From: Candidatus Thorarchaeota archaeon
Lineage (GTDB): Archaea > Asgardarchaeota > Thorarchaeia > Thorarchaeales > Thorarchaeaceae
Reading direction: 5' to 3'
Assembly (NCBI GenBank): GCA_016840825.1
Contig: JAEORN010000151.1
Coordinates: 23,952-87,951, forward strand
Length of the DNA stretch: 64,000 bases
Of this stretch, positions 1 to 64,000 are shown piece after piece. Position 1 is the first letter of the stretch. Every line of letters starts with the position of its first letter. The notes below the pieces were generated by a model, which did no database searches, had not been told where the DNA came from, and saw only the letters and a list, made by a program, of their open reading frames with translations. Made by a program: the position numbers and the translations under genes.

Positions 1-393
1 ATACCTCATCTAATAAGCCATGGATATATTGAACTTGATCAAGATGGAGATTACACATCAGTACAGTATATTCAAAATGCATATAGAACCGAAGAAGACA
101 GTCCGCATATGGGACTTCACTCTATTCATCCATTACTATATTCTGCTATCAACAAGAAACTAATCGATTTGCGTAGTGAAAAAGCATCTTTAGATCCAAA
201 ACAATATGATGAGATCGACAGATTGCGGCGACTAATTGGCATCATCTCACAAAAACGATTATCGAAATTATTACGCATTGCAATATCTGGGGCTTATCAA
301 GATAAACGAAAAGATATGACACTTGAAGAGCGCTGGCTCTGCGAAGAACTTAGCATTCTAACATCAGATTGGAAAAATTCCCTTTTTCTATAG
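1..393 (+). CDS. GINS complex subunit (Gins23-like), 5'-truncated by window edge
   Basis: The frame is open from base 1, so the gene starts outside the window. The visible C-terminal part is a helical domain: an IHPLLYSAI segment, a long charged helix, an R-L-x-K-L-L-R-I-A core, then LTxEExWL-like spacing (MTLEERWLCEEL). This is the pattern of the GINS A domain. A short beta-like segment precedes it (HGYIELDQDGDY), which would give the B-then-A order of archaeal Gins23. A second GINS protein with the A-then-B order lies at 43253-43888, so this one is probably its partner in the CMG helicase. It sits about 105 bases upstream of mcm, a common archaeal neighbourhood. The family call rests on pattern and context. 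Confidence 0.6.
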   Translation: MPHLISHGYIELDQDGDYTSVQYIQNAYRTEEDSPHMGLHSIHPLLYSAINKKLIDLRSEKASLDPKQYDEIDRLRRLIGIISQKRLSKLLRIAISGAYQDKRKDMTLEERWLCEELSILTSDWKNSLFL

Positions 394-497
394 TCATACA
401 GGAGCTTAAATATTGATGTCAAAACTAACTAGTGATACATATGTAGACGTTCGGCTAAAAGAATTGAGCAACCGAACAAGTCTTGAGGCAGATATTC

Positions 498-2573
498 ATG
501 TCAGGCTATGAGGGAGGCTCTCAGGAACGATTCGAGGAGTTCCTGCGAACTTACAAGGATGAACAAGGTATTTTGACGTATTGGACAAAAATCCAGCGTT
601 TTTCAATAGATGAAGCCACCTCACTTAGAATAGATTTTCAGGATTTGATGACTTTCGATAACGTAGTTTTCACTACTCTAGCAAAAGACAATCCCTTGCA
701 ATTCCTGCAAACGCTCAACACGGTTTTGCGATCAGTTCTCCGAACTGAAGATCCTGATTACATGGATGGTATCGATGAACGTCTAATTAAGGTAAGAATC
801 ACAAACTATCCAAATTATGTTTCATTGCGCGCAATTCGTTCTAGACATATTGGCACAATTATCACTATAAGCGGAGTAATGATGCGTGCTAGTGAAGTAA
901 AGCCATTGCTTGTTGATGCCACATTCAAATGTAGGAGATGCGGTGAGGAATTATACCAGCCTCAAGAAGACGGGCGATATATGGAACCTGATCAGTGTAC
1001 AGTTTGTGGAAAGAAAACACCTGTTCGGCTAATACCCGAGAAATCCTCCTTCAGAGATTGGCAAAAAGTCAGAATTCAGGAAGCACCTGAAGAATTGCCT
1101 CCTGGACAAATGCCTCGATCTATTGATGTAATTTTAGAAGGAGATATTGTAGACATATCAAGGCCTGGAGATCTTGTTAAAATAACCGGAATTCTTCTTA
1201 CATCACCCGATTTTTCAAGAAGAGGTGGAAAACTAGCAACATTCAACATCTTTATTGATGCAAACGGAGTTGAAATTGGAGAAAAAGAATACGAGCAGAT
1301 TGAGCTATCCGAAGAGGACGAAAAAGAGATTCGGAAGATGGCTGAAGACCCGTACATACATGAACGCATATTCGCATCAATAGCTCCATCAATTCAAGGT
1401 CATGAGCTTATCAAAGAATCAATTGCGCTTCTTCTCTTTGGTGGAGTAGGGAAAACTCTGCCTGATGGTACAAGATTACGAGGAAGATCGAATATTCTTA
1501 TGATTGGAGACCCTGGTACTGGAAAAAGTCAGATTCTCAAATTCGTATCGAAACTAGTTGCTCGAAGTATATACACATCTGGCAAAGGAACCTCTGCTGC
1601 AGGTCTAACTGCTGCGGTCATGCATGATGCAGAAACAGGATCAATGACCTTAGAAGCAGGTGCATTAGTATTGGCTGATCAAGGTATAGCTTGTATCGAT
1701 GAATTTGATAAAATGGATCCTAATGATAGAACTGCAATCCATGAAGCTATGGAACAGCATACCGTCAGTATAGCTAAAGCTGGTATTGTAGCTACTTTGA
1801 ACGCACGCACTTCGATTTTAGCTGCGGCAAATCCTACTCTTGGTCGCTATGAATCTTCATTATCGGTCCAAGATAACATCAAACTTCCATTCACAATTCT
1901 CTCTCGATTTGATCTTCTTTGGATTCTAGTTGATACTGTTGAAGCTGAAAAAGATAGAGAACTCGCTCAATTTATCCTTGGAATGCACCAAATGAGGAAA
2001 ACTCCACAGCCATCATCTACACCACCAATAACTCCAGAGTTTCTGAAGAAGTATATCGGCTATGCTAATCGCTATGTCATTCCCCAACTAGGTTCAGAAG
2101 CAGCAGAAGAAATTGAGAACTTCTATGTCAACCTTCGTAAAAGTGCTGAAGGCGGTGCTGCACCAGTTCCAATAACTGCACGTCAGCTTGAGGCTCTAGT
2201 GCGTTTATCAGAAGCCCGAGCTAAGATGGCACTCCGTTCAAAAGTAACTAAGGAAGATGCAACAGCATCAATTAACCTAATGGAAGAATCACTTCGTATG
2301 GTCGCACTTGATCGAGTAACCGGAAAAATAGACATCGATCGTCTTGTATCAACAATGAGCGCTTCACAACGCAGTTCTTCTGATATTATACTCAAAGCAA
2401 TGAAAGATATCGAATCAGAAGGTTCATCGACAGTAAATGAAGAGGAGCTAATTAGTCGAGTAGAAACGATGGGCTTACCTCGCGAAAGAGCAGAGGAAGT
2501 GATTAAGAAGCTAGTCGCTGAAGGAATCTTATTCAATCCTACTCATGGTAAAATAAGAAGAATTCAGAGCTAA
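498..2573 (+). CDS. mcm: Replicative DNA helicase MCM
   Basis: Hexameric 3'-5' helicase motor of the replication fork. The protein shows an N-terminal OB/zinc region (CxxC near residue 145 and CTVC near 167), Walker A GDPGTGKS near 340, Walker B ACIDEFDKM near 400, an arginine-finger segment LSRFDLLW, and a C-terminal winged helix. At about 691 residues it has normal family length. The frame extends to a TTG at 483, but the ATG at 498 is preferred because GAGG (485-488) lies 9 bases upstream of it and nothing similar precedes the TTG. A GINS gene precedes it and Hel308 follows on the same strand. Confidence 0.97.
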   Translation: MSGYEGGSQERFEEFLRTYKDEQGILTYWTKIQRFSIDEATSLRIDFQDLMTFDNVVFTTLAKDNPLQFLQTLNTVLRSVLRTEDPDYMDGIDERLIKVRITNYPNYVSLRAIRSRHIGTIITISGVMMRASEVKPLLVDATFKCRRCGEELYQPQEDGRYMEPDQCTVCGKKTPVRLIPEKSSFRDWQKVRIQEAPEELPPGQMPRSIDVILEGDIVDISRPGDLVKITGILLTSPDFSRRGGKLATFNIFIDANGVEIGEKEYEQIELSEEDEKEIRKMAEDPYIHERIFASIAPSIQGHELIKESIALLLFGGVGKTLPDGTRLRGRSNILMIGDPGTGKSQILKFVSKLVARSIYTSGKGTSAAGLTAAVMHDAETGSMTLEAGALVLADQGIACIDEFDKMDPNDRTAIHEAMEQHTVSIAKAGIVATLNARTSILAAANPTLGRYESSLSVQDNIKLPFTILSRFDLLWILVDTVEAEKDRELAQFILGMHQMRKTPQPSSTPPITPEFLKKYIGYANRYVIPQLGSEAAEEIENFYVNLRKSAEGGAAPVPITARQLEALVRLSEARAKMALRSKVTKEDATASINLMEESLRMVALDRVTGKIDIDRLVSTMSASQRSSSDIILKAMKDIESEGSSTVNEEELISRVETMGLPRERAEEVIKKLVAEGILFNPTHGKIRRIQS

Positions 2574-2626
2574 TATAGAAAGCAATGAGTTGGAGCTGAA
2601 AAGCAACGAAAATCGAAGAAGTTCCC

Positions 2627-4828
2627 TTGAATCCAAGAATAATCGCCCTTTTACACCAATTCGGAATTTCTACCCTTTTTCCTCCCCAAAAAGATGCTCT
2701 TGAAACCGATGTTCTGAATGGGACAAATTTGGTTTTAGCTATTCCTACAAGCTCTGGAAAAACACTTGTTGCTGAAATATGCATGCTAAAGGCAATTTCT
2801 GAAGGGAAAGGAAAGGCACTTTATTTGGTCCCCCTCCGAGCATTAGCTCAGGAGAAGTATGTTGAGTTCAAGAAATACGAATCGTTGGGTATTACAATAT
2901 CTATGTCAATGGGTGATTTCGATTCTAGAGGAACACAACTGAGTAAAGCCGATATCGTGGTGCTAACAACCGAACGTGCAGATTCAATTATTCGTCATCA
3001 AGCAGAATGGATTCGAGATATTGGTATAGTAATAGTTGACGAAATACATTTAGTAAACGATCCATCACGAGGGCCCACTCTTGAAATGGTCACAGCAAAG
3101 CTGAAGCAGATATTACCAGATGTACAAATAGTAGCTCTCAGTGCGACTATTTCCAATGCGGATGAAATCGCAGGGTGGCTTGATGGAAGTCTTGTACGGA
3201 GCTCATGGCGACCTGTTGACCTAAAAGAAGGAGTATATTTGGATGGAACCATAAAATTCGAGGATTTCTCTGAACGAAATGTACCTCGAAAGAGAAGGGA
3301 AGAACTTGCTGATTTGACATGTGATATTCTTGATGAAGATGGACAAGTGTTAATTTTTGTATCATCACGACGGTCAACAATCACTGTATGTAAGAAACTC
3401 GCCCAGTCAATCCGTCCTTATCTGAATAAAGAGCAAATCGCCAAGCTAGCAGAAATTGCTAGAAAACTGGATGGTGGTCCATCTACTCCCTCAGCTACAA
3501 AGACTCTTGCTGATTTGATTAGCAAAGGAATTGCTTTCCACCATGCAGGACTTTCAAATGCAGAACGTGTACTTGTTGAGAATGGGTTCAAGAAGAACCT
3601 CCTAAAAGTGATAGTAGCAACACCTACTCTAGCTGCTGGTGTCAACCTCCCTGCAAGACGAGTTATTATCCGTGATTATCGTCGTTTTGAACAGAATAGA
3701 GGCAGCTACCCAATCCCCATCTTAGAATACAAGCAGATGGCTGGTAGAGCAGGAAGGCCTAAATATGATCAATATGGAGAAGCGGTATTATACTCTAGAA
3801 CAGAACCCGAGCAGGAGTTTCTGTTAGAATATTATCTGCAATCAGAAACCGAGCCAATTTCTTCTAAACTTGCATCTCAACAAGCATTACAATCGCATCT
3901 TCTATCCGCAATTGCAACTGAAATGACTAGAAATCGTACAGAAATAGACTCGCTAATTGATGGCACTTTCTATTCATATCAGTCAGAAAGATGGGAGCTT
4001 GATCACCATGTAACATCTGCCCTAGATTACTTGGAACATGGTAAGCTGGTCGATATTAACGAAGCTGCACAATATTATGCAACACCACTAGGACAAAGAG
4101 CTTCCAAGCTATATATTGATCCTTCAACTGCAATTCTATTCAGAGACGCTCTGAAAAATGCTGAAATGCTGTCAGAAGTAGGAATATTACATTTGATTTG
4201 CCATAGCCCTGACCAACCTCTTTCTTATGTTACAAAGAACGAGATTGAGGAGATTATGGCACTTATCGACTCAAACGAAGATAAATTTCTAGTTCCAATA
4301 CCTGATAGCTGGGAAGACCCTGAGGGTTATTCTAAGTTCCTATCTGAGGTTAAGACATCCTATCTTCTAATAGATTGGATTAATGAAGTAACCGAAAACA
4401 CAATGACTGAGAAGTTTAATGTTGGAATGGGCGATATCCATCGCTATGTACAATCTGCAGAATGGCTCCTTTATTCCTCATCTGAGATTGCAAAAGTGAT
4501 GAACGTGGTGAGTTTCATTCCCACTCTTCAGAATCTTCGGTCTCGTACCAAATATGGAGTGAAGAGTGAACTTCTTGAACTCGTCAATCTCCGAGGTATT
4601 GGACGAGTTAGAGGAAGAATGCTATTCAATCATGATGTAAGAAACCTAGTCGATCTATACAATATTCCATTTACAGAATTAGCAAGAATTCCTACAATTG
4701 GTACTACTATTGCAACATCATTAAAGAAGCAGATTGGAGTCGATATAGGATCTGATATCTTTGATGATACATCGGATTCTGAAAAAGAGGAATCTACCAC
4801 GCTCCAAACCCTCTTGGAGGATTTTTGA
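2627..4828 (+). CDS. hel308: Ski2-family DNA helicase Hel308
   Basis: Superfamily 2 helicase that unwinds lagging strands at stalled forks. Visible motifs: Q-motif region LFPPQKDAL, Walker A PTSSGKT, DEIH box, LSAT, a HHAGL segment, motif VI QMAGRAGRP, a ratchet/winged-helix region, and a C-terminal helix-hairpin-helix (LRGIGRVRGR). Its 733 residues match archaeal Hel308. TTG 2627 is the only plausible start after the in-frame stop at 2597, giving a slightly short N terminus. It lies downstream of mcm and converges with the deacetylase-like gene, leaving 2 bases between the stops. Confidence 0.95.
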   Translation: MNPRIIALLHQFGISTLFPPQKDALETDVLNGTNLVLAIPTSSGKTLVAEICMLKAISEGKGKALYLVPLRALAQEKYVEFKKYESLGITISMSMGDFDSRGTQLSKADIVVLTTERADSIIRHQAEWIRDIGIVIVDEIHLVNDPSRGPTLEMVTAKLKQILPDVQIVALSATISNADEIAGWLDGSLVRSSWRPVDLKEGVYLDGTIKFEDFSERNVPRKRREELADLTCDILDEDGQVLIFVSSRRSTITVCKKLAQSIRPYLNKEQIAKLAEIARKLDGGPSTPSATKTLADLISKGIAFHHAGLSNAERVLVENGFKKNLLKVIVATPTLAAGVNLPARRVIIRDYRRFEQNRGSYPIPILEYKQMAGRAGRPKYDQYGEAVLYSRTEPEQEFLLEYYLQSETEPISSKLASQQALQSHLLSAIATEMTRNRTEIDSLIDGTFYSYQSERWELDHHVTSALDYLEHGKLVDINEAAQYYATPLGQRASKLYIDPSTAILFRDALKNAEMLSEVGILHLICHSPDQPLSYVTKNEIEEIMALIDSNEDKFLVPIPDSWEDPEGYSKFLSEVKTSYLLIDWINEVTENTMTEKFNVGMGDIHRYVQSAEWLLYSSSEIAKVMNVVSFIPTLQNLRSRTKYGVKSELLELVNLRGIGRVRGRMLFNHDVRNLVDLYNIPFTELARIPTIGTTIATSLKKQIGVDIGSDIFDDTSDSEKEESTTLQTLLEDF

Positions 4829-4830
4829 AT

Positions 4831-5886
4831 CTAGAAATGAAGTCCTTCCAAAGATTCCGTTAATACATTGATCAATTCGCTTGTATAGCTTTTACAAATC
4901 TCACTTTCCGAATGCGAATCTCCAAAATCAGTAATTTCGTTTCCAGATAGTTCCTGAACCAAATTCAATGATGTCTTTTTCATAACATCAAGATCATAAC
5001 CTCCCTCAAGAAAGAAAATTAGGTGTCCCTGTGCATAATTTTCTGCAATCTCGCGCAACTTCGAGTTCATCATCGCATATCCCGCTGTAGTCAATCCAAG
5101 ATTGGTCAAAGGATCAATAAAGTGTGCATCAAATCCAGATGAAACAAGAACGAATTCAGGCCTATATGATTTTGCAACTGGGATGATGATATCATCGAAA
5201 GCCATTTCATATGAAATATCTCCAGCTCCTGGATACATTGATAGATTGATATTATACCCAACACCTTTTCCAATCCCAATTTCATTCGGAAAACCAGAAC
5301 CTGGAAATAGAGTGCGTCCATCTTGATGTAATCCAATATACAAGACATCTGATCTATCATAGAATGCATTCTGCGTTCCATTTCCATGATGTGCATCATA
5401 GTCCACTATTAGTACTCTATGGATATCATGTTCCGAAATCAAATGTTCAGCTGCGACAGCGATATTATTGAAGAAACAAAAACCAAAAGCACGATTCCTT
5501 TCGGCATGATGTCCCGGAGGTCTACACAGAACAAATGCATTTTTAGTTTCACCACTAATCACACGATTAGTAGCTGTAATTCCGGCTCCCGCAGCAAGTA
5601 CTGAAGCATCATAAGTGTAAGAATTGACTGCCGTATCAAGTGTAAAATATCCTCCTCCTCTTTCAGATTTCAACCGTACTTGTTCAATATAGCTTGCATC
5701 GTGGAGTAGTGTTATTTTATCTAGGCTTGCTGGCTCAGGACTGATGATATCTACATGTTCTTCATCAATAATCCCTGTTTCTCTAATCCGATTCAACGAG
5801 GATGTCAGGCGTTCTGGGCTTTCTGGATGTCCTGGTGATAGAATGTGCCTTGTGAATAGTTCGTGGAAAATAATCTCTGTATTCAT
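4831..5886 (-). CDS. Histone deacetylase / acetoin-utilization family deacetylase
   Basis: Zinc-dependent amidohydrolase of the arginase/deacetylase fold. Visible are the N-terminal HPESPERL segment, PPGHHAERNRAFGFCFFNN, the metal-binding DYDAHHGNG, the second Asp ligand in SSGFDAH, and the late GGYDL loop, so catalytic His pairs and zinc ligands are intact. The 351 residues fit the family. The substrate could be acetylated chromatin proteins or small amines such as acetylpolyamines; sequence does not decide. The upstream side carries a cluster of palindromes (5948-6005). Confidence 0.92.
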   Translation of the reverse strand: MNTEIIFHELFTRHILSPGHPESPERLTSSLNRIRETGIIDEEHVDIISPEPASLDKITLLHDASYIEQVRLKSERGGGYFTLDTAVNSYTYDASVLAAGAGITATNRVISGETKNAFVLCRPPGHHAERNRAFGFCFFNNIAVAAEHLISEHDIHRVLIVDYDAHHGNGTQNAFYDRSDVLYIGLHQDGRTLFPGSGFPNEIGIGKGVGYNINLSMYPGAGDISYEMAFDDIIIPVAKSYRPEFVLVSSGFDAHFIDPLTNLGLTTAGYAMMNSKLREIAENYAQGHLIFFLEGGYDLDVMKKTSLNLVQELSGNEITDFGDSHSESEICKSYTSELINVLTESLEGLHF

Positions 5887-5947
5887 CGCTATCAGTCCAA
5901 ATTACTTGACCAAATAAATAGAACAATCGCAAAAAAACACATGGATA

Positions 5948-6005
5948 ACCACATACATTTAGAACACGTGTTCCAAGTATAATAAGCTATACTTCGTTAT
6001 GTGGT
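5948..6005. promoter_or_regulatory. Nested inverted repeats upstream of the deacetylase gene
   Basis: ACCACATA (5948-5955) pairs with TATGTGGT (5998-6005). Between these arms lie a perfect 12-base palindrome GAACACGTGTTC (5962-5973) and the inverted repeat AAGTATA/TATACTT (5975-5981 and 5988-5994). The block is in the gap between the start of the leftward deacetylase gene and rightward tRNA-Pro. A regulator site is plausible; no regulator can be assigned. Confidence 0.4.
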
Positions 6006-6071
6006 AATGTTTATTTTCAAATCATTACAGGCAACCTCTTGCTTGTAGAATCAATACAGGTCCTCTTACAT

Positions 6072-6180
6072 GGGCAGGTAGTCTAGATTGGTATGATTCT
6101 TGCTTGGGGCTGCTTAAGGCATTACGCCTCAAGTGACAATCTGCAAGAGATCGGGAGTTCAAATCTCCCCTTGCCCACCA
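6072..6180 (+). tRNA. tRNA-Pro(GGG) with canonical-position intron, CCA encoded
   Basis: Acceptor GGGCAGG (6072-6078) pairs with CTTGCCC (6170-6176), followed by A73 and encoded CCA (6178-6180). The anticodon stem is CTTGC (6099-6103) with GCAAG (6143-6147), the anticodon GGG is at 6106-6108, and the T arm is GGGAG-TTCAAAT-CTCCC. The D arm matches archaeal tRNA-Pro. The anticodon loop is interrupted after G37 (6109) by about 32 bases. Confidence 0.93.
6110..6141 (+). other. tRNA-Pro intron (position 37/38)
   Basis: About 32 bases between G37 and base 38. The intron folds into a hairpin (6113-6120 with 6126-6133, one mismatch). Loop bases TTG (6104-6106) can pair with intron CAA (6137-6139), a relaxed bulge-helix-bulge for the archaeal splicing endonuclease. 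A shift of one base is possible. Confidence 0.8.
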
Positions 6181-6189
6181 TATATCCAT

Positions 6190-6771
6190 TCATTTTAGTG
6201 GGATATCCCATAGTGTTTCATAGATAGGCCCAGATGATGTCAATGTGCTTTTTGTTAAGCGGATGGCATCAACTTTCATAGAACCGACGCTTTCGAGTTC
6301 GAGCGATTCCAAATTCTCAAGCAGTTTTTCTTTATTCTTCACAAACCGGACTCGAGCAATAGTAGCATGAGGTGTGAATTTCTGACTCTCAACCTTATAT
6401 CCAACATTAGCCAGCAATGAATCAGTTTCAGCTTTAAGCAGTTGCATGTGATCTGCACCATTAGAAATACCAACCCAAATAATACGTGGTCTTCGCCTAT
6501 TAGGAAATGCTCCCACTCCTTGTATCTGAATCTCAAAAGATGGATATTCGATTTTGGACATCTCAGCATGAATCAGGTCAATTTTCTCTATAGATGTATC
6601 ACCAAAGAATCTCCAAGTGAAATGGATATTCTGCTCCTCTACAAGTTTCATCTTTGCAGAATCAAGATCCAATTTAGATTGGATGCTTTTTACTTTGGAC
6701 AATAACGATTTATCATCTATATCTATACTAAGGAACACACGAAATGTATCTCTCAATGCTGAAATCTCCAA
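6190..6771 (-). CDS. thpR: RNA 2',3'-cyclic phosphodiesterase
   Basis: 2H phosphoesterase of the ThpR/LigT family. The two catalytic HxTx motifs are visible as HFTW (in NIHFTWRFFGD) and HATI (in TPHATIARVRF), and the FxSIDID-like opening strand is typical. Its 193 residues match the family. Such enzymes open 2',3'-cyclic phosphates to 2'-phosphates and are linked to tRNA processing. It converges with the tRNA-Pro gene 9 bases away. Confidence 0.93.
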   Translation of the reverse strand: MEISALRDTFRVFLSIDIDDKSLLSKVKSIQSKLDLDSAKMKLVEEQNIHFTWRFFGDTSIEKIDLIHAEMSKIEYPSFEIQIQGVGAFPNRRRPRIIWVGISNGADHMQLLKAETDSLLANVGYKVESQKFTPHATIARVRFVKNKEKLLENLESLELESVGSMKVDAIRLTKSTLTSSGPIYETLWDIPLK

Positions 6772-6830
6772 ACGAATTAGCTATCTTATGTCCAAATTAG
6801 GCTAGCGGTAGTTTTGTCCTAGGATAAGTC

Positions 6831-6846
6831 TTAAAGCATTTATACA
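6831..6846 (+). promoter_or_regulatory. Archaeal promoter (BRE/TATA) of the AAA ATPase gene
   Basis: TTAAAGCATTTATACA carries a purine-rich BRE-like stretch followed by TTTATACA (6839-6846). A start of transcription about 26 bases downstream would fall near 6868, just before the TTG start at 6874. Assigned by pattern only. Confidence 0.45.
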
Positions 6847-6873
6847 AAAGGTCGAAGTGGTGAAATAAATCAG

Positions 6874-8001
6874 TTGAAGAAACGCAAGGACTCGGGATTG
6901 GACTTACCCATTACCTCTCGAGAAACTAGTCAGAAGACAGAGAGGAAACGTAGCATTGAGGTTCCCGAGGCAAGGACGCTTCTTATTCGAGACATAGGAT
7001 ATCCTTTCAGGATAAAGGGAGACCCTAAACCTACAGGTTTGGAAATTGATAATGTAGAACTCTTTACCGATTATGCAAGAGAACAGTGGGCAGGTAGTGT
7101 CGTGCGTAGAGATATGTACCTATTCGATAGGTATGTCATGCCTGATTTTGCTTTCCAAGTCATTGATATTGACCCTCCTGAATCTGTAATAACAAGAAAT
7201 ACTGAGATTATTCTACAATCTCCATTAATCAATACAGAAATCCCTGGCCCCGTTATCGGCTTGAACGATGTAATTGGACATGACTCTGTCAAAAGGAAAT
7301 GTCGAGTAATTCTAAAATATCTTGGTAGCCCTTCGAAGTTTGGTGAGTGGGCACCTCGAGCTGTATTATTCTACGGCCCACCTGGTACAGGAAAAACTCT
7401 CATGGCCAGAGCACTTGCTCATGAAGCCGATGCACAGATTATTACTACCAAGGCACCTGATTTAATCGGAACTCATGTGGGAGATGGTGGTCGCCGAATC
7501 AGTGCACTATTTGAAGAAGCAAGAAAGATGGCTCCTTCAATTGTTTTTATAGATGAGCTAGATGCAATAGGACTTGCACGGTCCTTTCAGTCGATACGAG
7601 GTGATGTATCTGAGGTAGTGACAGCTCTTCTCGCTGAATTAGACCGAACTGACGAGAGTTCTGGCGTAGTAATTATTGGTGCAACAAACGCTCTTCTACT
7701 AATTGACGCTGCTATTAGAAGCAGATTTGACTCGTCATTTGAATTCTCACTACCTACAGCTGAAGAACGTCTACACATCCTAGAACTATACACAAAGAGG
7801 TTACCCATACCCATCGATTTCAAGCTCCAAGACATCGTTGCTATGACAGATGGATATTCAGGTCGTGATTTGAGAGATCGAGTCCTTAAGGAAGCCTTGC
7901 ATAATGCTATTTCTGAGGACAAATCAAAGATATCTCTAAATGATGTTGTAAAGATAATAGAGAAAATAGGAACAAGAAAAGCACCTGAATATACTGTTTA
8001 A
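6874..8001 (+). CDS. Single-AAA-domain ATPase related to PAN/CDC48
   Basis: AAA ATPase with one ATPase domain in the middle and C-terminal half (about residues 130-350). Walker A is GPPGTGKT, Walker B is VFIDELDAIG, and the arginine-finger region is AAIRSRFD. A roughly 120-residue N-terminal region precedes it. Family resemblance is to the archaeal 26S-proteasome-ATPase-like proteins that carry a single AAA domain; the substrate is unknown. The start is TTG behind a good TATA box. The UPF0200 gene follows 47 bases downstream. Confidence 0.85.
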   Translation: MKKRKDSGLDLPITSRETSQKTERKRSIEVPEARTLLIRDIGYPFRIKGDPKPTGLEIDNVELFTDYAREQWAGSVVRRDMYLFDRYVMPDFAFQVIDIDPPESVITRNTEIILQSPLINTEIPGPVIGLNDVIGHDSVKRKCRVILKYLGSPSKFGEWAPRAVLFYGPPGTGKTLMARALAHEADAQIITTKAPDLIGTHVGDGGRRISALFEEARKMAPSIVFIDELDAIGLARSFQSIRGDVSEVVTALLAELDRTDESSGVVIIGATNALLLIDAAIRSRFDSSFEFSLPTAEERLHILELYTKRLPIPIDFKLQDIVAMTDGYSGRDLRDRVLKEALHNAISEDKSKISLNDVVKIIEKIGTRKAPEYTV

Positions 8002-8048
8002 AGTTGGGATATGTATTTTTTAGTTCTTGAGGCAACGGAAACAAGAAA

Positions 8049-8588
8049 ATGAATCTAGTAATAATCACAGGCATGCCTGGAGCGGGTAAAGGAGTATTGG
8101 CTGATGCATTCCGAGAAGCTAAAGTTCCAGTGATAGTTATGGGAGATGTTATCAGAAATGAAGCAATACGAAGAGGTCTAGATCCTAATCCTGCCAATAC
8201 AAAGAAGGTGATGCTCGCTCTTAGGGAAATAGACGGACTCGGAGCAGTAGCTTTGCGTTGCATTGAAGATCTTAGAGCTGAAGATTCCCCTATTGTTGTC
8301 ATAGAAGGCTGTAGAAGTATTGCAGAAATTGATGTTTTTGACGAATATGCTAAAAATATGACAATAATTGGTGTGCATGCAGCACCTTTAACAAGATTTC
8401 AGAGACTAAAGGAAAGAGCCAGAAAAGATGCTCCTCCAGAATGGGAAGTATTCCGCGAACGTGATATCAGGGAGATATCTGTAGGACTTGGAGGAGTAAT
8501 TGCACTAAGTGATATTATGATAGTAAATGAATCAAGCATTGATGATATGATGAAAAAATCCAAAGAGATAGTGAAGAGGTTTCTTTGA
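8049..8588 (+). CDS. UPF0200 P-loop nucleotide kinase-like protein
   Basis: Small P-loop protein with Walker A GMPGAGKG at the very N terminus, similar in fold to dephospho-CoA and adenylate kinases. Length (179) and sequence resemble archaeal UPF0200. No substrate has been established for the family that can be read from sequence. It is followed directly by a UPF0201 protein with no gap (stop at 8588, next ATG at 8589), and these two domains are fused in one polypeptide in some archaea, so they probably act together. Confidence 0.85.
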   Translation: MNLVIITGMPGAGKGVLADAFREAKVPVIVMGDVIRNEAIRRGLDPNPANTKKVMLALREIDGLGAVALRCIEDLRAEDSPIVVIEGCRSIAEIDVFDEYAKNMTIIGVHAAPLTRFQRLKERARKDAPPEWEVFRERDIREISVGLGGVIALSDIMIVNESSIDDMMKKSKEIVKRFL

Positions 8589-9011
8589 ATGAAGTTTACT
8601 ATCCGTTGTCCTATTTACCCAACAGAAGACAGCGGTCGAATTATGGAATCATTGACTACATTCTTTCCCGAGTCAACTTTTACTCTAGTAGATGGGGATA
8701 TGGAGAGATGGTTTGAAGCGAAGTCTTCAGAACTCAAATCATTAGAGAAACTTCGGTCATTTATTCATGAGTTCAGGATTATTGATGCAGTGAAACGTGT
8801 TATCAACATAAGTTGGACTGGAACTATGTTCACATTCAGATTAGACAAACAAGCAGCAATTAGGAATAAATTACACTTGATTGATGACTCAGAAACTCCT
8901 CCTCTTGGATCTATCGAAGTTACAGCTTTTTGTGAGTCGGATGAAACCTACCATTCCTTTCTAAATTGGTTCACACCATTGACAAAAGACGGGAAAGTAG
9001 TAAAAGCTTAG
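8589..9011 (+). CDS. UPF0201 family protein, RNA-binding-like
   Basis: A 140-residue protein resembling archaeal UPF0201, which has an L5-like fold. The typical pattern is visible: an N-terminal strand with PIYPTED, a helix with a hydrophobic FFPE segment, then LRSFIHEFRIIDAVKRVI and a C-terminal strand. No catalytic residues are apparent. It abuts UPF0200 and overlaps the end of the leftward tRNA methyltransferase gene by 4 bases. Confidence 0.82.
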   Translation: MKFTIRCPIYPTEDSGRIMESLTTFFPESTFTLVDGDMERWFEAKSSELKSLEKLRSFIHEFRIIDAVKRVINISWTGTMFTFRLDKQAAIRNKLHLIDDSETPPLGSIEVTAFCESDETYHSFLNWFTPLTKDGKVVKA

Positions 9012-10030
9012 AACACAACTCGAAATATTTCTCTTGTCAAACCACTATGAACAGGGATTGGTACCTGATATTGAATACGACCTCCAAGATTATGAAAGAC
9101 AAATTCGAGATTTATCTTGGTGTCTCCACAAATACATATAATCGGTGAAGAGTCCCAATCTGCTATGAAACCAAGGACTTCACCAACTAGTTTCTTTGTT
9201 TCAGTTCCTCTTGTAGAGCTTGTTTTCCCATAAGGTGGGTCAGTTACAATGTAATCAATCTTTGACAATGGCAAGTTTCGAGAATCTCCTTGAATCAAAC
9301 TAAAATTAGATTTGGGAACATTAAGAAGATTACTTCTAGCACCGGTGAGTAAACGCCAATCCGTATCAATTCCTATCACTCTCGATCCGATTTTTGCAGA
9401 TTCTACAAGAATCCCTCCACCACCACAAAATGGATCTAGTAGGGTATCAGATGGCATGACTCCAGCAATATTACACATTACTCTTGCAAGTATCGCATTC
9501 ATCATACTCGGATGAAAAAAGGGTCTATCCTTTCTGCCAATTTGCTCTAGGTTCTTATATAATCTCGAGAAAAATGTTTCAGATAGGTATGAAGAATTCT
9601 CTCCTATGAAAAGCGTGAATACATAATCGGGATGTTTCAACGAAACTGACCACTTGGTTAATTCTAGAATTCGTGCTCCAATTGCAGATGACAGTATAGC
9701 TTTCTTACCTGATTCAAGAACTGAATTGACATCCTGTACTCTAACCGCAAATCGTACATCAGATGAGTCTGCATGATTGAACATGCCATCTTCTAATTGA
9801 TTTTCCAGTGTAAAAGTATTTTCTGCTGAAATAACAATCCTGCCCGACTCCCTCAGCAGTACAGCTCTATCTGCCAAGAATGGAATTGGATTACTATTGC
9901 AACTAAAATGACCAAAACGTTTCTCCCACTGGATATCTGTTGAGGCATCAATCAAAAAAACAAGAGATTCAATTTCCGCTCTTGCTAGAGGAATATTATT
10001 TCCAAGCAGATATACAGAGTAGTCTGGCAA
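9008..10030 (-). CDS. tRNA (guanine(10)-N2)-dimethyltransferase, THUMP/Trm11 type
   Basis: SAM-dependent methyltransferase. The C-terminal half has the AdoMet motif LLDPFCGGGG and the catalytic TDPPYG motif of amino-group methyltransferases. The N-terminal half, about 150 residues, fits the THUMP/ferredoxin-like region of Trm-G10/Trm11 enzymes, with a start like other members (YSVYLLGNNIPLARAEIESL). The role is N2-methylation of G10 in tRNA. The GPN GTPase gene lies 7 bases upstream on the same strand. Confidence 0.9.
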   Translation of the reverse strand: MPDYSVYLLGNNIPLARAEIESLVFLIDASTDIQWEKRFGHFSCNSNPIPFLADRAVLLRESGRIVISAENTFTLENQLEDGMFNHADSSDVRFAVRVQDVNSVLESGKKAILSSAIGARILELTKWSVSLKHPDYVFTLFIGENSSYLSETFFSRLYKNLEQIGRKDRPFFHPSMMNAILARVMCNIAGVMPSDTLLDPFCGGGGILVESAKIGSRVIGIDTDWRLLTGARSNLLNVPKSNFSLIQGDSRNLPLSKIDYIVTDPPYGKTSSTRGTETKKLVGEVLGFIADWDSSPIICICGDTKINLEFVFHNLGGRIQYQVPIPVHSGLTREIFRVVF

Positions 10031-10037
10031 TTAGGCA

Positions 10038-10802
10038 TCACTCGTAGAGGTTATCTCCACCTAGAAATATCCGTTGGAATTCCCCATATAGTGTTTCAAA
10101 ACCTGTTACCTGTTTTCCTGAAACAGGAATGACAGTAGGGCCTTCTCCCAAGTCTTCCAACATTCTTAGAATGGAAGTAGAAAATTCTCGAATCAATCCA
10201 CTTGAGGAGGCATCCAGCGCTTCTTCTAATAGATATGGATCTGTCGACCAATCTATTATCTCTTCAATCTCATCCTCTGAGAGAATATCTGTCTTGCTAA
10301 GTAAATTAAGTTGAGGCAATCCAAAGCGTATATTGATTGACATACCTAATAATAAAGACGAGAGATATCCAGATGGAACTCTTGCGATATTCGAATCAAG
10401 TAAATATAATGAAATAGCTGGGTCCTGTCCTTTCAATCCAGAAACCATGAGTGGTCCTGAATTACGATATGCAAAAAGTTCCATTTGTCCTGGGCAATCA
10501 ACTAGGACATAATCCCGACCAAGATCAACAATTTCTTCTCGAATCTCATTTACATGTCCTATAGCCATATCAAGAGAAGCAACTAACGCTCCATTGGGAC
10601 CTAGTCCAAATTGTTGCATTATTTCTCCATAGTCCACATAATTTCGAATATCAATATCAGACGTATATGGGGGAGATTCCACACCAGGATCAAGATTGAC
10701 TACTGATACACTAATTTCAGATGATACCAACCATTCCTCTAGCGATGCAGTAAGTAGGGACTTTCCTGAACCTGCCGTACCAACAACAAACATGAAGAAC
10801 AT
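10038..10802 (-). CDS. GPN-loop GTPase
   Basis: P-loop GTPase with Walker A GTAGSGKS at the N terminus, the NLDPGVESPPY segment, DIDIR (switch I), and the signature GPNG followed by an A-x-x-x-S-L-D-M-A-type helix. Then VDCPGQ (G3 region) and LLSKTDIL (G4-like). The 254 residues fit archaeal GPN proteins, homologues of eukaryotic GPN1/2/3, which assist assembly of RNA polymerase II. The role in archaea is inferred from the family. Confidence 0.94.
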   Translation of the reverse strand: MFFMFVVGTAGSGKSLLTASLEEWLVSSEISVSVVNLDPGVESPPYTSDIDIRNYVDYGEIMQQFGLGPNGALVASLDMAIGHVNEIREEIVDLGRDYVLVDCPGQMELFAYRNSGPLMVSGLKGQDPAISLYLLDSNIARVPSGYLSSLLLGMSINIRFGLPQLNLLSKTDILSEDEIEEIIDWSTDPYLLEEALDASSSGLIREFSTSILRMLEDLGEGPTVIPVSGKQVTGFETLYGEFQRIFLGGDNLYE

Positions 10803-10932
10803 AACGACAAAATAAGATGGTTGTGCTTTGAGTCCTTTGGTACATGCCTATATTCCTTTTTTTCGTCACTTGACGAATTTTGGGGTTAGTATTGCAATAA
10901 CTCTTATCTGCATAATATTAACGAATTAACGT

Positions 10933-11673
10933 ATGGACCAGAGTGAGGCAATACAAAGGCTAGCAGAAACCATGGCCGGAGAGATATGTCTATCTGAAAA
11001 TGATCCAGGTGCTATAATGAAGCGCTGGCGAGAGCGTTTTCAAATATCTCAGAAAGATTTGGCAAAGCATCTTGATGTATCACCTTCTGTGATTAGTGAC
11101 TATGAAAGTGGAAGACGCAAATCTCCACGAGTCGAAACCATCAAGCGTTTTGTAGAGGGTCTAATAGAGATGGATGCAGCAAATGGTGGAAGGATAGCAA
11201 TGGCTCTGGAAAAACTTGTAACTCCAGAGATTGCTTCGGATGCCATCTTGGACAGTCGTGAATTTGGAGTTCCTATACCCGCACGATACTTGGTTGAAAA
11301 GCTCGACTGCAAAGTGCTAACTCACAAAAGTCTGCTAGATCGAGATATTTACGGATATACTGCATTGGATAGTGTGAAGGCAATCGTAACTCTCACTCCG
11401 CAGCAGTTACTTAGGCTATACGGTGGAACCACTCAAAGGGCCGCAATTCTCACAAATGTAACAACAGGTCGTTCTCCCATGGTAGCAATAAAAGCAAGTC
11501 AAATCGGAACTTCTGTTGCAGTAAAACCAGCTGTTGTAATATTACAGGGAGTGAACGAATTAGACCCATTAGCAGTAAGAATTGCTGATAGCATCCACAT
11601 TCCCTTATGTGTATCAAATATACAAACTACTAATGAGCTAGTGAAGGAGCTAAGGATATTCGAACCGCCCTAA
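10933..11673 (+). CDS. XRE-family HTH transcriptional regulator (COG1709-like)
   Basis: An N-terminal helix-turn-helix of the Xre/Cro type covers about residues 28-85 (QISQKDLAKHLDVSPSVISDY, split here from ESGRRKSPRVETI). A roughly 150-residue C-terminal domain follows, with no cysteines for a metal site and a ligand-binding look. Archaeal proteins of this architecture are annotated as predicted regulators; the target is unknown. The HD hydrolase gene follows a few bases after the stop, so co-transcription is likely. Confidence 0.85.
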   Translation: MDQSEAIQRLAETMAGEICLSENDPGAIMKRWRERFQISQKDLAKHLDVSPSVISDYESGRRKSPRVETIKRFVEGLIEMDAANGGRIAMALEKLVTPEIASDAILDSREFGVPIPARYLVEKLDCKVLTHKSLLDRDIYGYTALDSVKAIVTLTPQQLLRLYGGTTQRAAILTNVTTGRSPMVAIKASQIGTSVAVKPAVVILQGVNELDPLAVRIADSIHIPLCVSNIQTTNELVKELRIFEPP

Positions 11674-11694
11674 ATATTGACAATGGTGACCAAG

Positions 11695-12990
11695 ATGGAC
11701 TTCAACATGGAAATCAATGATCCCGTACATGGCTTTATCGGTTTAACAGATTTAGAAGCAAGAATCATCAATTCTGAGCCGTATCAAAGACTGAGAAGAA
11801 TCAAACAATTATCTGGTGCACACTATGTTTATCCGACAGCAGAACATACACGCTTCGGTCATTGTATAGGTGCAATGTACTTGGCAGGATTGGTGGGAAA
11901 AAGGCTTCTTGGACAATTGGATTTAGGAGAAGATGTTTTGCAGGAGGTAAGATTAGCTGGTCTTCTTCATGATTTGGGACACGGTCCATTTAGCCATGTC
12001 TTTGAAGAACCTCTAATTGACCGACAAGGAAAGAACCATGAAGATGTAACAGAGTGGATTATCAAAGAGAGCGTGGTCGGAGACATCATTGAAGATGGCG
12101 GTATTCGTAAAAGTCGAATTGCAGATTTAGTGAGAGGAAGAAGGAAGGAAGAGAAAGATAGTGTCATTAGTGGTATTGCTGCTGGGCAAGTCGATTCTGA
12201 TAAAATGGACTATCTAATTCGAGATTCTTTCTATTGTGGAGTTAATTACGGTCTTGTTGATATTCATAGATTAATAGCAAGTATCGAAATATCCAAGGAC
12301 TATGAGATGCATTTTGATTTAGCTGCTAGAGGCGCTCTTGAATCATTTCTTGTTGCAAGATATGAGATGTTCTTGAATGTGTATTACCATAAGACAGTTC
12401 GAAGCGTTGAAGTTATGCTAATCAAGCTGATAGCTTCAGCAGACAGAGTTCTCAATCTAACTGCATTTTCTACGCCTGAAGAATTCTTAGAATTAGATGA
12501 CATGTCTTTGGTATCACGAATTAGAAGAATAAATCCAAAGGAGTCGGATGATGCACGTGAAGCATCTAAAATGATGGAAATGCTTGATTCGCGAATTCTC
12601 TACAAGAGTGCCTTTGAGAAAGTCTTACACACAGAAGATCGATTCGTATCAAAGGTTCTTACCAAGAAGCGAGTTCGAGAAAGTATCCAGGATGAGATAG
12701 CATCGCTTGCAAAAGTGCCTTCAGATGAAGTGATTGTAGATGTTCCAACCCTTCCATCTGTACCTTACAACCCACATCAAATCGATCCAATGGAAATAAG
12801 TATCTTTGAGATAATAGAAGGAAAAAGAGTTCCTAGGAAGCTATCTGAATTCTCTAATATTGCACAAATGATGAAAGTATATCTGGATGTAATTCGGGTC
12901 TACACATACGATCGTCATAGGGCAAAAGTCGGGCGTGCTGCTAGAGAGATATTCCAAGAGGTTCCTGATGCTGCACTAATTCATATGTGA
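11695..12990 (+). CDS. HD-domain phosphohydrolase (COG1078, dNTPase-like)
   Basis: Metal-dependent HD hydrolase. Motifs: RLRRIKQLSG, H-T-R-F-x-H in YPTAEHTRFGHCIGA, the central LLHDLGHGPFSHVFE (HD plus GPFSH), and a downstream Asp in GQVDSDKMDYLIRDS. It resembles archaeal/bacterial deoxynucleotide triphosphohydrolases (SAMHD1-like); the true substrate is open. The frame extends to TTG 11677. ATG 11695 is preferred because GGTGA (11685-11689) lies 5 bases upstream and the protein then begins close to the conserved DPVHG segment. Confidence 0.9.
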   Translation: MDFNMEINDPVHGFIGLTDLEARIINSEPYQRLRRIKQLSGAHYVYPTAEHTRFGHCIGAMYLAGLVGKRLLGQLDLGEDVLQEVRLAGLLHDLGHGPFSHVFEEPLIDRQGKNHEDVTEWIIKESVVGDIIEDGGIRKSRIADLVRGRRKEEKDSVISGIAAGQVDSDKMDYLIRDSFYCGVNYGLVDIHRLIASIEISKDYEMHFDLAARGALESFLVARYEMFLNVYYHKTVRSVEVMLIKLIASADRVLNLTAFSTPEEFLELDDMSLVSRIRRINPKESDDAREASKMMEMLDSRILYKSAFEKVLHTEDRFVSKVLTKKRVRESIQDEIASLAKVPSDEVIVDVPTLPSVPYNPHQIDPMEISIFEIIEGKRVPRKLSEFSNIAQMMKVYLDVIRVYTYDRHRAKVGRAAREIFQEVPDAALIHM

Positions 12991-13034
12991 ATACAATTTT
13001 CATATTTCAGGGTCCCTAATCAAAGATTGGGGAG

Positions 13035-13042
13035 GTTATATA
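13035..13042 (+). promoter_or_regulatory. TATA box of the roadblock/GTPase operon
   Basis: TTATATAC lies about 25 bases upstream of the in-frame TTG at 13063, matching a leaderless archaeal transcript. If correct, the alternative upstream start (TTG 13027) lies before the transcription start. Confidence 0.45.
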
Positions 13043-13062
13043 CTCAACTCCGGGATTTATCA

Positions 13063-14040
13063 TTGAATCAGATACGAATCGGAGCTGAGTCCTTGACGGA
13101 AGACCTGAATGAAGCCTTGCAGAATATAAAGACAATTACTGGAGTCGAGAATGTCGTTCTAATCCAAAAGGATGGATTACCTGTGGCAAGTGCTGGTGTA
13201 TGGTTTAGTAAAGAAGAAGTGTTTGCTGTAGCATCTTCGACCTGTGCAATTTTTGGAGTGGCACGATTGATACATGGAGATTTCAAGTATCTCTTAATGG
13301 AGTCAGAAACTTCAAAGGTTTTCCTCGCATCGCTCCCTGACAATCCAGATTACTTTCTCACAATTACAACTGCCCCTAGAGTCAACCTAGCTGCGCTTTT
13401 TATCGAGATGCGTGAAAGCATGGTACGTGTATCGTTCTTGCTCCGACAACACGTAGATGGACGATTACCACCTCTCCGCTCCTATAGCTCAGAAGAAACA
13501 CAACAAGTTCTCAGAGGATTCGCAGTTGCTGATGGAACTATAACAACATATTCCACATCTCGCTCGATGTTATCCCTTGATAGATCTCAGGCACTCGCTC
13601 TTCGATCCATACTGCGTCAAATTCACGATAGTATCCCAAATATAGAATCCGTTTTCCTTTCTTTAAGTGGGGGAGTACGTGTTTCCTTAGAAGGTTTTAC
13701 AAATGATAGATTGGCTGCAATGTCTTTTGCTTTACATGACGCTTCTGAGCGAGTAGTGAGAACTCTGAGAAACAGTTCCTTACATACCGTTCTCTGTGAA
13801 ACCGAAAAGACTCGACATTTTATATATGCAGTGCCTAATGGAGTATTCAGTTTATGGGTAAAGAGAGATACTCAGAAGCTTGGTCTTATGCGACTTCTAT
13901 TGAAGCACTACATAACGGAAACTCAGAGAGTGCTGAGTTCAGCCACTGTTGCAAAACCTGGACTACCTCAAGATTTGCGTGAGCTTATCCTATCTGAACG
14001 ACCCAAGAAAGATCTTCTTTTAGCGAGGCGAAATACATGA
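13063..14040 (+). CDS. Tandem roadblock/LC7-domain protein (MglB-like)
   Basis: Two roadblock/LC7-like domains in one chain. The first, about residues 10-115, has the typical opening helix (LNEALQNIKTITGVENVVLI), the G-L-P-V-A-S strand, and the helix-strand order of MglB. The second, about residues 165-285, repeats the pattern more weakly (IHDSIPNIESVFLSLSGG, then HFIYAVPNGVFSLWV). Roadblock proteins act as GAPs or scaffolds for Ras-like GTPases, and MglB works as a dimer, so a tandem chain could be a pre-formed dimer. The MglA-like GTPase at 14972 supports this. The longest frame starts at TTG 13027; 13063 is chosen from the TATA box. The next gene overlaps its stop (ATGA). Confidence 0.78.
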   Translation: MNQIRIGAESLTEDLNEALQNIKTITGVENVVLIQKDGLPVASAGVWFSKEEVFAVASSTCAIFGVARLIHGDFKYLLMESETSKVFLASLPDNPDYFLTITTAPRVNLAALFIEMRESMVRVSFLLRQHVDGRLPPLRSYSSEETQQVLRGFAVADGTITTYSTSRSMLSLDRSQALALRSILRQIHDSIPNIESVFLSLSGGVRVSLEGFTNDRLAAMSFALHDASERVVRTLRNSSLHTVLCETEKTRHFIYAVPNGVFSLWVKRDTQKLGLMRLLLKHYITETQRVLSSATVAKPGLPQDLRELILSERPKKDLLLARRNT

Positions 14041-14957
14041 GTTACTCTATACTACGACTTATTGAACTATTAGAAAGTGATTTTCCTTTATTACTGAATT
14101 CAGTGATGAAACGTATTCCTTTGCTTGTGACAGGTATTGACATCGAGCTTATAGATGATGTTGTAGAGAGCGTTTCTTCTTTGAGCCCTCATCGCCACAA
14201 GATGGTTTTCTGGAGGGACTTCACATCAGAGGATGAAATTCTTTCAGTATGGGAAGAGGAAAAACACAACTACGAAGTAAATCGAACAGTTGTTTGCAGT
14301 CTTGCTTCAAATCTTAGACTTGCATTAGAACGAATCAAAATCTTCTCAGGATGGATAATTGGAATCCCTCTCTCAAATGAATCAAGAGGAATCTATGTAA
14401 AGAAATCCCAATTAGATGAGCTTGTCACTCACATATCACAATCTTCTGGAGGATGTGGAGTTCTAGAATTGACCTCCCCCTCTTCCATGAAGTTTGAATT
14501 AGTTAATGCTACCGAAAGCAATCTAGAAGTAGAAAAGAGAATCGTAAATAAGATTCTCACACGAAAGACTCAATCTCTTGAGCGTATTCGACGTCTATTA
14601 AGCAAATCATTGAGAGGCGCAAATGTGTCGGATGGAATAATCAATGCCGTATTGAAACTTGATGATGAATCCGAGAAAATCACTCAAGATATGTTTGAGG
14701 AAGAAATCAATAATTTCGTTCATGCTGCTAGACGTGCAGTAACACTTCTTTCGCGAATTCGCTTAGCTCGCGAATTAGGCACTTCTACTGTACTTACAGA
14801 ACGCAACCTATACGAAGCTATTGGATGGGATGGAGGCGATCTCGAAGACCTAATTAGGTTCATTCATGCTGAGTGGCATGAGGACTTTTCTGATTGCGTT
14901 AAGTTGGGAACATTATCAGGTCTAGGAGCTTGGGTCGATAGCATGTGGGGTGCATAG
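14037..14957 (+). CDS. Unknown helical protein between roadblock and GTPase genes
   Basis: I do not recognise a family. The 306-residue protein is soluble, charged and mostly helical in its second half (about residues 160-250, rich in K/R/E with regular leucines), with a mixed N-terminal part containing short hydrophobic strands (RIPLLVTGIDIELIDDVVESV; FSGWIIGIPL). Its ATG overlaps the TGA of the tandem roadblock gene and its stop lies 14 bases before the GTPase start, so translation is probably coupled to both. Context suggests a partner, effector or scaffold of the GTPase-roadblock pair. No catalytic motif was seen. Confidence 0.7.
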   Translation: MSYSILRLIELLESDFPLLLNSVMKRIPLLVTGIDIELIDDVVESVSSLSPHRHKMVFWRDFTSEDEILSVWEEEKHNYEVNRTVVCSLASNLRLALERIKIFSGWIIGIPLSNESRGIYVKKSQLDELVTHISQSSGGCGVLELTSPSSMKFELVNATESNLEVEKRIVNKILTRKTQSLERIRRLLSKSLRGANVSDGIINAVLKLDDESEKITQDMFEEEINNFVHAARRAVTLLSRIRLARELGTSTVLTERNLYEAIGWDGGDLEDLIRFIHAEWHEDFSDCVKLGTLSGLGAWVDSMWGA

Positions 14958-14971
14958 GAGGGTACCACTAA

Positions 14972-15553
14972 TTGATTGTTGACTATGGAAACAGAACTGT
15001 AGGATTGAAGATTGTGTTTTTTGGGCCTGCAATGAGTGGAAAAACCACATCCATTCAGTGGCTATTCAAAAGCTTAGATTGTGCAGATCGATTAACATCT
15101 ATTGAAAACACTGTTGGACGTACAATGTTTTGTGACTTTGGTACTATTCCCTTTGCACTTGGTGATAGCTGGACAATCAATGCTCATATTTGGTCTGCTA
15201 CAGGTCAAGACTTCTATCGTTCGACTCGTGAAGTAGTACTTGTTGGAGCAGATGGTATAATATTCGTTGCAGACTCGCAAGAATCCTTACTAGATGAGAA
15301 TCTTGCAAGTTGGAATGAGCTTATGGCACTTATTTCAGAGGAGGAACGGCCTTTACCAATTGTCGTTTGCCTGAACAAACAAGATTTACCCAGTGCGATA
15401 GACGAAGATAGACTCAGACACCATCTCAAGTTACCATCAGCAGTTCCAGTTATCCGCAGCGTTGCGATGAACGGTCTGAATGTCTTGGAAGCCTTTGAAA
15501 TTCTATTTCATGATGCAATGCGATCAAGTGCAATGGCTCAGCCAGTACAGTAA
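14972..15553 (+). CDS. MglA-like small Ras-superfamily GTPase
   Basis: G1 is GPAMSGKTT (about residues 18-26). The switch II region is WSATGQDFYRSTREVVLVGAD, with TGQ in place of the classical DxxGQ, as in MglA (TVPGQ-FY). G4 is NKQD and the G5 region follows VIRSVA. The opening NY/DYGNRTVGLKIVFFGP also parallels MglA. There is no C-terminal lipidation cysteine. MglA switches polarity complexes in bacteria and is regulated by the roadblock protein MglB; here a tandem roadblock protein is encoded two genes upstream. The start is TTG with GGAGGGT upstream. Confidence 0.88.
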   Translation: MIVDYGNRTVGLKIVFFGPAMSGKTTSIQWLFKSLDCADRLTSIENTVGRTMFCDFGTIPFALGDSWTINAHIWSATGQDFYRSTREVVLVGADGIIFVADSQESLLDENLASWNELMALISEEERPLPIVVCLNKQDLPSAIDEDRLRHHLKLPSAVPVIRSVAMNGLNVLEAFEILFHDAMRSSAMAQPVQ

Positions 15554-15649
15554 CCATCAATCTAGCGATTACTTTATACGAACTGACCTTTGAAGCAGAA
15601 CCGTATTGATTCTGCAATTTATGCAGGAGAAGTATCTGAGGTAACATTC

Positions 15650-17326
15650 TTGGAATCTTTGAAAAACAATACAAGATTCATCTTCATTACAGGTGGTGTT
15701 CTTTCCGGTATTGGTAAAGGAGTTACCACAGCATCCATTGCAAAATTACTCCAATTTAGGGGCTATAAAATCAGAATCCTGAAGATAGATCCATACCTGA
15801 ACATCGACCCTGGGACTATGAATCCTATAGAACATGGAGAAGTATTTGTAACAGATAAGACTTGGACCTTCACACCTGTAGAGGATGTAGAATTCAACAT
15901 ATCTGAAATTGATTTAGACTTTGGAACATATGAAAGATTCACAGGAATCGAAGTGCACCCATCTCAGAATATCACATCTGGACAAATCTACCTATCAGTC
16001 ATTCTTCGTGAACGCAAAGGACTCTATCTAGGCAGAACTGTTCAAATTATACCACACATTACAGAACGCATAAAGAGAAGAATTTGGGATGTTGCTGCAC
16101 AAGAACCGATTCCAGATGTAGTTCTTATTGAAATTGGAGGAACTGTAGGTGATATCGAAGCAATGCCTTTCTTGGAATCTGTACGTCAGCTGGCAATGGA
16201 GATAGGACGTAATCGAGTAGCATTCGTTCATGTAACTTTGGTTCCTTATATGGAATCAGTTGGGGAATTTAAAACAAAACCTACCCAACACAGTGTCAGA
16301 ACACTCCAAGGATTAGGACTACAGCCAGACATTGTCGTTTGTCGCGCTGAAAAGGAACTTACAGAATCAGCAGAGAGGAAAATTGCTCTATTCTGCAATG
16401 TTCCAGAGAATAGAGTCATTTCAAATCCCGACATTTCTATTATTTATCAACTTCCACTTTCATTTGAAGAACAAGAATTAGGAAAAATCATTGAAAATCA
16501 TCTTGAACTGGAAAATCGTCTAGCGGAAACTGATGAATGGTCCAAAATTGTGGAGGCTTTCAAGAATCCAGCAAATTCAGTTACTATTGCAATGCCCGGA
16601 AAATACACATCCCTAAGTGACTCTTACAAAAGTATCAATGAAGCCCTTGCTCATGCTGCAGCAATATGTGGAGCTGAGGTCAAAATTAAGTGGATCGAAA
16701 CGGAAAACCGATGTGATATCTCATGCTTGACCGAGGATTTAGGAGAAGTAGATGGAATCCTACTAACACCTGGATTTGGAGAACGTGGGGTCGAGGGAAT
16801 GATAAATGCTGCAAAGGTTAGTCTTGAAAGAAAAATTCCATTTCTTGGTATATGCTACGGTGCCCAACTAGGAGTAGTAGCCTTTGCAAGGCATGAAATG
16901 GGTTGGGAGGGAGCCCATACCACAGAGGTCGATAGTAATAGTCTGTATCCTGTCGTAGATCTCATGGATGATCAAAAATTGACTGAAGATATGGGTGGAA
17001 CGATGCGATTGGGTGGCCATGAAGTAATTATCAAGGAAAACACCCTTTTATCCCAGCTTTATTCCTCTCCTAATACACGTGAAAGGTTCAGACACCGATA
17101 TCATCTCATTGAAAGGTATGTTAGTCGGATGGATGAGAAAGGAATGCAAATATCTGCATATGATAACTCAGGAAATATCATCAATGCGATAGAATTGACC
17201 ACTCATCCCTTTTGGATCGGAGTTCAATATCATCCAGAATTCAAATCACAACCAGGAAAGCCGCATCCATTATATCTTGGGTTAATAAGGGCGGGCCTAG
17301 ACTATAAGAAGAAGAGGGAATCGTAG
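15650..17326 (+). CDS. pyrG: CTP synthase
   Basis: Glutamine-dependent conversion of UTP to CTP. The N-terminal synthetase domain opens with FIFITGGVLSGIGKGVTTAS and carries the KIDPYLNIDPGTMNP segment. The C-terminal class I glutamine amidotransferase domain has the Cys nucleophile in GICYGAQ and the His/Glu pair in QYHPEF. The frame reaches TTG 15590, giving a 20-residue non-homologous extension. TTG 15650 is preferred because GAGGT (15638-15642) lies 7 bases upstream and the length then fits the family. The stop overlaps the NurA start by one base. Confidence 0.96.
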   Translation: MESLKNNTRFIFITGGVLSGIGKGVTTASIAKLLQFRGYKIRILKIDPYLNIDPGTMNPIEHGEVFVTDKTWTFTPVEDVEFNISEIDLDFGTYERFTGIEVHPSQNITSGQIYLSVILRERKGLYLGRTVQIIPHITERIKRRIWDVAAQEPIPDVVLIEIGGTVGDIEAMPFLESVRQLAMEIGRNRVAFVHVTLVPYMESVGEFKTKPTQHSVRTLQGLGLQPDIVVCRAEKELTESAERKIALFCNVPENRVISNPDISIIYQLPLSFEEQELGKIIENHLELENRLAETDEWSKIVEAFKNPANSVTIAMPGKYTSLSDSYKSINEALAHAAAICGAEVKIKWIETENRCDISCLTEDLGEVDGILLTPGFGERGVEGMINAAKVSLERKIPFLGICYGAQLGVVAFARHEMGWEGAHTTEVDSNSLYPVVDLMDDQKLTEDMGGTMRLGGHEVIIKENTLLSQLYSSPNTRERFRHRYHLIERYVSRMDEKGMQISAYDNSGNIINAIELTTHPFWIGVQYHPEFKSQPGKPHPLYLGLIRAGLDYKKKRES

Positions 17327-18489
17327 TGGACAAGAATCTCGACAAAATGCTCTCACTTCTGGTTGAAGAGATTGAAAGAGTCGAGAGAACAAAACAAAAG
17401 TTCGGTAGTGTAATGCAGGAAATAAAACACAAAATCGATTTAGGAAAATATCCTGCCTTTGTTGCAAATTGTATTGAAACCAATTTCACAACAAAAATTA
17501 GCCCCACACGATTAGATGGACTAAAGATTGCTGGAATTGATGGTGGACTTATTCGGAAACGCTTCAAATCGATGGACTTGGTATTAACAAGAGGTGTTGC
17601 AGTAATCTTCCAATTTCAGTCTAATACTGGCCCATTAGTTGATTTTTTTCCTGATCCGTTTCCTGAACCAAAAGCTAAGCTTGTTATGTTGTCAATGTCA
17701 GGTCCCGAGCTCGATCAACTAGCTTCGTTAGAGAGAATTGCAGAAGAACTTCGTGTGACTATTGCAGCTCTAGATGAATTTCATATTGATATCGTTCTGG
17801 TGGATGGGAGCTTATTCTACCATCCAAGAGATCGTCCTCCGGCAGGATCGATTGCAGATGAGAAATTTCAGGAAGTTCTAGCTCTATATAGACAACTCTA
17901 CAATAAGATATCAAGAAAAAGAACAATGTTGGTTGGAATAGTGAAAGATAGCAGATCCACAAGAGTCGTCAACACATTAGGAGACATCCTTCCACATATA
18001 CTACGAAATCCTACATTATTTGAAAGAATGCAGGGAATAGACTATCGATGGTTGCTAAAGATATCCCGTGATTGTGATCTGTTGGATACTTTTCTTGAGG
18101 AAGGAGAAAGAACATTCGCATTCCAATATGCAAGTGAGCTACAACAAAATACGAACTCATTACACTCTGACTTAGCACCTTGGGCATCAAAAATATGGGT
18201 CACATATCTAAAAACCGCACGAGATGATCTACCTCTACGAATAGAAATGATGATTAAATCAGAGGGAGAGGAAGGCATCAATCAACTAAACCGAACTCTA
18301 TCTGCGATACTGCCTTTATCCTATCAGCATCCCGAATATGGGCTACCGAGTCCAATCGTAGAAGCAGATGCCAGAGCTAGGATAAGTAACAATGAAGCTC
18401 GATTAGTAATAGATCGTTTAATGGCGCTTTCGGGTCTAATTTATTCCAAACTCGAAAAAAGGAGATCTAGAAACCCTTTCGGAGGATAA
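17326..18489 (+). CDS. nurA: NurA 5'-3' nuclease
   Basis: Archaeal NurA nuclease acting with HerA in DNA end resection. The metal-site pattern is visible: IAGIDGG near residue 68, then IVLVDGSLFYH near 155, and a late KDSRST segment. The 387 residues match the family. The GTG start at 17326 shares a base with the pyrG stop, and HerA follows 4 bases after its stop, so the pair is co-transcribed. Neither Mre11 nor Rad50, usual neighbours in other archaea, is in this window. Confidence 0.92.
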   Translation: MDKNLDKMLSLLVEEIERVERTKQKFGSVMQEIKHKIDLGKYPAFVANCIETNFTTKISPTRLDGLKIAGIDGGLIRKRFKSMDLVLTRGVAVIFQFQSNTGPLVDFFPDPFPEPKAKLVMLSMSGPELDQLASLERIAEELRVTIAALDEFHIDIVLVDGSLFYHPRDRPPAGSIADEKFQEVLALYRQLYNKISRKRTMLVGIVKDSRSTRVVNTLGDILPHILRNPTLFERMQGIDYRWLLKISRDCDLLDTFLEEGERTFAFQYASELQQNTNSLHSDLAPWASKIWVTYLKTARDDLPLRIEMMIKSEGEEGINQLNRTLSAILPLSYQHPEYGLPSPIVEADARARISNNEARLVIDRLMALSGLIYSKLEKRRSRNPFGG

Positions 18490-18493
18490 AGCA

Positions 18494-20020
18494 TTGTCAG
18501 CAAATCAATCTGGTCACCGCCTTGGAACAGTAATATGTACAAATGAAGATCCTAAGGTATCTGAGTTCTCATTTGTTCTTGAAGGAGGAACAAATGAAAC
18601 TACAGTTCGAAGAGGTGAGTTTGTTACTGTAGAAACTGAATTTGGAACAGTAATCGCCAGAGTCCAAGACCTAATACGAACTAACAGATACTTTCAACAT
18701 GCAGAAGCAGTTAGAGAATACCAATCCCGTGGAGAGCCACTTAGATACATATTCCCAACAGATAGGTGGCAATATACAATAGCCCAGACAAAAGTTGTTG
18801 GTTTTTGGATTGATGGTCGTACAGTTAGGCCCTATACTACTGTATCCCCCGGTGCAGTTGTCCGAAGAACAGATGAGGATATCCTTGCTAAATTTCTGAA
18901 ACTTGATACAAAAGAAGGGCTAAGTCTTGGAAAAGTAGCTCATCATGAATTGGAGTTCAAGGCTTCAATAGATCGATTACTATCAAAGCATCTTGCCATT
19001 CTAGCAATGTCAGGAGCCGGAAAGAGCTATTTTGTATCAGTCATGTTAGAGGAATTACTTAAGCGGTCTGAAAAACAGGGTCGATTAGGTATCATCGTAA
19101 TAGACGTTCATGGCGAGTACTCATACTTACAAGATTTGAAACCAAGTGACTTAGGTATGCCAGATGCCTCTTTTGAGATAGAGCATATTCGAGGTTCTCA
19201 TATTCAGATTCCTGTAAACTCGCTTAGTGCTGATGCATTAGGCGCATTTGTAGCTGGCATGTCCGAAGTTCAAAGACGTGACCTAAGAATTGCAATATCT
19301 GAGATAAATGAACGATTCCAAGATGGATACACCCTATCAGATCTGATTGAAAAAATCAAAGACGATGACACAATAAGTAAAAACACTAGAGAAGCACTCA
19401 TTGGATGGCTATTTAATTTGGAGAACACAGGACTCTTTGGAAAAGAGGCTGTTCCTGAGATAAAAGATGCAATTCGACCTGGAAAGATCACTCTTATTGA
19501 CTTGAGTGACTTTGTAAGTTTGAAGAAGAAGCAAATAATTGTGTCACATCTAGCTTCCGAGCTTCTATATCACAGACGTCAGGGCAATATTCCACCTTTT
19601 CTTTTAGTCTTAGAAGAATCCCATCAGTTTTGTCCTGAAAGCAGACAAGAATTGGCTCTACCAAAGGCCAGAATCGAAACTATTGCTCGTGAGGGTAGAA
19701 AATTCTTCGCTCTTCTTTGCCTGATAACACAACGTCCTGTGAAACTATCTACAACCGTTCTAAGTCAGTGCAGCAATCAAGCTATACTGAGATGCACAAA
19801 TCCCTATGATTTAGACCATATCGGTCGGTCTAGTGAAGGTATTGATCGTTCATCATTAGATTCGATAACGACACTAGAGGTTGGAGAAGCGTTATTCGTT
19901 GGTGAAACAGTATCTGTTCCTACTTTTGTGAAAATCCGTAGTCGCGTATTTGAACCAAAAGAACAAACAAAGAGTCTTTCTGAAGCAATGAGAAAAGCAG
20001 AAAGTAAACAAACAAAGTAG
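18494..20020 (+). CDS. herA: HerA hexameric DNA translocase/helicase
   Basis: FtsK/HerA-family ATPase. An N-terminal HAS barrel (about residues 1-130) is followed by Walker A MSGAGKSY near residue 175, Walker B-like IIVIDVHGEYSYL, LLVLEESHQFCPE as the second acidic motif, and an arginine-finger region near AREGRKF. It moves DNA into the NurA nuclease chamber. The start is TTG right after nurA. A coiled-coil gene (20083) follows on the same strand. Confidence 0.95.
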   Translation: MSANQSGHRLGTVICTNEDPKVSEFSFVLEGGTNETTVRRGEFVTVETEFGTVIARVQDLIRTNRYFQHAEAVREYQSRGEPLRYIFPTDRWQYTIAQTKVVGFWIDGRTVRPYTTVSPGAVVRRTDEDILAKFLKLDTKEGLSLGKVAHHELEFKASIDRLLSKHLAILAMSGAGKSYFVSVMLEELLKRSEKQGRLGIIVIDVHGEYSYLQDLKPSDLGMPDASFEIEHIRGSHIQIPVNSLSADALGAFVAGMSEVQRRDLRIAISEINERFQDGYTLSDLIEKIKDDDTISKNTREALIGWLFNLENTGLFGKEAVPEIKDAIRPGKITLIDLSDFVSLKKKQIIVSHLASELLYHRRQGNIPPFLLVLEESHQFCPESRQELALPKARIETIAREGRKFFALLCLITQRPVKLSTTVLSQCSNQAILRCTNPYDLDHIGRSSEGIDRSSLDSITTLEVGEALFVGETVSVPTFVKIRSRVFEPKEQTKSLSEAMRKAESKQTK

Positions 20021-20082
20021 ATATCATCCATAATCTGATAAGTTCAAAATTGGCTCAATCATTAATGGAGCTAACTTAACCA

Positions 20083-20628
20083 ATGTCTGATGAAAAAGAA
20101 ATGGAAGAAATCCATAAAATAATCGATGATATGCAGGCAAGGCTAGTTGAGCTATTTGATCAATTCCGAGAGCTAAGAATCCGGCTCGGCCAAAAACCAT
20201 TGAATTTTGTTCCTATTTCCGCTGCGGAGATAGACTCTATCAAGAAAGACACTCTCGAAGAGAGGAAATCTTCCGATAAAGCAGCATCTATCAGAGTCGA
20301 AGAACTCAGAAAGAGTGAATCACCTGAAATACCTGCAAAAGAAACTCTCGAAAAAGAAGCAAAACCAGACGTACGAGTATCAAGATTGTTAGATCCTATA
20401 AGTCATGAGTTAAACACTGGAAGCTCTCCTGCTGAAGTAATAGCTGAATATCTTCAAGCAGCAAAGGATGAGCTAATACCTAAAGAAGCTCAAAATGATA
20501 AGGTGGCAAGAGATATTGATATCGTTCTAAAGTTCTTAAGAGCAAGAGGAAGACGTAGTATACGATCGGAAGAACGTGACAATATCCTGAGAAGAATAAA
20601 GAGATGGAAAGCCCATCTTAGTAAGTAA
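20083..20628 (+). CDS. Unknown coiled-coil protein downstream of HerA
   Basis: Not recognised. The 181-residue protein is very charged, with an N-terminal heptad-like helix (about residues 1-40), a low-complexity K/E-rich linker (about 60-105), and a C-terminal basic helical segment with RARGRRSIRSEERDNILRR. No cysteines or catalytic motif. It lies 62 bases after herA, so it could belong to the NurA-HerA unit or have its own promoter. Confidence 0.65.
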   Translation: MSDEKEMEEIHKIIDDMQARLVELFDQFRELRIRLGQKPLNFVPISAAEIDSIKKDTLEERKSSDKAASIRVEELRKSESPEIPAKETLEKEAKPDVRVSRLLDPISHELNTGSSPAEVIAEYLQAAKDELIPKEAQNDKVARDIDIVLKFLRARGRRSIRSEERDNILRRIKRWKAHLSK

Positions 20629-20670
20629 TACAGATTAGATACAAATAGATGGGCAATTTTCAGAATATGA

Positions 20671-20967
20671 TTAAATGTCTATCACTATGCGCTTAACTTT
20701 GGTCTTTGATATCTTCTTTAAACCATGTTGCCCAGGTTCATATCTGTAATCCAAAAGACCAGCTTCGTACAGTATTTTTATTTGAGCGCTAGCATTTGCC
20801 TCAGTACCACCGAGGTGCGTTGCAACTCTAGTTACATCTTTTTCTCCATCAAGGAGCAATTGCAGGATTTTAAGGCGAGTGCTTGAAGAGAGAGCACGCC
20901 CAATTCGCAGAATCTCTTCGTCGTTGTTTATTTCAAGTGTTTCTGACAATGTCACACCTCGCATCAA
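20671..20967 (-). CDS. ArsR-like winged-helix regulator
   Basis: A 98-residue winged-helix protein. The HTH pattern is clear: LSSSTRLKILQLLLDGEKDV, then TRVATHLGGTEANASAQI as the recognition-helix segment, followed by a wing (GLLDYRYEPG). No cysteine metal site is present, so it is not a classical metal sensor. It is divergent from the DUF460 gene, and the 20968-21124 gap may hold shared control sites. Confidence 0.85.
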   Translation of the reverse strand: MMRGVTLSETLEINNDEEILRIGRALSSSTRLKILQLLLDGEKDVTRVATHLGGTEANASAQIKILYEAGLLDYRYEPGQHGLKKISKTKVKRIVIDI

Positions 20968-21124
20968 GTTGGCGATTCGTTCAAGTACGGGTTTAATAAG
21001 ATTACTGTAAGTGAAAACATATCGATTTCTATCTTTGTAGATGGCTTTAGAGGCAATATAGTCTTTATCTCCAGCAATACAATAATTGCTTGATGTTAAT
21101 CCTTATAGGAGAAATTATGAATCT

Positions 21125-23158
21125 TTGATTGAGTGCAAGGATATGGACGATGAAAATGATTTCATCATGGGTTTTGATATTCTTCCCTCACATAGTCCTC
21201 GGTCCAAATCAGCCCCGAAGTTCTCTGCAATCATCATAAGAGGAGATTTAGTACTCAATGAGTATCCAGAGCTCTCAAGAGGTGCATTACTTAAACTGGT
21301 CCGAGAAATAGAACCAATATATCTCTGCACAGATAACATCTTCGAAGTCGTACCAGATAGCAAGTCTCTGTTTAGGCTAGCTGAACGAATTCCCAGTTCT
21401 ACTAAAATCGTTCAAGTCACTGGTGTTCCACCTAATCAAACACCTCTGAAAACTCTTGCAAGAAGACACAAAATCCCCCTACGCGGAAAGCCTTCTCCAT
21501 TAGATTCTGCACGTATCGCAGCTCAACTAGCAGCATTTGGAGTTGGCTACACGATAGAGTGCTTCAGTGAACAAACTGAAATCAAGATTACTCGAGGACG
21601 AAAGATGGGCCGGGGTGGTCAAAGTGCGAATCGATACCGCAGAAAATTACACTCGTTGATTCAGCAGATGACGAGACACATAGAAGGTGAGTTAAAATCT
21701 GCAGAAATAAAATACGATGAAGACATTCGGCACTCAGATTTTGGGTATGCAAGTGCTCGTCTTGTAGCATACGCTCCTCTTCCTGCAATAAAGGGTCTTA
21801 TCGAGTCAAAGCGTGGTGGTGATTTCAATGTAATAATTTCACCTGTACGTAAAAGGACAGAATTTCTTCCTCTTGAGCCCAAACCAGTCCCCACTCAAAT
21901 TTCACCAAAATACTTCATTCTGGGAATCGATCCCGGCACTACAGCTGCTATCTGTCTTCTCACACTTAATGGTAGAGTCCACAAATTGGTAAGTCGAAAA
22001 GGACTAGTACGTGCAGACATCATCCGGCTAGTATACGAAGAAGGAATACCTGTCATTATAGCCTCAGATGTTCCTCAAGCTCCTAATCTTATTGAGAAGG
22101 TAGCTCGAGCTATAAATGCAGAGGTATTCACTCCTGATAAGCCCATTCCAGTTGCTGAAAAACAGGAACTAGCTCGCGAATACTCAAGTGATATTAAAAT
22201 ACGAAATGCTCATGAAAGAGATGCATTGACTGCTGCTGTGTATGCTTTTAGAAGCATACAACCCAAATTACAACAAATCGATAAAAAGATACGAGAGGAG
22301 CAGCTAGCAATAGATCGAGGGCACCTCAAAGCTTTGGTAATAAAAGGAATGCCAATGGCCGAGGCAATATCAAATCTGACTCACGAAGAATCAGAAGTCA
22401 TGGAGGAAATCCCAGAAAAGTCAGATGAAGAAGATGTTCTGTCTCCTGAGAAGTTTTCCATCATTAAAAAGAAGTATGCAGATTTGCAAGATGATTATGA
22501 AGTTCTAATGGAGCAGTTAAACGATCTGCGTCGACATGTAGAATATTTACGTTTCAGAGAGAATGAGCTCGAGTATAGTATCAAAATAATGAATCGTGAG
22601 AATTACTGGCGTGTGAAACGAGATCGTGAAGTGACAAAGAAGCAAACAGAGATTAGAAATCTAAGATCTGACAATGAAAGAATTCAGCAGAAACTCACCC
22701 AACTTCAGAAGCGACTTGATAGATTGATTGGGGTAAAACGATTAGAGATGCGAGGAGATACGCTCGCAATCAAAACAATACCTCATTTCACTCGTGAGAG
22801 TATTGAAGAGTATTCCAAGAAAGTAGGTCTAAAGCCTGGTGATGTTATTCTATTCGAAGATGGCTCAGGGGCAGGTCCCCAAACTGCTAATCTTCTAATT
22901 GAGAAGGAAATCAGAGCTGTTATCTTTGATACACCTCTATCACATCTATCAGTTGAAACATTAATTGATGCAACAATTCCAGTAATAGACGCAAAAACTG
23001 TAGAACTCCAGCGAATCGATGAATTCTCCTTCATCAGCAAGAAGATGTTTGAGAAACAGATGGAATCTTTCATGCGTGAAACAAAAGAAAAAGCAAGAAA
23101 GAGAACAGAGGACCATCTGGTAGAAATAGTCGAGGAATATCGAGGGTCAAGGAAATAG
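21125..23158 (+). CDS. DUF460 (COG2433) RNase H-fold protein with coiled coil
   Basis: Archaeal DUF460 protein. An N-terminal domain with FIMGFDILP is followed by a second RNase H-like segment starting FILGIDPGTTAAICLLT near residue 275, then a long coiled coil (about residues 370-540), and a C-terminal domain with a GDVILFEDGSGAG turn. The DPGTT and acidic residues suggest a nuclease-type fold, but activity is not established. The frame reaches TTG 21086. A TATA-like CTTTATCT (21063-21070) puts transcription near 21092, so TTG 21125 (AGGAGA 12 bases upstream) or ATG 21143 is likelier. Confidence 0.88.
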   Translation: MIECKDMDDENDFIMGFDILPSHSPRSKSAPKFSAIIIRGDLVLNEYPELSRGALLKLVREIEPIYLCTDNIFEVVPDSKSLFRLAERIPSSTKIVQVTGVPPNQTPLKTLARRHKIPLRGKPSPLDSARIAAQLAAFGVGYTIECFSEQTEIKITRGRKMGRGGQSANRYRRKLHSLIQQMTRHIEGELKSAEIKYDEDIRHSDFGYASARLVAYAPLPAIKGLIESKRGGDFNVIISPVRKRTEFLPLEPKPVPTQISPKYFILGIDPGTTAAICLLTLNGRVHKLVSRKGLVRADIIRLVYEEGIPVIIASDVPQAPNLIEKVARAINAEVFTPDKPIPVAEKQELAREYSSDIKIRNAHERDALTAAVYAFRSIQPKLQQIDKKIREEQLAIDRGHLKALVIKGMPMAEAISNLTHEESEVMEEIPEKSDEEDVLSPEKFSIIKKKYADLQDDYEVLMEQLNDLRRHVEYLRFRENELEYSIKIMNRENYWRVKRDREVTKKQTEIRNLRSDNERIQQKLTQLQKRLDRLIGVKRLEMRGDTLAIKTIPHFTRESIEEYSKKVGLKPGDVILFEDGSGAGPQTANLLIEKEIRAVIFDTPLSHLSVETLIDATIPVIDAKTVELQRIDEFSFISKKMFEKQMESFMRETKEKARKRTEDHLVEIVEEYRGSRK

Positions 23159-23225
23159 GAAAGAACCACAGTCAATTGGATACTCTTATATTGACAAATT
23201 CAAAAATCAGTGTGAGGAAACTACA

Positions 23226-23387
23226 ATGCCTGGTTCACACGGTTCACTTACAAAGGCCGGAAAAGTCAGAGAATCTACTCCAAAAGTCCATGGCCGTGAA
23301 AGACATACTCCAATTCCTCGTATCCGAAACAAGAGGAATTATGACAAAAGATTTGTTCGCGGACTTCAAGTCGGCGTTAGAAAGTAA
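23226..23387 (+). CDS. Small ribosomal subunit protein eS30
   Basis: A 53-residue basic protein starting MPGSHGSLTKAGKVRESTPK, the hallmark of archaeal eS30 (the ribosomal half of eukaryotic FAU), and ending in an R/K-rich NKRNYDKRF segment. The ATG has GAGGA about 8 bases upstream. An overlapping longer frame (23176-23433) is a shadow. It sits between the DUF460 gene and the convergent pyrK. Confidence 0.95.
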   Translation: MPGSHGSLTKAGKVRESTPKVHGRERHTPIPRIRNKRNYDKRFVRGLQVGVRK

Positions 23388-23396
23388 TTTAGTCTT

Positions 23397-24221
23397 TCAG
23401 AAACTCTTCTTTTGGCCAGTCGAGTCACGATAAGACCGGCCAAAGTCACTCATTTTATCAAGTTGATTCCCAGAAAAGATTGGTCCATCGATGCATACAA
23501 GCTCTCCGCAGGGATCTATTCCACAAGTACCACATATACCACAGCCGCATTTCATATATCTCTCCAAGGACGCTTCAAATTTCACATTGTATTGTTTCGC
23601 AAGAAGATGAAGTTTGAACATCATTATTTCTGGACCGCATGTATACATTTTATCGAAAGTGCACTCTTTTAGTAACTCTTGGGCAATATCTGTTGCATAT
23701 CCTTTCTTGCCCATTGAACCATCATCTGTTGTGATGATTAGATGAAAACGATCATCATCGATAATCTCAAAATCGTAGAGAACCAATTCTGTTTCAGTCT
23801 TAGCGCCTGCAATTAGGTAAATCTCTTTATTCGCTCTGAGAAAACTTTGAGCAAGAAGTCTAAGGGGTGCGATTCCAATTCCACCTCCAATCAATAATGG
23901 ATGCTCAGCAGAAATATCAAACTGACTACCAAATGGTCCTCTGACTCCAATCCAGTCCCCCTTATTGAAACTCGAAAGTTCTCGAGTTGCTTCTCCAACG
24001 GATTTGACTGTAATTTCTGCTATTGGTGGAGTCCATGATGATACACTCATAGGAATTTCATCAACACCTGGTATCCACACCATCAGAAATTCCCCTGGAT
24101 GAATCTCGCAATTTAGGTATGATAAATCGAATCCTAATACAACCGTTGAATCATTCTCTCTTCTACTTTCAGTGATACGAACAGAATGAGGCGAACCCAT
24201 TAGATGGTCGGTTTTCATCAC
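23397..24221 (-). CDS. pyrK: Dihydroorotate dehydrogenase electron-transfer subunit
   Basis: Ferredoxin-reductase-type flavoprotein that passes electrons from class 1B PyrD to NAD+. An FAD-binding beta barrel (about residues 10-100) is followed by an NAD-binding region with LIGGGIGIAPLRLLA, and near the C terminus a 2Fe-2S site with CGCGICGTC plus a further Cys (LVCIDGP). Its start overlaps the stop of pyrD (ATGA), so the two subunits are translationally coupled. Confidence 0.95.
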   Translation of the reverse strand: MMKTDHLMGSPHSVRITESRRENDSTVVLGFDLSYLNCEIHPGEFLMVWIPGVDEIPMSVSSWTPPIAEITVKSVGEATRELSSFNKGDWIGVRGPFGSQFDISAEHPLLIGGGIGIAPLRLLAQSFLRANKEIYLIAGAKTETELVLYDFEIIDDDRFHLIITTDDGSMGKKGYATDIAQELLKECTFDKMYTCGPEIMMFKLHLLAKQYNVKFEASLERYMKCGCGICGTCGIDPCGELVCIDGPIFSGNQLDKMSDFGRSYRDSTGQKKSF

Positions 24222-25090
24222 TTGTACCTCCCTGCTAACCCTATCAATTCAGAGGTCGCTGAATATCCCATCGAATCGAGATAGTTCTTGACACCAGTCT
24301 TGATTTCGTTGAAGACGCCAAGTCCTCTTAACAAAGCAGTACCAATTTGAATAGCACTAGCACCAGCTAGATGCATCTCAATTGCATCTTCCCATGTAGA
24401 TATGCCGCCGACACCGATTATGGGAATATCAAGAGCATTGTAAAGATCATAGACACATCGAACCGCTATTGGAAAGATAGCAGGTCCTGATAATCCACCA
24501 ACCAAGTTACCTAAGACAGGACGTTGTTGATAGATATCAATCTTCATCGCTCTGACTGTATTGATCGCGACAATTGCGCTAGCTCCAGCTTCTTCAGCAG
24601 CTTTACCTACTGATATGATATCAGAAGCATTAGGTGTTATCTTCGCATAGACTTCACAATCCACAGTATCTTTCACAGCACTGACATATTTGAAGGTCAA
24701 ATCAGGACTATGAGATATCTGAGCGATTTCGGCATGGGGACAAGACAAATTCAACTCCATCGCGTCTGGTCTATACTCCCTACCTTTCTCAGCCACATCA
24801 ACAATCTCTTCTAGACTAGATCCAAAGATGCTAAGCACGACAGGTATATTCGTGCTCTTCAGCAACTTCATCTCGGAAGCAAACTCATCTATTCCTGGAT
24901 TCGTCAATCCAACGGCATTTAGAAGAGAATCATGAGAAACCGCTATTACTGGTCCTGGATGCCCTTTCCTTGGAACAGGTCCTATGGATTTGGTTACAAT
25001 TGCATCTGCACCAGCTTGGTAAACCCTTTTCATCACAGAGCCCGAAACCCCTAAGATTCCTGATGCCAACCAATACCCTTCTATTTCCAA
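24218..25090 (-). CDS. pyrD: Dihydroorotate dehydrogenase catalytic subunit, class 1B
   Basis: FMN-dependent TIM-barrel enzyme of pyrimidine synthesis. Visible are the N-terminal SGILG, the TKSIG strand, MELNLSCPH (the 1B-type active-site loop with Cys), and the FMN-phosphate segments IIGVGGISTWEDA and QIGTALL. The 290 residues match the family. The start is TTG. PyrK follows with a 4-base overlap, and the upstream gap is shared with the divergent Nop5 gene. Confidence 0.95.
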   Translation of the reverse strand: MEIEGYWLASGILGVSGSVMKRVYQAGADAIVTKSIGPVPRKGHPGPVIAVSHDSLLNAVGLTNPGIDEFASEMKLLKSTNIPVVLSIFGSSLEEIVDVAEKGREYRPDAMELNLSCPHAEIAQISHSPDLTFKYVSAVKDTVDCEVYAKITPNASDIISVGKAAEEAGASAIVAINTVRAMKIDIYQQRPVLGNLVGGLSGPAIFPIAVRCVYDLYNALDIPIIGVGGISTWEDAIEMHLAGASAIQIGTALLRGLGVFNEIKTGVKNYLDSMGYSATSELIGLAGRYK

Positions 25091-25195
25091 GGAATCACCT
25101 GATTTGTTTTCTGAACGATAGTCGTAATAAGGTCGACGACACTTCGACAGACTTATCCGATTTATGCGATGTTCAGATGTTAGAGTTGGTCAACA

Positions 25196-26443
25196 ATGGA
25201 AATCTTTGGAACATTCACTGCCTTTGGTACTTTTCTTCTAAATGAGCAGAGTCAGATACTTCATGAAGTAATCACTTACCCTAATGTGGATGAATCCGTA
25301 GAAAATGTCAGGAATTTGAATAGTGGCATTGTTACTAACCAACTAAGAAAACTGATAGCAAACATCTCTAAGGAAGCAGTTGTTGTCGTATCACATTCAG
25401 AACTAAGGGATGCCATAGCAAGTATATCAGAGAATCCAGTAGAACTAAGAAACAACGATTCCATAATCAAATGGTTTCTGAATATTCATGACAATCTATT
25501 AGTTGAACGAAAGGTTGTAGATACAACTAAGGATATTGACAGCTTTCGCAGAGAAGTAGGATTAGCACTAGCTCGATTTACAGTCAGTGAGGCAAGTGAA
25601 GAAAAGGACTTATCGCTAAAGCATGCGATTGATGGAGTAGAGGAAGTTGATAAATCAATCAACGTGATCGCGATGCGACTACGGGAGTGGTACTCTCTTC
25701 ATTTCCCAATGCTAAGTGATATCATTGAAGATCATGAGCAGTTTGCAAGTGTGGTTAATGTTTGTGGAGATAGGAAGAACATCACAAAGGATAATCTTGC
25801 AAAAACGATGGTCCCTCAAACAATCCAAGAAAGAATACTTGATTCTTCTGACACACTAGGAGCAACAATGTCTTCACCTGATTTAGAAATTATCCAATCA
25901 TTATCTACTAGTGTATTGAATTTGTACAAACAGAGAAGAGCTCTCGAAGAATATGTATCGGGCGTCATGAAGAAGATAGCTCCAAATGTCACTTCACTTG
26001 TAGGACCTTTAGTTGGTGCTAGATTGATAAGCTTGGCTGGTTCTCTCAAAGAATTGGCCAGAAAACCATCAAGCACATTGCAAATTCTTGGAGCTGAAAA
26101 GGCGCTCTTTAGAAGTCTTAAGACAGGTGCAGATCCACCAAAACATGGAGTAATCTACCAAGTTTCCGAAATACACTCTGCACCATACTGGCAACGTGGA
26201 AAGATAGCACGGGCTTTGTCTGGAAAGCTGTCAATTGCAGCTAGAATCGATGCCTATGCTGAAACTCTGGTCATAACAGATCTAAAAGAACAATTCGAAT
26301 CTCGACTTGCAGAAATACAACGTCAGAATCCCGAAGCTCCTCCACCTAAACCACCAAAGCCTACAGAAAAACCAGATCGCTCACGAAGGCGAACAAGCTA
26401 TGGACCTCCCAGAAAGAAAAAGAGAGGAGGAAGTAAAAGATGA
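25196..26443 (+). CDS. Nop5 (Nop56/58-like) C/D box RNP core protein
   Basis: Core of archaeal C/D box sRNPs, which guide 2'-O-methylation of rRNA and tRNA. An N-terminal domain is followed by a long coiled coil and the C-terminal Nop domain, with IAPNVTSLVGPLVGARLI and ILGAEKALFRSLKTGADPPK as diagnostic segments. The C terminus is a basic proline/lysine tail. Its stop overlaps the fibrillarin start (ATGA), the usual archaeal arrangement. Confidence 0.95.
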   Translation: MEIFGTFTAFGTFLLNEQSQILHEVITYPNVDESVENVRNLNSGIVTNQLRKLIANISKEAVVVVSHSELRDAIASISENPVELRNNDSIIKWFLNIHDNLLVERKVVDTTKDIDSFRREVGLALARFTVSEASEEKDLSLKHAIDGVEEVDKSINVIAMRLREWYSLHFPMLSDIIEDHEQFASVVNVCGDRKNITKDNLAKTMVPQTIQERILDSSDTLGATMSSPDLEIIQSLSTSVLNLYKQRRALEEYVSGVMKKIAPNVTSLVGPLVGARLISLAGSLKELARKPSSTLQILGAEKALFRSLKTGADPPKHGVIYQVSEIHSAPYWQRGKIARALSGKLSIAARIDAYAETLVITDLKEQFESRLAEIQRQNPEAPPPKPPKPTEKPDRSRRRTSYGPPRKKKRGGSKR

Positions 26444-27138
26444 CCTCTGTCAAGAATCACAAATTTCCTGGTATCTTCCTTGTAGAAGATAATGACCGAA
26501 CTTCAATCTCTACTCGTTCATTAGTACCACGACAAAGTGTCTATGGTGAGAAGGTTATTCGAGTAGATCAGAATGATTATCGAATATGGTCAACACGGCG
26601 GTCAAAACTAGCTGCTGGAATAAAGAATGGCCTACGAGAGATGCCAATTCAACCAGGCTCACGCGTCCTCTATCTAGGTGCATCGTCTGGTACAACAGTC
26701 AGTCATGTTTCTGATATTGTCGGCGATCAAGGGGTTGTATATGCCGTAGAATTCTCTCCACAAGTTGCAAGAAAACTCATTTGGCTCTCCGAATCCCGGA
26801 GAAATATAGTACCTATTATCAGTGACGCCAGACACCCTTCAAGATATGCATCTCTGATAGGAGGGCCCATTGATATAGTCTACCAAGATGTCGCACAATC
26901 CAATCAAGCAAAGATAATCTTAGATAATCTCCGCTCATTTTGTTCGTTTGGTGCATATGGCATCTTGGCAATCAAGGCACGGAGTATTGATTCAACTTCG
27001 GATACTGCTGATATATATGAACGCGAAATAGCAGAGCTCGCTTCCAATGGAATGGAGATAATAGACAATGTGAATCTTGAGCCCTTGGAGAAGGACCATC
27101 GATTGGTTGTTGTTAGAGTGGCGAGGGAATCCATGTGA
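26440..27138 (+). CDS. flpA: Fibrillarin-like rRNA/tRNA 2'-O-methyltransferase
   Basis: Methyltransferase of the C/D box RNP. The SAM site is VLYLGASSGTTVSHVSDI, with VYAVEFSP and YQDVAQ as later motifs and a K-A-R catalytic segment (LAIKARSID). The length of 232 is normal. It is flanked by 4-base overlaps with Nop5 upstream and the UPF0216 gene downstream, so all three are one transcript. Confidence 0.96.
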   Translation: MTSVKNHKFPGIFLVEDNDRTSISTRSLVPRQSVYGEKVIRVDQNDYRIWSTRRSKLAAGIKNGLREMPIQPGSRVLYLGASSGTTVSHVSDIVGDQGVVYAVEFSPQVARKLIWLSESRRNIVPIISDARHPSRYASLIGGPIDIVYQDVAQSNQAKIILDNLRSFCSFGAYGILAIKARSIDSTSDTADIYEREIAELASNGMEIIDNVNLEPLEKDHRLVVVRVARESM

Positions 27139-27596
27139 ATCGATTTATCGAACGCATGCTTGAAAATGATCTAGACACAGCCAATGATCATCTGCCTTCG
27201 AAGAAAGCAAGCCTAGCAGAGTTATTACGAGAGGAGAAACCAAGCTATTTGACTCGTAGCGGAGAGAAGTCTCTATTTCTGATTGATGAGGTCAAACGAG
27301 TCGCAGAGGAGACCCCGGTTGAATATCACGATTCCTTCATGCTTCCCATAGTTATTCTCCGTAGAATGGATTTAGGAATAGGAATCTATACTATCGCTGG
27401 CTCAAAAATTGAATTATTCTTCATCCATCGGAATCTCAATCCAAGTGAATTGAGTTGGAGTCTACTAAAAGGATGGCGTCCAATTGATAGAATCGCAAGA
27501 CCACAAGTCCAAATAGTCCGGAGAAAGCTTCCCTCAACTACTTGTCTGGGTTTTACAACGTCAACAGGCTTTGATGAAGATCAACGACAACTCTAG
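27135..27596 (+). CDS. UPF0216 / DUF61 family protein
   Basis: A 153-residue protein with the UPF0216 pattern: a SLAELLREEKPSYLTRSGEK segment, then a helix and a LPIVILRRMD strand followed by a G-x-Y-T-I-A-G turn. No enzymatic motif is known from sequence. The 4-base overlap with fibrillarin ties it to the Nop5-fibrillarin operon, suggesting a link to RNA modification. Confidence 0.72.
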   Translation: MNRFIERMLENDLDTANDHLPSKKASLAELLREEKPSYLTRSGEKSLFLIDEVKRVAEETPVEYHDSFMLPIVILRRMDLGIGIYTIAGSKIELFFIHRNLNPSELSWSLLKGWRPIDRIARPQVQIVRRKLPSTTCLGFTTSTGFDEDQRQL

Positions 27597-27622
27597 TTCA
27601 CAATTCGTTATCCTGAAAAGGA

Positions 27623-27630
27623 TTTATCTC
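27623..27630 (+). promoter_or_regulatory. TATA box for the COG1395 regulator
   Basis: TTTATCTC preceded by the purine-rich AAAAGGA. It lies about 26 bases upstream of ATG 27653 and therefore favours that start as a leaderless one over the ATG at 27641. Confidence 0.5.
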
Positions 27631-27652
27631 TTAACAAGAAATGGGATTCAAT

Positions 27653-28615
27653 ATGACAAAACCCCGAGGTCATCTAATAGAGCAAGTTGTTTCTTCTCTA
27701 GAGGATGCTGGGTTTGACTTGTCTTCCCGGTGTGATGTTCGCCCAAGCTGCTTTGATTTGGTCGCTCGAAAGAGTAACCAACTAATTCTGATCAAATTAC
27801 TTGCTAATATTGACGCTCTTACAGAAGAAGATGCAATTGCTCTACAAATGGTCGCACACTTCTTCAACGCAACACCTCTAGTAATTGGTATTAAAACACG
27901 TCGTGGAGAACTTGACTCAGGGGTTGTCTACAAGCGATACGGTGTTTCCACTATTGCTCCTAAGAGCCTAACAGCAATTATTGAAGAACAACAGATGCCA
28001 CGCGAATTCATCCAAAGAGGTGGAAGATTTGTCGCTATCGATGGTTCTAAACTCCAAGAGATCAGGCTATCTCAGAATATGACCAAAGAAGAGCTCGCGA
28101 ATTGCGTCGAGGTTTCAGCTAGGGCAATTCTTGCCTACGAGAAGGATGAAATGGATGTAAGCGCCGATGTTGCATTGCGCTTGGAAAAAGTCCTAGAAAC
28201 AGATTTGGTAATCCCCATAGATGTTCTACACCATCGTCCAGTATCACCCCCCACACAAAAAGCGAGTGTGGTTCAGGAAATATCAGATATAGAAATTAGA
28301 GTCAATGAATTCTTTGCGCGGTTGGGAATGCAGGTTCTTTGGAGTGATAGAGCTCCATTTCACGTAGCCGCAAAGGAAGAAGGCCCACCACTTATTTCTG
28401 GAGTAGGTTCTATCAAGAACTGGGGACTCCAGAAACGTATGGAAATAATGAAGAGTGTTTCAGAGGTGACAGAATCTGAAGCAGTCGTTATAGTAGAAGA
28501 GGGTTCAGCCGAAGAAACCGTTTCCAGCCTTCCCGTGATTCGGCAGCTTGAACTGGATGAGATTGATAAACCAAGTGAATTGAAGAAAATAATATCTGAA
28601 AGGTCTGTTGATTAG
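27653..28615 (+). CDS. Archaeal HTH regulator with nuclease-like N domain (COG1395)
   Basis: The N-terminal about 120 residues resemble a restriction-endonuclease-like fold (FDLVARKSNQLILIKLLAN, an x-D-x-x-x-x-K pattern). An Xre-type HTH follows at about residues 130-185 (IRLSQNMTKEELANCVEVS), and then a C-terminal domain. This is the arrangement of a conserved archaeal regulator family (COG1395). The frame also allows ATG 27641; the TATA box supports 27653. It converges with RNase HII with a 4-base overlap of the ends. Confidence 0.85.
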   Translation: MTKPRGHLIEQVVSSLEDAGFDLSSRCDVRPSCFDLVARKSNQLILIKLLANIDALTEEDAIALQMVAHFFNATPLVIGIKTRRGELDSGVVYKRYGVSTIAPKSLTAIIEEQQMPREFIQRGGRFVAIDGSKLQEIRLSQNMTKEELANCVEVSARAILAYEKDEMDVSADVALRLEKVLETDLVIPIDVLHHRPVSPPTQKASVVQEISDIEIRVNEFFARLGMQVLWSDRAPFHVAAKEEGPPLISGVGSIKNWGLQKRMEIMKSVSEVTESEAVVIVEEGSAEETVSSLPVIRQLELDEIDKPSELKKIISERSVD

Positions 28616-29301
28616 ATTTCTAGTGTACTTTGAGTTAATTTCTCTTTTAGCACGCGATTAGATACAGACTTCCACGATTTTCGTACAAATATGGGCAATT
28701 CAGAATTGTCTGCAAGCAGGTCTTCAAGATACTTGATCGATTTAGGATCTGAAGGATAGCCTGACCCAAAATCACCATATTCTTCATGTAAGCTCGCAAT
28801 AATTCCATCCCGCGTAACTTTTGCAAGGATTGATGCAGCCCCAACAATAGCATATCTTTCATCAGCTTTGTGTTCAGAACGAATCTCACAACCTCTTTCA
28901 AGAAGACCTGAACTTTCACCAACTGCTATTCCAAATCGTTCTGCATTGACATCGGCTGCATCAAGGAAGAGATGCAGTGGAGCGAGTTCTCTTGCAATCA
29001 ATGCAAATACATCGACCTCAATCTGGTTCAGAGTTACTTTTTCTCCCCTCAATCTGTCTATCTCAGTTGCTGATATCTCTCTAATACTCTCCTTTAGGGC
29101 AACTTCTCGAATTGTAATGGCTAGCTGTTCTCTGCGTTTTCTAGACAACGCTTTCGAATCTTTTACTCCTTCTTTTTCCAACTCGATAATAGCATCTTTA
29201 TCAAGAAGGATTCCACAAATGACCATAGGTCCAAACATAGGTCCTCTGCCTGCTTCATCAACCCCAGCAATTCCCTTGAGACCTATATCCTTAGGAGGCA
29301 T
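28612..29301 (-). CDS. rnhB: Ribonuclease HII
   Basis: Removes RNA from RNA-DNA hybrids and single ribonucleotides from DNA. Active-site acidic residues are visible in GVDEAGRGPMFGP (Asp and Glu), in LFLDAADVN, and in the later EHKADERY segment followed by SILAKVTRD. The 229 residues fit archaeal RNase HII. Confidence 0.95.
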   Translation of the reverse strand: MPPKDIGLKGIAGVDEAGRGPMFGPMVICGILLDKDAIIELEKEGVKDSKALSRKRREQLAITIREVALKESIREISATEIDRLRGEKVTLNQIEVDVFALIARELAPLHLFLDAADVNAERFGIAVGESSGLLERGCEIRSEHKADERYAIVGAASILAKVTRDGIIASLHEEYGDFGSGYPSDPKSIKYLEDLLADNSELPIFVRKSWKSVSNRVLKEKLTQSTLEI

Positions 29302-29611
29302 AACCGTAAGTTGCTTGAGAGCTATTTTACAGTCTCGGAATTAAAACTAAGAATAACGAGTTTGGTAGAATAAGAAGAAAGTGGCAGCTTGGACCCTTGT
29401 CACGTGCTCGCGCAACGCACATTTGATCCAACGAGAGAAGTCTTAACTTCCGAGGTCGACCGAGATCGGGTGATCACTTCTCTCTATGGCCGCCATCGAG
29501 CTCCGTTTCTTCAGACTTCTGTTTTAAAGCTTGCTCTAGAGTCAATATGCATCTACAAGGATTTCGCTATTTGATTGGTGACCTTATTAGACAGAAACAA
29601 AACAACATCGC
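29302..29611. other. 310-base gap with a GC-rich, structured segment
   Basis: No recognisable gene. Bases about 29389-29520 are more GC-rich than the flanks. A perfect 9-base inverted repeat, GAGAGAAGT (29433-29441) with ACTTCTCTC (29476-29484), encloses the palindrome GGTCGACC. A 61-codon frame (29389-29574, TTG start, no Shine-Dalgarno sequence) also runs through it. A non-coding RNA, a leader of the 29612 gene, or a small protein are all possible. I could not match RNase P or SRP RNA. Confidence 0.4.
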
Positions 29612-30178
29612 ATGACCACTAAACCACAGCTGCGTCTGGTCAGTCATCCTCCCTCCCGGCCAGAGCACACCCCATTACACGCAGATGCAGATCGTACGCA
29701 GCTGTGGGAACTTGTCAGGGATCAAGATATCCATCTAGTTCTACGTGGACCCGCTTTACTAGAACTGGCAAGGAGACGAGACCCTGACCTCCTTTCTTTC
29801 TGCGACACGCTTCTTAAATCAGCAAACAAAGAGCAATGGCTTCTTGCTGTGAAAGCAATCTCAACATTTGATACAACAGAATCTCTTGAGCAGCTTGTTA
29901 TGATATTTGCCACTTCAACAGATCCTGATGACAGAGAATTCATAATCATGTTAGTCGCAAGAACTCTAACAGCTGATTTTGTACGCCCTTTCAGCATAAT
30001 GGTTCGTGACTTGGCTAAACCAGGAACGATTGATATCTCGGGTTGGACTAGAAGTGCGATTGCTACACTTCAAGACGTTTGTAAACGATACTCGATTGAT
30101 ACACATATTGAAGGAAAATCGATTGATATTGCAAAGGAAATAGACAATCTTGAATCAGCACTTCTTTCAGATGAATAG
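29612..30178 (+). CDS. HEAT-like helical protein, function unknown
   Basis: A 188-residue helical protein with paired amphipathic helices of HEAT character: LVLRGPALLELARRRDPDLL, NKEQWLLAVKAISTFDTTES, and DREFIIMLVARTLTADFVRP. No catalytic motif. It lies 51 bases upstream of elp3 on the same strand, which may indicate a role near tRNA modification, but that is inference from position. Confidence 0.65.
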   Translation: MTTKPQLRLVSHPPSRPEHTPLHADADRTQLWELVRDQDIHLVLRGPALLELARRRDPDLLSFCDTLLKSANKEQWLLAVKAISTFDTTESLEQLVMIFATSTDPDDREFIIMLVARTLTADFVRPFSIMVRDLAKPGTIDISGWTRSAIATLQDVCKRYSIDTHIEGKSIDIAKEIDNLESALLSDE

Positions 30179-30229
30179 CTTATCCATACCGTAGCCTATT
30201 AATCGATAAGACACAGAATTCATCTTACC

Positions 30230-31831
30230 ATGTCCGGAAAAGATGAGAACTATCTTCTCTATAGAGAAATCATTGAGATGCTGATGAATAGTGACTCTAA
30301 ACTAACAAAGAACATGGTAAATCAAATCAAGAATAAGATGAGCGCCAAATACAAGAAGTCGAAAACCCCCTCGAACGCAGACATCCTGCAGGCTGCGACC
30401 TCAGAAGAAGCTGATATTCTTCGTCCTATTCTATTGAAGCGCCCTGTACGAACAATCTCAGGAGTAGCTGTCGTTGCTGTAATGACAGAACCTCATGCTT
30501 GTCCACATGGAAAGTGCGCATATTGCCCTGGAGGTCCGGACTTGGGAGTACCGCAGAGCTATACTGGTCATGAACCTGCTACAATGAGAGGAATTCAAAA
30601 TGAATTCGATCCATATAGACAGGTGGAAAGTAGACTAAAGCAATTGGAAATCATAGGGCATAGTATCAATAAAGTCGAGTTAATCATAATGGGTGGTGAT
30701 TGGTGCTCAAAAGAATCTGATTATCGCGAAGACTTTGTTAAGAGATGCTTTGATGCTATGAATCAATCCTTTAGTCCCAGTCTTAGTGAATCAATGAAGA
30801 GAAATGAGCTTTCATCTATCCGAAATGTAGGGCTCACTTTTGAAACTCGTCCAGATTGGATAAACATGGAAACTATCAACGATATGCTGCAAATGGGTGC
30901 AACAAGAGTTGAGCTTGGTGTTCAAACCCTATCAGATTCTATTCTAGAAAAGGTACAGAGAGGTCATGATGTAGAAACTACAGTTCGAGCCACTAAACTT
31001 CTCAAAGACAGTGGCCTCAAGGTATGCTACCATATGATGCCTGGACTTCCAGGCAGTACCCCTGAAGATGATATTGCCAATTTTGCACAACTTTTCTCAG
31101 ATTCACGATTTCGTCCTGATATGTTGAAAATCTATCCTACTATAGTAGTAAAAAACACGCAACTCTATGAATGGTGGAGAGAGGGAGAATACATTCCGTA
31201 TACAAATGACCAGATTGTATCGCTTGTTTCACAAGCTGTCAGCAAGATGCCAGAGTATGTTCGTATACAGAGAATGCAACGAGATATCCCATTGCATCAG
31301 ATAGAGGCTGGCTTGAATCAAGGTAATCTTCGTGAGCTAGTTCATGCCAGAATGAAGGCTGAGCATCTAAGAAATCCCACCATTAGATTCAGGGAAGTTG
31401 GACATTTCCAAATGCGATCTAATCAAGAAATCGATATTGAGAATATTGAGCTAGTGCGTCGTACCTACGAAGCTGTAGATGGAACAGAGATCTTTCTATC
31501 ATTTGAGAATACCGAATTAGACATCATCTTTGGATTCTTGAGATTGCGTTATCCAAGTAGTGATGCATATCGTCCTGAGATAGTCAGAAAACCATGTACA
31601 ATAATTCGAGAGCTTCGAGTATATGGTCCGGTCGTTGAAATTGGAGAATCAGATGAAAACGCATGGCAGCACCTAGGATTGGGTGAAAGATTACTTGAAC
31701 ACGCAAAGACAATCAGTCTTGACGATTATGATGCAGAACGCATGCTCGTAAATAGTGGTATTGGAGTAAAGCCATACTATCGAAATCTTGGATTCGTAGA
31801 TGAAGGCCCCTATCTTACAAAGGATATCTAG
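30230..31831 (+). CDS. elp3: Elp3 tRNA wobble-uridine modifying radical SAM/acetyltransferase
   Basis: Introduces carboxymethyl-type modification at U34 of tRNA. The radical SAM domain has an Elp3-type cysteine cluster in PHACPHGKCAYCPGGP (the three Cys of the 4Fe-4S site), GLTFETRPDW, and GVQTL. The C-terminal GNAT acetyltransferase domain carries HLGLGERLLEHA and a final GVKPYYRNLGF. The length of 533 is typical. The stop overlaps the end of the convergent hydrolase gene by 4 bases. Confidence 0.96.
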   Translation: MSGKDENYLLYREIIEMLMNSDSKLTKNMVNQIKNKMSAKYKKSKTPSNADILQAATSEEADILRPILLKRPVRTISGVAVVAVMTEPHACPHGKCAYCPGGPDLGVPQSYTGHEPATMRGIQNEFDPYRQVESRLKQLEIIGHSINKVELIIMGGDWCSKESDYREDFVKRCFDAMNQSFSPSLSESMKRNELSSIRNVGLTFETRPDWINMETINDMLQMGATRVELGVQTLSDSILEKVQRGHDVETTVRATKLLKDSGLKVCYHMMPGLPGSTPEDDIANFAQLFSDSRFRPDMLKIYPTIVVKNTQLYEWWREGEYIPYTNDQIVSLVSQAVSKMPEYVRIQRMQRDIPLHQIEAGLNQGNLRELVHARMKAEHLRNPTIRFREVGHFQMRSNQEIDIENIELVRRTYEAVDGTEIFLSFENTELDIIFGFLRLRYPSSDAYRPEIVRKPCTIIRELRVYGPVVEIGESDENAWQHLGLGERLLEHAKTISLDDYDAERMLVNSGIGVKPYYRNLGFVDEGPYLTKDI

Positions 31832-32640
31832 AATCCATCTATCGATGACACTACAAGCCCTCTCAAGAAATCCTCAAGTTCCCTGTTGAAAAATTCTGGA
31901 TTCTCAAGATTTGATACATGCCCTGCATTAGGAACTAGCACTTTCTTTGAGTCGGGTATGAGTTTTATCATTCTCTCTGCATGTGTAAATACTGCTTCTC
32001 TCTCATTCTCCCCAAGCATCACAAGAGTTGGCGCCCGTATCGTTTCTAGGGGTAATTGTTTGAATCTATATATGACATCTATTATTTTGACTAGCTCTTC
32101 ATATGACATCTTCAATTGTTCTTTCTTGAGATACTCAACCACTTCTTGATTTATACCTTTGAAGAACTTGAATGACCAGTCAGCATACTTCTCAGGAGTC
32201 ATTCTCCTCATGGTCCATTTGACTAATCTAGGCGGGTATAATGCCTTCGTAATCTTGTCCGACATAGTCATTGCTGATGAGATTGCAGTATCTGATAGTA
32301 CGAGACCACGAAGATTGTCACCGTATTGTACAGCATAGGACTGAGCAATCATTCCTCCCAGCGATAGACCACAGAGAACAGGTTCGCTGATATCTAAGGC
32401 TCTCATCAGCTCATATAGATCGTCAGTAAACATCTCAAAGGAATAGTCACCTTCTGCGCCTTCACTCTGTTGATGCCCTCTAATATCATATGTAATAGTA
32501 GTAAACGTCTTAGAGAAATAATCTACCTGTGGTTTCCACATGTCATGAGATGCCGCGGCACCATGAATGAAGACTATGGGAGGTCCTTGACCATGTATCT
32601 CATAGTAGGTTTTGATAGTCCCAGTCTGAATAAGCGGCAT
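31828..32640 (-). CDS. Alpha/beta-hydrolase
   Basis: Soluble alpha/beta-hydrolase with oxyanion segment FIHGAAAS, nucleophile elbow GLSLGG, an acidic residue after LVMLGENE, and catalytic His in NAGHVSNLE. It belongs to the large esterase/peptidase-type group (MhpC/PcaD-like), so the substrate is open. The frame extends to TTG 32655; ATG 32640 has AAGGT 6 bases upstream and starts with the expected PLIQTGTIKTYYE strand. Confidence 0.9.
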   Translation of the reverse strand: MPLIQTGTIKTYYEIHGQGPPIVFIHGAAASHDMWKPQVDYFSKTFTTITYDIRGHQQSEGAEGDYSFEMFTDDLYELMRALDISEPVLCGLSLGGMIAQSYAVQYGDNLRGLVLSDTAISSAMTMSDKITKALYPPRLVKWTMRRMTPEKYADWSFKFFKGINQEVVEYLKKEQLKMSYEELVKIIDVIYRFKQLPLETIRAPTLVMLGENEREAVFTHAERMIKLIPDSKKVLVPNAGHVSNLENPEFFNRELEDFLRGLVVSSIDGF

Positions 32641-32685
32641 GATATACCTTAACAAATGAGAGAAATAAGATTAGTGGAAAATAGA

Positions 32686-32774
32686 TGGCGCCGAGGATGA
32701 GATTTGAACTCATGCTTCTGTTAAGAAACTGGTTTTCAAGACCAGCGCCGTAATCCGGGCTTGGCTACCTCGGC
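32686..32774 (-). tRNA. tRNA-Ser(UGA), CCA encoded
   Basis: Read leftward: acceptor GCCGAGG pairs with CCTCGGC, discriminator G, encoded CCA (complement at 32686-32688). The anticodon stem-loop is CTGGT-CTTGAAA-ACCAG with anticodon TGA. A long variable arm (TTTCTTAACAGAAGC) marks a class II tRNA. The T arm is ATGAG-TTCAAAT-CTCAT. No intron. Confidence 0.95.
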
Positions 32775-32825
32775 TTGTACAATCAATCAGTATAGATTGT
32801 TAGTCTGCAAACCATTGGAAATGCC

Positions 32826-32833
32826 TTTTAAGC
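32826..32833 (+). promoter_or_regulatory. TATA-like element upstream of the archease gene
   Basis: TTTTAAGC-type element roughly 26 bases before about 32855, just ahead of the GTG (32858) and ATG (32867) starts. Pattern only. Confidence 0.35.
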
Positions 32834-32866
32834 TTCTTGTAGTGGTGACGTTCTGACGTGTTAACA

Positions 32867-33301
32867 ATGGTCGAGCATGGCTTTCAGTTTCATGAGCACA
32901 CTGCAGATATAACGGTTGAATGCTGGGCGCCTTCTTTGGAGCTCGCTTTTGCAGAAGCTGCTCTTGCTACTTTTGAAGTCATAATGGATACTTCTACAGT
33001 CGAACCCAAGGAACCAACTTCCATTTCAGTTTCAGGCTTTGATCTAAGCGAGTTACTCGTCGAATGGATTGGCAATATTATCGCATTGATTGATCTTGAA
33101 TACAGATTCTATTCAAGGTTCGAAGTTCAGAATTTGAAGAAGAACAAAGAAGGCTATGTACTGGATGGTATTGCTTGGGGTGAGGAAATAGACTTGGAGA
33201 AACATACAACACGCACAGAGGTCAAAGCCATGACTTATGCAGACCTAAGGATTGATACAGAAGATAATCTTACTAGAATCTGGTTCACATTAGATTTGTG
33301 A
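32867..33301 (+). CDS. Archease
   Basis: Small activator of the RtcB RNA ligase, needed for archaeal tRNA splicing; it fits a genome with intron-containing tRNAs. The EHTADI segment near the N terminus and the ELLVEWIGNIIAL helix are characteristic, and the C-terminal strand contains the conserved acidic residue (DLRIDTEDN). A GTG at 32858 could add three residues. The SPOUT methyltransferase gene follows 12 bases downstream. No rtcB is in this window. Confidence 0.94.
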   Translation: MVEHGFQFHEHTADITVECWAPSLELAFAEAALATFEVIMDTSTVEPKEPTSISVSGFDLSELLVEWIGNIIALIDLEYRFYSRFEVQNLKKNKEGYVLDGIAWGEEIDLEKHTTRTEVKAMTYADLRIDTEDNLTRIWFTLDL

Positions 33302-33313
33302 GGAAGACAACCC

Positions 33314-34165
33314 ATGCCTTTTGAAGTCGCTCTGCCTGACTCATCATTATCTGATTGCTCTGACTTGCGTCAGAAAACCATCAAGACTGGTCTAATTGCT
33401 AGAGCACTTGCCGTCTTCAAGGTCGACAAAGTCACACTCTATGAAACAAACTCGAGTAGTAGTAATCTACAAGATTTGAATTTACTTGAGAAACTATTAC
33501 GCTACATGGACACGCCTCAATATCTTCGGCGTGATGTATTTCCCATGAGTCCTTCGCTAAAGTATGCTGGACTTTTACCACCTCTACGCATACGAAGTCA
33601 TCCTTTAGAAACTAGAATTGATGAATTGGAAGATGAAACTTTTAGATGGGGAATCCAAAAACGAGCCGGGTATGTTGATATTGGTCTTGACAATCCTGTA
33701 GAATATAATAATAGCATTAGAACACGTGTTCCAACTATATTTCGAGTAATCAAATCTGGAAATCAGGTCAAGCTTGAGCCTACTAGCCGCAAGTCTATAA
33801 ACTACTATTTTGGATTTGATATCGAATCAATACCAAATCTAACTGACTATCTCAAAGAGAATAACTTCAAGACACGTATCGTGTTCTCACGAATGGGTAC
33901 AGCCTTCTCAAAGATGCAATCTGAGATAGAGTCAGTCCTGAAAACGAGTCATGATATAATAGTGGTATTTGGTGGTCCTCAATCTGGTGTTAGAGATCTT
34001 GTCGAAGAAAAAGATGCACTAAAGGAAAACGTCGATTTCTGGATCAATACGATACCCAACCAAGGCACCGAAACGGTTCGTCTGGAAGAAGCCCTCTGGA
34101 TTTCTTTAGGACAATTCAATATTTCATTTGGCGATTTGATAACAAAAAGGGGTTATTACAAGTAG
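33314..34165 (+). CDS. SPOUT-class RNA methyltransferase (COG2106, C9orf114-like)
   Basis: The knot-fold methyltransferase is recognised by LALPDSSLSDC near the start, TPQYLRRDVF with PMSPSLKYAGLLPPLR, an inserted OB-like segment (about residues 105-155), and a C-terminal knot with VVFGGPQSG and a late IPNQGTETVRLEEA. The substrate is probably rRNA or tRNA. It forms a two-gene unit with archease. Confidence 0.88.
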   Translation: MPFEVALPDSSLSDCSDLRQKTIKTGLIARALAVFKVDKVTLYETNSSSSNLQDLNLLEKLLRYMDTPQYLRRDVFPMSPSLKYAGLLPPLRIRSHPLETRIDELEDETFRWGIQKRAGYVDIGLDNPVEYNNSIRTRVPTIFRVIKSGNQVKLEPTSRKSINYYFGFDIESIPNLTDYLKENNFKTRIVFSRMGTAFSKMQSEIESVLKTSHDIIVVFGGPQSGVRDLVEEKDALKENVDFWINTIPNQGTETVRLEEALWISLGQFNISFGDLITKRGYYK

Positions 34166-34196
34166 GTACTCTTGACCATCTCTCCTTCAGTTTACA

Positions 34197-34229
34197 CAGA
34201 AGCAGATGGAACTTGTCCATCTGCTTCTG
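34197..34229. terminator. Perfect 14-bp hairpin between convergent genes
   Basis: CAGAAGCAGATGGA (34197-34210) and TCCATCTGCTTCTG (34216-34229) form a perfect stem around ACTTG. It lies in the 83-base gap between two convergent genes, where a bidirectional transcript end would be expected. No T-run follows on either strand, so it is a stabilising 3' structure or processing site more than a classical archaeal terminator. Confidence 0.5.
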
Positions 34230-34248
34230 CGAATCCAAAGCAAAGCTA

Positions 34249-35448
34249 CTAGAAGTCCGGAGCCTTCTGTCCCGTCCATCGAGGCATGGACTCTCGTGCA
34301 GGCTTGTAGCCATCAAGGACATACCTTCCGAGAATGAGCCGCTGCACTTCACTGGTGCCTTCGTAGATCTGATACAGCTTGGCATCCCTGAAGATCTTCT
34401 CAAGAGGATATTGATCAATGTAGCCATAGCCTCCGTGTATCTGAAGTGCCTCACTAGCACACCACATAGCAGCATCAGTAGCATATGCCTTTGCGATACT
34501 TGCTGGGATGGTGGCATCAGGAGAGGTATCAGCAGCCCAAGCTGCCTTGAGATAGAGCAATCGTGACGTTTCGACCTTCATATACATCTCTGCTAGCTTG
34601 AATTGGATGACCTGAAAGTCCCTGAGTCTGCTCTCAAAGGCTTCTCGTTTGGATGAGTACTCTCTCGCGAGTTCCATAGCTGAACGAGCAAGTCCGGTGG
34701 CAAAGGCTGCAATAGCGGGTCGAGTCAAAGCAAAGGTCTTCATAGCGATCTTGAAACCTTCTCCTTCTGTACCAAGGAGGTTCTCAGCAGGAACTCTTGC
34801 ATCCCTGAACATGATGGAGGCTGTCGCAGAGGCACGGTGTCCCATCTTCTCGACAGGTCGACCTATCTTGACTCCCGGAGTATCTGCATCTACGATGAAG
34901 GCACAGAGCGCTTTGTGCCGCTTACCGGGATCCATGCTTGCAAAGACTGTATAGTAATCTGCATAGGGGGCATTTGTAATCCAGAACTTAGAGCCATTCA
35001 GGATATACTCATCCCCATCCTTTGTCGCAGTGGTCTTGATTCCTGCGACGTCACTCCCCATTCCAGGCTCTGAGCAAGCGAATGAGACTAGCTTTGGTTC
35101 TTTAGTCAAAGGTCTGAGGTACTTCTCCTTCTGCTCATGAGAGCCTGCGATCATCACTGGCTCTGGACCAAGCTGATTGGCAAAGATACTAGTGGTCATA
35201 CCTGCACACCCAGCAGCGAACTCCTCTACAACGATGCACGCATCGACGAGACCAAGCTCTGGTCCTCCGTACGCTTTGGGGATGGCCAAATTCATGAGAC
35301 CTGCTTCCCACGCTTTCTTTATGATGGGCATGGGGAACTCCCCAGTCTTGTCATAATAGGATGCATAGGGCAGAATATATTCTTGCGCAAAGGCTCGCGC
35401 TTTGTTCTGCAGCTCGAGCTGTCTATCTGTATATGAGAAATCTACCAT
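34249..35448 (-). CDS. Acyl-CoA dehydrogenase
   Basis: FAD-dependent alpha,beta-dehydrogenation of acyl-CoA. Motifs: FACSEPGMGSDVAG and FWITNA (FAD and substrate binding), LQIHGGYGYI, and YEGTSEVQR with the Glu base position of medium-chain enzymes. About 400 residues, normal. The frame reaches TTG 35469; ATG 35448 has GGTGA 7 bases upstream. It is the last gene of the leftward run beginning at hdrC (42.65 kb), about 100 bases beyond the ferredoxin/winged-helix gene, suggesting electrons from acyl-CoA oxidation pass to Hdr components. No electron-transfer flavoprotein is encoded nearby. Base composition is GC-richer than most of the window. Confidence 0.95.
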   Translation of the reverse strand: MVDFSYTDRQLELQNKARAFAQEYILPYASYYDKTGEFPMPIIKKAWEAGLMNLAIPKAYGGPELGLVDACIVVEEFAAGCAGMTTSIFANQLGPEPVMIAGSHEQKEKYLRPLTKEPKLVSFACSEPGMGSDVAGIKTTATKDGDEYILNGSKFWITNAPYADYYTVFASMDPGKRHKALCAFIVDADTPGVKIGRPVEKMGHRASATASIMFRDARVPAENLLGTEGEGFKIAMKTFALTRPAIAAFATGLARSAMELAREYSSKREAFESRLRDFQVIQFKLAEMYMKVETSRLLYLKAAWAADTSPDATIPASIAKAYATDAAMWCASEALQIHGGYGYIDQYPLEKIFRDAKLYQIYEGTSEVQRLILGRYVLDGYKPARESMPRWTGQKAPDF

Positions 35449-35548
35449 AATCACTTCACCCGCAAACAAGTTCCAATACAGGGGACTAGATACCTAACTA
35501 TAAGTTCCTTTTGAAAGCCCCCAAATTGTATGGTCATTGTATCGGCTT

Positions 35549-37810
35549 CTAGTTCTTTGCAGTGATCTGTCGGATGACCTCAGGTAGACTCCATTTCAGG
35601 TCAAGCTCGAGCGCTCCTTCCTCAGGCCCAGGACATCGTCGGACACAGGTTCGACAGCCCACACAGAGCCAGAGGTCTACTTCGATTGACCCAAAACCTG
35701 GTCTCTCACTATCTAAGGCAATCTTTGCAACAGGTTTGGCTGTCGCAAGATTCCTGACAGTTCTGTAGAATGCAGACTTGTTGACAGGCAGTAGGTCAAG
35801 CGCCTCATCGGAGAACTCGAAGAACTGAGGAATATCAATGGAGGGTCTTAGCTCAATCGCATGTTCTGGACAGGCAATCTCACACGATTTACACCCCAAG
35901 CATTTCGAATGGTCCCACTCAATGGTCCCAAATCCTAGCAAAGGTGCATACCCCATCATTCCTCTATACTCTTCAATTACAGTTGGGACATCTACATCCA
36001 TCAAATCGTCTATTGTGACCTTTGGACGTGTACTTGGAATTCTGGCTCGAGTACGGTAGCCCATAGCCACTGCAGACTTGATCTTCTCCTCTATTTTTGT
36101 CACTGTGTCCTTGGCTATTGGCGCCCCCTCAACCTCAATCTTCTCCATCTTATCACGTGCCTTTGAGAAGACGTCTAAGGAGTTCGTCAATCTTCCAATA
36201 GTGCCTGGCTGTAGATCGGCCATGATACCTGTAAGTTCTTTCTTTGCCTGCGCAATCTGCAAAGCAAGTGAGCTAACAGTCTGCACAGCGATCTCAGCCT
36301 CATTGAGGGTTCTTGGAACATCGTAGAGTATGTAGCCATGTGATTCGCCAGCTATGGTGAGAAGTTCATCACGCTTCATCCTGAGCAGATGTTGCAGTAT
36401 CCTATCTTGTGGAATATCTGTCTTCTCAGCCAAATCCTTGGCGGTCATCGCACCAAGCTCTCGAATCAAGATGAGTAATGTCCCTCGTTCAAGCTCATTA
36501 TTGAGATAGGAGTCCATTATACCCTTGTAGACCTCTTCGTCTAACTTCTCTCCATAGACATTGACTCCTGAAACCAGATAGGGACCCTTCTCCAAGGTAA
36601 TCTTTAGCCTGAATCTGGCAAAGGCTTCCAATCCTGCAGAGATTAACAAACGAAGCTCATCAGAGTCCTCACTCGCTTGAGAGCCAATCGCCGCCTCAGC
36701 AGCTTTCTCACCAATCTCATTAAGCACCTTCATAGGACCTGCTATTGCAGTTTCATCATATTCACCAAGAATTTGAAGACGATTGTACGCAGCATCCAAG
36801 TTCTTCAGAGAGCTCTCAACAGCATTCCTTGAATTGCCTTCTAGTGTCTTCAATACTCCGCGGAGCTGTTGTATCACACGCTTGAGAACCAACGTGCTAT
36901 CAGGAGCTTTTCCAATCACTCTCGCAAAGACTGGAGCATCACCATCGAGGCCTACCATCTCAACATCTCCGCGGCTAATCATACTGACTATCGCACCTTG
37001 GATGTCCTGCGGTGAGAAACCTGTTAGGTCCGCCATCTGAATCGCAGTCTTTGATCCCATCTTGTTCAATACGAACATGATTATTCCGCGTTGCAGTTCT
37101 ACGACCATATTTCCCTTTACCAGTGAACTATAGCGTACGTCATCTACTCTGTCCTCTCGCTTCGCTCGTTTCAATTGTGCAGCAACACGCAGGAATGGAC
37201 CGTATCTTGTCTTCGTACCGAGCTTCTGAAGCTTGTCCAATTGCTCATCGGCATCCGAGGACACATCTGAAACTATCTCTTTGAAGGAATCAGTTAGTGA
37301 ATCAAGCTCTTCCATAGCCTTTTCCTGTTCTGTCTTCGAGGTTTCTTCAAAGGCGGTGATTACAGTTAGTATATCTGAGGTGACTGTCGGTAGATTCTCA
37401 ACTATACTATCAATACTCACCGAAGATGTTTCAGCCACTTCTCTCTTAGTGGCCATTGAATCAAGAGATGCTTGAAGGGAATCTCTCAGCTTCGTAAGCG
37501 CTTGAGATTCCATATCCTCAAGTGCACTATCAAGATTAGAGATAGACTCGGTAAGGACTCCCTTGTCGGATATCAGCTTTGGTAGATTGACTTTCATAGA
37601 TATATCATAGAATCCTTGGAAGTATACCTCAGGAAATTCGAGGATATCTGAAACAAGCGGCTCGATCTCGCTCTTTAGGCTCGCAATCTCCTCATTGACC
37701 CTGCTTAGTGGAATAGCAGCTTCTTCTTTGAGTCCACCAAGGACAAGAATCATGTCCATCATTCTTTGTCTTTTTGGAGCTATCTCCTTAACGACTGCTC
37801 TCTTACTCAC
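35549..37810 (-). CDS. Coiled-coil / tandem winged-helix / 2x[4Fe-4S] ferredoxin protein
   Basis: Unusual 753-residue protein. The N-terminal about 200 residues are coiled coil. Two winged-helix-like segments follow: about 230-300 (GIIMFVLNKMGSKTAIQMAD) and about 445-505 (TLLILIRELGAMTAKDLAEK). Then comes a second coiled coil (about 510-600). The C terminus carries two 4Fe-4S motifs, CLGCKSCEIACPEH and CVGCRTCVRRCPGP, separated by a long insert. The GTG start (37810) overlaps the stop of the HdrA-MvhD gene (GTGA) and has GGAGGTGA just upstream; an ATG at 37828 is less likely. Gene order suggests an electron carrier or redox-responsive scaffold for the Hdr complex. DNA binding is possible but unproven. 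Confidence 0.85.
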   Translation of the reverse strand: MSKRAVVKEIAPKRQRMMDMILVLGGLKEEAAIPLSRVNEEIASLKSEIEPLVSDILEFPEVYFQGFYDISMKVNLPKLISDKGVLTESISNLDSALEDMESQALTKLRDSLQASLDSMATKREVAETSSVSIDSIVENLPTVTSDILTVITAFEETSKTEQEKAMEELDSLTDSFKEIVSDVSSDADEQLDKLQKLGTKTRYGPFLRVAAQLKRAKREDRVDDVRYSSLVKGNMVVELQRGIIMFVLNKMGSKTAIQMADLTGFSPQDIQGAIVSMISRGDVEMVGLDGDAPVFARVIGKAPDSTLVLKRVIQQLRGVLKTLEGNSRNAVESSLKNLDAAYNRLQILGEYDETAIAGPMKVLNEIGEKAAEAAIGSQASEDSDELRLLISAGLEAFARFRLKITLEKGPYLVSGVNVYGEKLDEEVYKGIMDSYLNNELERGTLLILIRELGAMTAKDLAEKTDIPQDRILQHLLRMKRDELLTIAGESHGYILYDVPRTLNEAEIAVQTVSSLALQIAQAKKELTGIMADLQPGTIGRLTNSLDVFSKARDKMEKIEVEGAPIAKDTVTKIEEKIKSAVAMGYRTRARIPSTRPKVTIDDLMDVDVPTVIEEYRGMMGYAPLLGFGTIEWDHSKCLGCKSCEIACPEHAIELRPSIDIPQFFEFSDEALDLLPVNKSAFYRTVRNLATAKPVAKIALDSERPGFGSIEVDLWLCVGCRTCVRRCPGPEEGALELDLKWSLPEVIRQITAKN

Positions 37811-39972
37811 TTGCTCACCTCCGCCCATTTACCAGCAGTGCCTTCATGCACTGGTGTTGGTCCAAGCTCCCGTGCTCGCTTTGTCATCTCTTTGATAGCA
37901 TTGGTGAATCTCTGAGGTTCAGCACTATACATTCTAAACATATCTACCCGTTCGCCTTTCCATCCTATTGCCCTCAGGATATCCTTAGCTACATCCACCT
38001 GAACTTGAGCAATTTCATTTCCAGTCCCACCTACATGGCAGCGATTGGTTTCGCAGGCTGCAATCATGACCGTACTTGCTCCGCTCTCAAGTGCCTTGAG
38101 AATGTCTATGATACTAACGCGTCCAGCACAGGGAACCGGAATCAATCGAGTGCTAGAAGAATACTCCATCCTTCTAGTTCCAACGATATCTATGGTAGAC
38201 ACAGCACACTCTTCACAATAGAAGCAGAGTGAGATTGGATCTTCTGGGCCTGCACCATTCAACGTCGCTTCAATCTGGGCCCAAAGCTGATCATTGCTGA
38301 TGAAATTAAGCTGTGTCGCACCTGAAGGACAAAGACTTTGACAGACTCCACACGCATGACAGTTGAGAGTGTCAATTGCCGCTTTAAAGATGAATTTCTG
38401 GTCTTCATCAAGCTCCTCTGCCTCGGTCTGTTCAATCATCAATGGAACTCCGCGTGGACATTGTTGGGCACATAGACTACAGCCAACGCAATCATCAACA
38501 TTCAAAACAGCACCACGTGCAAGAGATTCAATCTTCCCCCCTTGCAGCTCATTGTGAAGCATCAAAGAAGCAGCTTGAGCATCAGTGACCGATTCAAAGA
38601 CAAATTGAGGTCGTGTGACAGCACCTACAGCGAAAACTCCTCTTCTTCTAGTTTCATTTCTACGAAGTTTGCCATAAAGTTCCTTGATATGACCATCATC
38701 TTCAAGGACATAACCAAGGGTTTCAGACATCTCTGCAAGTCCATCTGAGGGCAAGACAGCTGTTGATAGTACAAATAGGTCCGTAGGAATCTCAAAGTAC
38801 TGGTCCAAAAGTGAGTCGTATATCTTCACATAGGTCTGTCCTTCCTTTTCCCAGACCATACTAATGCGTCCGCGAATGAAATCTACTCCCATATCTCTTG
38901 ACTTCTTATAGATCATCTCGTTCTCAAATGGAACTCTAATATCCATGTAGACAACTCGTACATGTGCGTCAGGTATCTGTTCTTTGACCTCTATAGCATT
39001 ATCAATGGCAAATGTACAGCAGAGCTTGCTACAATCTCGCTTGTAGTCCTCTGATCTACTTCCCACGCATTGAACCATGACCACTTCTTTGATGTCCTCA
39101 CCATTCGACGGTTTCTTGATATCTCCTGATGTAAGCATCTGAGAAAGTTCGTATTGAGTGACAACATCAGGATTCTTGCCATATCGATATTCTTCCATTT
39201 GAACAGGCTTGAATTCCTTAAAACCTGTGGCCATTACCACTGCGGATGTAGGCAATGAGGCATCTTCCCCATTCGTCATATAATGGACCGTAAAATTACC
39301 CATTTCCCCTTCGAAGAACTTCACCCGAGTATTCAGCATCACAGTGATATTCTTATCACTCTCTACAGCTTCAAGTCGCCCCTTCAGAATCTCACTTCCT
39401 GCTTTTCCTGTAGGGGCAACGATAGGCAGATTCAGTACATGCCCACCAAGTTTGTCAGTTAATTCAATGAGAGTGACTTCATATCCAAGGTTGCTTAAAC
39501 TAATTGAAGTTTCTAATCCTGCTATTCCGCCACCAATCACAGTGACGTGGTTTTTGACATCTTTTCGTTCAATCTGCAAAAGCTGTGAGCTACTCGATGC
39601 AGCAACACAACCCCCAATCATATTTAGTGACTTCTTAGTAGCCGCCGCCATATCACTATGTACCCAAGCCGAGTGTTCCCGAATATTCACATAACGAATC
39701 TTTGATGGATCTACATTCTTACTTCTCAAATAAGCATCGATTCTTGGCTGTATCTTCTGATTAGTACAGGCGGCAATAACAAGATGGCCATCATTCTTGT
39801 TTACCAAATCAACAATGGCATCAAGCCCATCTGGTTGACAACATGTATCATGGACAACTACAGATGAAACAAGCTCATTCTTTTCAAGATTCGATGACAG
39901 GAGGTCATAGTCCAGTCCAAGTTGCTTACCACAAGTACATAGAATTACAGATGATTTTACACTGTCTGTCAT
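37807..39972 (-). CDS. hdrA: HdrA-like flavoprotein fused to an MvhD domain
   Basis: Electron-bifurcating heterodisulfide reductase subunit A type. Order: N-terminal HdrA domain with VILCTCGK, FAD-binding VTVIGGGIAGLETSISLS, the HdrA signature VQCVGSR followed by CSKLCC, two ferredoxin motifs (CVGCSLCAQQCP and CHACGVCQSLCP), and a C-terminal MvhD-like domain with CFYCEEC, PCAGR and CETNRCH. In methanogens MvhD links hydrogenase to HdrA; no hydrogenase subunit is seen here, so the fused domain must take electrons from or give them to another partner. ATG 39972 has an AGGAGG sequence upstream; an earlier in-frame start would overlap the preceding gene by 50 bases. Confidence 0.93.
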   Translation of the reverse strand: MTDSVKSSVILCTCGKQLGLDYDLLSSNLEKNELVSSVVVHDTCCQPDGLDAIVDLVNKNDGHLVIAACTNQKIQPRIDAYLRSKNVDPSKIRYVNIREHSAWVHSDMAAATKKSLNMIGGCVAASSSSQLLQIERKDVKNHVTVIGGGIAGLETSISLSNLGYEVTLIELTDKLGGHVLNLPIVAPTGKAGSEILKGRLEAVESDKNITVMLNTRVKFFEGEMGNFTVHYMTNGEDASLPTSAVVMATGFKEFKPVQMEEYRYGKNPDVVTQYELSQMLTSGDIKKPSNGEDIKEVVMVQCVGSRSEDYKRDCSKLCCTFAIDNAIEVKEQIPDAHVRVVYMDIRVPFENEMIYKKSRDMGVDFIRGRISMVWEKEGQTYVKIYDSLLDQYFEIPTDLFVLSTAVLPSDGLAEMSETLGYVLEDDGHIKELYGKLRRNETRRRGVFAVGAVTRPQFVFESVTDAQAASLMLHNELQGGKIESLARGAVLNVDDCVGCSLCAQQCPRGVPLMIEQTEAEELDEDQKFIFKAAIDTLNCHACGVCQSLCPSGATQLNFISNDQLWAQIEATLNGAGPEDPISLCFYCEECAVSTIDIVGTRRMEYSSSTRLIPVPCAGRVSIIDILKALESGASTVMIAACETNRCHVGGTGNEIAQVQVDVAKDILRAIGWKGERVDMFRMYSAEPQRFTNAIKEMTKRARELGPTPVHEGTAGKWAEVSK

Positions 39973-39976
39973 CCAA

Positions 39977-41227
39977 TCACTTCCTCCTCTGAAGAATCTT
40001 TGACACCACAGCTCTAGCTTGTGTGACACTTTCCGGAACTTCTGCAGGCCCTAATGCAGTACCACAGGCATAGACATGCTCTCCAACAACAATCTCTTCC
40101 TCTGATGAGAGATCCTCTGGTGCAATGAAGCCACTTGCATTCTTCAATCCTAATGCATTGATGATAACATCTCCACCCTCTGGTGGTTCTAATGCAGACG
40201 ATAACACAAACAAGTCAATATTGAATCTCAAATACTTGTCAAGTAATGAGTCGTATACCACAACATCAAGTGTATTCTCGTCATGAGGCTCTACTCGAGT
40301 TATGCGGCCTCGAATGAAATTGACCCCGTTCTCTCTCGCATCTCTATAATATCGCTCGTGTCTGTCATAAGTACGGATGTCCATGTATACCACACTGACA
40401 TTCACATTATCCCGTTCTTGAGCAAGGATGTTCGCATGTTTCAGTGCGAAGATACAACAAATCTTGGAGCAATAGGGATAGTAATTCTCATCTCTGCTAC
40501 CCACGCATTGAACCATCATTACCTGCTTGGCAGGACTCCCATCAGATGGACGAATGAGGACCCCATCTGATTTTCCATTGGGATCAATGATTTGTGCCAG
40601 TTCTAGTTGTGTAATGATGTTTGGATGTTTTCCATATCCATACTCATCTATAGAAGTAGGACGCATCTCATGGTAGCCAGTTGCAACGATGATATCAGAA
40701 ACCCTGACAATTTCTTCAGTAGACTGAGCACCTAGGTCTATTGCTTTGGTCGGGCATTCTTCCTCAGCTGCTTTTGCACCTTCATCACTTTTCTCTGAAT
40801 CATAAGTTACTGCTTGAGGCTGACATTGTGGAGAGATAAGTGAGAACGCTGATGATTTTTCTATACACAATCCACACATTATACACTTCTTGCTATCCAC
40901 ATATTGTGGACCAATCTTAATAGTAACATCAAATTCTCCTGGTTTTCCTGACATCTCTGTGACGTGTGAATTAATCTTCAAATCTATATTTGGCTGGTCT
41001 ATCAATGCACTTCGATAGAAGCACTTTCTAATTCCGGGTCGCCAACGATTACCTTCGAAACAATAGAAGCAATCGTCCGTCGGGAATGCCTTGTAGAGAT
41101 CCAGTGCATTTCCTCCAACTGTTGGCAGTCTTTCTACAACTATGACCTTGACCCCTGAATCAGCCAGCTCCACTGCTGCAGTAAGTCCAGCGACTCCTGC
41201 ACCTATGATAAGGACCGAATCAGACAC
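39977..41227 (-). CDS. Short HdrA paralogue (FAD-binding, no C-terminal ferredoxins)
   Basis: A 416-residue HdrA-family flavoprotein. It starts directly at the FAD fold (VLIIGAGVAGLTAAVELA), contains an inserted ferredoxin-like Cys cluster (CIMCGLC, with a later Cys in EECPTKA), and keeps the VQCVGSR / CSKICC signature. It lacks both the N-terminal HdrA domain and the C-terminal double ferredoxin of the neighbouring HdrA-MvhD. The two HdrA proteins probably form one complex. The GTG start has GAGGTGA upstream and lies 12 bases after the hdrB stop. Confidence 0.9.
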   Translation of the reverse strand: MSDSVLIIGAGVAGLTAAVELADSGVKVIVVERLPTVGGNALDLYKAFPTDDCFYCFEGNRWRPGIRKCFYRSALIDQPNIDLKINSHVTEMSGKPGEFDVTIKIGPQYVDSKKCIMCGLCIEKSSAFSLISPQCQPQAVTYDSEKSDEGAKAAEEECPTKAIDLGAQSTEEIVRVSDIIVATGYHEMRPTSIDEYGYGKHPNIITQLELAQIIDPNGKSDGVLIRPSDGSPAKQVMMVQCVGSRDENYYPYCSKICCIFALKHANILAQERDNVNVSVVYMDIRTYDRHERYYRDARENGVNFIRGRITRVEPHDENTLDVVVYDSLLDKYLRFNIDLFVLSSALEPPEGGDVIINALGLKNASGFIAPEDLSSEEEIVVGEHVYACGTALGPAEVPESVTQARAVVSKILQRRK

Positions 41228-41239
41228 TACTCAATCACC

Positions 41240-42106
41240 TCATCCTGTCAAATGGTCCAAAATCGGATCTGCTGCAACACGATTCATAGAGAGTCCTACT
41301 GTATCCTCATCAAGCCCCATGGCCAGACCAAGAATCTGTGGATATAGGAGAACAGGAAGATTGTATTCTTCCCCATAGGAGTCTTTCAGTCCTAGTTGTT
41401 GTAAGTCAAGTTGATTTCCACATGCTGGACAGACAACTGTCACAAACTCTGCTCCAGATTCTTTCATTGACTTGAGCTTATCACGTGCCAATCTAATCGC
41501 AATCGCTTCATTTACAGGCAGTACTGTCGCACCGCAACATTGTTTCCATAAAGGATAGTCTATTGGGGTTGCCCCTGTGACCCTTACTAGTTCTTGTAGA
41601 ATCTCTGGAGTAAACTCAGTCACATCTTGAGGTCTGAGAACATGGCAACCATAGTGGATTGCTATACCAACCCCATCCAATGGCCTGGTAATCTTCTTTC
41701 GAATCTCCTCTATTCCGATATCCGTATAAAGTGCCTCAACGAAATGTCGTGGTTTTGATATACCCTTAAACTCCAACCCTTCTTTCTTTAGTACATCATT
41801 GACTTTCTTCAGATAATCCTCATCATGCTTTAGGAAATGATATGCATCCTTCAATGATGCAAAACAACCATTGCATGGAGTTACGATATCATGTCCATTT
41901 CTCTCTGCAATAGCCAGAGTCCTTGCGTTAACGGTGAGCCACCCAAAATGATCTATGGCTCGTAGATTTGGACTACCACAACAAGCCACTCCTTCTAAGT
42001 ACTCAAGCTCCATGCCGAAGGCTTCTGCTACTTTCATCATAGCTGCTTCGTAGTTTGGATAGTTTGCAGGTACACTGCATCCCATATAGAGATTGTATGC
42101 TGGCAT
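41240..42106 (-). CDS. hdrB: Heterodisulfide reductase subunit B-like protein
   Basis: HdrB binds two non-cubane Fe-S clusters through CCG domains. Both are visible: ACCGSPNLRA with the earlier CSVP Cys and the following CNGC, then the second set HYGCHVLRP, QCCGAT and CPACG. The 288 residues match HdrB. In methanogens it reduces CoM-S-S-CoB; in an Asgard archaeon the disulfide or other acceptor is unknown. The start directly abuts the hdrC stop. Confidence 0.93.
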   Translation of the reverse strand: MPAYNLYMGCSVPANYPNYEAAMMKVAEAFGMELEYLEGVACCGSPNLRAIDHFGWLTVNARTLAIAERNGHDIVTPCNGCFASLKDAYHFLKHDEDYLKKVNDVLKKEGLEFKGISKPRHFVEALYTDIGIEEIRKKITRPLDGVGIAIHYGCHVLRPQDVTEFTPEILQELVRVTGATPIDYPLWKQCCGATVLPVNEAIAIRLARDKLKSMKESGAEFVTVVCPACGNQLDLQQLGLKDSYGEEYNLPVLLYPQILGLAMGLDEDTVGLSMNRVAADPILDHLTG

Positions 42107-42649
42107 CTATTTTTCGCCTCCAACAATTCGCCCAGTTCGGGTTTCCTTTATGATGGACTTAATTGCATCAGCATCGAGTCCTGGTACTGCAGGTTCGAGT
42201 CCCATATCCTCTCTTTCCCAATCAGCTGTGACTTCATAGAGCTGACCTTTTGCTATCAACTCCTTTGCAAGATTCACGATATTATCTGGTATTTTTCCTT
42301 CTTCAGCAGCTAGATTCTTGCAGTCGAAGAAGATGTCAGTAACTCGTACTTTCTGAGGGCATCTTTCTTGACATTGAAAGCATGTCAAGCATAGCCAAAT
42401 CTCCTCTGAAGAAAGCACTTCTTCACGCATGCCGAGTATTATCATTCGGATAAGCTGATGTGGTTTGTATTTCCACACATTGGCTATTGGACAAGCAGCT
42501 GTACATGTCGAGCATGCAAAGCAAGCATTCAATTCGCCACCATCTGGCATACTCTTAATCTCATCACGGAACCCAGAATCGAGTTTTGACATATCAATGG
42601 GATCAACCAGAACTGCCGGCGGTCCGGCTTTTTCATCTATTTCGGTCAT
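42107..42649 (-). CDS. hdrC: Heterodisulfide reductase subunit C-like ferredoxin
   Basis: A soluble protein of about 180 residues with two 4Fe-4S motifs: CFACSTCTAACP and CLTCFQCQERCP. It passes electrons from HdrA to HdrB and heads the leftward hdrC-hdrB-hdrA2-hdrA/mvhD run. A TTG two codons upstream (42655) is possible; ATG 42649 has GGTGG at a better distance. Confidence 0.93.
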   Translation of the reverse strand: MTEIDEKAGPPAVLVDPIDMSKLDSGFRDEIKSMPDGGELNACFACSTCTAACPIANVWKYKPHQLIRMIILGMREEVLSSEEIWLCLTCFQCQERCPQKVRVTDIFFDCKNLAAEEGKIPDNIVNLAKELIAKGQLYEVTADWEREDMGLEPAVPGLDADAIKSIIKETRTGRIVGGEK

Positions 42650-42659
42650 GACCAATTAC

Positions 42660-42675
42660 CACCAATTTTTTGGTG
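42660..42675 (-). promoter_or_regulatory. Hairpin in the hdr leader
   Basis: CACCAA (42660-42665) and TTGGTG (42670-42675) form a perfect 6-bp stem with a 4-base loop. It lies in the short leader between the predicted transcription start and hdrC, overlapping its ribosome-binding region. It could be an operator or a translation control element. Confidence 0.35.
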
Positions 42676-42708
42676 AAAGGGCTGGATGATTGAGCAAAAA
42701 TGCATCCC

Positions 42709-42717
42709 ATATTAAAA
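42709..42717 (-). promoter_or_regulatory. TATA box of the hdr operon
   Basis: Read leftward, AACTTTTAATATGGG contains TTTTAATAT. A transcript would begin near 42687, about 38 bases before hdrC. Pattern only, but it is the best promoter-like element between the replication cluster and the hdr genes. Confidence 0.45.
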
Positions 42718-42727
42718 GTTTGCAGAA

Positions 42728-42919
42728 TCAGACTTCTTCAAGTCCTCGGCTATTTACCAATAGGAGAATTCCCAAAATCCCTAAAATTACCAAGGTTTCA
42801 TAGAGGATAATGCTTACAATCCCTTCACCAGATAATGGATAGATAAAGCCGCCAGTAATTCCTAATGAAATAGCAACTATCCCTATGATAATCAAGATGT
42901 ACTGTCGACTTGAGAACAT
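42728..42919 (-). CDS. Small two-helix membrane protein
   Basis: A 63-residue protein with two hydrophobic helices (ILIIIGIVAISLGITGGFIY and IVSIILYETLVILGILGILL) and a short charged tail. Not recognised. It lies between the Gins51-side genes and hdrC on the same strand. The hydrophobic pattern and tight spacing support a real gene. Confidence 0.6.
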   Translation of the reverse strand: MFSSRQYILIIIGIVAISLGITGGFIYPLSGEGIVSIILYETLVILGILGILLLVNSRGLEEV

Positions 42920-42964
42920 ACTTTCCCTTTTGAGGCACTACCACTTAGAGCTTTCTGTTTTGCT

Positions 42965-43252
42965 TCATTTCTCTCCAATTTGATTCAGTAATGCATCAAG
43001 ATCTCTAATTAGCTGTGCACTTGAAGCAGAAGTCCTCTTTCTTATCTGACCAACTAGATTGAGGACATATCCTTGAAGTTCCTTCGGAGACCCCTGAAGA
43101 GCTGATAGTGTTTGTTGCTCTCCATTGACTAGACGGAATATACTTGTCATAGCAATAACCAATTTCTCAAAAGATTCATCGATTGATAGTTGTTCAGATT
43201 GTATTGACTCCGATATCTTATTGAGCTGGGTTTTGATGGATTCTATATCCAT
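42965..43252 (-). CDS. Unknown small helical protein next to Gins51
   Basis: A 95-residue, all-helical, charged protein with no cysteines and no recognised family. Its ATG follows the GINS stop without a gap, so it is co-translated with Gins51 and may be an accessory replication factor; that is inference from position. Confidence 0.68.
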   Translation of the reverse strand: MDIESIKTQLNKISESIQSEQLSIDESFEKLVIAMTSIFRLVNGEQQTLSALQGSPKELQGYVLNLVGQIRKRTSASSAQLIRDLDALLNQIGEK

Positions 43253-43888
43253 CTAGTCACCACCATTGCTTTTTGTTGGCATAACCCTCTCAGCAGTTCC
43301 ATCGTTAAGCCAAATCTTTGCATTAGCCGTCGGAATTGTTGCTATGTCTTCCTTTGCGAAGGGTCCATATACGATCTCATCAAGACCCATGACCGCATCG
43401 TTAACTGGACGTAAGAATCTGACCATCACGTATTCCATGGTCCCATCATCAGTGGATAGTTCCTGCTTTACTTTTTCATCGGTTTTCTTTGCTTTGGTCT
43501 TGGTAATCGTAGGAGATGGCTTACCTGTTAGCACCTCTTTTATGAAATCTCTATGGCTTTCTGCTCCTCGAAGTAGTCTATTGTAGAACTCCTCTTCTGC
43601 AAGAGTCATTCTACCTGTTATTTTCTCATCAGTAAAGACACTTCTCAGAATCTTGTTTCTCCTAATCATGAGTAGGTCCTTTATCATGAATTCGACATTA
43701 ACTCCTTCATTTTGCAAGAGTTCAACCTGAAGTGTATCATCAGATGGCGTTTCTGCAAGGCTTTGTCGAAGATTCGACAAATATGCTATCATTTTGCTTA
43801 ACTTAAGATCTTCAAGACTGTTGAGTTTCTTGCTACTCTTCTCTTCTTGCCATAGCGCTTGAATCTCATCATAACCAATTTCACTCAA
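43253..43888 (-). CDS. GINS complex subunit Gins51
   Basis: The N-terminal helical A domain (about residues 1-125) has an IRRNKILR core and the MTLAEEEFYNRLL helix. A linker rich in K/T/E follows, and then a C-terminal B domain (about 150-205) with VMVRFLRPVNDAVMGLDEIV and FAKEDIATIP. The A-then-B order is that of Gins51 (Sld5/Psf1-like). It overlaps the end of the primase gene by 8 bases and is part of the PCNA-PriS-GINS cluster. Confidence 0.85.
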   Translation of the reverse strand: MSEIGYDEIQALWQEEKSSKKLNSLEDLKLSKMIAYLSNLRQSLAETPSDDTLQVELLQNEGVNVEFMIKDLLMIRRNKILRSVFTDEKITGRMTLAEEEFYNRLLRGAESHRDFIKEVLTGKPSPTITKTKAKKTDEKVKQELSTDDGTMEYVMVRFLRPVNDAVMGLDEIVYGPFAKEDIATIPTANAKIWLNDGTAERVMPTKSNGGD

Positions 43889-45272
43889 GATATGCCATCC
43901 CCTTGCAAAGTAGAAATACTGCCACCGATGTCGGCAATTCCTCTATCGAGCCATTGAATGGTCCATAAAAGTTTCCCCCAATTCGTATTTCAGGAACAGT
44001 TATGGCCCTGTCTGGAATTGAGACCTTCAGAGTCCCATCCTTGAAAGCAATTGACTCCGTTAGAGGGTCAAAATCCGTAAGCTCATCACGTGTCAGCTGA
44101 GAAACAATGAACCCTGTCTTTCCATTCAAGCTTCCGATAAGTCTGATAACTCGATGAATATCGGTGGTCACGGGTTGGTCAATCTCAGCACTATAAAGCT
44201 CTGTTGATTTGTTCGCAATCTCCTGCCAATACTTTGGTCCTACTTTCTTTACTTTCGCACTTAGAATTGGCGGATTCTTTTGTAGTCCATCTATAGCATC
44301 TTCTCTATACATCTTCAAGCTCTTTGCCCATGTTTCATTTCCCGAATACGTATCTATCGAATCGATGAATTCTATCATGGCATCCGCGATCTTTCTAGCG
44401 ATAGATGGCAGCTGCCAATTCCTGAGTTCCCCCGTTGGCTTTATTCTGAGATATCCATCTGCAGTGATAGTGCTATTCAATCCTAATCCAGTGATATAGT
44501 GTGCAAGTTCCATTCGACCGTTCGAATCTAGACTGAAAACAATAGGATCCTGCACTCGCACATGATATCCTCTATGTCCACTATAGTTAATCTGAATCTT
44601 ATCAGGGTCTATCCCGAAATCCTTGACTAAGAACTTGTCAAACAACTTGATCGTGTTACTCTTTGCTGCAGATAGACATTCATCACATATCCATTTCAGA
44701 GCCCGAAACGCGGTTCCACTACACTCAGGACAATTATCCGGATGCGCGCCATTACCTGTAATACCACAATCGTGATTACTGCATTGCCACACATCATGTT
44801 TAGATGCACATGGCGAATCCAGATGGTCTGCATCAATATCAAAGACCAATTCTGCCCCTTGCCACTCCTTTTCGACCATTGATCTCGCGACAGGGACACT
44901 ATAGAAGGCGGCTGAATGATACACACTATGCGGAACTGTCTTCACAAGATCATTCAGAAGATTATCACGAGTTCGATATCCTATATGTCGTGACCAACGC
45001 GTAGTCTGGAGTCCAGGTGTGCCACAATTTGGACAGATTTGTAAGTTCGTAAAAGAACGTCCGCTTCTTCCACATCCTACCCATACTTCCTTTCCATCTT
45101 CTCTCTCTTCCATACGTTTCTTACAAACCCAGCTATAATCCCAATTCTCTATCCCGAACTCTCTATTTTGAACTCTCTCTGGGATATCTATGGTATCGTG
45201 TTTTGTCCTATAATAGTCCTGAAACATCAATTGGACCATTTTCTTCGTTCGTACGCTTTTATCTGGGGCCAT
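43881..45272 (-). CDS. priS: DNA primase small (catalytic) subunit PriS
   Basis: RNA primer synthesis at the fork. The catalytic DxD is in LVFDIDADH, the nucleotide-binding SGHRGYHVRV follows, and a zinc-binding set (CDECL and nearby Cys) lies between. At 463 residues it is longer than usual archaeal PriS (about 350), mainly because of a Cys-rich N-terminal insertion (WVCKK, VGCGRSG, ICPNCG at about residues 48-85) that looks like an extra zinc ribbon. The large subunit PriL is not in this window. Confidence 0.95.
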   Translation of the reverse strand: MAPDKSVRTKKMVQLMFQDYYRTKHDTIDIPERVQNREFGIENWDYSWVCKKRMEEREDGKEVWVGCGRSGRSFTNLQICPNCGTPGLQTTRWSRHIGYRTRDNLLNDLVKTVPHSVYHSAAFYSVPVARSMVEKEWQGAELVFDIDADHLDSPCASKHDVWQCSNHDCGITGNGAHPDNCPECSGTAFRALKWICDECLSAAKSNTIKLFDKFLVKDFGIDPDKIQINYSGHRGYHVRVQDPIVFSLDSNGRMELAHYITGLGLNSTITADGYLRIKPTGELRNWQLPSIARKIADAMIEFIDSIDTYSGNETWAKSLKMYREDAIDGLQKNPPILSAKVKKVGPKYWQEIANKSTELYSAEIDQPVTTDIHRVIRLIGSLNGKTGFIVSQLTRDELTDFDPLTESIAFKDGTLKVSIPDRAITVPEIRIGGNFYGPFNGSIEELPTSVAVFLLCKGMAYLE

Positions 45273-45289
45273 ATTCTGCCCTCGATGGA

Positions 45290-46063
45290 CTAAGTCTTTT
45301 CAATAATAGGGGCTAATACAAAACTGATTCGCCCACTTTCAGCTATCCCAAAGTCGATAGCGATAGGTTTGTTCCCATCAAATTGAAGGACCACACTATC
45401 TGCAGCCATCGCTTTTACAATCTCTGAAAGATAGCTTAGAGAATATCTAGCTCTAACATCATTATCTACTTTGAGATCGAACAGAGCCGATTCGTCATCA
45501 CCTTTCTTCAAAGACACTTCAGCTTCTCCGGTATCACCTTCACCTAGAAACACAACAGAGTCTGAATCTGCTTTGATTGTCAGATAGTTCGATACAACAC
45601 CTATATCTTTCACAGCCTGCTTGAAGGAATCTGCAAACATCTCTGCTCTCGCTGCAAATTGCAACCCTGGTTTCTTGCTTCTCTCATCAGGAGGTGTTAG
45701 TAGCTGCAGACTGAACTTCCTTGCTGCTTGTCCAAGCATCTTAATCTCGAAACGATCAAAGCGATCAGATTTCTGGTCGGTCTTAACTAGATCGAATTCG
45801 AGTCTATCATCACCCGCCATTCTCTTACTCACCTTGACAAGCTCATCTATTCCGAGGCATACATCAAACTCCCCTTCACAAACGTATTCCTGAAACACTC
45901 CCGCTGGGAGGTTCAAGCTAATCATTGCTGCTTTTGACGAATCAAGTTGATTCAAGACGATTCCACTCTTTGATATCACGAAATGTGCATCAGTCAATAG
46001 TGTGGCGAGAGCATCAACGATTTGTTTCCAAGTCTTCGTGCTGTCAAGGGTTGCATGAAACAT
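45290..46063 (-). CDS. pcn: Sliding clamp PCNA
   Basis: Trimeric clamp for DNA polymerase D, ligase and nucleases. The 257 residues cover both clamp folds: an N-terminal MFHATLDSTKTWKQIVDAL, LDSSKAAMISLNLP, the interdomain connector region, and a C-terminal RYSLSYLSEIVKA followed by VLAPIIEKT. It lies 17 bases before priS on the same strand. Confidence 0.96.
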   Translation of the reverse strand: MFHATLDSTKTWKQIVDALATLLTDAHFVISKSGIVLNQLDSSKAAMISLNLPAGVFQEYVCEGEFDVCLGIDELVKVSKRMAGDDRLEFDLVKTDQKSDRFDRFEIKMLGQAARKFSLQLLTPPDERSKKPGLQFAARAEMFADSFKQAVKDIGVVSNYLTIKADSDSVVFLGEGDTGEAEVSLKKGDDESALFDLKVDNDVRARYSLSYLSEIVKAMAADSVVLQFDGNKPIAIDFGIAESGRISFVLAPIIEKT

Positions 46064-46086
46064 TATTCTTCCTCCAATCTACATTC

Positions 46087-46461
46087 TCATCTTACAAATG
46101 CTTGATTAATTCTTTCCTGTAATGCTAGAGACTCCTTGTAAGCTTTTATGTCCAGCTTATTGATGTTATGATATGAGGATACTATGAACCTCAGCTCCTT
46201 TCCATCAGGACCTGTAGTCATTTTCACATCCCCTATTAACATATACTTCTCAGCTATAGCGAGCTGTCCTTCAACATCAATTCTGATAGAGCCCTGTTTT
46301 CCAGGTACATCCATGACATCCTGTACCAACGCCACGCCCTCCTTAGCCTCGACAACGATGCATATTATCCTAACAGGTCCTTCTGTTTCAGCCGTGAGCT
46401 CTTTGACTCTCTTTAGACTGGCATGTCTTCGTCTTCTTGTTTTAGACTCTTCTAAAGCCAA
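46087..46461 (-). CDS. Predicted OB-fold protein in the replication cluster
   Basis: A 124-residue protein with a basic N-terminal tail (KTRRRRHASLKRVKEL) followed by a five-strand pattern (VRIICIVVEAKEGVALVQDV, SIRIDVEG, KYMLIGDVK) that suggests an OB fold. I do not recognise the family. The position between TFS and PCNA hints at single-stranded nucleic acid binding. The start is TTG. Confidence 0.7.
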   Translation of the reverse strand: MALEESKTRRRRHASLKRVKELTAETEGPVRIICIVVEAKEGVALVQDVMDVPGKQGSIRIDVEGQLAIAEKYMLIGDVKMTTGPDGKELRFIVSSYHNINKLDIKAYKESLALQERINQAFVR

Positions 46462-46543
46462 TCAGATTCACACTCATACTTCCTTAGAGTACAACTGGAT
46501 AATAAGTACACCCACGAATATCACCAATCAAAAGGAAGTGTGA

Positions 46544-46879
46544 TTATCCACCATAGTTTCTCCAAGTATGTTTACAATCAGGATTTGTACATCTATAGAA
46601 TTCTGTTGCTCCTTCATCTCCACGACGCGTTTGGACAGTCCAATAATATGCTTCGTTGTGTCCACATTTCGGACAGGATGCAGCTGTTTTTGGCATAGGA
46701 ATCGACTCATCGTCAACTACTACAATCTTATCACGCGGAGTTCTCTCGACTTTCTGTGAAACTGTAAGGCTACTATCTCCATCCATGACATGTCCACAGC
46801 TTCTACATTTCAGCTTTGCAGAGCCATCCTCATCTTTGAAGGGCATCATCATAGCGCCACACTCATCACAGAACTTCAT
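46544..46879 (-). CDS. tfs: Transcription factor S (TFIIS/Rpb9-like)
   Basis: Two zinc ribbons: the N-terminal CDECG with CRSCG, and the C-terminal CPKCG with CTNPDCKH. The RNA-cleavage-stimulating acidic hairpin is present (TRRGDEGATEFY), so this is a TFS able to rescue stalled RNA polymerase, not a plain Rpb9. The length of 111 is typical. Confidence 0.95.
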   Translation of the reverse strand: MKFCDECGAMMMPFKDEDGSAKLKCRSCGHVMDGDSSLTVSQKVERTPRDKIVVVDDESIPMPKTAASCPKCGHNEAYYWTVQTRRGDEGATEFYRCTNPDCKHTWRNYGG

Positions 46880-46958
46880 TTTCTATGTCCCTCGTATTCT
46901 TTCTCAACGGAACCTGAGTCAATTAAAGCCTTACTAAATAATCACATTACTTACTACA

Positions 46959-47387
46959 TTACTTCGGTAGGCGATCTGAGATCTCTTCAAGAAGCAATCT
47001 GAATGCCTCCGAGGCTATCTCTGCTTCCTGTTTCCTATTTGTAGTTCTATCAATATTCAAATGCTCTACGAGAAATTCGATGACCCATTTCGGATCAATT
47101 CTGTTTGTCATCCACAACCAAGCGATTATTGCCTCGTAAGCATCTGCAGCACGACCTGCATCAGTCCTTCTACCTATATGTTGGTATATAGAAGTCGCTC
47201 TAATTGCCTTGGCAAGAATCTTATCTCGTACCTTCTCTCCTGACATAGAATCAAGAACAACAGATTTTGCCAAAGAATAGAAGAAGTTGACAAGGTTATC
47301 TCCAATCTGTGCGAGACCCTTGTCGTTTAGTATAGATTCGACCGAGTCATGGTGGGCAAGTAGATTGTCCCACAATACTCTCACCAT
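46959..47387 (-). CDS. RNase III-family protein (archaeal Mini-III-like)
   Basis: A single RNase III domain with no double-stranded-RNA-binding domain. The acidic pair sits in LAQIGDNLVNFFYSLAKS and RAADAYEAIIAWLW, the positions of the metal-binding Asp/Glu of the RNase III fold. The 142 residues match the archaeal RNase III-like family. The target is probably structured RNA such as pre-rRNA; this is inferred. Confidence 0.8.
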   Translation of the reverse strand: MVRVLWDNLLAHHDSVESILNDKGLAQIGDNLVNFFYSLAKSVVLDSMSGEKVRDKILAKAIRATSIYQHIGRRTDAGRAADAYEAIIAWLWMTNRIDPKWVIEFLVEHLNIDRTTNRKQEAEIASEAFRLLLEEISDRLPK

Positions 47388-47408
47388 TCCTACTGCAATG
47401 TATGGACT

Positions 47409-47699
47409 CTAATCCACACTATGATCAGATGCTGTTTGCGCGAACTTCTTGCGAAACTCTTCAGTTCTTGCAAGCATTTTTTCGAGTGCTTCTCTCATAA
47501 CCACATTTGCTTGACGTCTACTTGTTCTCAGTGTAAAAACTGGATTCGCAAGAAGTGGATGATCGATATTGTATCCTGCAAATTCAACTGCTGGTTCCTC
47601 TAGTAGGGTCTTTCTCAGTAGATTGGGGAAAGAGTGCCCTTCGCCACCAATTTCTAGCTTTAGTTCGTATCTGCTATGTTCAATTACCTTTGGTTCCAT
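47409..47699 (-). CDS. rpo11: RNA polymerase subunit Rpo11 (L)
   Basis: A 96-residue homologue of eukaryotic Rpb11 that pairs with Rpo3 to start polymerase assembly. The diagnostic segment is GEGHSFPNLLRKTLL, followed by AGYNIDHPL. The gene lies 2 bases from Csl4. Confidence 0.94.
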   Translation of the reverse strand: MEPKVIEHSRYELKLEIGGEGHSFPNLLRKTLLEEPAVEFAGYNIDHPLLANPVFTLRTSRRQANVVMREALEKMLARTEEFRKKFAQTASDHSVD

Positions 47700-47701
47700 G
47701 A

Positions 47702-48520
47702 CTATCTTCTCCTTCTGTCATCATGTCTTCTATCATTACGTCTGTCACTATAGCGACGGTCACCACCACTACGTCCTCCACGATCAGAGTATTGGCGGTC
47801 GCCACCACGTCTATCATCAAATCTGCGGTCACCACCGCGTCTATCATCAAATCTGCGGTCACCACCACGTCTATCATCAAATCTTCGCATTGGTCTGCGT
47901 CTTGGTGCGAGATCCTGTCGCGTTTCCAATCCAAACAGAACTCCATAGTCCTTTGCTACTTCGCGAGTTTCGCGATTCTCGCATCTTAGACATATCAAGT
48001 TGTTGTATGTTGTCAGGGTGAGTTTATTGCCGCATTTGGAGCAGCTGCCTACAAGGACTCCTAAATCTGGGCCCACTAATGAAAGATGAACTGGTATCTC
48101 ATGAGTATTCAAAGCCACTCCTCGAATGATATCACCAGGTTTTATGGCATCTTGCATGCTTTTGATATATCGCCTTGTCACATTGCTTATGTGAATCTCT
48201 CCTAGGATTCCGCTAAGGACATCTACACCATTTCTTTTCACTAGATTGACCTCAGCTCTTTGGTCATACGCTACAACCACTTCGCCTACCATTATATCAC
48301 CTTTGACAGGTAGAACGAGTTTACTTCCATCCTTACCGGTTCTTACACTAATACTACGATCTTTCAGGTTCATTTCCACTGATCCGGCAGTCGCAGAATA
48401 AACAACGCCCTCTTTCTCATACGTTCCGAAACCAGGCATCAACTCCTCTATCACACATAATTGCTCGCCTGGAACTACAGTATCGCCACTTTTTACATCC
48501 GCCACTCTATTCACTCTCAT
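47702..48520 (-). CDS. csl4: Exosome subunit Csl4 with an Arg/Asp/Gly repeat tail
   Basis: RNA-binding cap subunit of the archaeal exosome. An N-terminal domain is followed by an S1 domain (about residues 65-150) and a zinc ribbon (CSKCG with CLRCE). The usual protein ends near residue 200. Here a C-terminal tail of about 70 residues of R/D/G repeats follows, including three copies of RRFDDRRGGD and later RRYSDRR variants. Such a tail could bind RNA or drive condensation. It overlaps the end of the upstream methylase gene by 14 bases. Confidence 0.92.
   Translation of the reverse strand: MRVNRVADVKSGDTVVPGEQLCVIEELMPGFGTYEKEGVVYSATAGSVEMNLKDRSISVRTGKDGSKLVLPVKGDIMVGEVVVAYDQRAEVNLVKRNGVDVLSGILGEIHISNVTRRYIKSMQDAIKPGDIIRGVALNTHEIPVHLSLVGPDLGVLVGSCSKCGNKLTLTTYNNLICLRCENRETREVAKDYGVLFGLETRQDLAPRRRPMRRFDDRRGGDRRFDDRRGGDRRFDDRRGGDRQYSDRGGRSGGDRRYSDRRNDRRHDDRRRR
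47715..47890 (-). repeat. Tandem 30-bp coding repeats in the Csl4 tail
   Basis: Three nearly identical 30-base units (about 47796-47886) plus degenerate outer units encode the RRFDDRRGGD-type tail. They are in frame, so copy-number change keeps the reading frame. The even period could be mistaken for a CRISPR array, but there are no spacers. Confidence 0.85.
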
Positions 48521-49163
48521 TTACGGTTATACGATACAAATCAACATTAACTAGATGTTTGCTTTTCCTATGAAATTTGTAGATCTTTGGGATTGGAAAT
48601 TGGAACGTTTCTATTTGGGATATTGACCCTCCCAATCTTCCAATCGCATCGCTCAGGAATTTCCTGTTCGTTTCACCCGCTAAATGTATACTATATACCA
48701 CTTTGGCAATCGATATTGCCACTCTAAGGAATTCCAAGTCAGCACCGCGTTTCTTAGTCCCAAATGGAGGATTACTCACAACAGTGTCTATTGGGTTCCT
48801 AAGCGCTAGAGAGTTAACATCTCCTAGTACTAGGTTAACTTTAGCCGTTTCGAACAACAAAGAATTTCTTCGAGCCGCCTTTAAGGCTTTGCTATGTAGG
48901 TCAATTCCAATCACTTGCCCTGCACCTAATAGAGCTGCTCCAATCGTGAAAACGCCATCACCACACCCCAAATCGCATATGATTTTGTTCTCTATATCAT
49001 CATGTTCCATATGTGCTGCATAGAGAATAGTCGCTGCAATATTCGCTGGTGTGGGATAGCTCTCTAGAGAAACCTCATGCTCGGTGATTCTTTCCATTTC
49101 CTGCAAAGCAATCTCTAGGTCTCGGAGCTTCACGATAATCATATTGGTCTTTTCGTAATGCAT
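48507..49163 (-). CDS. METTL5-like N6-adenine methyltransferase (COG2263)
   Basis: Class I SAM methyltransferase: ICDLGCGDGVFTIGAALLGA for SAM binding and SNPPFGTKKRGAD as the N6-adenine NPPF motif. The archaeal/eukaryotic METTL5-type family acts on rRNA. The frame reaches ATG 49247, but the first 28 residues have no family equivalent and would be encoded over the ORB elements. ATG 49163, with GGAG 9 bases upstream, is preferred; the protein then opens close to the family-like KLRDLEIALQEME helix. Confidence 0.88.
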   Translation of the reverse strand: MHYEKTNMIIVKLRDLEIALQEMERITEHEVSLESYPTPANIAATILYAAHMEHDDIENKIICDLGCGDGVFTIGAALLGAGQVIGIDLHSKALKAARRNSLLFETAKVNLVLGDVNSLALRNPIDTVVSNPPFGTKKRGADLEFLRVAISIAKVVYSIHLAGETNRKFLSDAIGRLGGSISQIETFQFPIPKIYKFHRKSKHLVNVDLYRITVNESE

Positions 49164-49223
49164 TGATGAACTCTCCGAAAGCGACACATCTTTAGTAATA
49201 CGTACCTTTATCTGAGAATCAAC

Positions 49224-49264
49224 CTCCAGTGGAAACACAGGTTCCATTTATTTCCAGTGGAACC
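49224..49264 (+). promoter_or_regulatory. Two ORB-like origin recognition boxes (putative replication origin)
   Basis: CTCCAGTGGAAACACAGG (49224-49241) closely matches the archaeal ORB core (TCCAGTGGAAAC followed by a G-rich side). A second direct copy, TTTCCAGTGGAACC (49251-49264), matches the core and overlaps the cdc6 start. They lie 28 bases apart in the same direction, immediately upstream of cdc6/orc1, the usual place for archaeal origins. The G tract is weaker than in described ORBs. Confidence 0.72.
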
Positions 49265-50540
49265 ATGGAGTTGGTACGATCAGTTGGCGAAAGAACCTCC
49301 AAAACTGGACAAGCTATTTGACAAATTTCTTGATGGACAAGCGATTTTTAGAGATCGTGACGCTCTAAGACCAACCTACATTCCAGATGATTTGCCGTTT
49401 CGCGATGAGCAGATGAGTAGAATCGGGTCCATCTTAGGTCCTGCGCTTCGAGGAGCTCCACCTTCAAATATTCTATGCTATGGTAAAACGGGTACAGGAA
49501 AGACAGTCGTAGCAAAATATGTACTAGACTTACTCATCTCTAAAGCAAAGCAGAGCGAGATAAAGGCTCCAATAAGAGCTCATGTCAATTGTCGAATTGT
49601 TGGGACTAACTATAGAGTATTGCGCCAACTATGTGATGATATCAATGCAACTATGCCAGATGGTTCATCCATTCCATTCACTGGATTGCCAACGGATGAG
49701 ATTCGAAATATATTGATGCAGAAATTGGATGAGAAACCTACTATCTTCGTCGTCGTCCTAGATGAGGTAGATAGCTTGGTAAAGAGAGACATCAACCAAG
49801 GCAATGACATCCTATACGGACTTACACGTATGAATAGCGACCTAGAGAATAGCCGAATATCCATTATTGGTATCAGTAATGACCTGAAATTCAAAGAAGT
49901 CCTAGACCCAAGAGTACTTTCCACCCTTGGAGAAGAAGAGGTAATATTTCCTCCCTATAACGCTGTAGAGCTTCGAGGTATTCTAGAACAGAGAGTCGAG
50001 CTTGCATTCAACAAGGAGGCTATTGTCGATGAAGGAGTGATCAATCTTGTTGGTGCACTCGCTGCACAGGAACATGGAGATGCAAGAAGAGCTCTTGACC
50101 TTCTAAGAACTGCTGGAGAATTGGCTGAAAGAAAAGGCGACAATCAAGTAACACAGGAACATGTTAGAGAAGCTCAGAAATTCATTGAACGTGATACCAT
50201 AACTGAAACAGTGAAGACACTGCCGATGCAATCGAAAGCAGTACTTCTTGCAGTCTACGCTCTTTCAAATACTGGGAAACGTGACATCTTCACTGGTGAG
50301 TGTTTCAATGCGTATGCTGAAATCGCAGAGAAGATGTCTATAGACACTCTTACCCAAAGGCGAGTGGGTGATCTAATTAGTGAATTAGATATGTTAGGTC
50401 TAATCAATACAACTGTTGTTTCAAAGGGTCGGTATGGTCGAACCAAGAAGATACGACTTGCAATAAGCAAAACTCACATCGCTACTATTCTTGATGAAGA
50501 TGTCCGACTATCTAAGATATCAAAAGAACTTGGTGGATAG
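49257..50540 (+). CDS. cdc6: Cdc6/Orc1 replication initiator
   Basis: AAA+ initiator that binds ORB sites and loads MCM. Walker A is YGKTGTGKT, Walker B is VVVLDEVDSL, sensor 1 is IGISNDLKF, and the C-terminal about 90 residues form the winged helix that contacts ORB DNA. The 427 residues are typical. The GTG start directly follows the second ORB-like box. The gene faces the leftward replication/transcription cluster. Confidence 0.97.
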   Translation: MEPWSWYDQLAKEPPKLDKLFDKFLDGQAIFRDRDALRPTYIPDDLPFRDEQMSRIGSILGPALRGAPPSNILCYGKTGTGKTVVAKYVLDLLISKAKQSEIKAPIRAHVNCRIVGTNYRVLRQLCDDINATMPDGSSIPFTGLPTDEIRNILMQKLDEKPTIFVVVLDEVDSLVKRDINQGNDILYGLTRMNSDLENSRISIIGISNDLKFKEVLDPRVLSTLGEEEVIFPPYNAVELRGILEQRVELAFNKEAIVDEGVINLVGALAAQEHGDARRALDLLRTAGELAERKGDNQVTQEHVREAQKFIERDTITETVKTLPMQSKAVLLAVYALSNTGKRDIFTGECFNAYAEIAEKMSIDTLTQRRVGDLISELDMLGLINTTVVSKGRYGRTKKIRLAISKTHIATILDEDVRLSKISKELGG

Positions 50541-50546
50541 ACGACC

Positions 50547-52199
50547 TCAAGCTGTCCCGTTAGCACCGTTCAAAGTTGACATATCAAAGAAGAATCTGAC
50601 ATCAGGCTGTCCTGTCCTAAGATTGACAAGAGTCACAATACCTGGTGTAGGTATAATTCCCTGTTTTCGCATGAAGTCAGTTTGATTCTGAAAAGTTCCT
50701 GAATTGATGATTTGCACACCCCTATAGTTATCTACGGCATTATGATGTGCATGTCCAAAGTGGACAATGTCGGGAGGTGTATCTATTACGAGCCAATCCC
50801 TGTGCAGAGGCGCAAGTTCAGTCTTACCTCCGTATACTGGTGCTAAATGTCGCTTTTTTAGCAGCTCTATCATTCCAGTAGATGGTGCTACATACGAAGC
50901 CCCCGGAGTGTTCACTACCAAATCGTCCATCGAATCTCCATGAGTTAGCAGAATATCTACTCCTTCTACTTGGATGTGAGCAGGATCTCCCAGAAGCATC
51001 ATTCGATTGCCTAGTTTATAGAGGGGCTCTGCAAACTTTTCAGGAATCGGAGGCTTGGGAAGTGCTTGTCTAGACGCATCGTGATTGCCAGGTATCGAGA
51101 TAATTGTCACATTCTTGTTTATGCGTCGAAGTTTCTTTGCTATCAGATCATATTGTTGAACAATATCTGGGATTCGTAGGTTCTGTTCCTGATTCGGATA
51201 TACCCCAATTCCGTCAACAAGATCCCCTGCAATGAACAAGTACTCTATGCGCTTGACAAGATCCTTATCCGAACTATCGACATCTTTCCCATTGAGCCAA
51301 TCAACGAACGAATCAAACTCATCTTCTAAGAACTCCTCACTTCCCGCATGTATATCTGAGATGAAAGCGGCATAGACATCCCTTTTGGCACGTCCTATTG
51401 GTCTTGCAGTTGGAATATCTGGGAATATGACATCATTTGCAATCAGTCGGCCATCTTGGTCAATATATCCTGAAATACAAAGTGTTTCATCAAGGAGAAT
51501 GGAATTTCCCTTTTCAAAGAGCTGAGCCCCTTCCAATCCCTCGCGCCCTGCTGGAATGATGCAGATAATAGAATCCTGATTATCCTCTAGTTCAATGATT
51601 ATGTTACGTGATCGAGAAACGCTCTTGTTGGAAACAATCCCTATTACTGTCTGACTAATTCGTTTCTGAGGTTTTCCCCCTTCCTTGTTGAGCAATCGTG
51701 TCCTTTGTGCATCATAACGTTGTAATTTAGCGACACCTGGGGACATTGCCGATTGCGTATCAATACGTGACATGTAGATCTTCTTAATTCGCTCAAATCT
51801 ATCATTGAATAGAGCCAAAAAGTCCTCTACTGTACCTGCAGAGCCTATCTTGTCAAATTCAGGATTCTTCAATAAGCGAATCCTTTCTTCGGATATAGGT
51901 ACAGTTTCTACGGTTTGCTCAATTCTTTCCACTTCGAGCTTAGCAATAGGTTCTGGCTTGTCTAAAAGTAGTGGTCCATCGACAATGATTCCATTATCAG
52001 AGTCCTTTTCCAAGAGCGAAATCAAAAAATCTCGTGAGATGACTGTTGGGCTATCAGATACCGAGCACTCATCTATTACTATCTGAACAACATCTTCAGG
52101 ATCATCGAGATTTGCAATATAATCTAGTGCATCCGGCGATACCTGATATCCTGAAGATACTAGCTTCTTTAATAGATGTCTTCGAAGTATCTGAGTCAA
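50547..52199 (-). CDS. polB: DNA polymerase D small subunit (DP1)
   Basis: Proofreading exonuclease subunit of archaeal polymerase D. A helical N-terminal domain and an OB fold (about residues 175-260) are followed by a phosphoesterase domain with intact metal motifs: SDIHAG, AGDLVDG, GNHDASR, LTHGDS, and FGHAHHN. The 550 residues fit the family. It converges with cdc6. The catalytic large subunit DP2 is not in this window. Confidence 0.96.
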   Translation of the reverse strand: MTQILRRHLLKKLVSSGYQVSPDALDYIANLDDPEDVVQIVIDECSVSDSPTVISRDFLISLLEKDSDNGIIVDGPLLLDKPEPIAKLEVERIEQTVETVPISEERIRLLKNPEFDKIGSAGTVEDFLALFNDRFERIKKIYMSRIDTQSAMSPGVAKLQRYDAQRTRLLNKEGGKPQKRISQTVIGIVSNKSVSRSRNIIIELEDNQDSIICIIPAGREGLEGAQLFEKGNSILLDETLCISGYIDQDGRLIANDVIFPDIPTARPIGRAKRDVYAAFISDIHAGSEEFLEDEFDSFVDWLNGKDVDSSDKDLVKRIEYLFIAGDLVDGIGVYPNQEQNLRIPDIVQQYDLIAKKLRRINKNVTIISIPGNHDASRQALPKPPIPEKFAEPLYKLGNRMMLLGDPAHIQVEGVDILLTHGDSMDDLVVNTPGASYVAPSTGMIELLKKRHLAPVYGGKTELAPLHRDWLVIDTPPDIVHFGHAHHNAVDNYRGVQIINSGTFQNQTDFMRKQGIIPTPGIVTLVNLRTGQPDVRFFFDMSTLNGANGTA

Positions 52200-52319
52200 C
52201 TGGTCACCAAGTCTAATGACAGGGAATCCGTTTTAAACAGCTGCTTAATGATAACTAATTGTTTGTGCGTTAAGTGTATTAGTACCCACTAATTATCCCA
52301 TAGCGCGCGACTTGGATAT

Positions 52320-53333
52320 GTGAGGTCGAAATACGTGAATATCAGACGCCTACAACAAACCGGAGTGCAGAAAGATAAGGACACCAACGAGGAGAAAGGC
52401 GGCTCTTTCCTGATAATTCTCCCTAAACAGTGGGTATCCAGACAGAACTTGAAGAAAGGAGACCCGGTAGTGGTGTCCGAACGAGAAGATGGATGTCTTA
52501 TCATCGACCCACGCTACTCGAAGACGGGTGAAGCCCGTTCTACATCAATCCCTATCGAGCCCAACCTTAGATGGTCTATCACCAGTAAGTACCTCCTCGG
52601 GTTTGACGAGATTCGTATCGTGTTCAAGAAGCCACTCACCAATAAACATCGGGATGAACTAAAGAGAATAATCAAGCGCTTTGTTGCCCTCGAAGTCACA
52701 GATGAAACAGAGAGTGAGATTGTCATCCAATGCTTGGTCGACCCATCCACCTTACCTGTTGATAAGGCGATGAAGCGGATGAACCTTATTACTTCACGCA
52801 TGCTCAATGATGCCATGACTGCATACCTCGAAGGACAACAGGAGCTGGCTCATACAGTGATAGAGCGAGATGAGGAAGTCGACCGCTTATTTTTCCTCAT
52901 AGTCCGTGAATTACGCTCTGCGATCCAATATCCTAGCATGTCTGAAACCATGGGCATCAATCCTGTATCAGCACTAGACTTTCGATTAGCCGCACAATAT
53001 ATCGAACGGATAGCAGATCTCGCTGTTGATATAGCTCGAAAGACTGAGAATCCGGTGACCCCCAAGATATCCAAGAAAATGGTGCCGCTTGTCGAACAGA
53101 TAAAAAGGATGCATTCCGAGTCTGTATCGAATCTATTCAAGTTCAATTCGGAGAAGGTGTCATGGGTCATAGCTGCTGAGAAGGAGCTCATTGATGGCAT
53201 AGCCAAGGTCCGGCAGGACATCTTAGCTTTGCCCAACGGGGATATTCAGGCACAGCTTCACGTCATCGATAGCCTTCTGAGAATAGGTGAAGCATCAAAA
53301 GATATCGTCGATCTTGCGCTTCCAACCAATTAG
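52320..53333 (+). CDS. PhoU-domain protein with N-terminal SpoVT/AbrB-like domain
   Basis: An N-terminal swapped-hairpin DNA-binding-like segment (GGSFLIILPKQWV, then KKGDPVVV) is followed by PhoU-type helical repeats (about residues 120-330) with the acidic-rich ERDEEVDRL and AAQYIERIADLAVDIAR metal-binding pattern. Archaeal proteins of this kind are thought to sense or signal phosphate. The start is GTG. No phosphate transporter is nearby. A phosphohexomutase follows 12 bases after the stop. Confidence 0.88.
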   Translation: MRSKYVNIRRLQQTGVQKDKDTNEEKGGSFLIILPKQWVSRQNLKKGDPVVVSEREDGCLIIDPRYSKTGEARSTSIPIEPNLRWSITSKYLLGFDEIRIVFKKPLTNKHRDELKRIIKRFVALEVTDETESEIVIQCLVDPSTLPVDKAMKRMNLITSRMLNDAMTAYLEGQQELAHTVIERDEEVDRLFFLIVRELRSAIQYPSMSETMGINPVSALDFRLAAQYIERIADLAVDIARKTENPVTPKISKKMVPLVEQIKRMHSESVSNLFKFNSEKVSWVIAAEKELIDGIAKVRQDILALPNGDIQAQLHVIDSLLRIGEASKDIVDLALPTN

Positions 53334-53345
53334 GAGATGATTTGA

Positions 53346-54725
53346 CTGAAAATCTTCGGAACGAGTGGAATTCGCGGCGGAATAGCTGACAAAGTGACAC
53401 CTGACTTGGCTCTAGACCTAGGACGTGCATTGGGCACATTTCTGGAAGGCAAAGGTTCTGTGGGCGTAGGAACGGATGCAAGGACTTCTAGGGAGATGCT
53501 GAAGAATGCCTTCGTTCCAGGGATTATTTCCACTGGGACTAGTGTTGTTGACATCAATGGTGCACCAATGCCTACGACAGCATCACATAGTACTCTTGAA
53601 GGCATCTCAGTATCAGTCATCATAACGGCAAGTCACAACCCTCCCGGAGATAATGGGTTCAAGTTCTTTGTAGGTGGTCGAGAGTTCATCCGTTCAGAGG
53701 AGGTCTTCCTAGAGAGTCGCGTGGAAGATCGCAAATTCCTTGTGGCCGACTGGGCATCTATTGGGAAGGTGTCAACCTGGGATATTCGTCCTACTTATTT
53801 CAAGCGAGTGAAGGAATTCGTTCTTAGTCGAGGACAAATGGGTGATGGGACTCGAGTTCTAATCGATACTGCCAATGGTGCTGCATGTAACTACACACCT
53901 CACCTACTACATGAGCTTGGATTCAGTGTCAGCACAGTTAACTCCAATCCCGATGGTCATTTTCCAGGAAGGCTCGCAGAGCCATCGCCTGCTAATCTTG
54001 TAGATACCATGAAGATGGCAAAGGATGCCGACTTTGGAGTCACAATCGCTCATGATGGCGATGGAGATAGAATTGCAGTCATCGATGAGGATGGTCAATT
54101 CATAGATCAGAATAGAATCATTGCACTTTTTGCGAGGGACGAGGTCAAACGTAATAATGGTGGAAAAGTAGTCGTTTCTATTGACACATCAAGTGTCATC
54201 GATGAATTGGTCAATGCAGCTGGTGGTACCGTGGTAAGGGCACCTTTGGGGTCTCTTCAGGAAACATTTGAGGCTAAGGATAGTGAGGAGATCATCTTTG
54301 CTTCAGAGCCTTGGAAGCCAATCTTCATGAAATTTGGCAAATGGATGGATGGAATCGCAGGTGCCGCACGTATTTCTCAGATGGTTGCAGAGCAGGGTGA
54401 TGGGAGTTGCATCAAACTCATGAAGTCCGTTCCAGAATATCCGATGCTACGAGAGAATGTATCTTGTCCTGACCTCATAAAGCCAAGATTTCTATCGAAA
54501 GTGAAGGAGCTTCTCGTACCAGAGTTCTCTGGCATCGAACAAATCCTGGAAGAAGATGGCATCAGGATAGAGCGAAATGATGGCTCATACGTTCTAGTGC
54601 GAGTATCTGGCACAGAGCCAAAGGCACGACTATACATTGGAGCAAGATCTCAAACGACTTTGGATAATATCGCAGATACTGCTAGGAAGGTCATGAAGCA
54701 GGTTCTTGATGACCTAAGCTCATGA
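53346..54725 (+). CDS. Phosphoglucosamine/phosphomannomutase family phosphohexomutase
   Basis: Alpha-D-phosphohexomutase acting in sugar-nucleotide supply. The N-terminal KIFGTSGIRGG, the phosphoserine loop TASHNPPGDNG, the metal loop HDGDGDR, a sugar loop, and the phosphate-binding RVSGTEPKARLY are all present. In this frame the first codon after an in-frame stop (53343) is CTG at 53346, exactly where the family Met belongs. GGAG (53333-53336) lies 9 bases upstream. The next possible start, GTG 53394, would delete the conserved GTSGIRG. CTG initiation is therefore proposed. About 459 residues. Confidence 0.9.
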   Translation: MKIFGTSGIRGGIADKVTPDLALDLGRALGTFLEGKGSVGVGTDARTSREMLKNAFVPGIISTGTSVVDINGAPMPTTASHSTLEGISVSVIITASHNPPGDNGFKFFVGGREFIRSEEVFLESRVEDRKFLVADWASIGKVSTWDIRPTYFKRVKEFVLSRGQMGDGTRVLIDTANGAACNYTPHLLHELGFSVSTVNSNPDGHFPGRLAEPSPANLVDTMKMAKDADFGVTIAHDGDGDRIAVIDEDGQFIDQNRIIALFARDEVKRNNGGKVVVSIDTSSVIDELVNAAGGTVVRAPLGSLQETFEAKDSEEIIFASEPWKPIFMKFGKWMDGIAGAARISQMVAEQGDGSCIKLMKSVPEYPMLRENVSCPDLIKPRFLSKVKELLVPEFSGIEQILEEDGIRIERNDGSYVLVRVSGTEPKARLYIGARSQTTLDNIADTARKVMKQVLDDLSS

Positions 54726-54767
54726 GAAAGATTAAATCGTGATTCAAATGTGCTAGCACTACCGCAA

Positions 54768-54884
54768 GCCGGGGTCTCCTAGTGGCTATGGAGGCGGTCT
54801 CGAAAACCGCTGTCTTCGTGACGCGTGAGACTCTGTGTACTTTGAAGATACAGAGCACGAATTCAAATCTCATCCCCGGCGCCA
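54768..54884 (+). tRNA. tRNA-Ser(CGA) with an intron in the T arm, CCA encoded
   Basis: Acceptor GCCGGGG (54768-54774) pairs with CCCCGGC (54874-54880); discriminator G and CCA follow. The anticodon arm is GCGGT-CTCGAAA-ACCGC with anticodon CGA (54801-54803). A long variable arm follows (54811-54824). The T stem GTGAG (54825-54829) is separated from its loop TTCAAAT (54862-54868) and CTCAT by 32 bases, which form an intron. Without that insert the tRNA is fully regular. Confidence 0.94.
54830..54861 (+). other. Non-canonical tRNA intron (between positions 53 and 54)
   Basis: The 32-base insert folds as a hairpin (54831-54838 with 54848-54855). The splice sites form an ideal bulge-helix-bulge: exon CGTG (54824-54827) pairs with intron CACG (54856-54859), flanked by 3-base bulges AG^A (cut after 54829) and AA^T (cut after 54861). 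This fixes both junctions to the base. Confidence 0.9.
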
Positions 54885-54900
54885 TTTTCTTTACATAGCA

Positions 54901-55566
54901 CTATCTGCGAATCAAGTCGATAGCATTTTCCGGGCATGTAGACACACACAAGCCACAACCAAAACACTTCGTATCATCATAGACAAGTGCTTCATTGACC
55001 ATGTATCGAGCTGTGAATGCGCATCTATTCGTACACTCTCCACATTGAATACACGATTCATCGTCATTTCTTGCAATATACTTGGAAGTTAGCATCTTTG
55101 GATGTGTCCCATTTCTGGCCAAGCTTCCAAGGGTATGACAACAGCACGGACAACAACTGCAGATTAAGCCCGGTTTTTCGTCATCTTTCATTGTATATGA
55201 GATATGTACCAGTCCTGCTTCATGACTTTTCCTAAGCAGTTCGAGTGCTCTCTCGACGGTAATTTCATTATCCGTCGTAGGCTCGTTCTCCAAATAATAT
55301 TCTGCTACTGCATCCAAACTGATACAGCCATCTGTAGGTGCATCACAATTCCCATACTCTCTTCTACATCCACATTGTCCAGATGCGATTTTCTTCGCAC
55401 TTCTCAAAATCCCTTCCATTTCTATCAAGCTATAAACCCTATTTTTGCCTTCGAACGCTCTATTTACAGGAATAACAATAATCTCTCCAAGTTCTTGAGT
55501 GATTTCATCTACCCTTTTCTTGGAATAGAATGGCATATGCTTGTATTTGGAAGATTTCACAATCAA
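54901..55566 (-). CDS. Cys-rich 4Fe-4S ferredoxin-domain protein
   Basis: A 221-residue iron-sulfur protein. The middle has a Cys-rich region (CGCRREYGNCDAP and CSCCPCCC) typical of a conserved archaeal/anaerobe family. The C terminus carries two 4Fe-4S motifs, CIQCGECTNRC and CFGCGLCVSTCP. The partner and reaction are unknown. An ATG at 55536 is an alternative start to the TTG at 55566. It is followed upstream (rightward) by a DsrE-like gene on the same strand, which may form an operon. Confidence 0.85.
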   Translation of the reverse strand: MIVKSSKYKHMPFYSKKRVDEITQELGEIIVIPVNRAFEGKNRVYSLIEMEGILRSAKKIASGQCGCRREYGNCDAPTDGCISLDAVAEYYLENEPTTDNEITVERALELLRKSHEAGLVHISYTMKDDEKPGLICSCCPCCCHTLGSLARNGTHPKMLTSKYIARNDDESCIQCGECTNRCAFTARYMVNEALVYDDTKCFGCGLCVSTCPENAIDLIRR

Positions 55567-55606
55567 GTAATGTGAATATGTATGATAAAACGATTTGGAA
55601 TTTGGG

Positions 55607-55948
55607 TCAGAATGAAATTATTGAATATCCTTGATCAGCAAACGAAAGCAAATCGCTATGACCGCTGAGTTCTCCCTTTAGAGGAACATTGAGTTTCTCA
55701 GCAGCTTCAGTTGCATTGAAGGCTGCTGAGCATGCCTTACACGCGTGGTCAATGATGCCTTTATCCATTGCCTTGTCGAATACGGGTAACTTTATCGATC
55801 CATCCGCTATCCCGATGAGTAGTTTTGGAGATGCGCATTCCAGAACGACTGCGACATCATGTCCTTTTTCGTGGAAATTGTTCGCATTCAAGAGCAGGTG
55901 ATATAGCTGCATCTTATTATCGTCAGTAGCTAAAAACAGATACTTCAT
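55607..55948 (-). CDS. DsrE/DsrF-like sulfur-relay family protein
   Basis: A 113-residue DsrE-type protein with the Rossmann-like opening (KYLFLATDD) and HACKACSAAF, which contains the candidate sulfur-carrying Cys pair, then a C-terminal GYSIISF strand. The family trafficks sulfur between proteins. No Dsr genes are nearby. It pairs with the 4Fe-4S gene downstream. Confidence 0.75.
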   Translation of the reverse strand: MKYLFLATDDNKMQLYHLLLNANNFHEKGHDVAVVLECASPKLLIGIADGSIKLPVFDKAMDKGIIDHACKACSAAFNATEAAEKLNVPLKGELSGHSDLLSFADQGYSIISF

Positions 55949-56141
55949 TGTATGGTCCTCATATTTCGAGGAAATGAACTGGAATAATTATCTTTCGAGA
56001 ATCCTAATGCAGTTCTCGTCTTACTCAATGAAATCCGTTGAAAAATAAATAATCGAATTCAAAATAGAAAAAATAATGAAAAATCTCGTATTTCGCTAGT
56101 TTTTTCACACCTTTGATACTATATTATACGAGGGAGTTTGG

Positions 56142-56801
56142 TTGGAAAGACACAATCTGGGTCCATTACTGGCACTCATCGGGATATTTGGAGGGGGCTT
56201 TCTATGGTTCATCCTTTGTGGACTAAGATTTGACTACCTTGTTCAGAATGTCTTTCATGGAGATCCCGGTGAAGCTATCTGGGCACTCGATCCACTATTT
56301 ACGATTCTTGCAGCTCTTCCAAGCATCGTTCTACTTTTGGTAGGCTTTGTTCTGTCACTATTTCCATACATAATCAATCGGAATTATGTAGAATTTGATG
56401 AAGTTCGAAGTCTAAGAGCAGCAAATCTCTTCTATTTAGGAGAGATTTTCATAGTTCTTACAGCAGTTGTGAGTTTTGCCAGTTCTCTCGGAATCCTAAG
56501 TCTAGCCAGCGAAATTACATGGATTTCTGCACATATCATGCTCTTGATTGCAATTACCTGCAGCGTTCATTTGTTTCTCATTCTTCACCAGAATATTCGA
56601 CAAGTTTCTCAGGTACCTCAGGTTTCTATTCTTTCAAAGATTACAATCGTTCTACTTTGCATCGAATTTATCGCACTAACTATTGCGATTGGCTTTTTTC
56701 AGCTGTATGTCTGGAGTTTTATTAGACTTACAGCAATATTCGTTATCTCATCTGGTATTCTTGGAGTATTCCTATTTTTCTCACAAATCATGAGAAATTA
56801 G
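56142..56801 (+). CDS. Multi-pass membrane protein, DUF998-like
   Basis: A 219-residue protein with about six hydrophobic helices (at roughly 8-28, 48-75, 97-120, 125-147, 163-187, 190-213) and short polar loops. The layout resembles DUF998-type proteins but no diagnostic residue is present. TTG start with a GAGGGAG sequence upstream. Function unknown. Confidence 0.7.
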   Translation: MERHNLGPLLALIGIFGGGFLWFILCGLRFDYLVQNVFHGDPGEAIWALDPLFTILAALPSIVLLLVGFVLSLFPYIINRNYVEFDEVRSLRAANLFYLGEIFIVLTAVVSFASSLGILSLASEITWISAHIMLLIAITCSVHLFLILHQNIRQVSQVPQVSILSKITIVLLCIEFIALTIAIGFFQLYVWSFIRLTAIFVISSGILGVFLFFSQIMRN

Positions 56802-56921
56802 ATGTTCTTGATCCTGAATCCGATGAAAATACCAATCTATCTGAATATTGAGTGTAACTCCGAAATGATAAGCATCATTTAAAGGATTAGAAGGATATCT
56901 TCGGGTCGAAGGTGGTGAGTT

Positions 56922-57362
56922 TTGCATTCGGAGGAGTTGAGAAAAAACGGGCTCAAGGCTCTCGTGGTTGTCACTGTTCTACTTGCATCATTGGTTATCG
57001 TAAGACTATCCTATCAACCATTGTTCCCTGAGCATGATAGTCCTACTTACAATCTCACGGTCTGGATCGAACCTATGAATATTACATTTCATCTATCTAT
57101 TGACTTCTTTCTGAGATCTTCTGATGTCGGAATTGTAGAACAACGGTCTGGCGGTATCACATTTCGAATAGATGTCAATCATGATTCGTGTTTTGATGCA
57201 GTCCTTTATAGTCTTCCAGCGGGACTTGAGATGGTCTGGGTGGATGTGTATGTAGATGAGAATGCAAAGACGACTTCTAGTTTAGACATCAGTCAGAAAA
57301 AGACCGTTGCAATTCCCGGTCATATCGTTGAGATATTATTGACACCTTGGACTGATGAATAG
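56922..57362 (+). CDS. Membrane-anchored extracytoplasmic protein, unknown
   Basis: A 146-residue protein with one N-terminal hydrophobic helix (about residues 12-30, ALVVVTVLLASLVIVRL) that acts as a signal anchor, followed by a beta-rich exported domain with no recognised family. TTG start behind GGTGGTGAG. A TATA-like CATTTAAAG lies near 56880. Confidence 0.65.
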   Translation: MHSEELRKNGLKALVVVTVLLASLVIVRLSYQPLFPEHDSPTYNLTVWIEPMNITFHLSIDFFLRSSDVGIVEQRSGGITFRIDVNHDSCFDAVLYSLPAGLEMVWVDVYVDENAKTTSSLDISQKKTVAIPGHIVEILLTPWTDE

Positions 57363-57432
57363 GAACAATCATCAAGTGATGGTTCTAAACACTCAAAAAA
57401 GTTCTATCAAATAGATGCTTGGACCTATAGTG

Positions 57433-57885
57433 CTAACGAAGTGCTTCAGATGCTGTTTCCTTCTGAAGACGATTGAATTTTTTCTTTGTTTCTTCTATCG
57501 CATCTGGTCTGAACAAGTCTAGAATTCTTGGATAATAGGATTGCAGCGTCTTAGCGATAGCAGCTAGTTGTGTTTCATCATCAATTTGTAATAATCTCAA
57601 CTCTTGCTCTTCAGGAGCATTCAATGCTTTCAAAATTACTCTGAAATCATAGAAGAACTGATAGTGCTTTTCCATTGGTACCTTCTTTCCATCATTCTCT
57701 CGTACATCAAGAGAGATAATCTCCCTGTCCTTGATCACAGCAAGGACCAACTGATTCGATTCCAGAAGAGTGTATTTGTTACCAAAGCTCTCTGAATCCA
57801 CATGCTGTGCAATTTGGTACCCATATCTTATGAAGAGAAAATCGAATGATTGCTTCAACATCTCTAGATATGTTGATGTGTTCAT
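57433..57885 (-). CDS. Unknown soluble protein (150 residues)
   Basis: Not recognised. A mixed alpha/beta N-terminal part with a LVLAVIKDREIISLDVRE strand pair is followed by helices with LYxx-type packing and a K/R-rich C terminus. No cysteines and no catalytic motif. It stands alone between rightward neighbours. Confidence 0.6.
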   Translation of the reverse strand: MNTSTYLEMLKQSFDFLFIRYGYQIAQHVDSESFGNKYTLLESNQLVLAVIKDREIISLDVRENDGKKVPMEKHYQFFYDFRVILKALNAPEEQELRLLQIDDETQLAAIAKTLQSYYPRILDLFRPDAIEETKKKFNRLQKETASEALR

Positions 57886-57949
57886 GACTATGCCTTCTCA
57901 CCATACAAGATAAATGGATGGGCACAGTTTCGTATTTTGAGAGAAGAAG

Positions 57950-57969
57950 TGGTACGGATGGCGAGATCG
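57950..57969 (-). repeat. Degenerate tRNA 3'-end fragment
   Basis: TGGTACGGATGGCGAGATCG resembles the tRNA-end repeat at 60696 with three changes in 20 bases. It lies in the gap left of the DUF4336 / MFS / ChrB group, so it could be the left boundary of that segment. Similarity is weaker than for the other copies. Confidence 0.45.
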
Positions 57970-58073
57970 GTGCAGCCAGTATCTGTGTACAGTCATATGC
58001 TTCGGAACAGAATATGCTATTTTAGAACTCTATCACAAATCTTAAACCATATGAACCCCAATCACCCCTGAAG

Positions 58074-58784
58074 GTGAGAATCGCGTCTGATTTACTTTCT
58101 TTTGGCGAGGACATATGGATTGCTGAGGGTCCTATTGTGCGTGACATGCGAATGATGTTCACTACTCGCATGACGGTTGTGAAGCTTGCTAATAGCTCGA
58201 TATGGATAGAGTCCCCTGTCCCTGTTTCAGATGAAACATTGAGGAGCATCACAGAACTAGGTCCTGTCCGATACCTTATAGCAAACACACCAAGACATGT
58301 CTGGAGGCTAGACGCCGCGCACTCATTGTTCCCTGATGCTCAAATGTGGGTTCCACAACCAACCCGCATGACACTACAACAAGGTGACCTACAATTCACC
58401 GGCACTCTGACAGACACTCCACCTCCTGACTGGGCTGATGATTTTGAGCAACTTGTCTTCAAGGGAAGCTCTCTCTTACCAGAGGTCCTATTCTTCCATA
58501 AGAGATCAGGTACAGTCATTATAGGCGACATTATACAAAATAACCGGAAGGTCAAGGGCAGTAGGTATACCAATCTCATGTTCAAGCTTGCAGGTGTTTC
58601 ATATCCTCATGGAGGCGTCGCACGTGACATCAGACTGTCTTTCAGAAAACGCGAAATGGCTCGTGAGTCACTTGAGAAGCTCCTCTCATGGGACTTTGAT
58701 AAGTTGATTATTGCACATGGAGATTGCGTTGAGAGTGATGCAAAGTCCTATGTGGAAGAGAAGTTCCGTTGGCTTAAGCATTAG
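58074..58784 (+). CDS. DUF4336 metallo-beta-lactamase-like protein
   Basis: A 236-residue protein with the DUF4336 pattern: DIWIAEGPIVRD, TRMTVVKL, GPVRYLIANTPRHVWRLDAA, and a late FDKLIIAHGDCVE. It resembles metallo-beta-lactamase folds with a reduced metal site. GTG start with no upstream Shine-Dalgarno sequence. It converges with the MFS gene (4-base overlap of the ends). Confidence 0.82.
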   Translation: MRIASDLLSFGEDIWIAEGPIVRDMRMMFTTRMTVVKLANSSIWIESPVPVSDETLRSITELGPVRYLIANTPRHVWRLDAAHSLFPDAQMWVPQPTRMTLQQGDLQFTGTLTDTPPPDWADDFEQLVFKGSSLLPEVLFFHKRSGTVIIGDIIQNNRKVKGSRYTNLMFKLAGVSYPHGGVARDIRLSFRKREMARESLEKLLSWDFDKLIIAHGDCVESDAKSYVEEKFRWLKH

Positions 58785-60028
58785 TCTGTATTTGTCGGTT
58801 GAGAAACTCTGGTCAATGATGTATCCTGACTTCTGAATTTCAGAAAGATTATGAATGGTATTACAAGAATGATCAAGCATACGACAGCAAAGGCATTTCC
58901 ATAGACATGGCCGTTTGCACCAAGCAACAGACCTAGGCATAACGGTCCAGAGGAATGTCCAACATCCATGATGGATGACAGCAAGCCCAGCGCAGTTCCC
59001 TTTTTCGATGCATCAACTCTCTCTGTAATGAGAGGAGATGTGGTGGAATCTACGAAAGAAATAGCGATTCCAATTGGCACAATTAGCACAATCTGAACCA
59101 GAAGAACAGGTACCATAACTGCGAAAATGATTGACAGACACAGAGCACTCAAGCCAATGACTATGAAAGAGGTCCGTCCGCGAATATCCGACATATGTCC
59201 AATGATAGGTCCGGACATGAGGATGCTGAATGTGAGCAATGCAAAGAGAGGGCCTGCGGTCCACTCGGGTATACCTATAATCTCAGTCCAATAAAGAGGA
59301 AAGAAGAATTCGTACGCTCCATAGAGAAAGAAGGTCCCAGCCTGTGCCAAACAAATTAGAAGCACATCCCATCTGAGAACCTCTCTAATTGAGGTCTGAG
59401 GCTCACTATCCTCCGAGATTGCTATCATATCATGAGTACCTAGGGTTGGGCTCAGTATTCCCGTCATTGCTAAGACACACAATCCACAAAGTCCGCAAAC
59501 AAGGTATATCCCACGGTATACATCAAACCCGAATGAGCTGAAAATCGGAAATGCAAGGAAAAAGCCGCCCACAAGAGGAGCCACCATCCTGCCAATTCGA
59601 GTGGACGAGGAATAGAGTGCCATCTTCTCACCTCTCTGAGCACCATACTTCTGAGCAACGATAGCTAATGCGACAGGTCCTAAGATAGCTGTTGCTATGC
59701 CATGAATCAATCTGACGATAATGAGCTGGAGTGGTGTTGCCACAAGGAAGTAGAGAAAAGGCGCAAAGGCAAAGAGGAATGCCGCACCCCATAGAAGGGG
59801 CTTCGCTCCTTTTCTGTCCATCAGGATGCCAATGGGGATGCTGACTATAATGCCTGTCGCAGGAGAAGCAGCTCCTATGAGCCCCTTCTCTTGGTCTGTA
59901 GCTCCAAGGAATGAGGAAAAATAGGGCAGAGTGGGTGACTTAGCCATTGTCGTACTGAATATGGCAATAGCTCCAAGAATGCATAAGATAAGGAGCTGCC
60001 ATGATTGCTGAAACGAAATCCTTCTCAT
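58781..60028 (-). CDS. Major facilitator superfamily transporter
   Basis: A 415-residue protein with about 12 hydrophobic helices. The loop 2-3 MFS signature is present as GILMDRKGAKPL, and a related motif follows in the second half (GHMSDIRGRTSF). It is probably a drug or small-molecule exporter; the substrate cannot be read. It overlaps the upstream ChrB-like gene by 4 bases (ATGA), so the two are co-translated. Confidence 0.9.
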   Translation of the reverse strand: MRRISFQQSWQLLILCILGAIAIFSTTMAKSPTLPYFSSFLGATDQEKGLIGAASPATGIIVSIPIGILMDRKGAKPLLWGAAFLFAFAPFLYFLVATPLQLIIVRLIHGIATAILGPVALAIVAQKYGAQRGEKMALYSSSTRIGRMVAPLVGGFFLAFPIFSSFGFDVYRGIYLVCGLCGLCVLAMTGILSPTLGTHDMIAISEDSEPQTSIREVLRWDVLLICLAQAGTFFLYGAYEFFFPLYWTEIIGIPEWTAGPLFALLTFSILMSGPIIGHMSDIRGRTSFIVIGLSALCLSIIFAVMVPVLLVQIVLIVPIGIAISFVDSTTSPLITERVDASKKGTALGLLSSIMDVGHSSGPLCLGLLLGANGHVYGNAFAVVCLIILVIPFIIFLKFRSQDTSLTRVSQPTNTD

Positions 60029-60567
60029 TTCTTCTCTCCTGTTCGTATTGACCTTGGGAGTCGTGTTCGAACTTGCGTGTTCAAGAATTGAAATGCATCT
60101 TCACGGGACATCTTTGAAATCTCAGATTCATGTTCACGTCGAATCATCTTGAGAAGCAATCCGACATAGATTGAGTCGAGAATCGAGAATCCAGCTTCAA
60201 TTGCCTCATGATCATTGTTATTCAGATGGGCAAGCCCGCTTAGGGTCAGCTCAACACCTCTGGATTCCAATATTTGATCTATATCCTTCGATATGTCCGC
60301 TCCATGGATTATGGATGCCAGCTCACTCAGAATTGGATCCTCGATGCTGTAATGTTCTATCAAAATCTCGAATGTGCACTTTCCATCATGATGGGTGAAT
60401 GGGATGTCGAGATCTGGAAAATCAAAAGGGATGCCGTATTCCTCTCTGAGAGCAGGACCCGGCCATTGCACGAACTTGAATTCTGCATCAGCATCTATGA
60501 ATCTCCGAATTAGCCAAGGACATGCCACACGATCCACATGGACATGAGAGCGAGTTACCCATTTCAT
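60025..60567 (-). CDS. ChrB-type chromate resistance domain protein
   Basis: A 180-residue protein of the ChrB C-terminal (chromate_resist) family, with WVTRSHVHVDRVACPWLIRR, GIPFDFP, HHDGKCTFE, and ASIIHGADI as conserved blocks. In bacteria ChrB regulates or aids chromate resistance. Here it is coupled to an MFS transporter in place of ChrA, so the pair may export another oxyanion or toxicant. Confidence 0.85.
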   Translation of the reverse strand: MKWVTRSHVHVDRVACPWLIRRFIDADAEFKFVQWPGPALREEYGIPFDFPDLDIPFTHHDGKCTFEILIEHYSIEDPILSELASIIHGADISKDIDQILESRGVELTLSGLAHLNNNDHEAIEAGFSILDSIYVGLLLKMIRREHESEISKMSREDAFQFLNTQVRTRLPRSIRTGEKK

Positions 60568-60695
60568 TTACTTCAGCCTACACACGACAAGTCCTAGTGG
60601 CATAAAGACTTGATGAATTCCCTTCTACCAAACCAGAAGGAAAAGGGTATGATGAAAGGGCTCATTGCTAAGTAGAATATAGGATGAACAAGAAG

Positions 60696-60719
60696 TGGTG
60701 CGGAGGGCGAGATTCGAAT
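60696..60719 (-). repeat. tRNA 3'-end fragment, copy 1
   Basis: Begins TGGTGCGGAGGGCGAGATTC and is, read leftward, the T loop, T-stem 3' strand, acceptor 3' strand CCTCCGC, A73 and CCA of a tRNA (A73 fits Leu). No matching 5' acceptor GCGGAGG lies within reach, so it is not a complete gene. The rest of the 60568-60852 gap shows nothing else. Confidence 0.85.
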
Positions 60720-60852
60720 CTTTAGATGTTTATGCACCTCAAGAAACTGAATCCGTGAGAATCATAGACGAATAGCAATCAGAAACTACTACTGGTAATT
60801 GCGTTAAAAGACAATCAAATACTATCAAGATGTCACTCCTATATGACACATT

Positions 60853-61404
60853 ATGAACAGCAAGGTTCAAACAACCAGTGAATTGGAAACAATCTTTCAT
60901 AAACATAGTTTCTCAGATTTCAAGTGGACTACACCTGATAATATAGTAATATCCAACTGGGTTCGAATGAAATGTAAGTTTGGATGTCCTGACTATGGAA
61001 GGTTCGCAGCATGCCCACCAAACACTCTTTCTGTTTCTGAATGTCGGGAGTTCTTTAACGAATACACAGACATAGCTATCTTTCACCTCGGAAAAAAACT
61101 TGATAGTCCAGATGAGCGGCATGATCTAGTCAGAGATTTTGACAAGAAACTGCTAAAATTAGAGAAAGATGTATTCCTTGCAGGCAATGTCAAGACCTTT
61201 CTGCTATTCGCTGGGAGCTGTTCTCTTTGTAAGGAGTGTGTCAACCTAAGGGAAGAGTGTAAACAGCCATACCATGCTCGTCCTACAGCAGAAGCGATGG
61301 CTGTTGATGTCTTCTCGAGTGTTCGGAATATCGGCTATCCAATTGAAGTGCTAAAGGATTACACTGATACCATGAACAGGTATGCATTTCTCTTAGTAAG
61401 ATGA
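60853..61404 (+). CDS. DUF2284 metal-binding protein
   Basis: A 183-residue Cys-rich protein with the DUF2284 pattern: MKCKFGCPDYGRFAACPP, then AGSCSLCKECVNLREECKQP and a late RPTAEAMAVDV. The cysteines probably hold an iron-sulfur cluster or metal. Enzymatic role unknown. The gene lies alone between tRNA-end repeats 1 and 2. Confidence 0.88.
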   Translation: MNSKVQTTSELETIFHKHSFSDFKWTTPDNIVISNWVRMKCKFGCPDYGRFAACPPNTLSVSECREFFNEYTDIAIFHLGKKLDSPDERHDLVRDFDKKLLKLEKDVFLAGNVKTFLLFAGSCSLCKECVNLREECKQPYHARPTAEAMAVDVFSSVRNIGYPIEVLKDYTDTMNRYAFLLVR

Positions 61405-61436
61405 AATCTGATGTCAAGAACAGATAGATGTAAAGA

Positions 61437-61460
61437 TGGTGCGGAGGGCGAGATTCGAAT
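61437..61460 (-). repeat. tRNA 3'-end fragment, copy 2
   Basis: Same 24 bases as copy 1, ending at the tRNA CCA (TGG at 61437-61439). It lies 741 bases after copy 1, right after the DUF2284 gene. The flanking sequence diverges immediately on both sides. Confidence 0.85.
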
Positions 61461-61517
61461 GGCACAATCCTTTTTACACATTTCAGAGGCGATAGAATAG
61501 AGTTGAGGGAGTAGCAA

Positions 61518-61943
61518 ATGAATCAAGGAGGACAGAATCCGAGAATACTACTTCGCCCGTGGATGGTCGCAATCCTGTGGCTCTGGTTCGGAGCCGTGCT
61601 CTGCCTCATGATCTTGAGAATCGACTTAGATTCACCAGAGTTCCAATCCCTATTTCTCACTGTTCTCTATGGTGGTGGCCCTGCAGTTATATTTGTAGTA
61701 ATTATCATTGTACTAAGTCCTACCCCAGAATGGTCCAGTACTGCCAAGCGATTGTGTGGAATTGGACTTGTCATGATATTCAGTGCGTATTCTATCGCAG
61801 AAACTTTTCATAACACGCTCTATGGGGTCACTGCCTGCGTCATAGGAATCATTGTACTTCTTATTTCCACCTCATACCCAGGGGCTATACTAGGATATAC
61901 TGACACTGAACAACCTGAACGAAATCTAACTGAGCAGAAATGA
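61518..61943 (+). CDS. Small integral membrane protein, unknown
   Basis: A 141-residue protein with four hydrophobic helices (at about 15-33, 46-65, 78-92, 101-120) and a charged C-terminal tail. Not recognised. The ATG has AGGGAGTAG upstream. It stands alone between repeat copies 2 and 3; copy 3 begins 2 bases after its stop. Confidence 0.7.
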   Translation: MNQGGQNPRILLRPWMVAILWLWFGAVLCLMILRIDLDSPEFQSLFLTVLYGGGPAVIFVVIIIVLSPTPEWSSTAKRLCGIGLVMIFSAYSIAETFHNTLYGVTACVIGIIVLLISTSYPGAILGYTDTEQPERNLTEQK

Positions 61944-61944
61944 G

Positions 61945-61991
61945 TGGTGCGGAGGGCGAGATTCGAACTTGCAATTCGCGTGTGAACTGGC
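61945..61991 (-). repeat. tRNA 3'-end fragment, copy 3 (extended)
   Basis: The shared 23-base core (ending in GAA, with C as base 24) plus a further 23 bases that match copy 4 at 18 positions. It reaches back through the T stem into the variable arm. The T-stem 5' strand has decayed (GCAAG against CTCGC), consistent with a non-functional relic. Confidence 0.85.
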
Positions 61992-62015
61992 AAGCAGCTT
62001 GCAAAAGGGTGACTA

Positions 62016-62786
62016 TCAGCTCAAACTTGCACAACATGCAGGATTATCGTAGTATTCTTTTGTCACTCTAATCAGATTCTGATCTTGGGTAAGCAATGCT
62101 GCACCATCCATCCAATCAGATACCGTCAGTAAGGTGGTCATATCGGAGATAAGCATTCCAAGTGAGCCAACGGAACAGTCTAGCAACCGATAGGTGCCTA
62201 GCATAGAGAAATCCCCTTTCTCGACGACTCCTTGATTCAGAGCTAGGTTTATTCGAATCTTCCTTTTTTCTTTGGCATCTATTAGCGTATCCTTGATTCC
62301 TTCCAAGACATCTGAAAGTGCTATGAAGATTGTAATCTCCTTCTGTGCAGTCTTAATCAGCGACTTCATCCGATTGATAATGTTACTTTGCCCTCTGATG
62401 ATGTATGCAATCTCGAAGTCCCCCGGTTTTTCGGCTGTGTCATAGATTGGTATCAGCATATCCAAGAGTGTTTCAGCTTCTCTCAGCTTCTCATGATATC
62501 TCTCTGTCAAAAGGGACTTCAAGTTGGAAATCGCTTCCTCGGGTGCCACAGGTATGTATATGTTCGGATTCCCGCGTTGGACTACTATCAATCCCTTCTT
62601 AGCAAGTCCTTCAAGAGCATAGTATATCTTGGAATCTGGAATGCCTGTTTCATTGCAGAGTGTACCAGCTGAGATACTTGGGTTCGCCAAGAGTGCAACA
62701 AATGATAACGCTTCATGAGTGGACAAGTCCAAGTCCTTCAAGCGAGAAACTATTCGATCACGCGCACCACTTCCTTCGGGACTCAT
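62016..62786 (-). CDS. TrmB-family transcriptional regulator
   Basis: An N-terminal winged helix (about residues 18-80; LDLSTHEALSFVALLANPSI and ETGIPDSKIYYALEGLAKKG) is followed by a short coiled coil and a C-terminal phospholipase-D-like effector domain, as in sugar-responsive TrmB proteins. The effector is unknown. It is divergent from the AhpD-like gene across a gap holding a perfect palindrome, suggesting it regulates that gene. Confidence 0.88.
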   Translation of the reverse strand: MSPEGSGARDRIVSRLKDLDLSTHEALSFVALLANPSISAGTLCNETGIPDSKIYYALEGLAKKGLIVVQRGNPNIYIPVAPEEAISNLKSLLTERYHEKLREAETLLDMLIPIYDTAEKPGDFEIAYIIRGQSNIINRMKSLIKTAQKEITIFIALSDVLEGIKDTLIDAKEKRKIRINLALNQGVVEKGDFSMLGTYRLLDCSVGSLGMLISDMTTLLTVSDWMDGAALLTQDQNLIRVTKEYYDNPACCASLS

Positions 62787-62828
62787 AGATATCTTCTCCT
62801 ACTTCTTGTAAGTAGAAGTCAGAGAATC

Positions 62829-62836
62829 TTTATATT
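62829..62836 (+). promoter_or_regulatory. TATA box of the AhpD-like gene
   Basis: TTTATATT preceded by AGAGAATC. Transcription would begin near 62858, placing the palindrome at 62863-62876 directly downstream of the start. Confidence 0.5.
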
Positions 62837-62862
62837 GTTTTCTCCTACCCCGTAGTAGTAGA

Positions 62863-62876
62863 CAAGAGCGCTCTTG
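62863..62876. promoter_or_regulatory. Perfect 14-base palindrome, candidate operator
   Basis: CAAGAGCGCTCTTG lies in the divergent gap between the TrmB-type regulator and the AhpD-like gene, just after the predicted transcription start of the latter. A bound dimer there would block transcription. GGAGGT (62888-62893) follows, 8 bases before the ATG. Confidence 0.55.
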
Positions 62877-62901
62877 GTTCAATATTCGGAGGTATTATGA
62901 A

Positions 62902-63198
62902 ATGGACGGAAAAGTAAAACTACTCATTGCCGTTGGTGCTTCTATTACTGCCAATTGTCAGCCTTGTCTAGCAACAGCAGTTGAACAAGCTCAAGCAGCA
63001 GGTGTGAACAAGAGAGAAATCCTTGAAGCAATCGCAATAGGTCGGATTGTCAGAAGAGGATCTATTGGGAAGATGGACAAATACACCTCAACCTTGACTG
63101 GAGAAAATGCCGTTGGTTCTGATGAGTGTCCATTTGGCTCAACAGAAGATGAGGTTCAGAAATGGATACAACAGGACGATGGTTGCAAGTGTTCCTAA
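62902..63198 (+). CDS. AhpD/carboxymuconolactone decarboxylase-like protein
   Basis: A 98-residue all-helical protein with the AhpD-type redox motif CQPC (residues 20-23) following a GASITANxxx segment, and a helix with ILEAIAIGRIVR. The family includes peroxidase-reducing disulfide proteins. A Cys-rich C-terminal tail (CPFG and KCS) is unusual. ATG behind GGAGGT. It forms a pair with the divergent TrmB-type regulator between repeat copies 3 and 4. Confidence 0.82.
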   Translation: MDGKVKLLIAVGASITANCQPCLATAVEQAQAAGVNKREILEAIAIGRIVRRGSIGKMDKYTSTLTGENAVGSDECPFGSTEDEVQKWIQQDDGCKCS

Positions 63199-63379
63199 CT
63201 CACTAGAAGATATACACACTATAGATATCCTGAGCTATCCATTAATGAGTGCTACTTTTGGAGTTGCTAAGAAGAACTATCTTGGCAGCTCCCTTTTTTG
63301 GAGAAGCAAAATATCCTGGTTTCGTACTTACAATTAGCTAAGAAACCGTCATGAAGCAATCGAAATATTTAGAATGAGA

Positions 63380-63426
63380 TGGTGCGGAGGGCGAGATTCG
63401 AACTCGCGATTCGCGTGAGAGCCGGC
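63380..63426 (-). repeat. tRNA 3'-end fragment, copy 4 (extended)
   Basis: The best preserved copy: T arm GCGAG-TTCGAAT-CTCGC, acceptor CCTCCGC, A73 and CCA are intact, and the sequence extends about 23 bases into the variable arm. The anticodon arm and 5' half are not recognisable, so it is still a fragment. It lies 15 bases from the end of the last gene. The 63199-63379 gap holds nothing else that I can name. Confidence 0.85.
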
Positions 63427-63441
63427 ATTCGACTCCCAGAT

Positions 63442-64000
63442 TCAGCTAAATTCATGCTCAAAAAGAAATTTCGGATTTGGATTGACATCTTGGATGTATT
63501 CACTTGGTGCCTTTATTACCTCTAAGAGAAAAGATCCGGCTGCTTGTGATTTCCACCAGTCTCTCCGAAATTCATCTTCCAGATGCTTTCTCAGAGAGGA
63601 TGCATAAATCATTCCTAGAATATATGTAGGCAAAGTCAAATCATCCTTCATCATATGAAGATCAAGAAGCCAATATACTCCGGGATACGATGGAATATAG
63701 TACTTATCTGCAAGTTGTCCAAAACGATTAGTAGCTTTATTGATTGACATAGACTTTTTCCAAAACTCAAGTTTCAAAATCCCTCTGATTGAGAAAAAGG
63801 AAAGATAGAATGCAAACATGAATTTTTGGCGATCAATGATTTCAGAAACTACATCAGGCTGTAACTTCAGCATGTCAGTTAGATACATATCATCTCTAAG
63901 TATGCTTTCAAAGAACAGTGAAAAGAATTCATCATTGGCAAAAAACGGAGTATCGTCGTCCTGAATCTCACTAGGTTTTATGATGGTTTGATATGTAAAC
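63442..64000 (-). CDS. Unknown protein, 5' end beyond the window (possible metallopeptidase C terminus)
   Basis: The frame is open from base 64000 leftward without a stop, so the gene begins outside the window; an internal ATG at 63888 is not the true start. The visible 185 residues are helical, with YPGVYWLLDLHMM, YILGMIYASSLRKHLEDEF, and WWKSQAAGSFLLEVIKAPSEYI. This loosely recalls the helical C terminus of M2/M3-type peptidases, but no HExxH is visible, so the call is tentative. Confidence 0.6.
   Translation of the reverse strand, partial: FTYQTIIKPSEIQDDDTPFFANDEFFSLFFESILRDDMYLTDMLKLQPDVVSEIIDRQKFMFAFYLSFFSIRGILKLEFWKKSMSINKATNRFGQLADKYYIPSYPGVYWLLDLHMMKDDLTLPTYILGMIYASSLRKHLEDEFRRDWWKSQAAGSFLLEVIKAPSEYIQDVNPNPKFLFEHEFS

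Follow-up and report, generated by a model that had tools for sequence, protein, structure and literature searches.

Arrays of small gene cassettes beside Thorarchaeote tRNA-Leu genes, probably built by serial integration at the T loop

Several described systems share features with the locus studied here. In the additive flexible genomic islands of the streamlined bacteria Ca. Methylopumilus (PMC10872708) and Ca. Actinomarinales (PMC7771536), passages of both reports describe partial-tRNA direct repeats that mark inserted DNA of varying content, as we find here; the repeats are the last 20 nt of tRNA-Lys in the former, and accounts of the latter include small tRNA-associated cassettes and intergeneric exchange. 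Archaeal elements of the SSV, pNOB8, and pT26-2 types likewise integrate at tRNA 3′ ends, restore the gene, and leave a direct repeat, according to parts of PMC8371274, which also extrapolate to cleavage by some enzymes at the borders of tRNA loops, including the T loop. Integrons and CALINs, known also from Archaea (sections of PMC9668308), resemble our locus in their short single-gene arrays between recombination sites, sometimes without an integrase, and the tycheposons of Prochlorococcus resemble it in their tRNA-bordered cargo (via passages of PMC10872708). For Asgard archaea, parts of PMC8813620 describe much larger elements at tRNA genes; no description of arrays of the present kind in this group was found in the open-licence PMC literature, which is weak evidence of absence.

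The locus lies in a stretch of 64,000 nucleotides from a Candidatus Thorarchaeota archaeon (contig JAEORN010000151.1; hereafter the window), where a first-pass annotation had proposed that four same-orientation repeats and a degenerate fifth are the T loop-to-CCA end of one tRNA and delimit an array of integrated cassettes. The 24-mer TGGTGCGGAGGGCGAGATTCGAAC indeed matches the forward strand at 60696, 61437, 61945, and 63380 with 0 or 1 mismatch, and a chance origin was excluded by the absence of any match in 100 dinucleotide shuffles; the degenerate copy was also recovered (Table 1). Read on the reverse strand, the 24-mer comprises the T loop, the 3′ side of the T stem, the acceptor, and the CCA of a tRNA-Leu, and relatives have complete tRNA-Leu genes that start with GCGGAGG and close with the same 23 nt as the window copies. 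Deeper into the tRNA, the 61945 and 63380 copies continue to resemble each other (90% over 48 nt). Homology between successive copies was said to stop sharply at the CCA, and we found a median common prefix beyond it of 1 nt over 66 pairs, the exceptions being a 17-nt pair in L065 and a 6-nt pair in the window. No tRNA-Leu gene was found within the 64-kb window; judging from synteny with relatives, the array's parent is likely tRNA-Leu(TAG), and this gene would lie beyond position 64000 of the window.

The genes between the copies are as first described according to Pfam matches, together with a 141-aa protein (61518-61943) that appears by the look of its sequence to be a membrane protein, but the left limit originally given to the array probably needs correction. 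The array probably extends leftward into 55.95-57.95 kb, because two genes there have homologues in cassette positions elsewhere: those of ORF 56142-56801 adjoin tRNA-Leu 3′ fragments in L177, L164, L076, and L075, and ORF 56922-57362 has a weak homologue (31-35% similar) in L081. No tRNA tail was recognisable near dsrE in the window. At the window's nearest relative (G010) the locus is rearranged, and none of the relatives compared carries a near-identical empty allele of it.

Table 1. Features of the window around the tRNA-Leu 3′ copies (gene names pgm and dsrE are our presumptive assignments).
Coordinates	Strand	Feature	Remarks
53394..54725	+	Presumed pgm gene (sugar phosphomutase-like)	Host flank; locus anchor in relatives
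55607..55948	-	Presumed dsrE-like gene	Host flank; 55-80 bp from the start of tRNA-Leu(TAG) in relatives with an empty site
55949..57949		Probably an older section of the array	No recognisable repeat; ORFs 56142-56801 (+), 56922-57362 (+), 57433-57885 (-)
57950..57967	-	Decayed tRNA-Leu 3′ copy, fifth	Mismatches at 2 of its first 18 bases
57973..60695		Cassette	DUF4336 (58074-58784 +), MFS (58781-60028 -), ChrB_C (60025-60567 -)
60696..60718	-	tRNA-Leu 3′ copy	Truncated at T loop
60719..61436		Cassette	DUF2284 (60853-61404 +); homologous cassettes in L075 and L154
61437..61459	-	tRNA-Leu 3′ copy	Truncated at T loop
61460..61944		Cassette	141-aa protein (61518-61943 +) unmatched in Pfam, its stop codon 1 nt from the repeat
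61945..61990	-	tRNA-Leu 3′ copy	Extended, decayed T stem
61968..63379		Cassette	TrmB-type regulator (62016-62786 -), CMD/AhpD-like (62902-63198 +)
63380..63427	-	tRNA-Leu 3′ copy	Core 63380-63402 and ~25 nt of further tRNA/intron-like homology; rightmost, least decayed; compare L012
63403..64000		Presumed next cassette, cut by window end	ORF 63442-63888 (-), 148 aa, no Pfam match

The checks suggested by the first-pass annotation were run on 47 related genomes, in which we observed the sites and boundaries of the repeats, their polarity, empty and occupied alleles, mostly one-gene content, and recurrence at other tRNA-Leu loci. Searching the fetched loci of these relatives for the core returned tRNA-Leu genes together with displaced tRNA-Leu 3′ fragments, typically downstream of the gene and on the same strand. 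Such fragments occur in at least 23 of the 47 genomes, a lower bound because the fetched loci were chosen beforehand; ten of the 23 rest on one fragment each, seven of these with 2-3 mismatches (G005, G025, G026, G031, G038, G044, and G047), and for G044 and G047 empty alleles lend further support. Around 63 tRNAs of the fetched loci, the tally was 33 downstream on the same strand, 0 downstream on the opposite strand, 3 upstream on the same strand, and 5 upstream on the opposite strand.

Locus comparison revealed single cassettes present or absent with boundaries at the repeats. In close relatives the empty site reads dsrE, 55-80 bp, tRNA-Leu(TAG), and the occupied version of the same site has two tRNA-end copies 0.36, 0.63, 0.73, or 2.2 kb apart with the tRNA gene intact. 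Comparing empty with occupied sites, between G034 (L172) and G016 (L078) the flanks are 94% identical, the aligned blocks overlap by 31 bp at the tRNA end, and the copies lie 2,228 bp apart; the corresponding values are 86-93%, 27 bp, and 730 bp for G034 and G037 (L177), 92.5%, 22 bp, and 364 bp for G043 (L153) and G047 (L167), and 88-95%, 34 bp, and 632 bp for G043 and G044 (L168). The target tRNA is thus restored and its 3′ portion is repeated directly at the other end of the insert, as in tRNA-targeted integration, and the recurring tRNA-end repeats, extension at the tRNA, and variable content are those of additive islands. These pairs make the process directly testable.

We consider it probable that the arrays arose by serial, T-loop-specific integration of small non-autonomous cassettes at Thorarchaeote tRNA-Leu genes, with a recombinase acting in trans. 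The window region would be the downstream side of a tRNA-Leu(TAG) gene, lengthened by successive site-specific events. Each cassette would carry its own tRNA-Leu tail, from T loop to CCA with a pyrimidine tract, and recombine with the T loop of the resident tRNA gene, so that its tail restores the gene and the old tail is displaced downstream as a scar. New cassettes would enter next to the tRNA, leaving older ones further off, and may travel as circles; the enzyme would be a recombinase, most likely of the tyrosine type, supplied by a virus, a plasmid, or another host.

The content of the intervals between repeats is compact. Exactly one ORF of ≥60 aa, usually almost flush with the repeats, occupies 51 of 66 intervals. 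Loci L069 and L082, Ser-type ends, were dropped from this set along with three matches attributed to chance; related copies (e.g. C13/C26/C40/C56 and C41/C48) and the weak 129-bp interval C42 were retained. The median interval length is about 0.6 kb, and the median gap from stop codon to repeat is 21 nt against a null mean of 144. Complete ORFs cover ≥70% of the length in 60 of the 66 intervals; when intervals were drawn 200 times from other DNA, the number so covered averaged 22.2 and never exceeded 32. A family scan took in 77 ORFs, 74 from among the 80 cassette ORFs of ≥60 aa and three older window ORFs. The matches listed, from at most 25 families, include several GNAT, CxxCxxCC, DUF2284, and PrcB_C proteins and one AAA/OLD-like protein, with transposase-like and HNH-like matches in single members; taken alone, this listing might have passed over an integrase among these ORFs.

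Some cassette genes recur at different tRNA-Leu loci. The DUF2284 cassette of the window, assigned to Leu(TAG) by synteny, has counterparts in the Leu(GAG) arrays of L075 and L154, and the 56142-type gene, which G037 has at Leu(TAG), lies at Leu(GAG) in G004, with DNA identity of 80.5% compared to 71.6% for the flanks. A 0.5-kb cassette of L081 is 85-89% identical to those of L065, L075, and L158, compared to 67-69% for long flank blocks on the same contig, and its high-identity block ends at the repeats; it looks to have been exchanged between clades. Identity near it is 79-80% over the next 0.8-0.9 kb and 72-88% in short upstream blocks, and slow evolution could account for part of the cassette's high identity. 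We regard as evenly balanced the broader proposition that Thorarchaeota tRNA-Leu genes are gene-capture platforms, in which the T loop is both entry and cassette site, host genes are packaged singly, and a recombinase in trans shuffles them, integron-like, among leucine isoacceptor loci and species.

Alternatively, the repeats could be scars of larger integrated viruses or plasmids that carried their own integrase, deletion having spared one host-useful gene. Integration at tRNA genes is common among archaeal elements, several of which may accumulate at a single site (passages of PMC6563490), and some intervals reach 2.5-4.5 kb with several ORFs. However, insertions among close relatives are already small, with copies 0.36-2.2 kb apart and intact edges, the L081 cassette looks exchanged whole, and random deletion would not leave complete ORFs filling most intervals; we therefore judge this origin unlikely.

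The integrated-cassette model of the first-pass annotation is supported by the relatives in its array part; the recombinase part is not. Of the complete parental tRNA and the neighbouring recombinase that it suggested looking for, the tRNA was recovered in relatives, as tRNA-Leu genes starting with GCGGAGG, and no tyrosine or serine recombinase match was found in or next to an array. Across the 47 genomes, tyrosine and serine recombinase models (PF00589, matched in 18 genomes, and PF00239, in 14) gave no match on any contig with a mapped array, and PF16795 matched in 0 of 47, a model that recovered just 3 of 14 controls. An integrase gene in or beside the element, usual in tRNA-targeted integration, was accordingly not found on these contigs with PF00589 or PF16795. 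Recombinase matches do not track the arrays: 12 of the 23 genomes with arrays have one, as do 10 of the other 24; the remaining 11 array genomes had no match to the three models. At 31 of 36 tyrosine-recombinase places, examined with flanks, one adjoins a tRNA (Ser(GCT), L216) and the others have none in the stretch; the only two Leu-tail-like matches there, each with 4 of 19 mismatched (L202, L206), are about what we estimate for chance. Near-identical recombinases of 226-280 aa in G044 and G047 led nowhere, their neighbours in L199 looking chromosomal. An integrase next to the tRNA was also discounted, as the region upstream of Leu(TAG) in L172 holds ORFs of other kinds, which we take to be ribosomal protein S3Ae, uS15, and Kae1/Bud32-like genes. 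Neither T-loop variant of the 23-mer had an exact match among IMG/VR viral contigs.

The edge of the repeats bears on the mechanism. Seven of 85 catalogue entries were dropped before profiling (three taken for chance or non-Leu matches, one for being weak, two because they belong to another Leu acceptor, and one that lay too close to a contig end), leaving 78 fragments, five from the window, which may include some tRNAs with unusual introns (e.g. L063, L176) and miss fragments that a lax pattern classed as full tRNAs. In 52 of them homology starts abruptly at tRNA positions 54-57; in 21 it reaches further, which means that the T-loop edge is not universal, and the other 5 fall in between. In the 52, the match to consensus is 19% at the base preceding the T loop, rises through 42, 77, 87, and 96% at positions 54, 55, 56, and 57, and stays at 85-100% from position 57 through A76; as fragments entered this class when no more than 2 of the 5 GCGAG bases matched, the match is lowered by construction at those five bases, positions 54-57 and those further upstream being unaffected. 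A standard tyrosine recombinase core has two inverted arms around a 6-8 bp overlap. The T arm of an intact tRNA provides such an arrangement, GCGAG-TTCRAAT-CTCGC, but the left arm, which a standard core would have, is not conserved in the truncated copies. Separately, mismatches between tail and tRNA fall most frequently at position 57 (9 of 53 pairs), which we did not use as evidence because later change of the tRNA could explain them.

RecA-type homologous or microhomology recombination of tRNA-Leu-bearing circles or fragments with the chromosomal tRNA-Leu genes, without a dedicated recombinase, would accord with the 3′ sequence common to all targets, the array genomes lacking recombinase matches, and the longer homologies, but free recombination would not produce an edge within ~3 nt at the T loop (in the 52 of 78 profiled), and 23 bp is very short for homologous recombination; we hold this to be very improbable. 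A transposon or casposon duplicating a 21-23 bp target at the tRNA end, with repeats as target-site duplications rather than att sites, would leave an identical final structure and yet is scarcely credible, since terminal inverted repeats are absent (mean best 14-nt score 7.95 versus 7.86 for shuffled pairs, n = 65), the only end common over the set is the pyrimidine tract, though two pairs of cassettes have common starts, and the A. boonei casposase duplicates 14-15 bp compared to a common stretch here of 20-23 bp, variable in length and longer in 21 of 78 fragments.

Serial cassette integration in trans remains our preferred reading, and the arrays differ in several respects from the known systems. 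Elements of the SSV, pNOB8, and pT26-2 types carry or split an integrase in the account of PMC8371274 (seen in part), whereas none was found in the units here, many of which are too short for one. Tycheposons span 4-200 kb, and those described in the passages of PMC10872708 have a tyrosine recombinase. The integron site is a folded attC and its genes generally share one orientation, whereas our arrays have a tRNA tail as site and a tRNA gene as target, and their genes face both ways (22 sense, 29 antisense). Methylopumilus islands range from 330 bp to 42 kb in the same passages, compared to mostly single-gene units here; our arrays are moreover archaeal, have a T-loop edge profiled over many fragments, and use several leucine isoacceptor loci. 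They resemble a simple system by which a group of Asgard archaea collects genes, an archaeal and mostly single-gene variant of the bacterial "additive islands" with tRNA-end repeats.

The first-pass annotation had noted a repeated tRNA tail in the window, and this is borne out: a 23-mer occurs on the plus strand in four copies, with a fifth, decayed one, and shuffled window sequence yielded zero matches. Its minus-strand reading, TTCGAATCTCGCCCTCCGCACCA, comprises the T loop, the 3′ side of the T stem, the acceptor and the CCA of a tRNA-Leu; a search of the window for tRNA-Leu itself found none. A scan of GTDB genomes recovered the exact 23-mer in 27 stretches, with 24 records titled Candidatus Thorarchaeota and three titled plainly as archaeon (one MAG, Dive96_bin4.146). 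All 17 genomes reached from these records carried near matches (3 to 17 per genome), and a reversed control pattern gave 0 in the same 17 genomes. Of the 47 genomes of the family, 23 or more contain a displaced tRNA-Leu fragment.

In relatives, the common layout has an intact tRNA-Leu (TAG, GAG or CAG) and, downstream of it on the same strand, one to six 3′ fragments spaced at some 0.2–4.5 kb; the tRNA beside the fragments is inverted or absent on certain contigs. Within 5 kb downstream of 63 Leu-type tRNAs we found 33 same-strand fragments, behind 22 of these tRNAs, and 0 on the opposite strand; upstream, three were on the same strand and five on the opposite one. Downstream matches accompanied 6 of 19 Ser tRNAs (at least four being, by the locus maps, a nearby tRNA-Leu itself), 1 of 7 Thr tRNAs, 2 of 3 Leu tRNAs with another tail, and 0 of 13 Pro, Gln, Arg, Asp and Ile tRNAs taken together. 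At three loci, other tRNAs are represented by 3′ fragments or copies (a Thr-like tail, and a Leu with a different acceptor), which suggests that the process extends beyond one acceptor sequence. At four loci the tRNA-Leu(TAG) is inverted relative to displaced fragments or its customary flanks, a pattern that a flip of the tRNA segment between inverted sites would give.

Among 78 distinct fragments, five of them from the window, 52 are truncated, 21 have longer homology and five are intermediate. In the truncated set, consensus match stays at background until one base before the T loop, climbs through 42, 77, 87 and 96% at positions 54, 55, 56 and 57, and remains at 85–100% onward to A76. About nine pyrimidine-rich bases follow the CCA in fragments, and identity between successive copies ends after the CCA (median common prefix 1 nt, 66 pairs). 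No inverted repeats were found at cassette ends. Some tRNA-Leu genes or fragments have an intron-like insertion within the T loop, where integration is presumed to take place. In two instances different cassettes share their first bases after the CCA (160 bp at 92.5%; 376 bp at 93%), a hint of a shared end or of exchanged cargo.

The genes left of the window array are syntenic with the tRNA-Leu(TAG) locus of relatives. The comparison of relatives for single cassettes proposed in the first-pass annotation recovered both alleles: nine genomes have an empty locus (dsrE, 57–81 bp, tRNA-Leu(TAG)), and in eight a fragment lies 53–73 bp from dsrE. Where an occupied locus has the tRNA on its contig, the tRNA is farther from dsrE than the fragment, and is inverted in L073 and L176; in loci L070 and L071 the closest fragment is about 0.3 kb from dsrE. 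Four aligned empty/occupied pairs place the insertions at the tRNA end. The reading of the array as small integrated cassettes is supported by tests capable of failing.

The far side of tRNA-Leu(TAG) is mostly conserved among relatives, with an ORF in most fetched copies that we take to be ribosomal protein S3Ae; an S3Ae-like ORF was not found in the L066, L073 and L096 copies. On the other flank, a tRNA-Ser(CGA) gene is often next after pgm in relatives, at the place matching a window segment that is itself conserved at up to 84–87%; ARAGORN reported no tRNA on this segment. Genome G016 holds two different tRNA-Leu(TAG) loci (L078, L085) and 17 near matches in one bin, which may therefore be a mix of two species; comparisons with it were confined to single contigs.

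Features of the tRNA-Leu arrays and their loci in the window and in relatives
Feature	Locus or genome	Position	Detail
23-mer copies	window	60696, 61437, 61945, 63380	plus strand
Decayed 23-mer	window	57950	
Segment matching tRNA-Ser(CGA) place	window	54767-54890	
Empty tRNA-Leu(TAG) loci	L165, L170, L172, L179, L182, L153, L024, L146, L151		
Fragment near dsrE	L167, L168, L078, L063, L073, L176, L177, L149		
Empty/occupied pair	L172/L078		flanks 94%; overlap 31 bp; copies 2,228 bp apart
Empty/occupied pair	L172/L177		flanks 86-93%; overlap 27 bp; copies 730 bp apart
Empty/occupied pair	L153/L167		flanks 92.5%; overlap 22 bp; copies 364 bp apart
Empty/occupied pair	L153/L168		flanks 88-95%; overlap 34 bp; copies 632 bp apart
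Inverted tRNA-Leu(TAG)	L176	13112-13199	
Inverted tRNA-Leu(TAG)	L166	6224-6311	
Inverted tRNA-Leu(TAG)	L073	2050-2137	
Inverted tRNA-Leu(TAG)	L066	4969-5086	
T-loop insertion	L176	12398, 12877	
T-loop insertion	L081	5484	
T-loop insertion	L145	10883-10905	
Shared start, 160 bp	L058; L167	4471-4312; 1232-1391	
Shared start, 376 bp	L155; L060	interval C50; 2166-1791	
Other-tRNA pieces	L075	about 10035	minus strand
Other-tRNA pieces	L082	6154, 6751	
Other-tRNA pieces	L069	1419, 2224	
Array genomes matching none of three recombinase models	G003-G008, G011, G014, G031, G033, G036		

Of the 66 intervals, 51 contain just one ORF of 60 aa or longer, in tRNA sense in 22 and antisense in 29, with a median gap to the repeat of 21 nt from the stop codon and 66 nt from the start codon. 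Complete ORFs cover at least 70% of the interval in 60 of the 66; 200 control draws from other DNA gave a mean of 22.2 and a maximum of 32 of 66. That gene orientation is not fixed argues against cassettes having been derived from mRNA.

Some cassette families recur at different tRNA-Leu loci. In the window, synteny assigns the DUF2284 cassette to Leu(TAG); it also occurs in the Leu(GAG) arrays of L075 and L154, whose anticodons were read by eye, L154 having an unusual C33. Both L177 and L164 carry the family of window ORF 56142-56801 (+) at Leu(TAG); in L075 it adjoins the final tail of the Leu(GAG) array. Another family, of 144 aa, occupies Leu(GAG) in both L065 and L154; in L090, where it is found at Leu(TAG), no tail was recognised. 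A 152-aa cassette of L081 (G016) has 85–89% identity to cassettes in L065, L075 and L158, with long flank blocks on its contig at 67–69% between clades; the corresponding values inside the other clade are 84–86% for the cassette and 79–85% for long flanks. The conserved block runs from one tail to the other or at most 17 bp past it. Slow evolution may add to the cassette's identity, since the adjoining 0.8–0.9 kb is also well conserved (79–80% between clades), as are short upstream blocks that take in the tRNA (72–88%), but it does not easily account for between-clade identity equal to or above that within a clade. Relatives of the window's DUF4336, MFS+ChrB and TrmB+CMD genes occur in G003, G004 and G031 on stretches (L160–L163, L224) where no Leu tail was detected, and cassettes may therefore sample ordinary thorarchaeal genes.

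The responsible enzyme is putative. Across the 47 genomes, the tyrosine recombinase model PF00589 matched in 18, the serine-type PF00239 in 14 and PF16795, which detected only 3 of 14 controls, in none; no match to any of the three was on a contig with a mapped array. Recombinase presence does not track arrays, as all three models lacked a match in 11 of 23 array genomes versus 14 of 24 others. Among the 31 of 36 tyrosine-recombinase places fetched and inspected, none had a tRNA-Leu beside it, and two weak tail-like matches at such places were at chance level by our estimate. Near-identical tyrosine recombinases (94.7–96.9%; 226–280 aa) occur at L194, L195 and L199; two of the contigs belong to G044 and the third to G047. 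The neighbours read, those at L199, look chromosomal. Because a unit of 0.3–0.6 kb is too small for an integrase, either the enzyme works in trans or something other than a recombinase is responsible, and a mobile helper could escape detection since MAGs lose plasmids and viruses.

The sources compared here cover archaeal tyrosine recombinases (PMC8371274), thaumarchaeal integrated elements, of which 39 out of 68 lie within tRNA genes (PMC6563490), tRNA-Thr fragments in Caldiarchaeum (PMC3293823), integrons in Archaea, enriched in Asgard (PMC9668308), casposase (PMC6614799), Heimdall elements at tRNA sites (PMC8813620), split and permuted tRNAs (PMC3218864), and bacterial islands with tRNA-end repeats (PMC10872708, PMC7771536). 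Among the systems in these sources, bacterial additive islands are the nearest known kind to the thorarchaeal tRNA-Leu arrays, so we count the arrays as a variant rather than a category of their own.
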